A DNA stretch of 64,000 nt from Sorghum bicolor (Eukaryota; Streptophyta; Magnoliopsida; Poales; Poaceae), in NCBI RefSeq assembly GCF_000003195.3, contig NC_012878.2, positions 17,336,641 through 17,400,640 on the forward strand. The letters are read 5' to 3'. Below the pieces are notes generated by a model. That model saw only the letters and a program-made list of their open reading frames with translations, made no database searches and was not told the origin of the DNA. Within the stretch, counting starts at the first letter, position 1, and the number at the start of each line of letters is the position of its first letter. The position numbers and the translations under genes were made by a program. Shown here in pieces: positions 1-64,000 of this stretch.

Positions 1-337
1 CAACTCTAACCTATAGGGTCCTATAGATTAGAAGTACTCAAAGGAGTTGTGAACCAGAACATACATGTTTAGTAATTGCATAATGAATTAGAAGTAGATT
101 ACCAGAGTCATCCCATGAGCAATCTTGATTAGAGCTTGATCATGGCGATGTACAACCGGAGGAAGAACCAACAGGCCGGCCTCTCCTCCAATCCTCCCTC
201 GCTCTTGGCTACTATCAAGATCTACTCCAGTTTAGAGATGAGAGGAGAGCTCTCATCTCCAAACCCTAGCTTTTGCTCTGTCTATGAATAATGAATAATG
301 ATCAAGGGGTGTCTCCTCGAGGGGCCAAGGGGTCTGC
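1..337 (-). repeat. Athila-type LTR D, inner part (interrupted)
   Basis: This is the left part of a minus-strand LTR whose other part lies at 8344-8750; element C sits between them, flanked by TSD TCTGC (333-337 and 8339-8343). The join restores a TATA-containing LTR related to that of element B: both share the block around the GGGCGCCC palindrome and the AAAGCTAGGGTTT stretch. The LTR runs off the left edge, so I cannot say whether D is a solo LTR or one end of a full element. Confidence 0.8.
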
Positions 338-1572
338 TGTTGATATTTGGTAACGCAATAAGGAAATGATCCGCAAGCGCACGGATATCGGTGAGCATTT
401 CACCCGGGAGGTTTTCCAGAGTATCGTATTTATATTTTTACCATTGGGAGAAAGGGTGCATCTGACTAACCAAATCTATTGCTACTATCCCTTTAGGCAC
501 AAAGAATGTCTTTCGATGTGAGTGATAAATAGAGAAGACTGCAACCGTAGTCTCCTTCTAACCTTGGTAAGGATGATCTACTGTTCTAATGGGGAGGCTA
601 ATGGAATCTAGACACCACAAAGGATGTTCAACCCGCACCTATAAACCCTATCCTTCCTGCTAACGAGATGTGATCTACAAAGGTAGCTCGGAAATGTCAC
701 GTTCCTCACTACTACCACGGTCCAGCTAGTCAGGGAATATCTATGAGTACCCCAGCCTAAACACCACGTTTACGCCAGCAATGATTACTCTAAACTCTAC
801 GAGAAGAGATTAAAGTAAACTCATAAACCATAAGAACAATAAAACAAGAACTTACTAGAATTTAGAAGTCGAATTACTGAAGAATCCTAGGAGCAAGCTT
901 CGGGTTAGGAGAACTTGATCCCGCAGGTACAAGCTTGGAGTAGACACCGACAGGCCGGGCTTCCTCCAATCTACACCTCCACTCTATCTCTCTCAATCTA
1001 GTAGAAACTAGAAGATCTATTTCTACCTTACATTGATTGCTAAGCCTAAAAAGAAATATTAATTAGAGAAGAGGTTTTCCTTCGAGGGCACCCCTCAGTC
1101 TCTATGATAATTTCTTCATGTCTTCCAGGGGCCAGGGGGGCCTCGCTTATATAGTCCTCCCCTTCTATGCGTTTTTGGGTCGATAGCCGAGGTGGTACTA
1201 TGTTTTTCTTGATCCAATAGGTCGGTGGAATATCCCGAGCGAAGGAGTCCTGAATTGGCTCCAGCAGGGGGGCGGGCGCCCAGGCTTCCAGGGCGGGCGC
1301 CCTGGGCCTGGCCCAGCTTCGCCTCCGCTTCGGTCTCGTGGCTTCTGGAGTCTTCTAGATGATGTAAAATTATGCGGTGCGTTGATATCTCTATGTAATC
1401 CCGACATGTGGGCCTTTCTTCCTTATTTCCTGATAACCCCCTGCAGAAACAGATAAACAACAAAACTCGTGGAATTCTGTCAGATCAAACCCTAATTCCA
1501 GGTGATGGTTGCATATTGGTCCTTTCTCATGTTTATTTGATAATTAAAATTGATACTTAAGAACCGTCAACA
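338..1572 (-). repeat. 3' LTR of element C
   Basis: It begins and ends with the TGTTG...CAACA inverted ends and is almost identical to 7104-8338. It contains a TATA box (1145-1153) and two GGGCGCCC-type palindromic GC blocks near 1270-1310. It carries no convincing reading frame. Confidence 0.95.
1145..1153 (-). promoter_or_regulatory. TATA box of element C LTR
   Basis: CTATATAAG on the minus strand, followed downstream by a GC-rich stretch, is the expected place for the LTR core promoter. The same motif is at 7912-7920 in the other LTR. Start site not visible from sequence alone. Confidence 0.6.
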
Positions 1573-1590
1573 AATACCCCCATACTTAGG
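1573..1590 (-). promoter_or_regulatory. Polypurine tract of element C
   Basis: On the minus strand the sequence directly abutting the 3' LTR reads AAGTATGGGGGTATT, a purine-rich primer for plus-strand DNA synthesis. Upstream of it lies a GACGAG motif also seen before the polypurine tracts of A and B. Confidence 0.8.
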
Positions 1591-3969
1591 CTTTTACTCG
1601 TCCTCGAGAAAAGGATGGTTAAGAACAATATCTGGGGTAAACATTTAAAACATTCTTTATATTTGAAGGGTGTTAAAAATCCACTGTGTACCATAGTCAG
1701 GGATGTATATGGTTAAGAGTAAAGATCCTTTCTTCTCAATCCTGCCACTTGGAGTTTTTGTATATTTTTAAAAGAAAGTTAGCATACCTTTTTATCCTCA
1801 TAGGTTCTCTCAGATCACTCATTATCTTTTGTATATATATCTCACTGAGGCTGTTTTAATTTTGCAAAAATTCTCAAGCATACTTACTTTGCATTTATTG
1901 CTTGATCAAAACGGGATCCGAGGAGGGGAATGTCATACTCTTAGATCAAAGACTTTAGAAATTAAAAACTTTGTCAACTCTTGCTGGCATATTGCTTATT
2001 AGAGGGACCATGGGCTATCAATTTTTTTTAAGTGGATACCGAGGTACCCCTAATTCTACTGCCGGACACTTGTCCATTTTTTTCTGCGAGGTTATCGAGC
2101 ACTTGCTCCTTTTTATTTCCTCGAAATATCTCTATTTTTGCATAGCCCATGCCTCTAATGCAATAATACTTCGGAAGAGTGAATCTTACTGAAATAGTGT
2201 CTTGATCTTGGGAGCATGATAAATCTCTCAACAAGGGTCTAACTCATTTTGAACAAACTCAATACAGAGCAGATAGCTTTTATAATCATAATTAATATAT
2301 TTATTTTCAGTTTTATCAGGCATATAAAACACTGAGGATGGTAGCTAGGAATTTGAATATTTTGAAATAAATTCTCCAAGCAACCATGATATCAAGAATA
2401 AGAAACTCATACTCTACCATCACATATTCCATATTGACTTAAGTAACACAGGGTTTTAAAACGATTTATACTAATTGCAAGTTTTCAGGAAATATCACAG
2501 ATTGAGATTAATCATGATTAGAAATATTTTAATCTTTTTATTTTATCATGTCGGGAACAATATTCTGCATAATCTAAAATATATATAAGTGTAGAGTAAA
2601 GTGTGCAGAGTGTGTACCTGAATCGTGGAGTGGTGTAGTCGGAGTGTGTTTAGCATGTCGAGGGATCTCCCCCATACTTGTTTTCTGCTTTCTTGCACAA
2701 AAATAAAGTAGAGACACACAAGACATAATAATAATACTCTTTATTGATCTTGAGGCATTTATTACACAAGGAAGAACAAAATTATTTTTGGCTATTCTCT
2801 CCCGGATTAGGAGTAGAATATTTTTGGGTGATTCTGAAGATGGAAATGTATGGATATATGTGAATGGTACTTCCGGAGTAGAAGTAGCATGTGTGAGTGA
2901 ACGTGCAAGTGAATCTTGATTTAACCACATGACAAGCTCCTAAGGGTCTACACAGCTTGACCACACTCAATGCTCATAAGCAGTAAAAAGTAATTGTGTG
3001 GCTCGAAGTCTAGCAAGCATGTATATATGGCTGTGGTAGGAATTTAAACTCTCATCATACAGGAACTCATCATGCAACATTTTAAAGATTTCCAAAGATA
3101 AAATTCTCCAGAATTCTAGCATCTCTAGAAACAGATAAACAGCAGCTCAACCTTCCCATATCAAGTTTTCATCCCACAAGTTTAGGTCTAGAGCAAGCTT
3201 TAAATTATAACAGTTATGTCTAAACTTGAGAGAGAACTTAAAATGTGCAAATTAGGCAGAGCAACTATTCATCATTTCCATGCTTGAGTTTTATTTAGAT
3301 ACAGATTAGCATAGCCACTTTATTTATTTATTAAACACACTAAGCAAAAGACATATATATATAAGCATAAAAACTTTATTTGGTTTTTCATAGTTATGTA
3401 TATTTATATTCTAAAAGAATATAAGTATAGAGATAGATAGATAGAAATACTTATCGAGATAAATGGGGTGCTCTCCCCCAAGCTGAATTTTGACGTAATT
3501 TCTCTTGATGTAGCTAGCAGGTGGCAGAGGTGTATTTAAAAGTCAGCAGCATTGTGACAGCGATTAGAATATCCTCCGTCTGCCAGTCTTCTTGATTCTT
3601 AGATTCTATGGAGCTCAAATAGACAACAAAGCTTGTGGAACTAATTAAGTGTTAGCATAAATATCTAACCTTTATCATGTTGAGACTCCTTAATAATTAT
3701 TACTCCCTGTTTTTATATTTTTATTTTATAAAGTAGAAAAATATTTTTGTTTTATTTTTATGCCACCACAGTGAATGTACTTATGGGTTTTATGCCACTC
3801 GTATCCTCACATGGGGCTTACTATTTTTCACATTTTTACTTTCTGTTTAGAACTTAATTAACTAAGTGAACTACCTGAAATAATTGAAAGGGAAAGGATA
3901 ACTACCAAGTTTACCTCTTGGCAAGGCGTTCGGTGTTTTTAAGTCCTCCGAACGGGACTCTCCTCCTTC
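1591..3969 (-). other. 3' non-coding interior of element C
   Basis: This is AT-rich sequence without a supportable gene. It is colinear, in inverted orientation, with 13801-14222 plus 42388-44149 in A and with 48609-50780 in B. It contains two further polypurine-tract-like stretches, near 2665-2680 and at 3471-3485 (AGCTTGGGGGAG on the minus strand). The short ORFs here are not conserved between copies. Confidence 0.7.
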
Positions 3970-4560
3970 TCAATTATCCTGAGGTTCGTTGGGTGGCGTA
4001 GTCGGTACTTCCGGTAGCGCCTCCTCTTCATGTATAGTTATCTTCCTTTTCCACACCTGACTTGGTGCTTCGGTCTCCTCTAGATAATTCTGTTTAAACT
4101 CAACGTCTTCTGACCTTACAACTTTTCCTTCGTAGTCTGCCCATCCGTCTTTGATGATTTGCCTCCTCTGGTTGCGGTTGCGTCGTCTTCTTCTTGTCCT
4201 GACCTGCTTAGAATCTTCAACTATATAGTTAGAATCATTAAAGTAATGGCGTACCTTCTCAGAGGGGAAATACACGTGGTCTTCTCCGGTTCCAATGTAG
4301 ATGATAACTTGGATAGTGTTGAGGAATGGTCTTCCAAGGATGATGGGTGGATCGTACTCGTCTTCTCCCAAATCAATGTTCTGAAAATCATCTGGAGCTA
4401 AATATATATTGGTTGTAGGGGCATGGTTCCATGCAGGAGCAGATAAGTGACTGCGGCCATTATGTTGACGTTAAATCCGGTGTCGTAGAGTGTTTTCTAA
4501 AAAGAGTATCTATTGGTTGTGCACTCGATGATTGGAACACTAGGGTCGTCCTTCTTGATC
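3970..4560 (-). pseudogene. Second retropepsin-like domain of element C, decayed
   Basis: Minus-strand frames match the second protease domain of element A (13071-13800). Order in the protein: a catalytic-type Asp-Thr-Gly near 4480, then NIMAAVTY, then the flap-distal ILGRPFL motif near 4340, an Arg-rich stretch (RRRRRNRNQRR) and an acidic C-terminus ending NEPQDN. The portion between about 4380 and 4560 holds a stop and a length change, so no full domain can be made. Interestingly this copy keeps the canonical DTG where A has DTAS. It is a relic of a Gag-protease polyprotein in a non-autonomous element. Confidence 0.75.
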
Positions 4561-4674
4561 AAGAAAGGTGACTTGAGTCGACGATCTTGACCTCCTTGAG
4601 CTGCAGTGACCATCTTTGCTGACTCGGTCCACATTTGCTTGTTCCTGTTCCTCCTGTTGGTCCTCTTCCTTGGT

Positions 4675-4910
4675 TCATGTTGGGATTGCTCTGAAGTTTA
4701 TGTAGTCTTGTTCTTGAAGGAAAGTCTCCTTCTTCCCCTTGATGTAGAGACTGATCTTGGCAGCATTAGCGCAGATGACAGCTCTGGTGTTTAGGAATGG
4801 CCTCCCTAAGATAATGGGTGCCCTCTCCTCAGTACCAGTTTCTACCACCACGAAGTTTGCTGGAGCGTACAAGGTACCAACTTGGACACAGAGGTTCTTT
4901 AATATTTCCT
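4675..4910 (-). pseudogene. First retropepsin-like domain of element C, C-terminal half
   Basis: The 65-codon minus-strand frame contains APIILGRPFLNT and YIKGKKETF, matching the first protease domain of A near 12850-12990. Upstream, in frame, KNLCVQVGTLYAPA is recognisable near 4860-4905. The catalytic Asp half and the Asn-rich linker to the zinc knuckle, both present in A, are missing here, so this is a deletion remnant. Confidence 0.75.
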
Positions 4911-6243
4911 TTGGGAAACTAAGTGTCTGATCTCCATTGTGTTTGTGCTCGTAGATCCCGGTTCTTCACTTAATGGAATCTGGGAGTTGTAAAACGCCTT
5001 CACGTTTCTCAAAATGTGTCCTGCTCATAGAGACAAGGCAGAGATCAAGTGCATGGGCTCTGTTGGTGGAAAACACCAACAGAACCAAAAGTGTATTTGT
5101 TCTTTTCTAACCTTAAGCATAGTGAGCAAGACAAAGTTGATGGATCATGAGTGTAGCATTTAAAACATTTATTAGATCAGATGGCTCAACCTAATGGAAA
5201 GATAATCTATCTATATTTATGTTTTGTTTTTATCTTCCAAGGATTGAATGTGCAACATATTAGCTTATATGTTTAGGAGCGTGGGATTACGAAGGTAGTA
5301 CTAAGAACAAAGATTAAGGGACTAGACATGTTGAATCAGTTAGGTTGGTTAATTTAGAGTTATAAATCATACATGTTTGTCTCTTTATTTATGTGAATGC
5401 CAGAACCAAGGAGAAACTTATAAAAGGATAGTCAAGTACCTTAAGATGTTACCTTTGAAGAGTGATGGTACAGTATCAACTTGTAGAAGCTTTCCTTTCT
5501 AGCGGTTGTGCATCGTGTTTGTGGCTCCATCCATGGATCATCTCTTATGAGCTACGTCTTTCTTGTGCAAATTGTTAAACTTCATGTGTCACTTTCTTTA
5601 TCTCCAATCTGAGTTTATCTCAGGACTTCCCAGGTTGATATTGAAAGTTTTCCTGTAGGGGTTAGTCCCACAAAATATACCAATGTCTACACAAGCAATT
5701 TTTAGTTCGATAACCGAACTAGACTCCATGTCTAATCAGATTAAGGAAGGTTGTTTAACCTAAGCACCATGCTTAATTTAAAAGCCAATAGAAGTATGTG
5801 CAGTACTTCCAAACTAACATTTACTAGGATAAACAAAGGTAGCGTGATGGCATTTATAGAGATCTACTTAAGTGAAGATGAAGTAGTGTGATTAGTATTT
5901 AACAAATTGAGCATGTCTCAAAGGTAAGGACAACCAACATAGCAACATGGCAAAGGATGTTTTATGTGAAGTACTCCCCTAAGCTTGAATTTTGCAAAAT
6001 TCAAGATTGGATGAATTTAATTCAATGTTGCATGTTGATTGGTTGGGCATACCTTGCGCTTGTCATTCATCCGGTCTTCTTGCTCCAATCCTAGAAAGGT
6101 TAGTGACAAGAATACCCGAAGGAATATTTCTACAATTATCTTATATGCTCAATACACAAGGTAATGTTGCAAGTAATTAGAAGTTCATGTTACAATCTGA
6201 TAAGTGCTTGTTTTAGGACACTAAGCTTGTCCTTGGGAAACCA
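4911..6243 (-). other. Gag-less interior of element C
   Basis: This stretch corresponds to 45898-47240 of element B (for example the shared block around 5020-5110 and 47150-47225) and replaces the gag core of A. Many stops in all frames; no gene is supportable. A perfect palindrome (5984-6005) next to a purine run is the only structured element I see. Confidence 0.6.
5984..6005. repeat. 22-bp perfect palindrome in the C leader
   Basis: Half-site CTTGAATTTTG followed directly by its reverse complement. The identical palindrome is in element B at 46192-46213, although the surrounding sequence has diverged. Confidence 0.85.
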
Positions 6244-6747
6244 TCAATTAACTCGACGAGATCTGCAATATTTATTATAAACATATGCATCGACAACCGC
6301 TCTTTTAAAGTTTTTATAAATAGAAAAGAAGAGAGGGTTGGAGATCTCAAATGTGGTGATAGCACATGAATTTTTAATGCCCTCTAGCCATTGATGTTGC
6401 TCTCCTCGATCCTCCTTCTTATGCATGGGATGTCTAGAGAGATTCATAGGATTATCGGGAGGTTCAAGAGAAAGAGCATAGTAGAGATTATTAGGCTCAA
6501 GGATGGGTTGGATAGCCGAATCATGGGATTGGAAAGTTTGGAAATCGGCTATTGAAACTTCCTCTCCTTGTATGGGAGATGATTCCTTCTCTATCTCTAT
6601 GATTTTTCTATGAAGACTAGTACAAGAAGGATGTCCACGAATGAAGACATACCTTCCGTTACTAACTGATAAAGAAAGAAGGACTCTACCAAAGGTTATA
6701 TGATTAAGACCAATGTGAAAATATCTAGGAAAAACATGGTCTTGCAA
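6244..6747 (-). CDS. Leader ORF of element C (167 codons)
   Basis: This open frame lies between the primer site and the decayed gag-protease of C. Its C-terminal part (TTFEISNP, SIYKNFKRAVVD, YNKYCRSR) is also readable in element B, where it is split by the insertion of A (9330-9359 joined to 45805-45897) and ends at a TGA in place of the CGA of C. No domain is recognised. Differences between the two copies include both silent and amino-acid-changing ones, so selection is not demonstrated. It could be an extra leader protein or a chance frame. Confidence 0.35.
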   Translation of the reverse strand: MQDHVFPRYFHIGLNHITFGRVLLSLSVSNGRYVFIRGHPSCTSLHRKIIEIEKESSPIQGEEVSIADFQTFQSHDSAIQPILEPNNLYYALSLEPPDNPMNLSRHPMHKKEDRGEQHQWLEGIKNSCAITTFEISNPLFFSIYKNFKRAVVDAYVYNKYCRSRRVN

Positions 6748-7077
6748 GGCTAGGTCTAAACCAGAATTTATAGAAAGATTAACAGATTCCCTAGGTGTAG
6801 CTAAAAGTGCATTATCTTCTTGATTAAAAGATAGGACCTCGGCTATAGAAAAGGGTTGGTTTTAACCTATTGCAATCAACTCCGGACACAGATCATAATT
6901 AGGGGCAGGACGTGTTGACTCCCATGGTCTATGGCTGGTCTCCGAAGGTGCAAAGAATTTAATAATAGTTATGGAATTTGAGATACCCATAAAGATAAAA
7001 AGATAAAAGAATAAAAGTATAAAAGTATAATACAAGATAATAGCAAGACTCAAAGTTATCTCAGCAAACCGTCTTTC

Positions 7078-7095
7078 TCCCCGGCAACGGCGCCA
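7078..7095 (-). promoter_or_regulatory. Primer binding site of element C (tRNA-Asp type)
   Basis: On the minus strand it reads TGGCGCCGTTGCCGGGGA, eight bases inside the 5' LTR. This is the complement of the 3' end of plant tRNA-Asp, the usual primer of Athila elements. Confidence 0.9.
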
Positions 7096-7103
7096 GAAAT
7101 GCT

Positions 7104-8338
7104 TGTTGATATTTGGTAACGCAATAAGGAAATGATCCGCAAGCGCACGGATATCGGTGAGCATTTCACCCGGGAGGTTTTCCAGAGTATCGTATTTATA
7201 TTTTTACCACTGGGAGAAAGGGTGCATCTGACTAACCAAATCTATTGCTACTATCCCTTTAGGCACAAAGAATGTCTTTCGATGTGAGTGATAAATAGAG
7301 AAGACTGCAACCGTAGTCTCCTTCTAACCTTGGTAAGGATGATCTACTGTTCTAATGGGGAGGCTAACGGAATCTAGACACCACAAAGGATGTTCAACCC
7401 GCACCTATAAACCCTATCCTTCCTGCTAACAAGATGTGATCTACAAAGGTAGCTCGGAAATGTCACGTTCCTCACTACTACCACGGTCCAGCTAGTCAGG
7501 GAATATCTATGAGTACCCCAGCCTAAACACCACGTTTACGCCAGCAATGATTACTCTAAACTCTACGCGAAGAGATTAAAGTAAACTCATAAACTATAAG
7601 AACAATAAAACAAGAACTTACTAGAATTTAGAAGTCGAATTACTGAAGAATCTTAGGAGCAAGCTTCGGGTTAGGAGAACTTGATCCCGCAGGTACAAGC
7701 TTGGAGTAGACACCGACAGGCCGGGCTTCCTCCAATCTACACCTCCACTCTATCTCCCTCAATCTAGTAGAAACTAGAAGATCTATTTCTACCTTACATT
7801 GATTGCTAAGCCTAAAAAGAAATATTAATTAGAGAAGAGGTTTTCCTTCGAGGGCACCCCTCAGTCTCTATGATAATTTCTTCATGTCTTCCAGGGGCCA
7901 GGGGGGCCTCGCTTATATAGTCCTCCCCTTCTATGCGTTTTTGGGTCGATAGCCGAGGTGGTACTATGTTTTTCTTGATCCAATAGGTCGGTGGAATATC
8001 CCGAGCGAAGGAGTCCTGAATTGGCTCCAGCAGGGGGACGGGCGCCCAGGCTTCCAGGGCGGGCGCCCTAGGCCTGGCCCAGCTTCGCCTCCGCTTCGGT
8101 CTCGTGGCTTCTGGAGTCTTCTAGATGATGTAAAATTACGCGGTGCGTTGATATCTCTATGTAATCCCGACATGTGGGCCTTTCTTCCTTATTTCCTGAT
8201 AACCTCCTGCAGAAACAGATAAACAACAAAACTCGTGGAATTCTGTCAGATCAAACCCTAATTCCAGGTGATGGTTGCATATTGGTCCTTTCTCATGTTT
8301 ATTTGATAATTAAAATTGATACTTAAGAACCGTCAACA
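7104..8338 (-). repeat. 5' LTR of element C
   Basis: It is the second 1235-bp copy, with TATA box at 7912-7920. It adjoins the TSD copy TCTGC at 8339-8343, which lies directly beside the TATA box of the target LTR D. Confidence 0.95.
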
Positions 8339-8343
8339 TCTGC

Positions 8344-8750
8344 TTATATAGTCCCCTCAAGTGAATCTGGGCCGTCGGATCAAACCGACATTGATTGAAC
8401 AGTTATTCTTGATCCTTTAGGTCGGTGGAGCATAATCCCCGAAGCGAGTCCTGATTGGACTCTAGGATAGGGCGGGCGCCCTACCCCCGAGCCCGCTCGG
8501 CCTCCCGTTTGTTCCCGTGGCTTCTGGAGTCTTCTAGATGATAGAAAATTGTGCGGCACGTTCATATCTCTATGTAAACCCGACATGTGGGCCTTTCCTC
8601 CATATTTCCTGATAACCCCTGCAGAAATAGACAAACACCAAAACTCATGGAATTCTGTCAGATAAAACCCTAAGTTTAGGTGTTGGTTGTATTTGGATCC
8701 TTCTCTTTGTTTATTTACTCATTATATTTGGTATTTAAGGACCGTCAACA
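8344..8750 (-). repeat. Athila-type LTR D, 5' end part
   Basis: Read on the minus strand it begins TGTTGACGGTCC at 8750 and runs to the TATA box at 8344-8350, where element C interrupts it. It resembles the first third of the B LTR (50795-51200). At 8751 the sequence changes to the middle of the B LTR, showing that D inserted into the 5' LTR of B. The predicted TSD is GTAGC (8751-8755), whose partner should lie left of the window. Confidence 0.85.
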
Positions 8751-9116
8751 GTAGCCCTAGGGTAGTGACAGCCCTAACGGTCGATGTATTCCACCTCGTT
8801 TGGATCGGTGTTTGTAGGACCGTAGTCAGAGCTTCCTAGCCCCCTTCTCATCTCTTTTTGTGGTTAGTGTTCTGATGTCCCGAAATTGATAATCTGGAAG
8901 TAATTCTTGATTCTTAGATCAACTAGAGAACTCTCAAGAAACTTCCTCTCTTCCCACCAAAAATAGTTATATAGTTATCCTTGGGCGATCATGATTCTTA
9001 ATTAGTACACTCACGTTCCCTGTGGAAAATCGATACTCTGGAATACTCTCAGGTGAAAGCTACATCGGTATCCGTGTGCTTATGGATTTTTCTATTTGTG
9101 TTTAAAATACCCAACA
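8751..9116 (+). repeat. 5' LTR of element B, 3' portion
   Basis: It matches 51637-52005 of the 3' LTR and ends CCCAACA just before the primer site. The upstream part is displaced to the left by insertion of LTR D. Confidence 0.9.
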
Positions 9117-9123
9117 AGCTTTA

Positions 9124-9141
9124 TGGCGCCGTTGCCGGGGA
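9124..9141 (+). promoter_or_regulatory. Primer binding site of element B (tRNA-Asp type)
   Basis: TGGCGCCGTTGCCGGGGA lies seven bases inside the LTR end and is a perfect complement to the tRNA-Asp 3' end. Confidence 0.92.
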
Positions 9142-9150
9142 ACGGCTGCT

Positions 9151-9359
9151 GTGCTAGTTTCGAACCATGTCATCCGTGTATCCTTTTTCTTTTCTTTTTT
9201 TACCACACTCACCTTACCTTTTTCACGACACCACATGGATTTCACTCTAAGCATTAATGAGCATGGAATTTATGTCATAGCCACTTCATTTACTCCATGC
9301 TCATATGCAACATCTTCCCAATCTTTTGGTCTCTCCAACATCACCACATTCGAGATCTC
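9151..9359 (+). pseudogene. Leader ORF of element B, first part
   Basis: The frame includes MDFTLSINEHGIYVIATS and ends TTFEIS where element A inserted. Its continuation at 45805-45897 reads SIYKNFKRAVVD and YNKYCRSR before a TGA. The related C frame has CGA at that stop. Function unknown; no domain recognised. Confidence 0.4.
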
Positions 9360-10992
9360 TGTTGATGGTCCTTAAGTATCAAATTTAATTATCAAATAAA
9401 TAAAGAAAAGGATCCAAATGAAATCAACATCTAGACTTAGGGTTTTTTTGACAGAATTCCATGAGTTTTGGTGTTTGTCTATTTATGCAGGGGGTTATCA
9501 GGAAATATGGAAGAAAGGCCCACATGTCGGGATTACGTAAAGATATTAACGTGCTGCGCAATTATCTTACATCTAGAAGACTCCAGAAGCCACGAGACCG
9601 AAGCGGAGGCGAAACGGGGCTAGAGGCAGGGCGCCCGCCCTCTCCAGGAGTCCAATCAGGACTCTGCTTTGCGGGAGATCTCCACCGACCTAAAGGATGA
9701 ATCTAAACCATACAATCTATGTCGGTTTGATCCAATGGCCCATATTCACTTGAAGGGACTATAAAACCGGACCCCCTGGCCCCTGGAGGAGAGAGCCTCT
9801 CAACCCTAATTCATTGTTCCATCAAGGGAGAAGAAGCCTCTGATCAAGATTAGAGCCACCACATCAATTAGATATCTAGATTAGCATAGCTACATAGGAT
9901 TAGAACTAGAAGGAGTCAATCTTCGATTGGTTTCCGGATCTGTCAAGAGGATTCTTGGTAATTCTCTAATTGTTCTTCTAATTGCTTTCTAATTATCTTT
10001 GTTCTTCAATATTATGAATATGACTTTGTTCTACTTCAATATATTGCTTATGACTTTGCTCTACTTGTTTATATTCAAGATTATATTGTTCTTAGTTTAT
10101 CATAGTTATGTACTTGGCTTAGTTAGATTGGATCTATATACATGCTTAGGATCGTATAGCGTTTATCCATCGGATCCATGGGTAAATGATAGATATTGTG
10201 TAGGCGTGGTGCTTATACCGTATTTATCTGTGATTGTACCCAATATGCCAGATCGTGGGGTGGTTCGTGATAGTGACAGCTTCATTGATTCTTATATAGT
10301 CCCCCTCTCGTGTATTGGGCTGGCAGAGCAACATTATTACAGGGGAGTGATTGCTATGTTTCTCATATTCCTTGCTAATATCACTATGCATGGGCGTAGT
10401 CTTGTCTCACAATGATTGCTAAGTATGCCTGCACTAACTATGATAATGCTAGACTATATAGTTGAGAATAAGTTAGGGAATATTCTTGTAGTTCATTCTA
10501 ATACCATGCTAATGACTTTCTAGAGTATCTAATTGAGGTGCTTATCATATTTATTATGTGGCTAGATCAGATTAGTTATCCTTGTCACTATTATTATTTC
10601 ATATATCTTTTATGTGACACTTATCCCTGTATGAGAAGTTAGATATAATGTTCTCACTTATACATGCAATGATAGATGCTCAATCTCATATTCTATTCTG
10701 TAATCATTAGTGATGATTTCTAATCCCTTCCCAGTGGTAAAAATATAAATAACGATACCTGGAATACTTCCCGGTTAAAATGCTACATCGGTATTAATCT
10801 GTGCGCTTGCAGATCCAATTCATTATTTATTTAGAAGAGCAATTGCATATTTCAATACCGCGTCTCTCATGTCATGCTGGGGATGACAACTTGGCTTAAG
10901 TGGTGTGAGGGATAGGTTCGGCATTTTTGGCACCGTTACTAGATTTAGAGAACTTGGTCTACTTTTGGTAATGATGTTAAGAATACCCAACA
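9360..10992 (+). repeat. 5' LTR of element A
   Basis: 1633 bp, TGTTG...CAACA ends, nearly identical to 44150-45804 and to solo LTR 36454-38108. It has one GGGCGCCC palindrome unit where the other two copies have two. A 138-codon hydrophobic frame (9999-10415) is open in all three copies but is probably not a gene. Confidence 0.95.
9759..9767 (+). promoter_or_regulatory. TATA box of element A LTR
   Basis: CTATAAAAC, about 400 bp into the LTR, followed by a C-rich stretch; conserved at 36876-36884 and 44571-44579. Confidence 0.6.
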
Positions 10993-11000
10993 AGCATTTT

Positions 11001-11018
11001 TGGTGCCGTTGCCGGGGA
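11001..11018 (+). promoter_or_regulatory. Primer binding site of element A (tRNA-Asp type)
   Basis: TGGTGCCGTTGCCGGGGA, one mismatch from the perfect tRNA-Asp complement found in B and C. Confidence 0.88.
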
Positions 11019-11152
11019 AGGTTGATTACTAATCAGGAATGGAATAAAAGATTTTGAGTTATCATTCGCATCACTAATATGATTGAGCTTATCTATTCTC
11101 TCATACAGTTTTACCCCGATATTTTTCTATTTTATCTTATGCAGGGGAATGT

Positions 11153-12640
11153 ATGAATAGAAGACATCTTCCAGGAAATTTTGTTGACAATCCCGAAGCA
11201 TTATTCAAGAAGACGAGAGCAAAGCTGAAGAAGAGATCATCAACATTTCAGCAAGAAGCTTCATCCAATCAAGAAGATCACCGGAACTTGTCTTCAGAGT
11301 TCGAGGCCATGGCGAACAAATCAATCCGTGAGTTCTCAGCTCCCACTACGGACAACATCCGCACTGGACCTGCTGCAGAGATCGATGGCAACTTTGAGCT
11401 CAAGCCTGGACTTATCAACATGGTGCAATCCAACCAGTTCTGTGGGAAGGCACACGAAGATGCTAGTGCTCATTTACAACACTTCCTGGAGATTTGCAAC
11501 ACATTCACCATAGCAGGAGTTTCCAAAGACGCTATACTACTTCGCCTCTTCCCATTCTCACTGTTAGGAAGAGCGAAGCAGTTGTTCTACGCTACAAAGG
11601 AGAAGAATACTACGTGGGCACTCTGCTCAACAAACTTCCTGGCTAAGTTCTTTCCCATGGGCAAGACCAATGCTCTCCGTGGGAAGATTACAAGTTTTCA
11701 GCAACAAAATGATGAATCTGTTCCAGAAGCATGGGAGCGCTTTCAAGACTACATCCTAAAATGTCCCCATCATGGAATGGAGAGTTGGCTACTGATACAG
11801 ACGTTCTATCATGGGCTCAGCAACAGTGCCCGAGAGACCATGGATGCTGCAGCTGGAGGAGCATTCTTATCACTTACTATACCACAAGCCACAGCTCTTG
11901 TGGAGAAGATGGCACCCAACCAAAGCTGAAATGAAGAGAGGACCCAGACACGCAAGAGAGGTGGAGGTATACATCAGCTAAAGGAGGTAGACATGTTGTC
12001 TGCAAAGCTAGACCTGCTCATGAAGAAGCTCGATGATAGAGCTGGAGACAACAAAGAAGTTATGCACATCTACGACTCTCACGTGACTTGTGAGGAGTGT
12101 GGAGACACTGGACACTCAGGCAACCACTGCCCTGAGATACTTGAGGATGTGAACTACATCAACAACAACAACAACAACAACTACAACCATCCTCAACAAA
12201 ATCAAGGTTGGAATCAACAGAGGCCTAACTACTCAGGTAATTATCAAGGTAACAATTCTTACAACAATAATAATAATTTCCCACATTTGAGGGAGTTAGT
12301 GTCTAATCAAGGAAAGCTAATGGATAACCTATCCAAGAAATTGGCATCTAATGATAAAGTGCTAGAAAATATAAATAATAGAATGGATAATTTTTCTACT
12401 GCCATCAAGAATCAAATTAGCTTTAATAAAATGATTGAATCTCAGTTAAATCAAATAGCTGCTGCTGTTCCTACTACTAACCCCGGTATACCATCACAAC
12501 CGGAAGGATTAGAATCTGCAAATCTTGTAGACATGTTTGATGCAGGTAATTGGAGTAACCCCGTCAATGAATTCTCTACTGACCTTCTGCCGGTCAAGAG
12601 AGGCGATCCAGGACGCCCCGTCATCCCGATCTCCATCGGC
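11153..12640 (+). pseudogene. gag: Gag of element A
   Basis: The start ATG at 11153 is the first in-frame Met after the leader. Residues about 80-250 form an Athila-like retrotransposon gag core, recognisable by FCGKAHEDASAHLQHFLEIC and LLRLFPFSLLGRAK. One in-frame TGA (11927-11929), where a tryptophan codon is likely, breaks the frame; reading continues in the same frame through KLDLLMKKLDD, a CCHC zinc knuckle (CEECGDTGHSGNHC, near 12092-12133), an Asn-rich linker and a coiled-coil-prone segment. Gag would form the virus-like particle and package RNA in the cytoplasm. This is the only Athila-type copy in the window with the gag core. Confidence 0.85.
12160..12290 (+). repeat. Asn-rich low-complexity tract in gag
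   Basis: AAC/AAT codon runs give clusters of five to seven asparagines mixed with Gln, Tyr and Gly just after the zinc knuckle. The same tract in B (47365-47490) has different repeat numbers, as expected for slippage. Confidence 0.8.
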
Positions 12641-13070
12641 ATGGTGGACGTTCCAGAAGCACTCTGCGATTTGGCTCTAGTGTCAACATTATACCCAGGG
12701 TACTCTATGAAAAATTCTTTACATATCCTTTATTAGAAACAACCATGTGTTTGCAGTTTGCAGATCAGACGATAACTTTTCCAAAAGGAATAGTGAAGAA
12801 CCTTTGTGTCTGAGTTGGTACCTTATATGCCCCAGCAGACTTCGTAGTGGTAGAGACCGGAAATGACGAGAGAGCACCTATCATCCTAGGGAGGCCATTT
12901 TTGAACACCACGGGAGCTATCATCTACGCCAGTGCTGCCAAGATCAGTTTCTACATCAAAGGGAAGAAGGAGACATTTTTCTTCAAGAACAAGACTACAC
13001 AAATTGAAGATCAATCCAGACGTAAATCAAGGAAGAGGACCAACAGGAGGAACAGGAACAAGCAAGTGTG
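12641..13070 (+). pseudogene. First retropepsin-like domain of element A
   Basis: The catalytic region reads CDL then shifts frame: B has GACTTTGGC where A has GATTTGGC, a one-base loss directly after the active-site Asp near 12670. In the shifted frame the rest of the domain is readable (PRVLYEKF, FADQTITFPKGIV, APADFVVVETG, ILGRPFLNT near 12885-12905). A TGA at 12812-12814 stands where C has CAA and B has CGA. So this domain is dead in A. It is followed by a basic spacer (SRRKSRKRTNRRNRNKQ) leading to a second protease domain. Confidence 0.8.
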
Positions 13071-13800
13071 GACCGAGTCAGCTAAGATGGTCACTGTAGT
13101 TCATGGAGGCCAAGATCACCAACTTAAGTCACCGCTTTTGACCAAGAAGGACGACCCAGGAATGCCAAGCATTTACCGCTCCATAAACGGATATAGTTTC
13201 TACAAGACGATTTGCGACACCGCATCGGGCGTCAACATAATGGCCGCAGTCACCTATCGGCTCTTGTTCGGAACCATGCCACTAAGACCAACATACATTC
13301 AGCTTCAGATGGCAGATCAGACATTTCGAGAAGTCAAAGGAATAGTATCTGATGTCCCAGTCAAAATAGACGATCAATTTGTCTACACAGACTTTCAAGT
13401 TATTGACATGGGAGAAGACGAGTATGATCCACCCATCATCCTTGGAAGACCGTTCCTCAGCACCGTTAAAGCAATTATCTACATTGGAACCGGAGAAGTC
13501 CATATGCACTTCCCCTCAGAGAAGGTACGCCGTTATTTTACTGACCCTAACTATATCGTTGAAGAATCTAAGCAGGTCAGAAAGAGACGCAACCGCAACC
13601 AGAGGAGGCAGATCATCAGGGACGGATGGGCAGACTATGAAGGAGAAGTTGTAAGGTCAGAAGATGTAGAGTTTAAACAGAATTATCCAGAGGAGATTGA
13701 AGCACCAAGTTAGGTGTGGAAAATGAAGATAACTATACATGAAGAGGAGGCGCCGCCGGAAGTACCGACTACGCCACCCAACGAACCTCAGGACGATTGA
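13071..13800 (+). pseudogene. Second retropepsin-like domain of element A
   Basis: This domain is open from about 13071 to 13713: active-site region CDTASGVNIMAA near 13215, QMADQTFREVKGIV, then DPPIILGRPFLST near 13430 and a basic tail. The catalytic triplet is DTA-S rather than DTG. A TAG at 13711-13713 interrupts the tail where both paralogues (C near 4056, B near 48523) have CAG; reading on gives the acidic end NEPQDD and a TGA near 13798. Two protease units in one polyprotein is unusual because retropepsins normally act as homodimers of one domain. Confidence 0.8.
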
Positions 13801-14222
13801 AAAAATGGAGTGTCCCGTTCGGAGGACTTAAAAAACACCGAACGCCTTGCCAAGAGGTAAACTTGGTAGTTATCCTTTCCCTTTCAATTATTTCAAATAG
13901 TTACTTAGTTAATTAAGTTCATACTATCTTAAAAAGAAAATAAAAATGTGAAAAACAGTAAGCCCCATGTGAGTAGACGAGTGGCATAAAACCCATAAGT
14001 ACATTCACTGTGGTGGCATAAAAATAAAATAAATATTTTTCTGCTTTATAAAAACAAAAATATAAAAACAGGGAGTAATATTTATTAAGGAGTCTCAACA
14101 TGAAAAAGGCTAGATATTTATGCTAACACTTAATCAGTTCCACAAGCTTTGTTGTCTATTTGAGCTCCACGGAATTTAAGAATCAAGAAGACTAGCAGAC
14201 GAAGGACATTCTAATCGCTGTC
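13801..14222 (+). other. 3' non-coding interior of element A, first part
   Basis: AT-rich sequence colinear with 48609-49040 in B. It ends at the TSD copy CTGTC (14218-14222) of element F; the unoccupied form of this site is preserved in B at about 49032-49045. Confidence 0.75.
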
Positions 14223-14682
14223 TGTCGACGAAAGCTGGTCGGCAGTCTACCTTGGGGTATACCCACGGTAGTAGTTTATCGGTAGACGGTGCGCAAACTA
14301 CGAACTCGATGGTGACGCAAGACACAGACAAGCTTTTTATCCAGGTTCGGCCGCCGAGTTGGCGTAATACCTACGTCCTGCGTCTGATTGTATTGATTTG
14401 TGTTGAGAGAATAATGTGTCCTAGGGGGGTCCATTGCCTCTCCTTATATAGTCCGGATGGCAGGGTTACAGATCTGGAAACTAATCCTAGTCGGTTACAA
14501 TTGCCATAGATAGTTCGATATCAATCCCTATTCTAACCGACTAGAATCCTGCTTGATCTCCACGTCTTGTTTCCTTGCGCGAAACTCCAAGCTGTCGGAT
14601 CAAACCTTGAGCTTGTCTCGTAATGGGCCAAGCCTCCTGGCCCAAGTCTAGCCGTAAGGGTATAGGGGTCTATACCCCCACA
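14223..14682 (-). repeat. 3' LTR of element F
   Basis: Ends TGTCGAC...CCCCACA as read on the plus strand; a TATA-like CTATATAAG lies at 14443-14451 on the minus strand. Only four substitutions separate it from 41928-42387. Confidence 0.96.
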
Positions 14683-14699
14683 GCAAGTCCCCGAGCACC
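14683..14699 (-). promoter_or_regulatory. Polypurine tract of element F
   Basis: On the minus strand, GGTGCTCGGGGACTTGC abuts the 3' LTR. It is a weak, mixed tract; its core GCTCGGGGACT recurs many times in the next 0.9 kb. Confidence 0.6.
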
Positions 14700-15239
14700 A
14701 TGTATTGTGATGTAACACGTCGTCTTGAGCTTCTTCGATCAGTGAGGCTTGACGTCTTCAGTAAACAAAAGAATCACCCAAACAGTTGCAATGGTACTTT
14801 GACCAGCTCAAAAGACAGTTGATCAATATTGACATCAAAGAAGCTGATTTTTCGAAGAATGCATGGTGCTCTAAATTAAAAAAGATTTCTTTCCTGGTGA
14901 AGTGTGCCCACTTTACTTTCAAGAAAAGTATAAACCTCAAAAAAGCAAGCATATTCACCGTAAGGTGAAGTGTGCCCACTTAGTCCCCGAGCCTGGTAGT
15001 AGGTGACGTAGGCACGTGGTGCCAGGGTCAAAAGAAAAGTCCTCAAAGAATGTCTGGAACTGAGATGCATCGCCAGATGCATCGTACCGATGTAGTCCCC
15101 GAGCTTGCTGGAAGGCCAAGTATGAGCCTTGTAGCAAGGTCTAAAAAATTTAAATTGAATTTACTAGTTCATCAGCAATTGAATAGACTAATCTTCCAGT
15201 CCCCGAGTGTACAATTGTTTGACAGCCAATCCCCAAGCA
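14700..15239 (-). other. 3' region of F with dispersed polypurine-like cores
   Basis: No gene is supportable. GCTCGGGGACT (minus strand) occurs at 14982-14992 and 15094-15104, with near copies at about 15198-15208 and 15228-15238. A short direct repeat GTGAAGTGTGCCCACTT occurs near 14898 and 14966. Confidence 0.6.
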
Positions 15240-15282
15240 TCGAGCGCTCAGTGGTCGGTGCGATATATTAAAGTTCGGAGCT

Positions 15283-15558
15283 GATAGACTGGGCGACCAG
15301 TCCCCGAGCATCAAATGCTCGGTGGTCGGTGCAGTCCTTGGCGTCCGAGTTGATAGACTGGGCGACCAGTCCCCGAGCATCAAGTGCTCGGTGGTCGGTA
15401 CAGTCCTTGGCATCCGAGTTGATAGACTGGGCGACCAGTCCCCGAGCATCAAGTGCTCGGTGGTCGGTGCAGTCCTTGGCGTCCAAGTTGATAGACTGAT
15501 CGACCAGTCCCCGAGCATCAAGTGCTCGGTGGTCGGTGCAGTCCCCGGATTGTTGACT
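15283..15558. repeat. Tandem array of four 69-bp units
   Basis: Units start at 15283, 15352, 15421 and 15490, spaced exactly 69 bp, with few differences. Each contains GACCAGTCCCCGAGCATC and a GTGGTCGGTGCAGTCC segment. Because 69 is a multiple of three, frames stay open through the array on both strands; these are not evidence of a protein. Tandem repeats upstream of the 3' LTR are common in Tat elements. Confidence 0.9.
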
Positions 15559-15953
15559 CTCTACCATATTTGTCTTCTTGTTTTTGAAAAAATCTTTCCA
15601 GTTAAAGTTGACGTGACGAGACCTTCTGATGGTGTGTCAGATGGATGCATGAAAAGTTGCGCCTGGCAACTGTGCAGCCGCCCTTTGCGTGGTTTGAAAA
15701 AAGGAAACCATCAATTGGTACGAAAACTCCTCCGCATTAATTGTCTATAATCATTGAAAACCGAAACGCCGCATCCGCCGCATGGCCCGCCCACTTCCCG
15801 AGAATACAGGAAGTGGGAGGGGTGGAGCTGCGGGTTATAAGAGCTGGACAGTTCCGCCTGCACTGCTTACCCTGCCATTGCCATCAGGCCTTCCTCTTTT
15901 GCCTCCTTCAATCACCTTCATCTTCGTAGCCCAAGTCCACTTCCTCACCTCCA
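15559..15953 (+). promoter_or_regulatory. Candidate promoter and 5' UTR of the antisense gene in F
   Basis: A TATA-like TTATAAGA at 15835-15842 lies about 110 bp before the first ATG of the plus-strand gene. A short hairpin with arms CCACTTCC and GGAAGTGG lies at about 15790-15818 just upstream. The interval to the ATG is C/T-rich like a grass 5' UTR. No transcript evidence is available here. Confidence 0.35.
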
Positions 15954-18933
15954 ATGGCGAAGAGCGACTCCAAGAAAAGGGCCGAATTGATGGCCAGGGA
16001 GTGGAAAAAGTCCCGCAGCACCACCAAGTCCCTCGGTGACCTCGTCGAAATGGGACTCCTGCATAGGTCGGAGCTCGGCGGCTGGAGAGCGCCGGAAGGG
16101 GAGAGCTTCCCCGACCCTCGTGCCGGTGAGATCGTCGTGTTCGAGGATTTCATTAAGAGGAGCTTTGGGGTTCCTGTTCATCCCTTTCTTCAAGGTCTTC
16201 TTTTGTATTATGAGATCGGGATTTGCAATCTGCACCCGAACTCAATTCTCCTTATCTCCACTTTTATCCATCTGTGCGAGGCCTATGTTGGTATAGAGCC
16301 GCACTTCGATCTTTTTCGTTATCTTTTCTGCTTGAGGAAGAAGGGAGCGGTTGGAGGCTCCAAGGTTGCAGGTGGAGTATACCTCAACCTTCGTGATGGA
16401 ATGAAGAACCGCTACCTGCACTGTCCATGGAACACTTCCTTGACCGAATGGTATAGGAAGTGGTTTCACATCAGGGAGGAACCGGGCAGCTCCACGTTCT
16501 GCGACGTGGGATACATTCCTGAGAAGAGGGTAAGCTGGACCGACCGCCCGGAGTTCGACGGTCAAGTGGCCGATCTCATGAAGCTGATCGACTGGTCGCG
16601 CCTGGACGGGCTTGGCGTGGTCGGCAACTTCATTTGTCGTCAGGTGATGCCCTGCCAGAAGAGGGTGCACTCGGCGTACGAGTATGCCGGAAGCGTGGAC
16701 CCGACCAGGATGCGACCGGAGATCTTGGAGAAGGCGGAGGTACAGCAGCTGTTGAACGAGCTGTTCAACTTCGCGGACGGAGGCTTCATCCGTGGCAGTG
16801 ATCGGGTGCAAGCCTTCATGTTAGGATGACCAGCACCAAATGTATGTTGCAGATTATTTTGTTCTAGCATTTGTATATTGTCTGCAGCTGACTCATCTTT
16901 GTTGCTTTTGCAGATCGGCGATGTCGACCGGTGCACAGTGTATATATCACTGGCACCGGGGATGGAGAATCCTGCGGGAGAAGTCCCGCCAGAGGAGGAC
17001 GCTGCTCGGTGTACTCATTACACCAGCAGTGAGGAGGAACAAGCTCGCCTTTCCCAACCACCGAGGAAAGGGTGGTGGGGAAAAGGCCAATGCCTGCGGA
17101 TCCGTCGCCGGCGGCGACACTGCCGGCAGAGAGCAGCCAAGCGCCGAAGCGCCGTCGGCTCGTGCGGATTGTTGACGACGACGACGACGAGGAGGCCGCA
17201 CCGTCGCTAGTTCGACGTCCTCGGAGCCGCCCAGATAGTGCACCGGCCACTACTGATCGGATGGCCAGCGACCCTCCTGCACCGCGCGTTGTCGAGATGG
17301 GAGCGCAGGTGCTAGTTGGCCGGACGAGGAGGAGGTTCACCGCGACCCACCGTCGATCGGACCTGTAAGTGTTCGAATTACGTATTTTGGCATTTGTTTT
17401 TTTATTATACTTTTGTTCTTTTAGCGCGGCGTCGGATGTCAACCCCGGCCATGCCACCGGCCAGGGGACGGGTGAGCCTGCCTGCGCTGCTGAAGATGCG
17501 GCGCCGCAGACCACGGAGCAGCCTGCGGCTGCAGCTGTGCCTGTGAGCACCGAGGAGCCCCCTGCCGCGGCACCGACCACGGCGAGCAGCCCGGCCAGGG
17601 CTGAGGAGGCTACAGGGGCACCTCCCCCAGCGAACGCCACAGAAAGGGAGGGGAGAGCCCCAACCCCTCCTCCCGCCGAGCAAAGCGAAGTCCCCACGCC
17701 GCCCCGAGCAGGGGCCGCTTCGACTGCTGGATCCCCGGGTCTGGCCCGGGGGCCAGTAATGCCTTCGACTGCTACCGGGGGCAATACGACGGTTGAGGAG
17801 GAAACCCAGGCAGCCTCCGACGACGAGGTGGAGGAGATTGAAGGTCGTCCCCGCGATGGCCGCCAACACGTGTATGTGTGGCGCCAACGCAGGGATCACT
17901 TCATCGGGCATGAGGAGCTCGCCGAGACCGAGGAGGCTGCCAGGGTCGAGCGCGCGGCCAAACGCCTCGTCGATGAAGTCAAGGTAAGCGGTTCTTTGCG
18001 CTATTGTACATTCTGTGCGTTGTCTTGCTTGGTTGTCATATGTTCTTTTTGTAGGGCGCGATGAAAACGGCGAAGTACCGGAAACGGTGCTTCGACCAGA
18101 TAGAAGGCGTTGTGGCCGAGAACAAGGCCCTGGCCGCGGAGGTGGACCGGCTGCGATCGGAGGTTGGGGAGAAAGTGGCCGAGATGAATGCCCAAGAGGA
18201 GCATCGTCTCGAGCTTACCCGTCGCTTGGCCGACCAGTAACGTCAGCGAGAAGGTTAGTCACGTGCTCCGAGCACCTGCGTGTATCTGTGTAGTTTGCTT
18301 TGCTGACCAGGTTATGATTTATTTAGACCTAGAGGAGGAGGTGACGTGCCTCCGGCAGGAGAAGGAGCAGCTCAGCCAAGAGCTCGCTGGTGCGCTGGAG
18401 TCCGGGCGTCGAACAGGAGAGGAGTTGGGTCGTAAGAACCGGGAGTTATCTGGTAATACGCATCGCCTCGTTATCTGCCCCTTGTCACCCCATTTGTCTT
18501 TTGATATGTCGAAGATAACTTCCTGCTTTGAATTGCAGTGCTCAAGGTGAACGCCAAGAAACACCTGGATGAGCTGGTCAAGGACCGGGACTCCTGGAAG
18601 GTCAACTGTTGTAAGATCTGGAAGGGAGTATCCCCGGTCCTTGATCTGATCAGTCCCAAGCTCCCGGAGAGCCAGCCCCGCGCGCCGAAGTTGACTCCGG
18701 TGGAGAAGGCGCAACGGGCGTGGGACTGGCTCCCGCAATTTGTGAAGGACGCTGGGGAGTTCGCTGGCGCGCATGTCCTTAGCATGGTGCGCGCCCACTA
18801 CCCCCTGGTCGACTTGTCCAGGCTGGAGAAGGGGTACCCCAAGGAGGTCGGCCCGCAGGAGGCATACGAGCTTCGGGGTGGTCTGTTGGACTTGTCGTCG
18901 ATGGTGATCGGCGACATCAATCTGTGCGGAACG
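15954..18933 (+). pseudogene. Antisense extra gene of Tat element F, exons 1-6
   Basis: This plus-strand gene is opposite to its host element. Exon 1 (15954-16841) encodes the plant gypsy-type transposon domain (PF04195-like; HPFLQGLLLYYEIGICNL and FIHLCEAYVGIEPHFDLFRY). Predicted exons 2-6 start at 16914, 17425, 18055, 18327 and 18539, each bounded by GT-AG introns with matching phases. Exons 2-3 give a disordered Ala/Pro-rich part with an acidic DDDDDEE patch; exons 4-6 give coiled-coil helices. Breaks: TGA at 16827-16829 (probably an old CGA), a frame change near 17045-17070, and TAA at 18238-18240. Exon 6 is cut at 18933 by element G and resumes at 33457. Role unknown; similar antisense ORFs are reported in Tat elements. 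Confidence 0.8.
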
Positions 18934-21900
18934 TGTAACACCCTAGGTGTTAAGCATGCACTTAGTCTCACCAAAGTCATGCATAATCATTTCCATCAAG
19001 CATAAGCATCATGAGCATGACACTCTTTTCAAATTATGATTTTATGTGCTTCATTTCATGTGCTTTAATTATGTTAAAAATGTGATGCTTGTTTCTAAAA
19101 TTGTGAAATATTCAAATTAGGTTGCTTTATGTGTAAGAAGAATTAAAAACATTTTTGTGCAATTTTTGGAGCTATGGAATTTGAGAAATGGAGTTTATAC
19201 AAACTTTTCCAAAATGAATTTATTTAAAACCTAGAGCTGAGTTTTAACTTGTAATTCAAATTTTGTTTGGAATTTGGTCTTGCTTGTCAAATCAAAGTTG
19301 TAGAGTTTTTATTTTGGAACAACTTTGTTTTTGGGAGCAAGAGGTGAAAATGATTTTAAATTGGTCCAAATGAATTTAGAAAGAATTTTGAGAAAAGAAA
19401 TTCAAAAAAAAAAGAGAAGGGGGCAGGCGCTGCTGGGCCAACCCCGCTTCCCTTTCGGCCTACCAAGCGACCCGGCCTGCCTCCCCTCTCCCTCTCCCTC
19501 CCGCGCGCGGACGCGCCTCGCTCCACCCGGCGCCGGCCACGTGGCGGCCGTACGCCGGCGTTGGACGTGCCGCGGCCGGCCTCCAACCCCCCCTGGTCGG
19601 GACGCCGGCGCAGGCTCCCAGACCATTTCGCCCGTTCTGTCCCCCGCGCCCTCCTTCTCCTTCCTCCTCCGCTCGCACCACGCAGCAGCAGCCGCTCCTC
19701 CGCGCGCCATTGCCGGAGAGAGCTCCGCCGCTCGTCGTCGGCCACACCAGAGCCTCAAGCTCGACGCCGAGAGCACCAGGGCACTCGCCGTCGCTAGGGT
19801 AAGCTCGTGCGAACGTTCTACCGAGGTGAGAGTCCGTCGAGCACCGTGAATCGCTCGTCGGAGTTACCCCGAGCTCGCCGGAGTACTCAGCCGCGGCGGA
19901 TCTAGCGTTTCCCTGCGTCTTTTCGCTCGTTCTCTGTTGCGCTAGGTCGGTAGGAAGGTGAGGAAGCTCGGAGAGGCGTTTGCGTACGCTCTACCGCGCC
20001 GGAGCAGCCTGGCCACGGCGAGCAGCGCCGCCGTACCGCCATGCATGCTCGCCGGAGGTGTTCCGACCGCCCTCTGGTCGATCCAAGGGTACCGTTGGGT
20101 GCGTCTTGCTGCGGGGAGCACGTTGGTGCTCACCCCGTGGCCGGAGACCTCACCGCCGGCGAGATCCGCTCGTCGGAGGTGAGCTCCCTCTCGGTCTCGC
20201 TGACTGGTGGGGTCGGGGACCCACTGTCAGTCGCAGGGGTACCCCGGTGGGTGTAGATCTGGGTGTGCGTAGCGTTTTTCGTCGGTTTTCTTGAAAAAGT
20301 GTTTTCCAGAAATTGATTTAAAGTTTGTAAAATCTATATCTTGAGTTCTACAGCTCCAAATTGAATGAAATAAATTTTGGTGTGCTCTATATTTCCAGAT
20401 CTACAGTTTGATGTAATTGCATGTCATGTTGGAGCAACTTTTCTGTGTGAATATATTTTATCCATGATTTTGTTAAACTTGGAAAATGCATAGTAAATGA
20501 AATATGGCTCAGAAAAATGTGAAACTTGTTTTGCTGGCTCTGCATGTGTGTTTAATCACTGAGAAAATATTGTTACATATTATTTGGTGTATAAATGAAT
20601 TTATGGTAATTTAAATGCTTGCATGGCAGTGCTTTATGATTTTTAATAATTAAATGGGTCATGCAATAAATCTGGAAAATTTTGTGGGTATTTCTTATGA
20701 TATTAGATAAATTGTAAAAATATGAAATCTGTTGTTTGACACTTATATCACAGTAGGGTGATTATACTTGCCTTATCCATTAATCTTGTGATTTTTGTGG
20801 CTCAAAATAAGTAACCAAAAATTATGAAAAATTTACAGTAGACTTTATGATTAGCTAGTAGTCTCCTGTAATTTTTCTGGAATTTATTGATGAACAGAAT
20901 TGCATGTGATTTTTTTAATGGGCTTAGAAATGAATAAAGAAAATTATGAATGGTTGTGTATGTGGGTTGAATGGACTAAGTTGGGTTTGGTGTATCTTTG
21001 AAGCATCATGTAGGTTGCGGATTTCATTTGAAAAATAATTATAGAAGAGAATGTAATAGATGTTTGATTCAATTGTTTATTCTTGGATGATGTTGACTAC
21101 CTTGTAATAAGCATGACCAAGTGCATTACCTATGCATCATAACATGACTCCTTTGGTACTCCCTCATGTAAGCATCCACTCGGGCATCTCGCACTCCACT
21201 CATGAGCATGTATGCATCATACAGGCTCGCAGGAGAATGAGGTGGGAACCGAGGAACCCGAGGAGCTTCAGGAGCAGGAACCTCCGGAAGCACAGGAACC
21301 CGGAGAGGAATTGCAGGAGTGTCCGGATCACCGACCCAGCACGTTTGAGAAAGGCAAGCTCCGGAGCATTCTAAGTCTCCCTATTCTCGCTAACTTATAT
21401 AAAGTGCTATACTTGTTCCACTGTATTGCATATTAAGTGATAGGAGTTGCCTGATACCGTTGCTGCATGAGTACTCCTTGTTATTCCTACTCATTCAACT
21501 ACCTTGTCCTATGTAGATAGTCACGGAGTCTATGCTTAGCTTGCTTAGTTCGGTAGAAGTCGGGTGATTCCCTGTCACCTGCGAGATATAGGTGGATACC
21601 TGCTTGATTAAGCTTTGGTTGCTCGGGGAAAAGAATAACCAAGTGTGGAACGAATTTGGAGACCGGGCGGGGTCTCATGGTGGGATGACCACGGTGCCCC
21701 TGCCTGTGTCGATTAAGGACCGATCGTTGACGGCCCTCTTGTCTTGTTGAACGGATGCCCCACACTTAGCTGGAAGGATAAGTCGTTCCGACCACGAAGC
21801 CTGAACACTATCCGGGCCGGGAATCGAGCCGCCATGCGCTGTATTGGTGATGGTTGAGGAGAACGACGAGGGCGCGGCGCGCAACCTTGGTATACCTTGG

Positions 21901-22859
21901 ATACCTCGGTCGCCGGAACGGTCCTCGGGTACTGGCGGTGCCTGCCGAACCCGCGAATTGGTCCTGGATAGTGTAATACGGTGATCTGTAGCTCACTTGA
22001 TCAGTGAGTGTGGTTTGTGTGGGGAATACCTCGCCAGCTGGTTAGAAATCGATTCGAATCGCCATCGCTCCTGGATAGTGAGCACTTGACATGAGCTTCG
22101 TCCTCGTAGTAAGGACTATGGAACACTTGGGTTATAATGAAACGGGTTTATGACTGCTGTCATGAGGTACTATCATAGTCTCATACTTGCTTGTAATAGC
22201 ACAGGAGCAAACCTAGATAATAGATAATGATACTTTCAACTTGATCAGATTAAAAGAAGAAAAGATTTATGTAGGTTTGGGTAATAAAACCTTGCGGTCT
22301 TTGCAAAATGGTTGTCAGCTACCCCACCAAATAGCCTTCATGATCCTTGATGAGTCTTTATTTTAAGTTTATGACGGGTAAGTCTAGCTGAGTACCTTCT
22401 CGTACTCAGGGTTCTATTCCCATATTGTTTTGCAGATGGTCAAATGTACTATGGTTATTGCATCCTCTGTCTGTACCCAGCTATGGGTGATAACTAGACC
22501 AAGGGCGATGGTCACTCCGTCTCTTCTTTTGCTTTTGTGGGAATGACCGAACTATGGCACTGTATCAGACTTATCGTGTGTATTGTAATTTCGGACTATG
22601 AAGCTTCCGCTACTTGAAGAACTTGGTTTGTAATAACTTTAAGCACTCCGATGTATTTTATGAATGTTGTAATCTGGATGTGCTTGTGGATGGCGACCGC
22701 TAAACTTATTACGATCTTGGCTGTATATGCGATGTGTGGTTTGAAATCCTTCGAGATTTCACGGACTACCGGGATTATATGGGCTTAAGCGTGATAGTTC
22801 GACTATGCAAATGGTCACTATTAGGCTTAATCTCTTATAATTTAGTCGGTTCTGTTACA
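18934..22859 (+). repeat. 5' LTR of element G
   Basis: 3926 bp. It has three parts: an AT-rich 5' part, a very GC-rich block at about 19425-20260, and a long AT-rich part to the end. TGTAACA/TGTTACA inverted ends. Short ORFs in the GC block occur in all frames and look like compositional artefacts. Confidence 0.95.
19425..21224 (+). promoter_or_regulatory. Possible 5' exon and intron inside the G LTR
   Basis: The GC-rich block ends with a strong splice donor (GCTAGG then GTAAGC, cut after 19798). After AT-rich, intron-like sequence comes an acceptor CATACAG at 21218-21224. The following 21225-21436 is an open frame rich in Glu/Pro (EEPEELQEQEPPEAQEP). The same sites are in the 3' LTR (about 30390 and 31816). 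This could be a leader exon plus intron of the element transcript; unproven. Confidence 0.3.
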
Positions 22860-22861
22860 GC

Positions 22862-22879
22862 TGGCATCGGAGCAAGGTT
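22862..22879 (+). promoter_or_regulatory. Primer binding site of element G
   Basis: TGGCATCGGAGCAAGG matches the complement of the tRNA-iMet 3' end (TGGTATCAGAGCATGG) at 13 of 16 positions, two bases inside the LTR. Confidence 0.75.
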
Positions 22880-23684
22880 TAGCGAGTTACTGTTCATAAG
22901 TACGTTTTAAACAAAAATCTAAACCGGTTTAGTAAAAGATTTTATTAATTAATTAATAATGATCAAGGTGTTAAACTAAGTTTTGGAAAAACTATCTAGT
23001 GTGCCATGGTCATATCCTTTATGCCCAGTTAAGGACTCTAAGGTGGCTAGCTAAGTACTGACTTGGGGGTTAATGCATCATATTTTTATTTCGTCGCTCA
23101 TACGGCGTGCAATAGTATGAGTGCCATTCATTTGAGTGGTAATGTATGGATCAATTCTTCTTCTACGCCATGGTAAGTGGGAGTTGTGAGAGCATGATCG
23201 GATACACTGCCGGTCTAGGGAAGTGTTGTCAGGTACTGTGTCATGCACACATGTTGGTGTGTCTTGGGAACAGTACCGCATGCTGGGAATTCCGTCCTGA
23301 GAGGCGATGCCGTCAAAAGGGCGATGATGTGGGTAGTGACACATCGCATGCATGGACGGGTGTCTGTGTGTGCGAAGTGCCTAGTTTTAAATTCCTATTC
23401 TGCACGATCATACTGTGGGTGGGCTGAAATGAGTTTCTGCAGGTATCATAACCACGTTCTTGCTTAGAACGCTAGTTACGTTATGGGAGAACGTTGTGTG
23501 CCACCGCATATACCGCCTAGTGTTAAACTTTGTTTTCTAAGTTTGTGAGATCGTAAGTTCGTGCATGCATCATGTTCATTTCATATCATTGCTTACTTTC
23601 CCCCTTAATTTAATCTGTCCCAATTCTAAATAAAATAATTAAAGGTAATCCTCGCTCTTACCCACGGTATTCCATTTGCAGCAG
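22880..23684 (+). other. Leader of element G
   Basis: No conserved gene is visible. It ends in a pyrimidine-containing stretch and ATTTGCAG just before the start codon of the extra ORF, which looks like a splice acceptor. Confidence 0.55.
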
Positions 23685-24728
23685 ATGGCACGCACTAGGC
23701 TCACCGCTCGCAAGTCCACTGGTGGGCGGGCCCCTTGCCGTCAGTTGGCAGCTAGGAGCTCGCGACATAAGAGCAAGTTCCTAGAGGAGTTTTGGATGCC
23801 CACTTTGCTTTGGAGGGTGCTCAGTTCGATGGGGTATCCCGAAGGAAGGGAGCCTCGCTACTATTGGGATAAGGAGCCGCTTGGGGATGAGACCCTGGTG
23901 GGGATCGAGGCAGTTGTCCCTACCAGTGGAGGAGACCCTGCTTGGGGCGGTTGGGTGTACGAGTCCCGAGGTGCCACGCCTTTCCACGGTGCCAGCAGGG
24001 CAGCTTTCGCAGTTTTGAGGGACCTCATGGAGAGGTTTCCACAGGAGCTGGCCCACGCCTTCGCTGGGGTGTTTCCCCGGGGTGACCCTTACACTTCGGT
24101 GTGGGATCAGTCCGAGGTTAATGCTCTAGAGAGGAGTGCGAATGAGGACCAGCACAGTGACAGTGCAGCTATGAGTGCCATGTACGCGTTGATGAAGACC
24201 TATGGAGGCCTGGAGCGTTGTTTAGGTCGCTTGTCCGGGTCTCTTCTCACCGTCCAGGATGAGAAGCGTCAGTTGCAGCGTGAGTTTGACTCTGAGGTTG
24301 AGAGGCTACAGGCAGAGTTGGCTCGTGTGACCAGAGAGAGAGACCAGGCAGTCCAGAAGAACAGTGAGCTGAGTCAGGACCTGCTTGCAGCACGGGAGCA
24401 GAAGGACAGGGTGACTACTGCTCACAGGAACTGCGAGCGCATGCTAGTCCATGTGCTTGGACAGAGGAATGAAGCCTGGCACGAGGAGGACACTTTGAGG
24501 GCCCGACAGCTAGAGCTAGAGCAGCAGCTAGCTAATGCCGAGGAATACAATGAGAACTTGCATGAGGAGATCCACCAGCTGCATAACCAGCTCCACCCTC
24601 ACCACCTGCCTGGAGCAGCGGAGCTAGACTCTGAGGACGAGATGGACGCGGATCCCGAGATAGGAGCAGCTGCTAGTGGTGATGAAGATGAGGATGGCTC
24701 CGGCATGGACAGTGACCACAGCGAGTAG
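23685..24728 (+). CDS. Extra ORF (orf0) with histone H3-like N-terminal tail
   Basis: An intact 347-codon frame upstream of gag. I choose ATG 23685 because it makes the protein begin MARTRLTARKSTGG, the position of the H3 start. Residues 2-30 align to the H3 tail: 17 of the first 26 are identical, Lys9-Ser10 and ARKSTGG are kept, and Lys4, 14, 18 and 23 are Arg. There is no histone fold. Residues about 33-165 are Trp/Gly-rich and probably globular; about 187-295 form a strong coiled coil; the last 40 are acidic (DSEDEMDADPE, GDEDEDGSGMD), like histone-chaperone tails. It is the only uninterrupted frame in G. An extra ORF before gag is known in related rice elements; its function is unknown. 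The tail suggests a chromatin or nucleosome-mimic role (inference). Confidence 0.85.
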   Translation: MARTRLTARKSTGGRAPCRQLAARSSRHKSKFLEEFWMPTLLWRVLSSMGYPEGREPRYYWDKEPLGDETLVGIEAVVPTSGGDPAWGGWVYESRGATPFHGASRAAFAVLRDLMERFPQELAHAFAGVFPRGDPYTSVWDQSEVNALERSANEDQHSDSAAMSAMYALMKTYGGLERCLGRLSGSLLTVQDEKRQLQREFDSEVERLQAELARVTRERDQAVQKNSELSQDLLAAREQKDRVTTAHRNCERMLVHVLGQRNEAWHEEDTLRARQLELEQQLANAEEYNENLHEEIHQLHNQLHPHHLPGAAELDSEDEMDADPEIGAAASGDEDEDGSGMDSDHSE

Positions 24729-25052
24729 ATGCTAGGGCTCTAGAGCTAGTCTTTCCTCTTTTGTGATGTATGTTGCGTGGCATGTCCTGTACTTTTGGAT
24801 CTGGGCTGTGTAAGACTTTATGAGTTGATGCTGAAAGTCCAGTGTATGTATGCTGGCAAGTTGGATGTACGCGAACCTTGTTGCGTGAATGTTAAGTAAT
24901 CTGTTAGTGATGTTGTGCGTGGATGATGAGTTGTTGTGCCTTTGTTTATCGTGTGAATTTATTCCCTCAGTAAATTCAGTATGGCACGATTTTACACATT
25001 TTCTACCGATTGATGGCAACTCCTAACGATTGCTTATCATTGGCGTATGCAG
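24729..25052 (+). other. Spacer between orf0 and gag of G
   Basis: 324 bp, T/G-rich, no gene. It ends TTGGCGTATGCAG directly before the gag ATG, again resembling a splice acceptor, which could yield a separate gag-pol mRNA. Confidence 0.5.
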
Positions 25053-26210
25053 ATGGTACAAACACGTGGCGGGGGTAACAGCAATCCGGGCCTTGGAGCA
25101 GGTACATCCGGAGGTGGGGCTCAACGGAATGAGGATAGAGCACCAACACCGCCACCACCACCGCCTCCCCCGTACACTGCGGATGTGTTTTTCGCGTAGT
25201 TTCTGGGAAGCCAACGCAACATGGAACAGATGCAGCGCAACATGGAAGAAGCTTTGCGCAACATAGCTGACAACACCCGTCGTGGAGATAATCAGGGTGG
25301 TCGGGAGGTCAACCAGTACAGTTCGTTCAAGGACTTCATGGATACCAAGCCACCAATCTTTAAGGAGGCCTTGGAACCGCTCGAAGCAGATGAGTGGATC
25401 AACACTATGGAGCAGAAGTTCTGTCTTCTCCGAATGACGGAAGAACTCAAGGCTGAGTATGCGGCACATCAGTTGCAAGGACCCGCTGGGATTTGGTGGT
25501 CCCATCACCGTACCACCTACCCAGAGGGGACACCAATTACCTGGAACCGCTTCACCACCGCTTTCCGGGGAAATTACATTCCTCCTGGTGTGGTTGAAAT
25601 GAAGGTTGGGGAGTTCATGAGGCTGTCCCAAGGGACGAAATCTGTGAAAGAGTATCTACATGCCTTCAATAATCTCGCTCGCTATGCCCCTGAGTTTGTG
25701 AACACGGAGGCCAAGAAGATTGCTAGTTTCCAGAGGGGCTTGAATCCAAAGATGCTGAAGACCATGGGTACAGGGGCCAGGGCTACTTTCAATGCCTATA
25801 TCAGTGACTGCCTGACCCAAGAGAACAATAACAACAACTACAGTGCATCCAAGTCACGTAAAAGGGCTTTTGAAGCAGGATCATCCCAGTCCAGGGCACC
25901 AGTGGCAGGGCGACAGCAGTATCGTCCTCCTGCCCCGGGTGCTAGGTTCCGACCACCGCAGAGAAGGAACACCGGGCATCCAACATAGCAGAAGCCGTAC
26001 AAGGTGGCGATAGCTCCTGCCAAGCCAAAGGCAATTCAAGCTGCAGCACCTGCCGTCAACAATGCGCCCAAGGGTCCGTGCTATAACTGCCACAAGATGG
26101 GGCACTTTGCTAAGGAATGTCCCTACCCCAAGAGGCAGCAGCCAACATATCCAGCTCGTGTGCATCATACCTCGATTGAGGAAATCCCGGAAGGAGAACC
26201 GGTAACAGCT
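25053..26210 (+). pseudogene. gag: Gag of element G
   Basis: Starts MVQTRGGGN at 25053. A Gly/Pro-rich N-terminus with eight consecutive prolines is followed by a TAG at 25197-25199. The Ty3/gypsy gag core follows (FKEALEPLEADEWINTMEQ, ITWNRFTTAFRGNYIPPGV, EYLHAFNNLARYAPEFV), then a basic Ser/Arg/Pro stretch, a second TAG at 25986-25988, and a CCHC zinc knuckle CYNCHKMGHFAKEC near 26081-26122. All pieces share one frame; both TAGs sit where a glutamine codon CAG is likely. It would make the particle and bind RNA. Confidence 0.88.
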
Positions 26211-28117
26211 GGTATGTTTTCTGTCAACCAACATCTTGCAGTTGTTTTGTTTGATTCTGGATCGTCGCATTCTTTCATGAGTCAAGCATTTGCACAAAAG
26301 CATAATCAACCAGTTACAGATCTGGGCTATGGCTACCGCATCAGCTCAGCAGGGGCAGATGTGTTGACCAATAGAGTGGTCCGAGGGGCAACCCTGGAGA
26401 TAAGTGGCCGAGTCTTTCGGGTAAATCTAGTGGTCATGCCTGGGTTAGTTTTGGATGTTATCATGGGCATGAAATGGATGAGAGAATGGGATGCGGTCAT
26501 AGATACTGGAAAGAGGATGTTATCTCTCAGAGAACCACAGGGCAGTAACTCTTTTCAAGTACCTCTGCCCCGTCGTCTTGACTTTGCTAGTATCTCCTGT
26601 GCTACGCACGTGGTCCCTTTACCATAGATCCCAGTGGTCTGTGAGTTCCCCGATGTGTTTCCCGAGGAGTTACCAGGACTTCCCCCAGATAGGGAGGTAG
26701 AGTTTGTAATCGAGTTGATACCAGGTACAACACCAATATCTAGAAGGCCGTACCGGATGCCACCAAACGAACTCGCAGAGTTGAAGAAACAACTGAAGGA
26801 GTTACTAGAAAAAGGGTTCATCCGGCCCAGCTCGTCGGAATGGGGTTGTCCAGCGTTGTTTGTGAAAAAGAAGGATCAGTCGTTGCGCATGTGCGTGGAC
26901 TATCGTCCACTCAATGCATTGACAATCAAAAATAAGTATCCCTTGCCAAGGATTGATATCCTGTTTGATCAGTTATCCAAGGCAAGAGTGTTCTCTAAGA
27001 TAGATTTGAGATCTGGGTAACACCAAATCAAGATTCGTCCGCAAGATATCCCGAAGACTGCTTTTTCCACCAGATATGGGTTGTACGAGTATCTTGTCAT
27101 GTCCTTTGGGTTGACAAATGCTCCTGCATACTTTATGTATCTGATGAATTCAGTCTTTATGCCAGAATTGGATAAGTTTGTTGTGGTGTTTATCGATGAT
27201 ATTTTGGTATATTCAGAAAATGAGCAAGATCACGCCGAACATCTGAGAATCGTGCTGACACGATTACGAGAGCATCAGTTATATGCCAAGTTTAGCAAGT
27301 GTGAGTTCTGGTTGAAGAAAGTTCCATTCCTAGGGCACATTTTGTCTAAAGAAGGGATTGCCGTAGATCCATCAAAAGTGCAGGAAGTCATGGACTGGAA
27401 GGCACCAACTTCTGTCTCGGAAGTTAGAAGTTTTCTTGGTCTGGCCGGGTATTATCGTCGTTTCATACCTGACTTCTCCAAGATTGCTAAGCCAATGACA
27501 AGTTTGCTACAAAAGGACCATAAGTTCGTCTGGACGGAAGGGTGTGAGTTAGCCTTCCGCACCTTGCGAAAGTTGCTAACCACTGCTCTCGTTCTGGCAC
27601 AACCTAATATAGAGAAGCCTTTTGATGTGTTTTGTGACGCATCGAAGAGTGGCCTGGGGTGTGTGTTGATGCAAGATGGCAGAGTGATAGCTTATGCTTC
27701 CCGACAGTTGAGAAAGCATGAAGTCAACTATCCAACGCACGACCTTGAGTTAGCAGCAGTGGCACATGCTTTGAAGATCTGGAGACATTATCTGCTAGGA
27801 AATAAGTGTCACATTTACACCGATCACAAGAGTTTGAAGTACATCTTCACTCAGTCTGAGCTGAATATGAGGCAACAACGGTGGTTAGAGCTAATCAAGG
27901 ATTATGACCTAGAAGTTCACTATCATCCAGGCAAAGCTAATGTGGTCGCAGATGCTTTGAGTCGCAAACCGCACTATCAAATGGTTCAACCGTTGTTTGA
28001 AGATGGGTTCAATCTTATGCATCCTGAGGTCTTATGTCATATACAACTCAGTTGTTCACTCGAGAGTCAAGTCATTGAAGGTCAGAAAACAGACAAGGGT
28101 ATTTTCCACATCAAAGA
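26211..28117 (+). pseudogene. pol: Protease, reverse transcriptase and RNase H of element G
   Basis: Same frame as gag. Protease: LFDSGSSHSFMS near 26248-26283. TAG at 26625-26627. [37 protein letters not shown] near 26890-26950, then TAA at 27018-27020 inside the DLRSGYHQ-type motif, and the catalytic FIDD near 27190. RNase [14 protein letters not shown] near 27630, TDHKSLKYI near 27820 and DALSRK near 27955. Replication would occur in cytoplasmic particles. The four stops in gag-pol (three TAG, one TAA) make this copy inactive. Confidence 0.88.
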
Positions 28118-29514
28118 GAAGACCCAAAGACTCAGTTTCGGGTTGATGAGAAGGGGGTACTGTGGTTTCAACAGCGGTTAGTGGTCCTGAAAGATCGGGA
28201 GTTGAAGAATCGCATCATGGATGAAGCCCATCTCTCTAAGCTTTCTATTCATCCTGGCAGCAGCAAAATGTATCAAGATCTAAGGCCCCACTTTTGGTGG
28301 ACCAAGATGAAGAAAGAAATAGCCGCTTATGTGGCCCGTTGTGACACGTGTTGCAGAGTTAAGGCCATCCATATGAAACCTGCAGGTCTGTTACAACCGT
28401 TATCAGTTCCAGAGTGGAAATGGGAAGAGGTCAGTATGGACTTTATCACCGGCTTACCGACAACCAGGAAGGGGAATGACTCGATTTGGGTAATCATAGA
28501 TCGATTAACCAAGTCGGCTCATTTCGTTCCAGTCAAGAACACATACAGACCTCCCGAGTATGCTGATATATATATGGCTGAGATCGTCAAATTGCATGGT
28601 ATTCCCAAAACTATCATATCGGATAGAGGACCGCAGTTCACTGCTCACTTCTGGGAGCGCATGCATAAGATTCTGGGACCAGTCTGATAAGAAGCACGGC
28701 GTATCATCCCCAGACTTCAGGTCAAACCGAGAGGCTAAATCAAGTGTTAGAAGATATGCTAAGAGCCTGTGTGCTATCATCCAGGGGATCGTGGGAATCA
28801 TGGTTACCTCTGGCTGAGTTCTCATACAATAATAGTTATCAAGAGAGCATCAAGATGGCCCCGTTCGAAGCTTTGTATGGGCGGAGATGTCGAACTCCGT
28901 TAAACTGGGTGGAACCTGGTGAAAGGAGATACTATGGTATCGACTTTGTGAATGATGCCGAGAAAAAGGTGCAGATTATACAACAACATATGCAAGCAGC
29001 ACAGTCACGACAGAAGAGTTATGCTGATAAGAGAAGAAGGCCACTTGAATTCAACATAGGTGACTATGTGTACCTCAAGGTTACGCCAATGAAGAAAGTT
29101 CAACGTTTCCGAGTTCGAAGCAAGCTTGCACCCAGATATGTGGGACCGTACCAAGTGCTAGAGAGGAAAGGCCCAGTGGCCTATAAGATTCAGTTACCTG
29201 AAGAGATGAGCTCGATCTTTCCGGTCTTCCATGTGTCGCAACTACGGAAATGTTTGAAAGTGCCTGAGCAAAGAATTGAACCCCGAGGGATCAAAATAAA
29301 AGCAGACTTAGAGTATAAAGAGCAGCCAGTGGGAATCGTGGATACCAAGGAGCGAGTAACCCAAAACAGAATTGTCAGAACATATAAGGTGGTGTGGAGT
29401 CATCATGACGATAGGGATGCCACCTGGGAAACAGAGGATTACTTAAAAACAGTTTACCCAAAGTTTCATAAGAAATGGTTAGTAACCCAAAATCTCGGGA
29501 CGATATTTCCCTAA
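28118..29514 (+). pseudogene. pol: Integrase with C-terminal chromodomain of element G
   Basis: A frame change near 28118 brings in the zinc-binding part (HLSKLSIHPGSSKM, CDTCC). The core keeps the first Asp (SMDFITGLP), the second (ISDRGPQF near 28617) and the Glu (TERLNQ near 28725); a second frame change lies near 28665-28675. The C-terminus (about 29370-29500) is a chromodomain (TYKVVWSHHDDRDATWETED), which in chromoviruses steers integration into heterochromatin by reading histone marks. The frame ends at a TAA by 29514. Confidence 0.88.
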
Positions 29515-29526
29515 GGGGGGAAGGGC
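29512..29526 (+). promoter_or_regulatory. Polypurine tract of element G
   Basis: TAAGGGGGGAAGGGC abuts the 3' LTR, a classical plus-strand primer. Confidence 0.92.
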
Positions 29527-32500
29527 TGTAACACCCTAGGTGTTAAGCATGCACTTAGTCTCACCAAAGTCATGCATAATCATTTCCATCAAGCATAAGC
29601 ATCATGAGCATGACACTCTTTTCAAATTATGATTTTATGTGCTTCATTTCATGTGCTTTAATTATGTTAAAAATGTGATGCTTGTTTCTAAAATTGTGAA
29701 ATATTCAAATTAGGTTGCTTTATGTGTAAGACGAATTAAGAACATTTTTGTGCAATTTTTGGAGCTATGGAATTTGAGAAATGGAGTTTATACAAACTTT
29801 TGCAAAATGAATTTATTTAAAACCTAGAGCTGAGTTTTAACTTGTAATTCAAATTTTGTTTGGAATTTGGTCTTGCTTGTCAAAGCAAAGTTGTAGAGTT
29901 TTTATTTTGGAACAACTTTGTTTTTGGGAGCAAGAGGTGAAAATGATTTTAAATTGGTCCAAATGAATTTAGAAAGAATTTGGAGAAAAGAAATTGAAAA
30001 AAAAAGAGAAGGGGGCAGGCGCTGCTGGGCCAACCCCGCTTCCCTTTCGGCCCAGCAAGCGACCCGGCCTGCCTCCCCTCTCCCTCTCCCTCCCGCGCGC
30101 GGACGCGCCTCGCTCCACCCGGCGCCGGCCACGTGGCGGCCGTACGCCGGCGTTGGACGCGCCGCGGCCGGCCTCCAACCCCCCCTGGTCGGGACGCCGG
30201 CGCAGGCTCCCAGACCATTTCGCCCGTTCTGTCCCCCGCGCCCTCCTTCTCCTTCCTCCTCCGCTCGCACCGCGCAGCAGCAGCCGCTCCTCCGCGCGCC
30301 ATTGCCGGAGAGAGCTCCGCCGCTCGTCGCCGGCCACACCAGAGCCTCAAGCTCGACGCCGAGAGCACCAGGGCACTCGCCGTCGCTAGGGTAAGCTTGT
30401 GCGAACGTTCTACCGAGGTGAGAGTCCGTCGAGCGCCGTGAATCGCTCACCGGTGTTACCCCGAGCTCGCCGGAGTACTCCGCCGCGGCGGATCTAGCGT
30501 TTCCCTGCGTCTTTTCGCTCGTTCTCTGTTGCGCTAGGTCGGTAGGAAGGTGAGGAAGCTCGGAGAGGCGTTTGCGCACGCTCTACCGCGCCGGAGCAGC
30601 CTGGCCACAGCGAGCAGCGCCGCCGTGCCGCCATGCATGCTCGCCGGAGGTGTTCCGGCCGCCCTCTGGTCGATCCAAGGGTACCGTTGGGTGCGTCTTG
30701 CTGCGGGGAGCACGTTGGTGCTCACCCCGTGGCCGGAGACCTCACCGCCGGCGAGATCCGCTCGTCGGAGGTGAGCTCCCTCTCGGTCTCGCTGACTGGT
30801 GGGGTCGGGGACCCACTGTCAGTCGCAGGGGTACCCCGGTGGGTGTAGATCTGGGTGTGCGTAGCGTTTTTCGTCGGTTTTCTTGAAAAAGTGTTTTCCA
30901 GAAATTGATTTAAAGTTTGTAAAATCTATATCTTGAGTTCTACAGCTCCAAATTGAATGAAATAAATTTTGGTGTGCTCTATATTTCCAGATCTACAGTT
31001 TGATGTAATTGCATGTCATGTTGGAGCAACTTTTCTGTGTGAATATATTTTATCCATGATTTTGTTAAACTTGGAAAATCCATAGTAAATGAAATATGGC
31101 TCAGAAAAATGTGAAACTTGTTTTGCTGGCTCTGCATGTGTGTTTAATCACTGAGAAAATATTGTTACATATTATTTGGTGTATAAATGAATTTATGGTA
31201 ATTTAAATGCTTGCATGGCAGTGCTTTATGATTTTTAATAATTAAATGGGTCATGCAATAAATCTGGAAAATTTTGTGGGTATTTCTTATGATATTAGAT
31301 AAATTGTAAAAATATGAAATCTGTTGTTTGACACTTATATCACAGTAGGGTGATTATACTTGCCTTATCCATTAATCTTGTGATTTTTGTGGCTCAAAAT
31401 AAGTAACCAAAAATTATGAAAAATTTACAGTAGACTTTATGATTAGCTAGTAGTCTCCTGTAATTTTTCTGGAATTTATTGATGAACAGAATTGCATGTG
31501 ATTTTTTTAATGGGCTTAGAAATGAATAAAGAAAATTATGAATGGTTGTGTATGTGGGTTGAATGGACTAAGTTGGGTTTGGTGTATCTTTGAAGCATCA
31601 TGTAGGTTGCGGATTTCATTTGAAAAATAATTATAGAAGAGAATGTAATAGATGTTTGATTCAATTGTTTATTCTTGGATGATGTTGACTACCTTGTAAT
31701 AAGCATGACCAAGTGCATTACCTATGCATCATAACATGACTCCTTTGGTACTCCCTCATGTAAGCATCCACTCGGGCATCTCGCACTCCACTCATGAGCA
31801 TGTATGCATCATACAGGCTCGCAGGAGAACGAGGTGGGAACCGAGGAACCCGAGGAGCTTCAGGAGCATGAACCTCCGGAAGCACAGGAACCCGGAGAGA
31901 AATTGCAGGAGTGTCCGGATCACCGACCCAGCACGTTTGAGAAAGGCAAGCCCCGGAGCATTCTAAGTCTCCCTATTCTCGCTAACTTATATAAAGTGCT
32001 ATACTTGTTCTACTGTATTGCATATTAAGTGATAGGAGTTGCCTGATACCGTTGCTGCATGAGTACTCCTTGTTATTCCTACTCATTCAACTACCTTGTC
32101 CTATGTAGATAGGCACGGAGTCTATGCTTAGCTTGCTTAGTTCGGTAGAAGTCGGGTGATTCCCTGTCACCTGCGAGATATAGGTGGATACCTGCTTGAT
32201 TAAGCATTGGTTGCTTGGGGAAAAGAATAACCAAGTGTGGAACGAATTTGGAGACCGGGCGGGGTCTCATGGTGGGATGACCATGGTGCCCCTGCCTGTG
32301 TCGATTAAGGACCGATCGTTGACGGCCCTCTTGTCATGTTGAACGCATGCCCCACACTTAGCTGGAAGGATAAGTCGTTCCGACCACGAAGCCTGAACAC
32401 TATCGGGGCCGGGAATCGAGCCGCCATGCGCTGTATTGGTGATGGTTGAGGAGAACGACGAGGGCGCGGCGCGCAACCTTGGTATACCTTGGATACCTCG

Positions 32501-33451
32501 GTCGCCGGAACGGTCCTCGGGTACTGGCGGTGCCTGCCGAACCCGCGAATTGGTCCTGGATAGTGTAATACGGTGATCTGTAGCTCACTTGATCAGTGAG
32601 TGTGGTTTGTGTGGGGAATACCTCGCCAGCTGGTTAGAAATCGATTCGAATCGCCATCGCTCCTGGATAGTGAGCACTTGACATGAGCTTCGTCCTCGTA
32701 GTAAGGACTATGGAACACTTGGGTTATAATGAAACGGGTTTATGACTGCTGTGATGAGGTACTATCATAGTCTCATACTTGCTTGTAATAGCATAGGAGC
32801 AAACCTAGATAATAGATAATGATACTTTCAACTTGAGCAGATTAAAAGAAGAAAAGATTTATGTAGGTTTGGGTAATAAAACCTTGCGGTCTTTGCAAAA
32901 TGGTTGTCAGCTACCCCACCAAATAGCCTTCATGATCCTTGATGAGTCTTTATTTTAAGTTTATGACGGGTAAGTCTAGCTGAGTACCTTCTCGTACTCA
33001 GGGTTCTATTCCCATGTTGTTTTGCAGATGGTCAAATGTACTATGGTTATTGCATCCTCTGTCTGTACCCAGCTATGGGTGATGACTAGACCAAGGGCGA
33101 TGGTCACTCCGTCTCTTCTTTTGCTTTTGTGGGAATGACCGAACTATGACACTGTATTAGACTTATCGTGTGTATTGTAATTTCGAACTATGAAGCTTCC
33201 GCTACTTGAAGAACTTGGTTTGTAATAACTTTAAGCAGTCCGATGTATTTTATGAATGTTGTAATCTGGATGTGCTTGTGGATGGCGACCGCTAAACTTA
33301 TTACGATCTTGGCTGTATATGCGATGTGTGGTTTGAAATCCTTCGAGATTTCACGGACTACCGGGATTATATGGGCTTAAGCGTGATAGTTCGACTATGC
33401 AAATGGTCACTATTAGGCTTAATCTCTTATAATTTGGTCGGTTCTGTTACA
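29527..33451 (+). repeat. 3' LTR of element G
   Basis: 3925 bp, about 1.1 % different from the 5' LTR by my count. Followed by the TSD copy GAACG and the rest of exon 6 of the F antisense gene. Confidence 0.95.
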
Positions 33452-33456
33452 GAACG

Positions 33457-33636
33457 GCCACTCCCCCCGACCAGCCAGGCTCAGACAGGTCGGCCAGGGA
33501 GCTGTCGGGCGCGTCCGTTGCGGGAGATGGGCGGTCGACGCCTGCGGTCTCGACCAGCCAGGCGCGGGTGGCCCCGACCCCTTCGTCCGGGCAGCAGGGC
33601 CAAACGGGTGATCAGCCCGAGCAGTTAGGCCGATAG
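33457..33636 (+). pseudogene. Antisense extra gene of F, end of exon 6
   Basis: Continuing directly from 18933 across one TSD copy, the frame stays open for about 60 codons (Ala/Pro/Ser/Gln-rich, disordered) to a TAG at 33634-33636. This confirms both the precise insertion of G and the reading frame of the interrupted gene. Confidence 0.75.
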
Positions 33637-33913
33637 GGTAGTCTGTAGGAATAGACTAGCGTCTGCCCGTCAGGGTATTTATTGTAAACTTTGTATGTAA
33701 AGTTTGTAATAAAGTTTGCTTTTGTCATGACTGTTATTTTGAGCACTGTACAACTTTCTGAGTGACGTGTCACCGTATTCGACTTTGTAGTCGCTAGGAG
33801 CTTCCATTGCAGAAGGTTTGCCAAGAGTTCTGCGTGCAACAAATTATAGGCAAAAAATAGAAAACTTTATTATTGACAATTATAAGATATTTACAAGCGA
33901 AAGTTATTAGAAC
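33637..33913 (-). other. Gap between antisense gene end and F integrase end
   Basis: AT-richer sequence separating two convergent genes. It would hold the 3' UTR and polyadenylation signal of the antisense gene (AATAAAG at about 33708-33714). No gene seen. Confidence 0.5.
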
Positions 33914-36453
33914 TTATGGGTAAAATCGTCGAAGTTTGTCTATATGCCAAGAGTTAGGCACGCGTGTCCCGTCTGGGTATGCCAATCTGTAGGACGTGGG
34001 TCGTGTGACTTCGGCGACCACAAAGGGTCCTTCCCAGGGAGTGGAGAGCTTGTGCATTCCCTCTTGGCTTGTTCTCCACCTAAGTACCAGGTCGCCGACC
34101 ACGAAGGAACGGTCCTTGACGTTCCTGTTGTGGTATCGCCTGACTGCCGCGAGGTACTTTGCTGTTCGGAGACAAGAATTCAAACGCTTTTCCTCCATGC
34201 AGTTGATTTCGAGTTCTCTGGCGTTGTCGGCTGTCGCCTGGTCGAAGTGTTCGATCCTAGGACTGCCTCAGAGCCGTAGACCATGTAGTAGGGAGATACT
34301 CCTATGTTTCGACTGGTCTGAGTTCGGAGGCCCCAAACCACGGCAGGTAACTCTTTCATCCATCGACCGGGTGCTCTGTCATTTTTGGTGTACAGCCTTT
34401 TCTTTAGGGCGTCAATGATCATTCCGTTTGCGCGTTCAACTTGACCATTGGCCTGTGGATGAGCCACTGACACATATTTTATGACTATGCCTCTGTCATA
34501 GCAGAAGTCCCAAAATGTGGTGCCAGTAAACTGAGTACCCAGGTCGGTGATTATGCTGTTCGGGATACCGAATCTGTGTATGATTTGATTGAGGAACTCT
34601 ACGGCCTTCTCGGAGGTTGCTTTGACCAGAGGCATGTATTCAATCCACTTCGAGAACTTGTCGATTAATACGAAAACAAACTTGAAGTTGCCGGGAGCTG
34701 GTTTAAATGGCCCGATCATGTCAAGCCCCCAGCAAGCGAAGGGCCAGGACGACGGGATGGTTTGAATTTCGTGAGCAGGTACGTGGGTCCTCTTAGCGAA
34801 AAACTGACATCCTTCGCAGTGTCGGACCAATTTTTCTGCGTCGTTGACCGCGGTTGGCCAATAAAAACCTGCCCGGAAGGCTTTTCCGACCAACGTTCTG
34901 GATGCGGCATGATTGCCGCAAGATCCAGCATGTATGTCTTCTAGGAGCTTGATACCATCATCCTGGGATATGCATTTGAGGAGTACCTCAGAGCTTGCGT
35001 TTTTTCGCATAAGTTTGCCGTCGACTAGGATGTAGTTCTTTGACCGTCGAATGAGGCGCTCGTTCTCTGTCTTGTCCTGAAAGCCTGTCCCGTCCGTTAT
35101 ATACTTGATGAACGGGGTACGCCAATCATGACCACCGGTTGTCGGAGTGGCATCGTCTATGAGCATTGCCTCAGTGGGTTGCTTGTCGACCAGGGAGGAG
35201 CCTACGCTGGGCTCGTGGATGTCCTGGACGAAAATACCCCGTGGGATCTGGGCCCGAGATGATCCTAACTTTGACAACGCATCTGCTGCCTGGTTCTTAT
35301 CCCGGACCACATGGATGTACTCTATGCCGTAGAAGTTGGTTTCCCATTTGCGAATTTCTTTGCAGTAGAGATCCATCTTTTCGTGGGTTGCGTCCCATTC
35401 CTTGTTGAGCTGATTGATAACCAAAGCAGAGTCGCCATAGACATAGAGACATTTGACTCCTAGCTCAATGGCTAGCCTTATGCCGTGCAGGCACGCTTCG
35501 TATTCGGCGACATTGTTTGATGACGGAAAGAGGATCCTAATGACGTAACGCAGTTTGTCCTTGTTAGGCGACACGAACAGTATCCCAGCGCCGGCACCGT
35601 TGATGTTCAAGGACCCGTCAAAGAACATTGACCAGTGGTCGGAGACATCGGGAACGGGAGGCTCGTTGAGATCCGTCCACTCAACAATGAAATCGACCAA
35701 GGCCTGAGACTTAACTGTGGTGCGGCTCTGGAACTCCAGGGAAAATGGGCATAACTCCATTGCCCATTTTACGATTCTGCCGTTGGCATCTTTAGTGCGC
35801 AGAATGTCCCCGAGAGGGAAACTGGTGGTCACCGAGACTCGATGGCCATCGAAGTAATGTTTCAGCTTTCTTGACGTTATTAGGATAGCGTATATGAGCT
35901 TATGTATCTGTGGGTACCTGGCCTTGGACTCGTTTAAGACCTCACTTATGAAGTAAACGGGCCTCTGGACCTTATAGGCATGACCTGGTTCATCTCGCTC
36001 GACAACTATTGCTGTGGAAACAACCCTGTCGGTTGCAGCAATGTAAAGGAGTAGGTCTTCATCGGGCTGAGGCGCTGTAAGGACAGGTGGCGAAGTGAGA
36101 AAAGTCTTGAGCTGAGTGAATGCGGTGTCGGCTTCCTCTGTCCAAGAAAATTTTTCCGACGCTTTCAAGAGTTTGAAGAAAGGGAGGCCTTTTTCTCCTA
36201 GTCTTGAGATGAAGCGACTGAGGGCGGCCATACATCCGGTAAGCTTCTGAATATCCTTGTTATTCTTGGGTGGCCGCATGTCGAGTACTGCTTTTACTTT
36301 TGTAGGGTTTGGTCGTATGCCGTCACGACTGACAACGTTGCCGAGTAGTAGACCAGGAGGAACACCAAAGATGCACTTTTTGGGGTTAAGCTTCCACTTG
36401 CACCGATTAAGCGCCTTGAAAGTTCGGTCTAAGTTGTCGATTAGGGTGCTTGC
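33914..36453 (-). pseudogene. pol: RT C-terminus, two RNase H modules and integrase of element F
   Basis: Reading on the minus strand from 36448: RT thumb (KWKLNPKKCIFGVPPG, TKVKAVLDM), RT-linked RNase H (LLLYIAATDRVVSTAIV, RYPQIHKLIYAI), then the Tat-specific second RNase H (MFFDGSLNINGAGAGI near 35620, NNVAEYEACLHGIRLAIE, GDSALVINQLN, ADALSKLG). Integrase follows with the HHCC part (CGNHAAS, CEGCQFF), DDE residues in WGLDMIG, ITDLGTQF and GQVERANG. A frame change near 34262 separates the core from its C-terminal tail (33914-34198, WEGPFVVAEV). The N-terminal half of RT lies beyond solo LTR H. Confidence 0.88.
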
Positions 36454-38108
36454 TGTTGACGGTCCTTAAGTATCAAATTTAATTATCAAATAAATAAAGA
36501 AAAGGATCCAAATGAAATCAAGATCTAGACTTAGGGTTTTATCTGACAGAATTCCACGAGTTTTGGTGTTTGTCTATTTCTGCAGGGGGTTATCAGGAAA
36601 TATGGAAGAAAGGCCCACATGTCAGGATTACGTAAAGATATTAATGTGCTGCGCAATTATCTTACATCTAGAAGACTCCAGAAGCCACGAGACCGAAGCG
36701 GAGGCGAAACAGGGCCAGAGGCAGGGCGCCCGCCCTGTCCTACTGGGCGCCCGCCCCCTATCCAAGTCCAATCAGGACTCTGCTTTGCGGGAAGTCTCCA
36801 CCGACCTAAAGGATGAATCTAAACCATACAATCTATGTCGGTTTGATCCAAGGGCCCATATTCACTTGAAGGGACTATAAAACCAGACCCCCTGGCCCCT
36901 GGAGGAGAGAGCCTCTCAACCCTAATTCATTGTTCCATCAAGGGAGAAGAAGCCTCTGATCGAGATTAGAGCCACCACATCAATTAGATATCTAGATTAG
37001 CATAGCTACATAGGATTAGAACTAGAAGGAGTCAATCTTCGATTGGTTTTCGAATCTGTCAGGAGGATTCTTGGTAATTCTCTAATTGTGTTTCTAATTG
37101 CTTTCTAATTATCTTTGTTCTTCAATATTATGAATATGACTTTGTTCTACTTCAATATATTGCTTATGACTTTGCTCTATTTGCTCATATTCAAGATTAT
37201 ATTGTTCTTAGTTTATCATAGTTATGTACTTGGCTTAGTTAGATTCGATCTATATACATGCTTAGGATCGTATAGCGTTTATCCATCGGATCCATGGGTA
37301 AATGATAGATATTATGTAGGCGTGGTGCTTATACCGTATTTATCTGCGATTGTACCCAATATGCCAGATCATGGGGTGGTTCGTGATAGTGACAGCTTCA
37401 TTGATTCTTATATAGTCCCCCTCTCGTGTATTGGGCTGGCAGAGCAACATTATTACAGGGGAGTGATTGCTATGTTTCTCATATTCCTTGCTAATATCAC
37501 TATGCAAGGGCGTAGTCTTGTCTTGCAATGATTGCTAAGTATGCTTGCACTAACTATGATAATGCTAGACTATATAGTTAAGAATAACTTAGCGAATATT
37601 CTTGTAGTTCGTTCTAATACCATGCTAATGACTTTCTAGAGTATCTAATTGAGGTGCTTATCATATTTATTATGTGGCTAGATCCGATTAGTTATCCTTG
37701 TCACTATTATCATTTCATATATCTTTTATGTGACACTTATCCCTGTATGATGAGTTAGATATATTGTTCTCAATTATACATGCAATGATAGATGCTCAAT
37801 CTCATATTCTATTCTGTAATCATTAGTGATGATTTCTAATCCCTTCCCAGTGGTAAAAATATAAATAACGATACCTGGAATACTTCCCGGTTAAAATGCT
37901 ACATCGGTATTAATCTGTGCGCTTGCAGATCCCATTCATTATTTATTTAGAAGAGCAATTGCATATTTCAATACCGCGTCTCTTATATCATGCTGGGGAT
38001 GACAACTTGGCTTAAGTGGTGTAAGGGATAGGTTTGGCATTTTTGGCACCGTTACTAGATTTAGAGAACTTAGTCTACTTTTAGTAATGATGTTAAGAAT
38101 ACCCAACA
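36454..38108 (+). mobile_element. Solo LTR H of the element A family
   Basis: A 1655-bp LTR with perfect TSD CTTGC (36449-36453, 38109-38113) and no interior. It is nearly identical to the LTRs of A and has the same length as the 3' LTR of A. It splits the RT gene of F. It formed by LTR-LTR recombination after insertion into F. Confidence 0.95.
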
Positions 38109-38113
38109 CTTGC

Positions 38114-39345
38114 GTCCCTTGTTTTTACGACCACGTCGTCTACATAGGCCTCGACGAGGTCATCACGAATCTCGTCGTGGAGGCATTGCTGGATAGCCCG
38201 TTGATAAGTGGCTCCAGCGTTTTTGAGTCCGAAGGACATGGTCGTGTAGCAGTATGCGCCAAAAGGAGCAATGAAGGATGTTTTTATTTGATCGTCTTCC
38301 TTTAGCGAGATCTGGTGATAACCAGAGTAGCAATCTAGAAAAGAGAGGAGTTCGCATCCGGCCGTTGAATCGACCACCTCGTCGATGCGAGGGAGACCAA
38401 AAGGATCTTTAGGACAGTGTTTATTGAGATCAGTGTAATCAACGCACATTCTCCATTCATTATTCTTTTTGCGTACAAGAACCGGATTGGCGAGCCAATC
38501 GGGATGATACACTTCTTTTATGAATCCGGCTGCTAGAAGCCGTGTTATTTCTGTCCTAATAGCCTCCTTTTTGTCACGAGCGAACCGTCGCAGCTTTTGC
38601 TTGATTGGTCTTGCGGTCTTCGAGACATTTAAGGAGTGCTCGATTAGGTTTCGTGGGACGCCGGGCATGTCTGCGGGTTTCCATGCGAAAACGCTCACGT
38701 TGTCCCTTAGAAACCTGACGAGCGCATCTTCCTATTTTGGATCCAGATTGGCCCCGATGAGGGACGTCTTTTCGGGGCTGCCGTTGACCAGCTGTACTTC
38801 CTTGTACTCCTTGGATTTTGAATTCTTCCTGGCTGTCTCCTGCTCTGGTAGTCGAAGCTGGTCGGGGGGTAGCTGCGCGGCTTGGGTTGCTGTTTCTGCC
38901 ATGCGGATTGAGAGGTCTATTGCTTCGGTGATCTTGAAGCTCTCTTCTTCACAGGTATACGCGGTATAGACGTTGCCTCTGATGGTTAGGACACCCTTCT
39001 CCGTAGGCATCTTAAGTACGAGGTATGAGTAGTGCGGGACTGCCATGAACTTTGTCAGTGATGGTCGGCCCAGTATAGCGTGGTAGGTCCCGTCGAAGTC
39101 CGCGACCACGAAGTTGATAAACTCTGTCTGAAAGTGGTCGGGTGTGCCGAATTGGACAGGCAATGTTATTTGTTCGAGGGGCACTGAGCTCTGACCTGGC
39201 AAAACCCCCCAGAATTGGGCATCGTAGGGTTTTAGTTGTGCAGGAGATATCTTGAGAGCGGGCAGGCTGTTGCGGAAGAGGATGTCGATGGAGCTTCCCC
39301 CGTCCACGAGCACGCACTCGAATCTGATGCTGTTGATGCAAAGGG
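38114..39345 (-). pseudogene. pol: Protease and RT N-terminal half of element F
   Basis: Minus strand. Protease active site LVDGGSSIDILF near 39290-39320, flap-side AILGRPSLTKF near 39050-39075. A TAG at 38732-38734 sits in frame before RT. RT: RPIKQKLRRFARDKKEAI, MCVDYTDLNKHCPKDPFGLP near 38400-38460, FGLKNAGATYQRA and the catalytic YVDDVVVKT near 38115-38140, immediately followed by the solo LTR. The junction to gag near 39338-39345 needs a one-base frame change (TTT versus TT). Confidence 0.87.
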
Positions 39346-41879
39346 TCCAGGATCAGAGGGAAACGACCTGGCTCTGGGATAGCAGCCCACTGGTCCTTCC
39401 TGCTGAATGAGATCTCCCTGTGCGACCACGGGGGAAATTTTGGATCTGCGATCAGCCCGTCCGTACTGTCTATGTTGAGGCAGGCTCTCTTTAATAGCTT
39501 TCTTTCTCTCTTAGATTCGATGGAGACCTTGCCCCCGAAGATGGAGTGGACCACGTCAGTGGGGCTGACGTATTGGTGTCGAGGGTCCCTATCTTGGTCC
39601 TCATCCTCGTCTTCGTGGTCGTGCCCGTCTCGCTTGCCATTTTTCTTAGCGGAGTCGTCTTGGGCGGCCCGCCGTGTATAGATGCTTTTGAGGACGCGGC
39701 ACTCTTCCATGGTATGATTAGACTTTGGATGTAGTTGGCACGGTCCCTTTAACGTTTTGTTGTAGTCTTCTTGGTAGTCCCGCCGCCCGTTGGGACGCTT
39801 GACCGTATTTACTTCGTGGTCGTAGTCTCGGGGGCGCTTTCCTCTGAAATCGTCACGGTTTTCGCGCCGCCGATCCCAACCTTCTCTGTGATCGCGGTTG
39901 TCGGGGCGGCGGTTGTTCCTGTTGTCGTATCGACCGCGACCGTCATCTCGCCGGGGAGGCTGGTCGGGACCTCTCGCATCGTCTCGGATTAGTTTCTCCG
40001 CGTCGTCGGCGTCGGCATAATTTTTGGCCATGGCGAGGAGCTCCGCCACCGTTTTTGGCCGTTTACGCAACAACTTGTTCCTTAGCGCTTCATGGAAGCG
40101 TAGGCCCTTGATGAAGGTAGAGATGGCCTCGTTGTGGGAAATCTTCGGGATCTTAAGGCGCATATCCGAGAATCGTCGGATGTAATCGCGCAGAGGTTCG
40201 TTCTTCCTGTCCCTTATCCTTTCGAGGTCATACTTATTTCCAGGCTACTCGCATGTGGCGATGAAGTTGTCGATGAAAGCCTGGCGTAGCTCTTCCCAAG
40301 AGTCGAAGGAGTCCTCGGGCAAGCCAAGAAGCCACTGATGACCAGCCTGGTCGAGGACTACGGGGAAGTAGTTGGCCATGACGTGCTCATCTCCCGCTGC
40401 TGATCGGACGGCGATTTCATAGAGAGTGATCCAGTTCTCTGGATTTTCCTTGCCATCGTATTTTTTAAGTTTTTCGAGCTTGAAGTTGCGGGGCCACACG
40501 ACCTGGCGGAGGTGTGAGGAGAATTGCCTTAGGCCCGGGGGGCCGTGTGTTGCATCGTACTCAATACGGCGCAGGTTTTCGTGGGCTGCTCTCTCTGTGG
40601 CACGCCTGTTGATGCGGTCCCGAGCATCTTTGGGAGGGATGTTGTGCCGGAGATCCCTGTGTTGGTTTACTTCTTGACCGCGTCTGCGGTTCTGCTCATG
40701 GTGACTGTCAGTGTCCCGACCACCATCGTCGCGCCGTGAATCTTTTCGATGGTTGTCGGGAGAGCGGCTATGGCGACGCCTGCTTGGAGGTGGTGAGGTC
40801 CGGCTACGATTGGTCTGGTCGGAGGTGGCTTCCGTGTAAGAGACGTCCTGGGCTCTCTTGAGCAGAGTGGCTGTCTGTCCCATTGCGGTGATCAGGTGTG
40901 CTCGGATGCTGGTCCGGACTCCTTGGCATTCAGGGGTATCAGGGAGCCGATCTAGATTAGCCATGGCCACAGCCACGTTGGCGCTTGGCGTCTTGTAGAC
41001 TGGCTGGTCCCCGACCATGTCAAAAGCGTCATTGAGATTATGCGGTGGAATTTGTTGTTGCTCGTCCGCACGTCGTCGGGCGCGATCGGCGTTGCGCTGC
41101 TCGCGGAGTTGCCTCTGCTCGTCCGTTTCTCCATCGACGACCGGTTCGTCGGCGCTGACGTTGAAGGCAATATCTCCTCGCCGAGGGGGGAATACCGGGA
41201 AACGAGGGAAACCCGGAGGGTGTGAGGGCAAATCCAGGTCGTAGTCCTCGTCTTCGGTGTTTATAACTTCGGTGGGGACGGAACCGGTGCTTGAGTTGGT
41301 GCTGGAAGCCTAGCCGTCCCGTGGTTCTTGGACTGTCACCATGTTGACGTAGTGACGATCGTTCCTTTTTGGCGACTGACCCGCTTTGCTGAAAACGGAT
41401 TGGATGTGCCGCGAGTAGAGAGAGGCCGAGTTGTTCAGGCCGCAAGGATAGTCTCCCTTCTTGAGCTTGACGGATCGTCCTGAGGGAGTTGAGGTTATCG
41501 TCAGGGGCGTTCCCAGCCGTTCGTGTGTAAAGACACGAGTTGGCCGACGGGATTTGAAAAAATCCGTTGGAGCAGCTTGATCAGGCTGACGCAGGATTCC
41601 GTCCACTAGTTGGGAGGCTTCAAGTAGCTTGGAATCAGCGCGATCGAGCGCTTGGAGAACGTCCGAGCAGCCGATCTTCTTTCCCTTATAGTGCGGGAGC
41701 GGTGGTTGGGCGCTCGGTGCCGCCATGCGAGTGGTCGGAGATGGCGTGGTCTCAGATCGGATTTGAGTTTCTTTCGAAACCGTGGTCGTGAGGCCGTCGC
41801 TGCACGTCGTCCACGTGATCTGGCCGACGGTGAACGTGAGGCCTTCAGGCACGGTCGCGGAAGCTGGGATCGTAACCAT
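39346..41879 (-). pseudogene. gag: Gag of element F
   Basis: Minus strand, first suitable ATG at 41879. The N-terminal region is disordered; a TAG at 41310-41312 and another at 40245-40247 interrupt one otherwise continuous frame. The gag core (WPRNFKLEKLKKYDGKENP, NYFPVVLDQAGHQWL, NEPLRDYIRRFSDMRLKIP) spans about 40500-40080. It is followed by a very Arg/Asp-rich RNA-binding stretch and the knuckle CQLHPKSNHTMEEC near 39710-39750, a CX2HX4HX4C variant seen also in element E. Particle-forming protein, inactive here. Confidence 0.85.
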
Positions 41880-41908
41880 CTTGTTCGCCAGAGAAGTTGC
41901 ACGCACAC

Positions 41909-41926
41909 CCCCTACCTGGCGCGCCA
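41909..41926 (-). promoter_or_regulatory. Primer binding site of element F
   Basis: Minus strand TGGCGCGCCAGGTAGGGG, one base inside the 5' LTR. It resembles the site of element E (TGGCACGCCTGGTGGGAC), so both Tat elements probably use the same kind of tRNA; I cannot name it with certainty. Confidence 0.75.
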
Positions 41927-41927
41927 C

Positions 41928-42387
41928 TGTCGACCAAAGCTGGTCGGCAGTCTACCTTGGGGTATACCCACGGTAGTAGTTTATCGGTAGACGGTGCGCA
42001 AACTACGAACTCGATGGTGACGCAAGACACAAACAAGCTTTTTATCCAGGTTCGGCCGCCGAGTTGGCGTAATACCTACGTCCTGCGTCTGATTGTATTG
42101 ATTTGTGTTGAGAGAATAATGTGTCCTAGGGGGGTCCCTTGCCTCTCCTTATATAGTCCGGAGGGCAGGGTTACAGATCTGGAAACTAATCCTAGTCGGT
42201 TACAATTGCCATAGATAGTTCGATATCAATCCCTATTCTAACCGACTAGAATCCTGCTTGATCTCCACGTCTTGTTTCCTTGCGCGAAACTCCAAGCTGT
42301 CGGATCAAACCTTGAGCTTGTCTCGTAATGGGCCAAGCCTCCTGGCCCAAGTCTAGCCGTAAGGGTATAGGGGTCTATACCCCCACA
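41928..42387 (-). repeat. 5' LTR of element F
   Basis: 460 bp; TATA-like CTATATAAG at 42148-42156 on the minus strand; followed by TSD copy CTGTC (42388-42392). Confidence 0.96.
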
Positions 42388-44135
42388 CTGTCAGAATGCT
42401 GCCGACTTTCAAATACACCTCCGCCACCTGTTAGCTACATCAAGAGAAATTACGTCAAAATTCAGCTTGGGGGAGAGCACCTCCATTTATCCCGATAAGT
42501 ATTTTTATCTATCTTTATACTTATACTATATTGGAATATTAAAATACAAAAAACTAGGAAAAACCAAATAAAGATTTTATGCTTATATATATATATGTCT
42601 TTTGCTTAGTGTGTTTAATAAATAAATAAAGTGGCTATGCTAATCTGTATCTAAATAAAACTTAAGCACGGATATGATAAATAGTTGCTCTGCCTAATTT
42701 GCAAATTTTAAGTTCTCTCTCAAGTTTAGATATAACTGTTATAATTTAAAGCTTGCTCTAGACCTAAACTTATGGGATGAAAACTTGATCTGAAGTCTAA
42801 GTTGTTAACGGATATGATATGGGAAGGTTGAGCTGCTGTTTATCTGTTCCAAGAGATGCTAGAATTCTAGAGAATTTTATCTTTAAAAATCTTTAAAATG
42901 TTGCATGATGAGTTCCTGTATGATGAGAGTTTAAATTCCTACCACAGCCATATATGCATGCTTGCTAGACTTTGAGCCACACATTTATTATTTACTGCTT
43001 ATGAGCATTGAGTGTGGTCAAGCTGTGTTGACCCTTAGGAGCTTGTCATGTGGTTAAATCAAGATTTCACTTGCACGTTCACTCATATATGCTACTTCTA
43101 CTCCGGAAGTACCATCCACATATATTCACCCATTCCATCTCCAGAATTACCCAAAAAATATTCTACTCCTAATCCGGGAGAGAATAACCAAAAATATTTA
43201 CGTTTTCCCCTTGTGAAATAAATGCTCAAGTTATCTTATTACTACCACTTGCTATATTATCTCAAGAGATGAATGCTCTAAAAAAAGAAAAAAAAAATAC
43301 AAGGAAATAAAAAGGAGCAAGTGCTCGGAACCTCGAAAGAAAAGAAAAGTGAGACGAGAGGTAAAAATGGACAAGTGTCAGACAGTAGAATTAGGGGTAC
43401 AAGATACCCACCTGAGAGAAAAGAAAAATATAGAGCATCTCATTCTCCTCATAAAGTTTTAAAAAGCAAGGAAGGTATGTAACCCCTCAAAAGAGCAAAA
43501 GTAGAATTAGACTTCCACCTCCATTGTTTTCACCATTGTTATCACCATCATCACCATACACCATTCATTCACCACACATGCACATCTTGATTAAACTTAT
43601 TGACTTGTTACTTTGGATCCATGGTTTGAATATGCAATAAATGTCTTGTAAGTATGTATACTTTATTTCCCACCTATGAGCTCCAGATATTAAAGCCTTA
43701 TTAGAGTAGGATGAGAGAGAAGGCAATGTCACTATGCCTCATACCACAAATACCACATATCTTGAGAGAAGGCATATACCATCGCTGCCTTGGTAAGGAT
43801 CCAAAAATACCACAAAAGAGAGACCTGAGAGAATCATACAAGGAATCTCTGAGTTTTATTTGAAAATCTGCAAAAACCCCAGAGCTATAGCTGATCAAGA
43901 ATAAGAGACATGGCACTTGGCTAGACTGTTCTATCTTTTAACCACTCAAGACAGAAGTGACGGTTACAAGTCCCATGGTGAAGGTAAAGTAAGTAAGTTT
44001 TAAGTCTTGACAGTTTACTCTAACTCAGAGATGAGGTCTTATTTAAAAGCATGTGTACCGTCAATTTTTTAAACAATTGCAACAACTTCTGATCCATAGC
44101 TGAGTCTATCCTTGCTCAGGGACGAGCAAGAGGTA
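42388..44135 (+). other. 3' non-coding interior of element A, second part
   Basis: AT-rich sequence colinear with 49040-50780 of B and with 1591-3485 of C inverted. It contains an internal AGCTTGGGGGAG at 42464-42475, about 1.7 kb before the true polypurine tract. No gene; short ORFs differ between copies. Confidence 0.7.
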
Positions 44136-44149
44136 AGCTTGGGGGAGTT
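44136..44149 (+). promoter_or_regulatory. Polypurine tract of element A
   Basis: AGCTTGGGGGAGTT abuts the 3' LTR and is preceded by GGGACGAGCAAG, which is conserved in B. Confidence 0.88.
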
Positions 44150-45804
44150 TGTTGACGGTCCTTAAGTATCAAATTTAATTATCAAATAAATAAAGAAAAG
44201 GATCCAAATGAAATCAACATCTAGACTTTGGGTTTTATTTGACAGAATTCCACGAGTTTTGGTGTTTGTCTATTTCTGCAGGGGGTTATCAGGAAATATG
44301 GAAGAAAGGACCACATGTCAGGATTACGTAAAGATATTAACGTGCTGCGCAATTATCTTACATCTAAAAGACTCCAGAAGCCACGAGACCGAAGCGGAGG
44401 CGAAACGGGGCCAGAGGCAGGGCGCCCGCCCTGTCCTACTGGGCGCCCACCCTCTCCAGGAGTCCAATCAGGACTCTGCTTTGCGGGAGATCTCCACCGA
44501 CCTAAAGGATGAATCTAAACCATACAATCTATGTCAGTTTGATCCAATGGCCCATATTCACTTGAAGGGACTATAAAACCAGACCCCCTGGCCCCTGGAG
44601 GAGAGAGCCTCTCAACCCTAATTCATTGTTCCATCAAGGGAGAAGAAGCCTCTGATCAAGATTAGAGCCACCACATCAATTAGATATCTAGATTAGCATA
44701 GCTACATAGGATTAGAACTAGAAGGAGTCAATCTTCGATTGGTTTCCGGATCTGTCAAGAGGATTCTTGGTAATTCTCTAATTGTGCTTCTAATTGATTT
44801 CTAATTATCTTTGTTCTTCAATATTATGAATATGACTTTGTTCTACTCCAATATATTGCTTATGACTTTGCTCTACTTGCTTATATTCAAGATTATATTG
44901 TTCTTACTTTATCATAGTTATGTACTTGGCTTAGTTAGATTGGATCTATATACATGCTTAGGATCGTATAGCGTTTATCCATCGGATCCATGGGTAAATG
45001 ATAGATATTGTGTAGGCGTGATGCTTATACCGTATTTATCTGTGATTGTACCCAATATGCCAGATCGTGGGGTGGTTCGTGATAGTGACAGCTTCATTGA
45101 TTCTTATATAGTCCCCCTCTCGTGTATTGGGCTGGCAGAGCAACATTATTACAGGGGAGTGATTGCTATGTTTCTCATATTCCTTGCTAATATCACTATG
45201 CATGGGCGTAGTCTTGTCTCACAATGATTGCTAAGTATGCTTGCACTAACTATGATAATGCTAGACTATATAGTTGAGAATAACTTAGGGAATATTCTTG
45301 TAGTTCGTTCTAATACCATGCTAATGACTTTCTAGAGTATCTAATTGAGGTGCTTATCATATTTGTTATGTGGCTGGATCAGATTAGTTATCCTTGTCAC
45401 TATTATTATTTCATATATCTTTTATGTGACACTTATCACTGTATGAGAAGTTAGATATAATGTTCTCAATTATACATGCAATGATAGATGCTCAATCTCA
45501 TATTCTATTCTGTAATCATTAGTGATGATTTCTAATCCCTTCCCAGTGGTAAAAATATAAATAACGATACCTGGAATACTTCCCGGTTAAAATGCTACAT
45601 CGGTATTAATCTGTGCGCTTGCAGATCCAATTCATTATTTATTTAGAAGAGCAATTGCATATTTCAATACCGCGTCTCTCATGTCATGCTGGGGATGACA
45701 ACTTGGCTTAAGTGGTGTGAGGGATAGGTTTGGCATTTTTGGCACCGTTACTAGATTTAGAGAACTTAGTCTACTTTTGGTAATGATGTTAAGAATACCC
45801 AACA
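44150..45804 (+). repeat. 3' LTR of element A
   Basis: 1655 bp; two GGGCGCCC palindrome units near 44419-44450; TATA box at 44571-44579. Ends CCCAACA before the TSD copy ATCTC. Confidence 0.95.
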
Positions 45805-45897
45805 ATCTCCAACCCCCTCATCCTTTCTATTTATAAAAACTTTAAAAGGGCGGTTGTCGATACATATATCTATAATAAATATTGCAGATCTCGTTGA
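45805..45897 (+). pseudogene. Leader ORF of element B, second part
   Basis: Continues the frame broken at 9359 (ISNPLILSIYKNFKRAVVD, YNKYCRSR) to a TGA. C has CGA at the corresponding codon and reads three residues further. Confidence 0.4.
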
Positions 45898-47240
45898 GTT
45901 GATCTTGATTTAGGTCAACGTTGGAGGGGAAACCACATCGCCGACATAAATTGATGGTTTCCCAAGGACAAGCTTAGTGTCCTAAAATAAGCACTGATCA
46001 GATCGTAACATGAGCTTTTAATTATTTGCAACATTACCTTGTGTATTGAGCATATAAGGATAATTGTAAAAAATTCTTTCGGGTATTCTTGTCACTAACC
46101 TTCCAGGATTGGAGCAAGAAGATCGGATGAATGACAAGCACAAGGTGTGTCCAACCAATCGTCATACAACATTGAATTAAATTCATCCAAACTTGAATTT
46201 TGCAAAATTCAAGCTTGGTGGAGTACTTTACATAAAAACATCCTTTGCCAGATTGCTATGTTGGTTATCCCTACCTTTGAGACATGCTCAATTTGTTAAA
46301 TACTAATCACAGAACTTCATCTCCACTTGAGTAGATCTGTATAAATGCTCTCATGCTACCTTTATTCGCTTTAGTATATGTCTAGGTTTGGAATAGTTTC
46401 ATTTATCTCTTAATTAAGCATGGTGCTTAGTTTAGGAATGATGATCTTACTTCAAAGGGATTTTTAATTAAGCATGGTACTTAGGTTAAAATGCCCTCCT
46501 AAATCAAATTAGACATGGTGTCTATGTTGATCTTTGAGCCGATAGTATGCTATAGTAGATATTGGATATTTTGTTGCACTAACCCCTGCAGGAAAACATT
46601 CAATATCGACCTGGGAAGTCCTGAGATAAACTCACATTGGAGACAAAGAGAGAGACGCATGAAGGTTAACAATTTACACAAGAAAGGCATAGCTCACAAG
46701 AGATGATCCATGGAGGGTGCTACAAACACGATGCACAACCGCTAAGAAAGGAAAGCTTCCACAAGGTGATACTGTACCATCCCTCTTCAAGTAAGGTAAC
46801 ATCTTAAGAGACACGACTATCACTTCTATAAGCTTCTCCTTGGTTCTGGCATTCACATGAGTAAAAGAGACAAACATGTATGATTTACAACTCTAGATTA
46901 ACCAACCCAATCGATTCAATATGTTTAGTCCTTCCACCTTTGTGATCCCACAATCCTAATCATATGAGCTAAAATGTTGCACACTCAATCTTTGGAAGAT
47001 ATATAAAAAACAACATAACTATAGATAGATTATCTTTCCATTAGGTTGAGCGATCTGATCTGACAAATGTTTTAAGTGCCACACTCATGATATTATTATC
47101 CATCAACTTTGTCTTGCTCACTATGCTTAACGTTCGAGAAGAACAAATACACTTTTGGTTATGTTGGTGTTTTCCACCAACAGGGCCCATGCACTTGATC
47201 TCTGCCTTGTCTCTATGAGCAGGTACACTTCGAGCAAAAT
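45898..47240 (+). other. Gag-less interior of element B
   Basis: Colinear with 4911-6243 of C inverted; replaces the gag core found in A. Contains the 22-bp palindrome and no supportable gene. Confidence 0.6.
46192..46213. repeat. 22-bp perfect palindrome in the B leader
   Basis: Same palindrome as 5984-6005 in C (half-site CTTGAATTTTG). A purine run AAGCTTGGTGGAG overlaps its right end. Confidence 0.85.
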
Positions 47241-47816
47241 ATGAAGGAGTTTTACAACTCCCAGACTCCACCAAGTGAAGAACCTGGATCTACGAGCACA
47301 AACACACTGGAGATACTAGACACTCAGGCAATCACTGCCCTGAGATGCTTGAGGACGTCAACTACATCATCAACAACAACAACTACTACTACTACAACCG
47401 TCCTCAACAAAATCAAGGTTGGAATCAACAGAGGCCTAACTACTCAGGTAATTATCAAGGTAATAATTCTTACAATAATAATAATAATTTTCTACCTCTA
47501 AGAGAGTTAGTGTCTAATCAAGGAAAGCTAATGGATAACCTATCTAAGAAATTGGCATCTAATGATAAAATGTTAGAAAATATAAATAATAGAATGGATG
47601 ATTTCTCTAGTGCCATCAAGAATCAAATTAGCTTTAATAAAATAATTGAATCTCAGTTAATTCAAATAGCTGCTGCTGTTCCTGCTACTAACCCCAGTAT
47701 ACCATCACAACCAGAAGGATTAGAATCTGTAAATCTTGTAGACATGTTTGATGCAGGTAACTACTGGAGTAACCCCATTGTGGCAGTAATTACTAACCTT
47801 CTGTCGGTGAAGAGAG
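47241..47816 (+). pseudogene. gag: Gag C-terminal remnant of element B
   Basis: Matches A from the zinc knuckle on: the knuckle has decayed (only the second half, GNHC-like, is traceable near 47325-47345), followed by the Asn/Tyr-rich tract, LRELVSNQGKLMDNLSKKL and the NQISFNK segment. The gag core is absent. Frames 47241-47501 and 47345-47911 overlap, indicating a frame change near the tract. Confidence 0.75.
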
Positions 47817-48603
47817 GCAATCCAGGAGCACTCTGCGACTTTGGCTCTAGTATCAACATTATGCCCAGGGGAATATTGAAGAACCTCTGCGTCCGAGGAG
47901 GCCATTCTTGAACACCTTAGGAGTTGTCATCTATGCCAGTGCTGCCAAGATCAGTTTCTACATCAAAGGGAGAAAGGAGACGTTTTCCTTCAAGAACAAT
48001 ACTACACAAATCTTAGAGCCATCCCGACATGAACCAAGGAAGAGGACCAATAGGAGGAACCGGAACAAGCAAGTGTGTGCGGAGTCAGCTAAGATGGTCA
48101 CTGCAGTTCAAGGAGGTCAAGATCGTCGATTTAAGTCACCGTTCCTGACCAAAAAAGATGATCCAGCTCTAGATGGCAGATCAGACGTTCCGAAAGGTTA
48201 TTGAAATGGGAGAAGACGAGTATGATCCACCCATCATCCTTGGGAGACCGTTCCTCAGCACCGTTAAAGCAATCATCTACATTGGAACCGGAGAAGTCCA
48301 CATGCACTTCCCCTCTGAGAAGGTACGCCGCTATTTTACTGACCCTAACCATGTAGTTGAAGACTCTAAGCCGGTCAGGACAAGAAGAAGACGACGCAAC
48401 CGCAATCAGAGAAGGCAAATCATCAAGGACGAATGGGCAGACTACGAAGGAGAAGTGGTAATGTCTGTAGATATACAACTTGAACAGAACTATCCTGAGG
48501 AGACCGTAGCACCGAGTCAGGTGTGGTGAGAGAAGATAGTTATACACGAAGAGGAGGCACCGCTGAAACCACCGACTACGCCATCCAGCGAATCCCAGGA
48601 CGA
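47817..48603 (+). pseudogene. Tandem protease remnant of element B
   Basis: First domain: CDFGSSINIMPRGIL near 47838-47880 keeps the intact active-site frame lost in A, but a deletion joins GIVKNLCVR directly to the RPFL region near 47898. Second domain: the catalytic part is deleted, leaving QMADQTFRKV, DPPIILGRPFLST near 48230 and the Arg-rich tail; a TGA follows APSQVW near 48527. Neither domain could work. Confidence 0.75.
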
Positions 48604-48608
48604 CTGAT

Positions 48609-49231
48609 AAAACGGAGAATCCCATTCGAATGACTTAAAAACACCGAATGCCTTGCCAAGAGGTAAACTTGGTAGTTATCCTTTTCCTTTCAATTATTTA
48701 AAATAGCTTTCTTAGTTAATCAGGTTCATATCATTTCGAAAAGAAAATAAAAATGTTAAAAATAGTAAGCCCCATGTGAGTATGCTCATGGCATAAAACC
48801 CATAAGTACATTCACTGTGGTGGCGTAAAAAATGAAATAAATATTCTTCTGCTCTATAAAAAAATGATGAAAATATAAAAATAAAATTGTGATCCTACCA
48901 AAGATAGTAACATTTATTGAGGAGGCTCAGCATGATAAAGGCTAGATATTTATGCTAACACTTAACTAGTTCCACAAAGCTTTGTTGTCTGTTTGAGCTC
49001 CACAGAATTCAAGGATCAAAGAAGACTAGCAGACGGAGGACATCCTAATCGCTGTCAGGGTGCTGCCGACATTCAAATACACCACCGCCACCTGCTACCT
49101 ACATCAGAAGAAATTACGTCAAAATCTAGCTTGGGGGAGAGCACCCCCATTTATCCAGCTAAGTGTTCTACTCAGTTTACTTAAATAATAAAAAAATGCA
49201 TAATCATAAAAACCCAAATAAAGATTTTGTG

Positions 49232-49264
<33 letters not shown>

Positions 49265-50780
49265 TTGCTTAGTTTGCTAAATAAGTAAATAAAGTTTGCT
49301 ATGAACCCTCATGATAAGCTCTCACATGGAAATGATGAATAGTTGCTCTACCATGACTAATTCTAAAAATTGAAATCTCTCTCAAGTTTAGCCATGACTG
49401 TTATTTAAGATTTGCTCTAAACCTGAACTTATGGGGAGAGTACTTGATCTAAAGTCTAAGTCGTTAACAGATACAATATGGGAAGGTTGAGCTGTTGTTT
49501 ATCTGTTCCTAGAGATGCTAGAATTCTGGAGAATTTTATCTTTGAAAATCTTTAAAATGTTGCATGATGAGTTCCTGTATGATGAGAGTTTAAATTCCTA
49601 CCACAGCCATATATACATGCTTGCTAGACTTTGAGCCACATATTTACTTTTTACTCCTTATGAGCATTGAGTGTGGTCGAGCTGTGTAGACCCTTAGGAG
49701 CTTGTCATGTGGTTAAATCAAGATTCACTTGCACGTTCACTCACACATGCTGCTTCTACTCTAGAAGTACGCATCCACATACATCCATCCATTTCCATCT
49801 CCAGAACCACCCAAAAATATTCTACTCCTAATCCGGGAGGGAATTGCCAAAAACATTCTCCTATTTCTGTTTTCCCCTGTGAAATAAATGCTCAAGTTAT
49901 CTTGGTTACTACCACTTGCTATATTATTTCAAGAGATGAGTGCTCATAAAAAAAGAGAGATACGAGGAAATAAAAAGGGGCAAGTGCCCGGAATCTCGAA
50001 GAAAAGAAAAAGTGAGACGAGAGGTAAAAATGGACAAGTGTCCGACAGTAGAATTAGAGGTACAAGATACCCACCTAAGAGAAAAGAAAAAGAAAATATA
50101 GAGCATCTCATTCTCCTCAAAAAGTTTCAAAAGAGCAAGAAAGGTATGTATCCCCTCAAAAGAGCATAAGTAGAATTAGACTTTCACCATTGTTATCACC
50201 ATCATCACCATGCACCATTCATTCGCCACACATGCACATCTTGATTTGACTTGTTGACTTGTTTCTCTAGGTCCATGGTTTGACTATACAATAAATGTCT
50301 TGTAAGTATGTATTAGCTGCCTCCCACCTATGAGCTCCAGATATCAAAACATTATTATAGTAGGTTGAGAGAGAAGGCAATGCCACTATGCCTCATACCA
50401 AAAATACCACATACTTTAAGAGAAGGCATACACCATTATTGCCTTGGTAAGGATACAAAAATACCACAAAAGAGAGACTAGAGAGAGTCATACAAGGAAT
50501 CTCTGAGTTTTATTTGAAAATCTGCAAAAACTCCAGAGGTATAGTTAATCGAAGAACAAGAGACATGGCGCTCGACTAAGACCATTCTATCTTTTAACTG
50601 CTCAAGACATAAGTGATGGTTCCAAGCCCCATGGTGGAAGGAAAAATGAGTAAGTTTAAATCTTAAAAGTTTACACTAACCCATAGATGAGATCTTGTTT
50701 GAATGCACGTGTACCTTTAAGGCATGAAACCACTGCAGAAACTCTTGAGTCCACCCTTGCTCAGGGACGAGCAAAGGTTA
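48609..50780 (+). other. 3' non-coding interior of element B
   Basis: AT-rich region holding the unoccupied version of the F target site (about 49032-49045), an internal AGCTTGGGGGAG near 49127-49140 and a TA microsatellite. No gene. Confidence 0.7.
49234..49262. repeat. (TA)n microsatellite
   Basis: An uninterrupted TA run of about 14 units; A and C have shorter runs at the matching place (near 42585 and 3354), showing slippage. Confidence 0.9.
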
Positions 50781-50794
50781 AGCTTGGGGGAGCT
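50781..50794 (+). promoter_or_regulatory. Polypurine tract of element B
   Basis: AGCTTGGGGGAGCT directly before the 3' LTR. Confidence 0.88.
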
Positions 50795-52005
50795 TGTTGA
50801 CGGTCCTTAATGCTCACATTGAACCTTCAACTAATCATGGAAAAGGATCCAAATGCAACCGACACCTAGACTTAGGGTTTATCTCATAGAATTCCATGAG
50901 TTTTGGTTTTTATCTATTTCTGCAGGGGGTCATCGGGAAATACGTAGGAAAAGCCCACACGTCGGGTTTACATAGAGATATTAATGTGTGCGCCAATTTT
51001 CTATTATCTAGAAGACTCTAGAAGCCATGGGAACGAACGGGAGGCCAATCGGGCCCGGGGGCAGGGCGCCCGCCTAGCTACAGGAGCCAATCAGGCTCCG
51101 CCTCGCGGATCATGCTCCATCGACCTAAAGGATCAAGGAAAACCATGCGATTAAGGTCGGTTTGATCCGACGGCCCACATTCATTTGGAGGGGCTATATA
51201 AACAGGCCCCCTAGCCCCTGGAGAGCATACCTCTTCTACAGAATGAAAGCTAGGGTTTTAATTATTCATCCAAGTAGAGAGATCCCTCTAATTCATCTAG
51301 TTCTAGTTCATCTAGTTCTAGTTCTAGTTAGTTCTAGTTGTAATCTAGAAAATAGGTAGAGAGAAGAGGAGAGCCAAGGAGGAGCCGGATCTGTCGGATC
51401 TGTCTCAACATTGTACTTTTGTAGCAACTGGTTCGTTCTTCATCGTTCTCCAAGTTCTTCAATTCATAATTCCTGAGTTCTTTAATTACTTTTATTTACA
51501 TTCAAGTTATTTATTGGATTCCTGCTTGCATCAAGTGCTCTAGTCTTTGAAACGCTAGAGTAGTAATTAATAGATTAGACGTAGTGTTTAGTCTTGCAAT
51601 TACCTGGAATTGCACCCAATCCTATGGATTGTTGTAGTAGCCCTAGGGTAGTGACAGCCCTAACGGTCGATGTATTCCACCTCGTTTGGATCAGTGTTTG
51701 TAGGACCGAAGTTAGAGCTTCTTAGGCCCCTTCTCATCTCTTTCTGTGGTTAGTGTTCTGATGTCCCAAAATAAATAGTCTTTGAAGTAATTCTTGATTC
51801 TTAGATCAACTAGAGAACTCTCAGGAAACTTCCTCTCCTCCCACCAAAAATAATTATATAGTTATCCTTGGGCGATGTTGAATCTTAATTACTACACTCA
51901 CGTTCCCTGTGGAAAATCGATACTCTGGAATACTCCCGGGTGAAAACTACATCGGTATCCGTGCGCTTGCGGACTTTTTTCTTTTTGCGTTTAAAATACC
52001 CAACA
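50795..52005 (+). repeat. 3' LTR of element B
   Basis: 1211 bp, TGTTGACGG...CCCAACA; TATA box CTATATAAA at 51194-51202; one GGGCGCCC palindrome near 51066; short TCTAGTTC repeats near 51296-51340. Its last 369 bp match 8751-9116. Confidence 0.93.
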
Positions 52006-53532
52006 CTATGTCCTGCTCCTCCTCTATCTCTGGGACTGCCCCTGTACTATGGGGAGCCCTAGGTGAGGGTGGTGGCACCGGGCCACGTGGTGCTGGAGGA
52101 GGAGGTGGAGCTCGAAGATCATGATGCGCTCTCAACATCTGGCGGGGGTCGTAGTGTGGGAATACCGTGTCAGCGTCTGTCAACTCTCTCTGAAGGTGAG
52201 CTAGAAGAGGCTCAGGCCTAGTACAGAGAATAAGCATGGTGATCCAATGTGCGTACGGCAGCTGACGGCGACCCTTGAAGCCCTCTGCTATGGTGTCCTC
52301 AATCTCTGACACTATCAAGTCCCACAAGTCAAATGGCCGCTGAGCAATCAGATGAGCTATCAACCACTACTGGATCCTAGTGAAGCCATCTCTATAGCCT
52401 GTCCTGGGGAAGAGAGTCTTCCTCATCACAAAGTCAAGGATCCTAGCTGGGCGTGTCAGATCAACCACTGTCCTACTGGAGCCCTCACCAAAAGGCTGAC
52501 GGAAGCAAGGGGCCACGAAGTCGTCCGGTGGAAGAGCACCACCATGGATCCTGGTGGCATAAGCTATCAGTCCAAGAACCTCTCTGGCCCTCTGAGCTAT
52601 CACCCTGTAATCTGTGCCTGCAAGTGCGTAGTGGATATAGCCGTGGTCTAGAGCAACCCACACTGAGGCATAGAACTCACGTACCCACTCCTCAACATAG
52701 GTACCTGGCAGAGCGAGCAAGCCCGGGAGACCTGTTAGATAGGTGAAGTACTACCTGATGTCAGCACCTACCACGTTCCCTAGCACCTCAAGGTATAGCA
52801 CCCTGTGCTCCCTGAACTGAGCCTCAGAATGGACAAATGCCTCATACATGTCCTCCTAAACCACTGTGTAGAATCTGGCATCAGCCCTCTAATCCCGGGC
52901 TGCTGGAAACCAAGTGGGGAAAGGAACAAACCTCAACTCCTGTATGTCACGAGTAGGGGCCTGGGTATAGTCCTTATTTATCATGGCAGGAGCTCCACGT
53001 GGAGCTAGAGTGCCATGAGCTTGGGTGGAGCGAGCAGACAAGGTGGACTGACCCAGCATACCAGTCCTAGAGACGGCCTGTGTACGAGCGCGAGTCGACC
53101 TCCGAAGGAGCTGCTCCTCCTGCTGAACCTCTATCGGGCCCTCTGCCTGGGCCTCTGCCTCTGCCTCTGGCTCCTCCTGTGCTGACTCAGTGACGTAAAT
53201 CTGAACATGCCGACCCCCTAGCATGATGGTGCTAGGTGGAGTCCCATGTCGTGCCTCAACCTGTAGGACTGCACGCCTCTGAGCTGATGTGAGATCTGAC
53301 TCAATCCTTAGCGCACCTGAGCGACCACCCCTGTCTGCTGCCTTAGCTGCTGCTTCCATGCCTTGGCTACCTCTACTTATCTACCACTGGCCTTCCCCTT
53401 CTTCGTAGCCAGCTTCTTGCCTTTGCCCTTCTCTATGGCTGTCAGACGACGGGGCTGATCATCTCCCAAATCGCCACCTGGGGTGCCACAACTATCGGCT
53501 GTAGGACCGCTGACGTTCTTGCAACATGCCAT
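52006..53532 (-). pseudogene. Envelope-position ORF of Sirevirus S
   Basis: Minus strand, start MACCKN at 53532; a frame change near 53380, then one frame to the B insertion. It is interrupted only by four TAG codons (52889-52891, 52856-52858, 52751-52753, 52367-52369). Content: a Lys-rich start, an acidic Glu/Ala stretch (EEPEAEAEAQAEG), then an alpha-helical domain with WVREFYASVWVALDHGY and PYAHWITMLIL that resembles the putative plant transposon protein family found in the same place in Athila and some Sireviruses. I see no clear transmembrane segment, so envelope describes position only. Confidence 0.65.
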
Positions 53533-54738
53533 TGCAAGAAATTGAGCATGAGAAACTGTGGATAGCTGATAATCTAACACTCGTGAGGCTTGGCCTCAAT
53601 CCATACTCGTGGGCTTGGCCCCGAGTTCATTGACACTACCAAACTAAGACCTCTTGAATCCAACGATGATACGTGTTCCTGATGAAAGATGACGATCAGA
53701 ATCCACCGGAGAACGCGAGTTAACTCCTCAAGGTGCCCCAAACCCTAGACACTGTGCGAGATGAAGCCTTCGCAGAGAGGAGGAAGAGGAGAAACTCCTT
53801 GGAAGGGACTTGCGCGGGGAGGAAAGGAAACCGCCGGAGAGGACGCAAATCCACGGCGGCGGAGGCATCTGGCGATTTAGGGCTTGGGTGGAGCTGGCGG
53901 TTCGTTGGGAGGAAAAAGAAACTCGGTTGAACAAAGGCTGGGGACCGCGGGTTATATGCGCCTTCTACGGGGTCACCGGACACTCTTAAAGGGTCACCGG
54001 ACGCGTCCGGTGACCACCGGACTAAAACACAGAGAGCGTCGCAAATTTCCCGACCACCGGACGATGGCCACTGGACGCTTGAACTAGCATCCGGTGCCTT
54101 AGGGCACGCCAGGCAGAACCACCGGACGTGCTCGGGACACTGTTCCAGCGTCCGCTGAGTGCTGTCCAGCAGACTCACCGCATCGGAAGCATTGTAGGAG
54201 CGTCCGGTGCATCTTCCGGTGCACTTCTGTCCTATTTTTCAACTGAGAACTTTGCCCGACTTTCACCCAACCAAGTTCCAACTTCAAGAAGACTCAAAGA
54301 AACACAAATTGGAACTGGTGTGAGTGTCCTCTCTCAAACCCTCAAATTTTCACAAGTATTTAGCCTTAGGCATAGTAGTTTTTAAGAAAATATTCAAGTG
54401 AAAGCACCAAGGAGCATCTTGTGCCCATAAAGCTAGGTGTTTAAATCATGATGAGCTTTGAATGCTCCCCCTATCTATGGACGAACATAGCGGATGCTCA
54501 AAACATAACCAAAAAGAAACGGTAAACCAACAAGCATGCATATGATATGAGGTGCAATGCAATACTTGAAAGTAAACTAATGCTTGTCAAGTTTGATCCA
54601 AGGTTATGCTTTTTCACACACACATGGTTGTTATCTTAACCATGTTAGACAAGCCCTACTCACAATTCTTTTTGTATTTTTATTTTGGGTATGCATGATA
54701 TGCAAAACAAAATCTATTTACAAGGTCAACACACAACT
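53533..54738 (-). other. Non-coding stretch of S with CACCGGAC motif cluster
   Basis: About ten copies of CACCGGAC or GTCCGGTG and near variants lie between 53960 and 54225, in both orientations and some as back-to-back palindromes. A purine tract (ATAGGGGGAGCA on the minus strand) lies near 54462-54475. Such motifs are described as conserved non-coding features of Sireviruses. The open frame at 53720-54178 is probably not a gene. Confidence 0.65.
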
Positions 54739-54985
54739 TCATTTTTTAGAGAAGTTAGAGAGATCAAGCACATTTAGTTCATTTCTCAACATACAAAACC
54801 TAGCTTCATCTAGGGATTTTGTGAAGATATCCTCCAATTGATTTTCCGTCCCCAAATTCCCTAGGGATATATCACCTTTAGCAACATGATCTCTAAGGAA
54901 GTGATGACGGATGTCAATGTGTTTTGTGCGGGTGTGTTGAACCGGGTTGTTTGCAAGTTTTACGGCACTTTCATTGTCACACAAC
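54739..54985 (-). pseudogene. pol: Copia RNase H C-terminus of Sirevirus S
   Basis: CDNESAVKLANNPVQHTRTK and HIDIRHHFLRD are the hallmark end of Ty1/copia RNase H; the frame closes with LRNELNVLDLSNF. Everything upstream was separated by insertion of element E at 54986. An Asp in the usual ADIFTKPL motif reads EDIFTKSL here. Confidence 0.9.
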
Positions 54986-55706
54986 TGTTGACACCGTTTT
55001 TGGGCACGTGTCCATGTTTGGTAAAGTACAGGCCAGCAGGATAAGACGACGGTGTTTTGTCTACAGGATGGATTGCTGATGAGGGTGGTTGCCGATGAAA
55101 GAGAGATTGAACGTGACTAAGTCTGTAGATGGTGATTTGTCTGTGCCGATGGCTACGACAAGGAAGTCTGCCGATGACTATAACAAGGGAGTCTGTTGAT
55201 GATACGGAGGGAGAGTCCGGGAGTTGCCGATCGGTTTGTGGAGATGTTCCAGCTTGTCACGGGGGGATAGCTTTACGTTTTCCTTAGTTATTTAAATCAT
55301 TTTGTATACGGATTCTATGTAATTTGGAATTCGAATTCTAGTCGTGTCTGGTTGTAACTCTTTGGGTAGGGTATAAATATAGACCCTTGGGCCTTGTAAT
55401 AAGATATCTATCAATCAATCAAACACAAGTTTTTACTCATACTCCAGCATATACTTTTTCGACGACTTCGTCATACTTTTTCCTTTTCATTACGAGTTCT
55501 TAGGAATTCGTCGACTTAAGCTCGGTGTGTTCTCAAGTTCCGCGTGAATACCTCTTGGCCGTGACATCCGGGTGCATCGTTGTTCTCAGGACCAAAGTGT
55601 TCAAGTTACTACCTTTGCTGATAGTAAGGTCAAATCGTCTGGCACGCCTTAACGTTTGAATCGGGTATTAGCCCTTTGTGTTTGCAGATCAACTTTTGCA
55701 CCAACA
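54986..55706 (+). repeat. 5' LTR of element E
   Basis: Begins TGTTGACACCG and by symmetry of the ends closes with CCAACA at 55706, giving 721 bp; the exact end is inferred because the partner LTR is not in view. Contains TATA box at 55371-55380 and AATAAG near 55398. Confidence 0.75.
55371..55380 (+). promoter_or_regulatory. TATA box of element E LTR
   Basis: GTATAAATAT within the LTR, roughly 385 bp from its start, with a polyadenylation-like AATAAG close downstream, as expected around the R region. Confidence 0.65.
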
Positions 55707-55713
55707 CATCTTT

Positions 55714-55731
55714 TGGCACGCCTGGTGGGAC
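55714..55731 (+). promoter_or_regulatory. Primer binding site of element E
   Basis: TGGCACGCCTGGTGGGAC, seven bases after the inferred LTR end; similar to the site of Tat element F. Confidence 0.7.
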
Positions 55732-55752
55732 AGATTCAAGATCAAGAGCAAC

Positions 55753-58320
55753 ATGTCGACTTCTGAGTTTGATCAAGAGAACGTCATCCCCGTGACGGAA
55801 GCCAATCTCAAGGATGAGCAGAAGCAAGCTATTGCTAAAGCCATGGAGGATTACAAGCAGCAATGCCTGAGGTCCTTCAGCATAAACAGGAGCGGTGAGG
55901 TGATTCAGAAGGACGCACTGCCGGCACCTCGGCAGGTTACTTTTGAGTCCAATCCTGGCAAATTTCAAGAGATGGTTGACAGCGCTATCAACCGTGCTTT
56001 GATCAACCAAGCTGGTGTACTATCTAATACGGTTTTCAATGCCGTGGCAAGAACTTTCAAGGAGGGACAATTACCACCAAATTATGTAGGTCCCACTTAT
56101 CACCAGCCAAAGTCACCAGTTGTCACAGCTCCTTCGGCTGCTACAGCCGCTGCGGGTATGGAGATTCCTGTTCCGCCAAGCACGCTGGGAGTTACCAATG
56201 GACACTCTATGCCGATGACAACTAATCCACAGACTTCAGATGGGCAGATTAAACTTGCCACAGATCTGTTAGCATCGGCAATGACAGGTTAACTCCTCCT
56301 CCCAATTGGTGGGGTTGTGGCATGCCTCCAGAGTTAACGCCGGGTACATCGCAGGCGACTGATATGAGAGGCAAGACTCCTATGGCATCGACACCTGCCA
56401 ATATGCCGATGAACCAGAGTCCCCAGTACACTACAACTACTACTGCAAGACCTTACACTGGGAATTTTCAAGCTCCAGTGTTCCAGATGCCTGACGCATC
56501 GGCAGACTCGATGCTGATGCAACAGAGGTCTATGGCTCAATCAGGGTATGTCAATTCAATGATGATGCCCAATTACCAGTTATCGGCAGGGCCTATGCCG
56601 ATGAACGCTAATAATGGATGGCTTGGGCAGCAAGTCTTTCCGCAAACGCCCCAACAGAGTCACCAGGCTACAGGGTTCCAGCAAGGACAGATCTATCTGG
56701 GGTTCCAGAACCAGGGGATCCCTAACCAGCCAATGAATCTCGGGCAGCAGGTCAGCGGACAGCAGATTGGCGGGCAACAACATGGTGGTCCGTAGGTTGG
56801 GGGCCAGATGATCAACCCAATGTTCCGTGCAGACCGTGCACCGAACAGACACGTGGAGGCTTACCAGCAGGCACCTGATCCGCAACCGCCCCATCGGCAA
56901 GATGCCGATGCATACTGGGCCGATAAGATTGCTGAAGTGATGAGAGACCAATTCGGGATAAAACCCAAAGTCAATACTTACTCTTATCGGACGTCGTATC
57001 CTCCTGCATACGACTTGATCCCGCTTCCACATCGGTACAAGGTACCGGATTTTACTAAGTTTTCTGAGCAGGATGACACGTCGACCATGGAACACGTCAA
57101 CAGGTTCATCATTCAATGCGGAGAAGCTGGTAACAGGGATGAGTTAAGGGTTCATCTATTTTCATCATCATTGTCTGGATCGGCTTTTACTTGGTTCATA
57201 TCATTACCTCCTAACTCAGTGATTACTTGGGCCGATCTTGAGAAACAATTCCACAAATACTTCTTTTCTGGGGTCCATGAGAAGAAGATTACCGATTTGG
57301 TCAAATTGAGGCAACGCAATGATGAATCGGTTGAAAGTTTTGTGCAAAGGATACGGGAAGTCAAGAACAAGTGCTATAGTCTGGTTCTGGACGATCGGCA
57401 GCTAGCCGATTTGGCTTTCCAAGGTTTGTTGCCACAAATCAAGGACAAATATGCATCTCAAGAGTTTGAAAGCTTAAGTCATCTGGTGCAAAGAATTTCT
57501 GATCAAGACGTCAAGCCGTTTGAGCCCAAGAGAGCATGGAACAAAAAGGTATCGTTCGTTGATGAAGCAACAAGCTCGGATTCTGATGAGGAACCAGTCA
57601 TCGGCTTGGCAGAATGGGTGAAAAACAAGAAGTCGATGTCTTGTCCTTTTGGACATAAAGAACCAGAGAAATTTGCGTTTGACACCACTAAAGCCGATAG
57701 GATATTCGACTTTCTGCTCCAGGAAGGTTAGATCAAAGTGTCACCTAATCACGTGATCCCATCGGCTGAAGAATTAAAGAGGTTGAAATATTGCAAGTGG
57801 CACAATGCAACTTCTCATGACACTAACGAGTGCAAGGTGTTCAGACAGCAACTACAATCGGCTATAGAATCTGGGAGAATCAAATTTGACATTTCCAAGA
57901 CCCAGAAGCTGATGAAGATAGACCAACATCCTTTCCCAACGAATATGTTAGATGCTAAGGGAAAGGCTAAGGTCTTAACATCAGAAGCGGCCGAAAGAAG
58001 TGCATCGGTAGATCCTCAGCATCAAGTTACTACTGCCAATGCAAAAGGAAGAGGCTTGGTCCAGGAAGGAACCAGATCAGGAAGGCCTCCCCGATCTGGA
58101 ATTGTAATAACTCACAGAAGACCTCGGGAAACTTGGCAGCAACGAGAGGATCGGTACCGGCGCCAGCAAGAAGATTATCGTCACGAAGAAGAGAGACGCC
58201 GACAGGAATGGAATCGGCATAGGGATCACTGGAATTGCCTGTTCTTCATCCATTGCTGGGAGGAGAATATCAAGCTTCCTACTGTCAGAGATTGCCCTGA
58301 GTGCAACGGTTACGGTCGGT
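55753..58320 (+). pseudogene. gag: Gag of element E
   Basis: Starts MSTSEFDQEN at 55753. A frame change near 56280 and in-frame TAGs at 56793-56795 and 57729-57731 (each where glutamine is likely) break it. Order: a helical N-terminus, a Gln/Pro/Met-rich disordered part (56300-56860), the gag core (TSTMEHVNRFIIQCGEAG, FHKYFFSGVHEKKI, RQLADLAFQGLLPQIKDKY), a CX2HX4HX4C knuckle (CKWHNATSHDTNEC near 57795-57836), an Arg/Glu-rich stretch and a second Cys/His cluster (CLFFIHCWEE, CPECNGYG near 58235-58320). Particle and RNA-binding protein. Confidence 0.85.
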
Positions 58321-59408
58321 ACGACAGGTCCGATCGGAACTATCGCGATAATGATCGGCGCTTCGATGGGCCGATTAGAGGGGGAGCATCCGTCCATGAT
58401 CGGTTGGGGGGCAGACTCAGTGTACATGACAGGCTTGGTGATCGTGTCCAATATCTTCCCAGGAACCAGGAAGAACTTGAGGAGATGGCTAATGCACGAG
58501 TTCCCGACGAATTCATATTTTGCAGGGATGCCAACACACATCGGATGGAGTCAAGGGAAAATTATCGCCCGGCAACAAGGCAGAAGCCGCTTCCTCCATG
58601 GTGTCCAGAAGGGTTGACTAAGACGCAGAAAAGGAGGTTGCAGCGCGAAAGGCGAGAAAGGCCAAGCAATGACGAGAACCCTGGTCAGCCTGGAGATCAG
58701 CAGCAATCAGATCCCAAGGGGGAAGGTCCATCGGCAGATGTCAACATGGTCTTTATGTTGCCGATGGAGTTTCTTGCGCCATCTAGCAATGACGAGTTGG
58801 AATCTTCCGACCAAATAGCTCAATTGGCTCTGGATCCAATGACAGCTATCTTCGAGAAACCTGCCGATGACGAAAGACAACATCTCAAGGCTCTGTTTGT
58901 CAAAGGGAGGGTTGATGGACAGCCGATGACCAAGATTCTAGTTGATGGTGGGGCTGCTATCAACATCATGCCGTATGCGGTATATCGGAAGCTTGGGAGA
59001 GGGGATCAGGATTTGACCAAGACCGATATGATGCTTAAAGACTTTGAAGGGAACGTGTCTCCAGTCAAGGGGGCAATATGTGTAGAGTTGACCATCGGCA
59101 GCAAAACCTTGCCGACAACCTTCTTTGTGATCAGTGGAAAGGGTGCTTACAACTTGCTATTGGGAAGAGACTGGATTCACGCTAATTGCTGCATCCCGTC
59201 TACAATGCACCAATGCTTGGTTCAGTGGGTAGGAGACAAAATTGAGATTGTCCCGGGAGATTCTTCTTATGTCATTGCATCGGCAGAGGCGGACACCTAT
59301 GAGAGGACTAGGTGTATTTTAGGAGAAGTTTGGGAGAAGGATTTTCTCAAGGTTGCCGATTACGAGATTCCACCGATCCAAGCAGTCGGTTCTGACGAGG
59401 GTTTTTGA
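58321..59408 (+). pseudogene. pol: Protease region of element E
   Basis: Continues the gag frame. Aspartic protease active site ILVDGGAAINIMP near 58935-58972 and ILLGRDWIH-type motif (NLLLGRDWIHAN) near 59150-59185. The frame runs into a TGA at 59406-59408 after a frame change near 59400; a TAA at 59432-59434 follows in the RT frame. This domain itself is open and could be intact, but it is uncoupled from RT. Confidence 0.85.
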
Positions 59409-59434
59409 TGGATAGGTTCGCCGATGATGGATAA

Positions 59435-60587
59435 TTAGGCCAGGGATTCACATCGGCCGATGATCTAGTAGAGGTAGACATAGGTAGTGGTGATAAACCT
59501 AGACCCACTTTTATTAGTGCTAAGTTAGATTCTGAGTGTAAGCGGCAGTTAACTGATTTTTTGAAGGAATATAAAGATTGCTTTGCTTGGGATTATACTG
59601 AGATGCTTGGTTTGGACCGATCAATTGTTGAACATCGGTTGCCTATCAAGTCTGGATTTCGGCCACATCAACAGCCAGCTCGCCGATGTAATCCTAACAT
59701 CCTCCCTGATATTAAGGCCGAAATCACCAAACTTATTGAAGCTAAGTTTATTCGGCAGTGTCGGTACGCCGAATGGATTTCCAATGTTGTTCCGGTCTAT
59801 AAGAAGAACGGGAAGCTTCGGGTATGCATTGATTTCAGGAATCTCAATAAAGCTACGCCGATGGATGGATACCCAATGCCTGTTGCCGATCTGCTGGTTG
59901 ACGCCGCGGCTGGGCATTGGATCATTAGCTTTATGGACGGCAATGCAGGATACAATCAGATATTCATGGCAGAAGAAGATATTCCAAAGACTGCATTTAG
60001 ATGTCCTGGTCATGTTGGGTTGTTTGAATGGATAGTCATGACCTTTGGTCTAAAGAATGCTGGTGCTACATATCAAAGGGCCATGAATTTTATTTTCCAT
60101 GAGTTCATCGGTAAGCTAGTGGAGATTTATATTGATGATGTGGTGGTCAAGTCTGGAGACTTCGCAAAACATCTTGCCGATCTGCGAAAGGTGTTGGAAT
60201 GCACAAGGAAGCATGGTTTGAAAATGAATCCCAACAAGTGTGCGTTTGGCGTATCAGCAAGACAATTTCTTGGTTTCATGGTGCATCAAAGGGGGATTGA
60301 GATAAGTCGAAGGTCTATCGATGCCATCAATAAGATAATGGCCCCTACCAACAAGACCGAGCTCCAGTCCTTGATCGGTAAGGTAAATTTTATTAGGAGA
60401 TTTATATCTAATTTGTCTGGTAAAATTCGTGCTTTCAGTCCTCTTCTTAAGCTAAAGGCTGATCAAGAGTTTGTTTGGGGAAAAGAACAGCAGTCGGCTC
60501 TGGATGAAATCAAGGATTATTTAGTCAATCCTCCAGTTACCACCTCAGCAAGGAAAACCCTTCAGATTATATTTATCTACCAATGGG
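59435..60587 (+). pseudogene. pol: Reverse transcriptase of element E
   Basis: Open from 59435 to about 60557: HRLPIKSGFRPHQQPARR, RVCIDFRNLNKATPMDGYPMP near 59820-59880, FGLKNAGATYQRAMN and the catalytic YIDDVVVKS near 60128-60155, then connection motifs FLGFMVHQRGIE and LIGKVNFIRRFI. A frame change near 60557 separates it from RNase H. The RT core itself looks complete. Confidence 0.87.
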
Positions 60588-61360
60588 ATGGTCATCGGTT
60601 CGGCTTTGATTCAGGAGTTTGAAGGGAAAGAGCGTGTAATTTATTATTTAAGCAGGAGGTTGATTGATGCTGAGACCAGGTATTTGGCTATCGAGAAACT
60701 GTGCTTATGCTTATATTTCTCTTGTATCAAGTTGAGGCACTACTTGTTGTCGGCCGAATGCACTGTTATTTGCAAGGATGATGTAGTCCGATATATGCTG
60801 TCTATGCTGATTATGAGTGGCAGGATCGGCAAGTGGATTCTGGCACTGTCAGAGTTCGATCTGTGTTATGAATCGGCTAAAGCTATTAAGGGGCAGATTA
60901 TGGCTGATTTGGTAACTCAACATCGCGGCGCGGTGGAGACCCTAGAAATTGTACCTTAGACGCTGTTCTTTGATGGATCTACATGTGATCAGGGGGCAGG
61001 AATCGGCATAGTATTAATTTCCCCTCGGGGAAGGAAGTATGAGTTCTCTTTGCCGATTGTTGCCATGTCAACGAATAATCAGGCTGAGTATCAAGCTTTA
61101 ATAAAGGGATTAGAGTTGTTGAGAGAAGTTCATGCTGATGCTGTTGAGGTCTTCGGGGACTCTATGCTAGTTATAAATCAGCTGGCCGGAAGTTATGAAT
61201 GCCGAAGTGGAATTCTTATAGGTTATTACGAGAGGAGCATGCAACTGTTAAAGGAATTCAAGGATTTCCATTTGGAGTATGTTCCTCGATTACATAATGA
61301 AGAGGCAAATTGGTTGGCTCAGCATGCTTCGGGATATCAGCCCATGATTAATGCAATATC
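60588..61360 (+). pseudogene. pol: Dual RNase H region of element E
   Basis: RT-linked RNase H end (VIYYLSRRLIDAETRY, CIKLRHYLL), a TAG at 60957-60959 where tryptophan is expected, then the second, Tat-specific RNase H: LFFDGSTCDQGAGIGIV near 60965, NNQAEYQALIKGLELL near 61075, FGDSMLVINQL near 61150 and VPRLHNEEAN near 61290. Removes RNA from hybrids during replication. Confidence 0.85.
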
Positions 61361-62636
61361 AGCAATTGGTGCCGATGATTGGAGGAAAGAAATCGTTGAT
61401 TATTTGAAAGATCCATCCAAAAAAGTCGAAAGACGAGTTCGGTTTCAAGCAACCAAATACGTACTCCTCGAAGATGAATTGTACTACCGAACTATTGATG
61501 GAATTCTCCTCCGATGCTTGGGTAATGATGAAGCTAGAAGTTTGATGGGGGAAATCCATGAGGGGGTATGTGGAGCGCATCAGTCGGCTTTCAAAATGAA
61601 GTGGATGATCAGAAGGAATGGGTATTACTGGCCGACCATACTTGAAGATTGCTTCAAATATTTCGAAGGATGTCAAGGATGTCAAAAATTTGGCAATATT
61701 CAAAGGGCACCCGCATCGGCTATGAATCCTATTATCAAACCTTGGCCGTTCCGGGGATGGGCTATTGATTTGATCGGACAGATTTATCCACCATCTAGTA
61801 AAGGGCATAAGTTTATTCTAGTTGCCACCGACTATTTCACTAAATGGGTTGAAGCTATTCCCTTGAAGAAAGTCACCTCGGCTAATATGATTGATTTTGT
61901 TAAGGAGCACATTATTTACCGATTTGGGATTCCTCAGACAATTACTACCAATCAAGGTACTATGTTTACATCAGGGGAGTTTGGTGAATTCGCAATCGGT
62001 ATGGGGATTAAAGTATTGAATTCTTCTCCTTACTATGCTCAAGCCAATGGGCAGGCCGAGGCGTCTAACAAAGGAATTATTGAGCTTATTAAGCGGAAAA
62101 TTGAAGAAAATCCTAGAAGGTGGCACACGTTGTTAAATGAAGCCTTATGGTCCTATCGAATTGCTTGTCATGGATCGATCAAGGTTTCACCTTATCAGTT
62201 GGTGTATGGACATGACGCGGTATTACCTTGGGAAGTTAAGGCTGGATCTAGGCGACTATCTTTTCAAGATCAATTGGCTGCCGATGACTATGCTACTTTG
62301 ATGACAGACGAGTTGGATGATCTGGCAGAGCATCGGTTGAGGGCTTTGATCAGTATAGAAGAGAATAAGAAAAGAGTTGCCAGATGGTATGATAAGAAGG
62401 TAAAGGCTAAGGAATTTGCCGATGGAGATTTGGTATGGAAGTTAATCCTACCGATCGGGACTAAAAGTTCAAAGTTTGGCAAGTGGTCTCCTAATTGGGA
62501 AGGTCCCTATCGGATAAATCGACCGGCTCCTGGTAATGCCTACATTCTAGAAACTCTCGAAGGAGTTGAATTTCCTAGAGCATTAAATGGCAAATATTTG
62601 AAGAGGTACTACCCCAGCATATGGGTCGATGCATAA
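61361..62636 (+). pseudogene. pol: Integrase of element E, catalytic Asp changed
   Basis: Same open frame as the second RNase H. Zinc-binding part: EGVCGAHQSAFKMKWM and CQGCQKF. Core: first Asp in WAIDLIGQ; second position reads TTNQGTMF, with Asn (AAT, 61950-61952) where DDE integrases have Asp; Glu in GQAEASNKG. The C-terminal part (PNWEGPYRIN) ends at a TAA near 62636. The Asp to Asn change alone should abolish strand transfer. Confidence 0.85.
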
Positions 62637-62911
62637 AGATTTAAGTGTCGATAACACTCCTATCGGCTGGATTGAAATGTATCTGGGACCGGACTTAGTG
62701 TTTCGAAAGTTGCCGATAACAATCCTATCGGCTAGATTAAAACAGCAAGAAAGCTAAAAGTGTAGAGAAGTAAAGACGTGTTGCCGATGAGAGCTTCATA
62801 TATTCAGTAGCGCTTGGATCGCCGATATGGCGTGCAGCCGGATTTGGTTGGCTGTTTCTATTTCTTTGATATCGTCATCGGCAGAACCTTCTATCGGCTT
62901 CAGCTTCTTCT
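62637..62911 (-). other. Gap between E integrase and antisense gene end
   Basis: Non-coding, with several GCCGAT/ATCGGC words (62640-62900). It would contain the 3' UTR of the convergent minus-strand gene. Confidence 0.5.
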
Positions 62912-64000
62912 TCAACGCAATGCCTTGCGACCATGGATGTTTCGTTCTTGCTCAAGGAGCCTGATGGTCTCTGGCAGTTGGCTCTCTTCCTGTTTGGCTT
63001 GAGATAAAACGTCTTCCACTCGCTTGAGTTCTACCAGCAGGGCTTCTCTTTGTGCCGATAGGTCAGAAATCTTCTGCTTCAGCTCGTCTCCCGAAGATCT
63101 CAGGGTGCCGATGTTCTTATGCTTCTCATCGGTCAGGAGTTTCTCTTTCATCATTTCTTCAGAAAGCTGGGTCTGAGCAGCTCTGTCGGCAAGGCGCCGA
63201 GAAGCCCTCTGGTACTGCAGCTGACGGCTCTCCAGATGTGCGGCTTGGAAGAGGATTTCTTCGACATCGGCTGGAATCTGGCCTCTGAGAGTCTTGAACA
63301 GAACCTCGGCTGGGTCGGAGTCATCGACCAGTTGTGCTGTGTCCTGACGAAGGAGAGCCGATAGTTCTTCTAGCTTGGCTCTGATCTCTGCTGATGCGGT
63401 CCCAACTGCCCGGGAGGAGCTTGCTTCCTCGCCTTCATCATCGTAGATATCAATAGCAAAGGAGAATAGGCTGTCGGGGTAGTCCTGCTCCTGAAAAGGA
63501 AAGTAAAGTGAGTCATTCCATAGTCAAAATGCTGGTAAAAATATTGGTGGGAGCTGAACAACTTACTTGCTTCAAGGCAACCTCCTGCCTTTGACTGGAA
63601 GGTGCTGATGGAGCCGCGGGCTGATCGGTCAGAGATGCCGATGGAGCTACAGATTGATCAGCCAAGGTTGCCGATGGAACGACGTCAGCTGAAGATTGAT
63701 GAAAGTCATTATGAGATGAAAAGATGGGTTCATCGGTATTAATTTTGTAAATATGTTACCTTGAGGAAGAACGGTACTTGTCTGAACGGTGGAAACCACC
63801 GATGCTATAATGGAACCTGCTAGATCGGTGGTTGGATCATGAACATAAGCCGATGTGTCTTCTGGCTGAGTTACTTCTTCTTGGAGTTCTTCCAGTTGAG
63901 TTTCTTCTACCTGTGGTGCTTCTTGCGTTGGAGGGGGAGATGGTGCTTGCTGAGTCTCTACATCTGGAGGAGAAGGGGAAGATTCCACCGGAATGGGAGA
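62912..64000 (-). CDS. Antisense extra gene of Tat element E (5' end outside window)
   Basis: Minus-strand gene opposite to its element. Three predicted exons: beyond 64000-63760, 63688-63567 and 63490-62912, separated by introns of 71 and 76 nt with GT-AG ends and matching phases; the whole visible frame is open to TGA 62912-62914. Exons one and two give a disordered Pro/Ser/Gln/Glu-rich part (PSPPPTQEAPQVEE); exon three gives a long coiled coil (KEKLLTDEKHKNIGTL, LLVELKRVEDVLSQAKQ). By position and architecture it matches the F gene at 15954-18933, although the conserved N-terminal domain would lie beyond the edge. Role unknown. Confidence 0.75.

What the first reader, a model, noticed from the sequence alone, without database searches (positions are those of the whole stretch)
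23685..24728. Retrotransposon protein that begins with a histone H3 tail mimic
Seen: the intact orf0 of element G starts MARTRLTARKSTGG. Numbered as in H3, residues 1-3, 6-13, 15-16, 19-21 and 26 are identical (17 of the first 26). K4, K14, K18 and K23 are all replaced by arginine while K9-S10 is kept. After residue 30 there is no histone fold but a globular part, a coiled coil and an acidic tail. Known: H3K9 methylation marks plant heterochromatin and is read by CMT3/SUVH and chromodomain proteins. Inference: the tail could be methylated at the K9 equivalent and bait silencing readers, or help the particle bind chromatin. It is the only unbroken frame in G.
Basis: partly seen in the sequence, partly recalled or inferred. 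Interest (0 to 1): 0.87.

Follow-up and report, generated by a model that had tools for sequence, protein, structure and literature searches.

The report
Jumping gene wearing a histone tail
A common family of grass jumping genes makes an extra protein that begins with a near copy of the tail of histone H3, kept by selection while the rest changed, which suggests these elements imitate the very flag that plants use to silence them.

The parts
18929..18933 (.). 5' target-site duplication GAACG
   Evidence: matches GAACG at 33452-33456
18934..22859 (+). 5' LTR of element G (TGTAACACCC...GTTACA)
   Evidence: 98.85% identical to the 3' LTR over 3927 columns; ends set by TG..CA and duplication
23673..23684 (+). 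splice-acceptor-like CATTTGCAGCAG directly before the orf0 ATG
   Evidence: seen in sequence; AG also stands at or one base before the ATG in the other two families of this genome (TTTCTGACAG, CCCTCTACAGG); splicing itself not tested
23685..24728 (+). orf0, 347 aa, intact
23688..23756 (+). histone H3 tail mimic, residues 1-23 after the initiator Met
23790..24050 (+). dsRBD-like domain, model residues 36-122 (a-b-b-b-a), full RNA-binding KKxAK motif absent
24165..24593 (+). long helix/coiled coil, residues 161-303
   Evidence: block pLDDT 86-97 from residue 181 to 300
24594..24725 (+). low-confidence acidic C-terminal end
   Evidence: sequence; low pLDDT
25053..29514 (+). gag-pol, broken by an early in-frame stop in gag and frame changes in pol; pieces match Retrotrans_gag, zf-CCHC, RVP_2, RVT_1, RT_RNaseH, Integrase_H2C2, SH3_Tf2-1, and rve below its cut-off
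   Evidence: pieces searched apart
29335..29475 (+). chromodomain-like stretch at the integrase C-terminus
   Evidence: PF00385 E 0.0011, below Pfam's cut-off (19.3 against 25.1 bits)
29527..33451 (+). 3' LTR of element G
33452..33456 (.). 3' target-site duplication GAACG

Best explanation
SHOWN by sequence: orf0 of this Tekay-like retrotransposon family carries at its extreme N-terminus a copy of H3 residues 1-23, and selection has kept it while the rest of the protein changed more. SHOWN by prediction only: it is followed in long types by a dsRBD-like fold, then a coiled coil and an acidic end. INFERRED origin: capture of the first coding exon of an intron-bearing (H3.3-type) host H3 gene. 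INFERRED mechanism: after Met removal the protein presents a free A1-R2-T3-K4...R8-K9 tail in the nucleus, many copies per coiled-coil assembly. It acts as a decoy in the H3K9me2/CHG-methylation loop: substrate or bait for SUVH-type H3K9 methyltransferases and for K9me2 readers of the CMT3/ZMET2 type. The net effect would be local relief of transcriptional silencing, or chromatin association of the particle without feeding the silencing loop.
For: Tail in 60 of 168 database proteins fetched, 62 with G and L095. The other 108 begin inside or downstream of the tail region, except P0042 and P0142 (and a short lead in P0117), which have unrelated leading sequence (my reading), so they do not show tail loss. 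In 12 body clusters (<60% identity, or too little overlap to compare) K9, T6, P16, L20, A21 are 12 of 12, K4 and R8 10 of 12; K18, T22, K23 0 of 12 (read). Tail identity exceeds body identity in 52 of 52 comparable pairs of 66 (means 0.70 and 0.35). G against L095: tail dN 0.17, body 0.63; of 309 sliding 23-codon windows only the overlapping one from the Met has a lower pN. Third family: tail pN/pS 0.10-0.11, body 0.12-0.17 in three comparisons. In 60 distinct copies of the first two families K9 is 60 of 60 and R8 57 of 60. No recent recapture: the nearest of 8 distinct H3 tails of this genome differs from the five tails tested in 38-53% of the codons whose residue is identical. CMT3/ZMET2 binds H3 1-10 by BAH and 14-23 by the MTase allosteric loop; K18 readout is needed for activation, and R17, L20, T22 make contacts (PMC9256654 passages): the copied span covers that footprint, with L20 kept in 61 of 62, R17 in 42, and K18/T22 in 0 of 62.
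Against: No binding, methylation, expression or localisation was tested; no transcript was seen. A7 is P in 34 of 62 and S10 is not S in 14 of 62, so the ARKS context of H3K9 enzymes is not intact in many GPKG-type sequences; K4 is R in 54 of 60 and Q19 is P in 49 of 60 sorghum copies of the first two families. Between G and the third family the tail is only 12 of 23 identical, pN/pS 0.44, so the tail is constrained but not frozen. Conserved positions include 16, 20, 21 and 23 and a family-specific PRHQLAPR, so selection is not purely for likeness to H3. Basic residues at 14 and 23 fit a nuclear-import explanation as well (PMC5677370). Database sequences are not independent and their species are mostly unnamed.
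Confidence: 0.4

Rival explanations
1. The tail is a borrowed H3 nuclear-import signal: it recruits the importin that carries H3, with K14/K23 turned to R so that acetylation cannot switch import off.
For: Kap123 binds H3(1-28) through K14 and K23; K14R had only a minor effect on reporter import while K14Q reduced it strongly (PMC5677370 passages). In orf0, position 14 is K or R in 57 of 62 and position 23 is R in 58 of 62. Grass Tekay 5'aORFs were predicted nuclear (PMC11728184 section 9).
Against: In the crystal Kap123 orders residues 12-17 and 21-26; the near-invariant A1, K4, T6 and K9, and the start at Met-Ala, lie outside that footprint. Import signals rarely need non-basic residues kept in order (general knowledge).
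Confidence: 0.3
2. The tail is a chromatin or chaperone handle: it docks orf0 on H3-tail-binding host proteins to tether the particle or RNA to chromatin for integration, without opposing silencing.
For: Same conservation data; the element also has a chromodomain-like integrase end; the dsRBD-like fold ranks first with protein-binding dsRBDs (DRB7.2, DCL4 dsRBD2, TRBP and Loqs dsRBD3, Staufen dsRBD5), which suggests a scaffold.
Against: Does not by itself explain why K18 and T22 are never kept; Tekay chromodomains are reported to lack the cage (PMC3350952, PMC6317226 passages).
Confidence: 0.15
3. A passive relic: an H3 exon was captured once and persists by descent with no role of its own.
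For: Capture by recombination or transduction is a proposed origin of extra ORFs (Steinbauerova 2011, recalled).
Against: Tail more conserved than the body in 52 of 52 pairs, low pN/pS; kept in short types that lack the dsRBD-like part.
Confidence: 0.05
4. orf0 is chiefly an RNA-silencing suppressor through its dsRBD, the tail being secondary.
For: dsRBD fold in two models; PMC11728184 suggests this for maize and sorghum aORFs.
Against: The KKxAK motif is missing in 20 of 20 rows that cover the site, though P0009, P0010 and P0011 keep one of its lysines; no DRBM Pfam hit at E<=1; short types keep tail and coil but lack this domain.
Confidence: 0.1

Closest known systems
ORF0 / 5' additional ORF of grass Tekay (Del, RIRE3, Retrosat2, Sb7) retrotransposons
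   Same: Position upstream of gag, long LTRs, chromodomain element, grasses; Retrosat2 ORF0 diverges faster than ORF1 (PMC3485330 passages); weak DRBM likeness reported for maize Tekay and sorghum Sb7 (TM 0.35-0.37; PMC11728184 section 9)
   Different: The word histone occurs in neither paper's main text; here the H3 tail, its boundary, conservation and lysine pattern are measured. I did not compare G with Sb7 or Retrosat2 sequences directly
Steinbauerova et al. 2011 (Genetica 139:1543), extra ORFs of Poaceae chromoviruses
   Same: Abstract as I recall it: part of these extra ORFs show partial similarity to a histone H3 gene, thought to come from transduction or recombination (paper not held; its existence confirmed by the citation)
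   Different: As recalled, nothing on tail-only capture, K9/K18 pattern, selection or mechanism; I could not read it
Viral and cellular histone-tail mimics with ARKS/ARTK-like motifs (recalled)
   Same: Short H3-like lysine motif in a non-histone protein
   Different: Here about 23 residues at the true N-terminus, from a transposable element, in several families
VANC anti-silencing proteins of Arabidopsis VANDAL transposons (PMC10398659, start of abstract)
   Same: Element-encoded protein that counteracts the element's own silencing
   Different: VANC is sequence-specific for its own element; no histone mimic known to me (recalled)

Membership tests
Histone H3 | N-terminal tail ARTKQTARKSTGG... 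| tested here: met
   17 of 26 identical, E 5.8e-6; a relative family has residues 1-13 exact
Histone H3 | histone fold | tested here: not met
   no histone Pfam match at E<=1; model shows dsRBD-like fold and coiled coil instead
Tekay-type chromovirus | gag-pol order ending in integrase with a C-terminal chromodomain | tested here: inconclusive
   gag, PR, RT, RH found above cut-off, integrase zinc-binding part above and rve below; Chromo E 0.0011 but under Pfam's cut-off
Tekay-type chromovirus | 5' extra ORF upstream of gag and long LTRs, as in grass members | tested here: met
   orf0 at 23685, gag from 25053, LTR 3.9 kb
Tekay-type chromovirus | RT/integrase phylogeny | not tested
   no tree made
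dsRBD (DRBM) domain | a-b-b-b-a fold | tested here: met
dsRBD (DRBM) domain | RNA-binding KKxAK at helix 2 | tested here: not met
   absent in 20 of 20 rows covering the site (3 of 23 rows do not); P0009, P0010, P0011 keep one lysine of it
dsRBD (DRBM) domain | Pfam profile match | tested here: not met
   no DRBM family at E<=1 for the window protein or P0011
Functional histone mimic | tail is modified or bound by H3 writers/readers | not testable with these tools
   no binding data
Functional histone mimic | mimic region under purifying selection | tested here: met

The most novel reading that the evidence does not exclude
A whole clade of grass retrotransposons encodes a built-in antagonist of chromomethylase: an H3(1-23) tail copy that keeps the K9/1-10 docking half and L20 (mostly R17) but has lost K18, T22 and K23 in every sequence seen, so that it occupies CMT3/ZMET2 (and H3K9 methyltransferases) without activating them, displayed in many copies on a coiled-coil scaffold.
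Probability: 0.2. Interest if true: 0.93.

Novelty: new variant of a known kind. Interest (0 to 1): 0.74.

Why it matters
If true, transposons would be shown to fight H3K9me2/CHG silencing by imitating the histone tail itself, in high copy number, and would supply natural variants of the H3 tail that tell which residues the plant silencing machinery reads. It makes directly testable how Tekay-like elements became so abundant in grass genomes despite CMT3/SUVH silencing. Even if the tail turns out to be an import signal, it would be a rare case of a host exon captured by an LTR retrotransposon and kept by selection.

Full report
What is there. Element G runs 18934-33451 with a GAACG target duplication and 3.9-kb LTRs 98.85% identical (about 0.44 million years at 1.3e-8 per site per year, a rate I recall), a broken gag-pol and one intact frame, orf0, 23685-24728.

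The first 26 residues after Met are identical to H3 at 17 positions, and phmmer finds H3 from the first 40 residues at E 5.8e-6. The ATG is the first in frame after a stop. In the second family a stop lies two codons upstream of the ATG in the four loci printed; in the fifth (L095) the stop is further up with no ATG between. So the H3-like residues can only be N-terminal, as in H3.

It is a family trait. A DNA search of the genome scored 40 of 886 candidates. A protein search with a 52% identical relative scored 123 of 3151, of which 19 listed rows carry stops by my count; only best candidates are scored, so this is not a census. Of the loci then held, 65 had an ungapped aligned orf0 start, 60 of them distinct (by residues 4-5, 55 of G's family and 5 of the second): K9, T6, T11, G13, A15, P16, L20 and R23 60 of 60, R8 57, R2 56; two copies carry a stop within the first 30 codons. 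Loci without an aligned start, or with gaps in the first 111 columns, were left out.

A second, deeply diverged family in the same genome (body about 40% identical) begins MARTKQTARKSTGGRAPRGQLAPR: H3 residues 1-13 exactly, 19 of 23 overall. A third family (150 matches listed with query P0050 from 2644 candidates; six read) is short, lacks the globular part and begins MARQKQTPRKRTGPKGVPRHQLAPR or a close variant. Database searches (the last listed 120 of 147) brought 168 proteins, of which 60 show the tail by my threshold of 6 matches in H3 1-13; with the window copy and L095 that makes 62. The other 108 mostly lack the N-terminus.

Conservation. Across the 62: K9 61, P16 61, L20 61, T6 60, K4 59, A1 58, A21 58, R23 58; K18 0 (H 55, R 6, G 1), T22 0 (P 54), K23 0; K14 is K in 36 and R in 21. 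R2, R8 and R17 losses are mostly to H or C, as expected from CpG decay of dead copies (inference). A7 is P in 34 and S10 is S in 48. Twelve representatives give 52 comparable pairs of 66: the tail is more alike than the body in 52 of 52, means 0.70 and 0.35. Codon comparison of G with L095 gives tail dN 0.17 and body dN 0.63 with near-saturated dS; of 309 sliding 23-codon windows only the overlapping one beginning at the Met has a lower pN. Within the third family tail pN/pS is 0.10-0.11 and body 0.12-0.17 in three comparisons, so the whole orf0 is under purifying selection there. Against this, tails of G and the third family share only 12 of 23 residues (pN/pS 0.44): the constraint is on certain positions, not on the whole string.

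Origin. In three intron-bearing H3 genes of this genome the H3 reading stops after the K23 codon at AAG|GT, and in one an apparent intron ends ...TAATGCAG directly at the ATG (boundaries inferred, not annotated). The orf0 tail begins after a similar AG and its shared H3 likeness ends at residue 23; residues 24-30 differ between families. I infer capture of a first coding exon, perhaps with its acceptor. None of the five tails tested is a recent copy.

How it may work. PMC9256654 (passages): ZMET2/CMT3 binds H3 residues 1-10 through its BAH domain and residues 14-23 along the methyltransferase allosteric loop; K18 is recognised and needed for activation, with R17, L20 and T22 in contact; a 1-17 K9me2 peptide does not appreciably stimulate. 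The orf0 tail covers just this span, keeps most of the first half and L20 (R17 in 42 of 62), and never has K18 or T22. Hence the decoy proposal: dock without activating. PMC5677370 (passages) supports the main rival: H3 import by yeast Kap123 uses K14 and K23, tolerates K14R, and is weakened by acetyl-mimics; orf0 has K/R at 14 in 57 of 62 and R at 23 in 58 of 62. Both could be true: 14 and 23 for import, 1-10 for imitation. The near-invariant K9, K4 and T6 are what import alone does not explain.

Priority. PMC3485330 (passages) describes grass ORF0 of Retrosat2 relatives; the word histone does not occur there, nor in PMC11728184 or PMC7264820. Steinbauerova et al. 2011 (Genetica) reports, as I recall its abstract, that part of the Poaceae chromovirus extra ORFs resemble a histone H3 gene; it is not held. 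So the bare resemblance is probably known; the tail-only boundary, the selection evidence, the lysine pattern and its fit to CMT3 readout I did not find in ten searches (listed under Tried and rejected).

Noticed in passing
window 23673-23684 and 25040-25052: Splice-acceptor-like sequences (TTTGCAGCAG, TATGCAG) stand directly before both the orf0 ATG and the gag ATG, as if each ORF were reached by splicing; orf0's is a tandem NAGNAG.
   Followed up: partly
L096-L101 (G000, e.g. C3:29650046): A third family of this genome has a short orf0: H3-like tail with Q/W at 3, P at 7 and R at 10, plus coiled coil, no dsRBD-like part; 150 matches listed from 2644 candidates.
   Followed up: partly
P0042 (Miscanthus floridulus): A predicted protein joins an integrase-like piece to the C-terminal coil and acidic end of an orf0, apparently a gene-model fusion.
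   Followed up: no
G000:C4:27028537 (L069): A copy of G's family has a 173-aa orf0 with an internal deletion from within the dsRBD-like part to mid-coil, still in frame.
   Followed up: no
G000:C7:10709580 and C7:10720212: Neighbouring orf0 hits 10.6 kb apart, close to the element's LTR-to-LTR spacing of 10,593, suggest tandem elements sharing an LTR.
   Followed up: no
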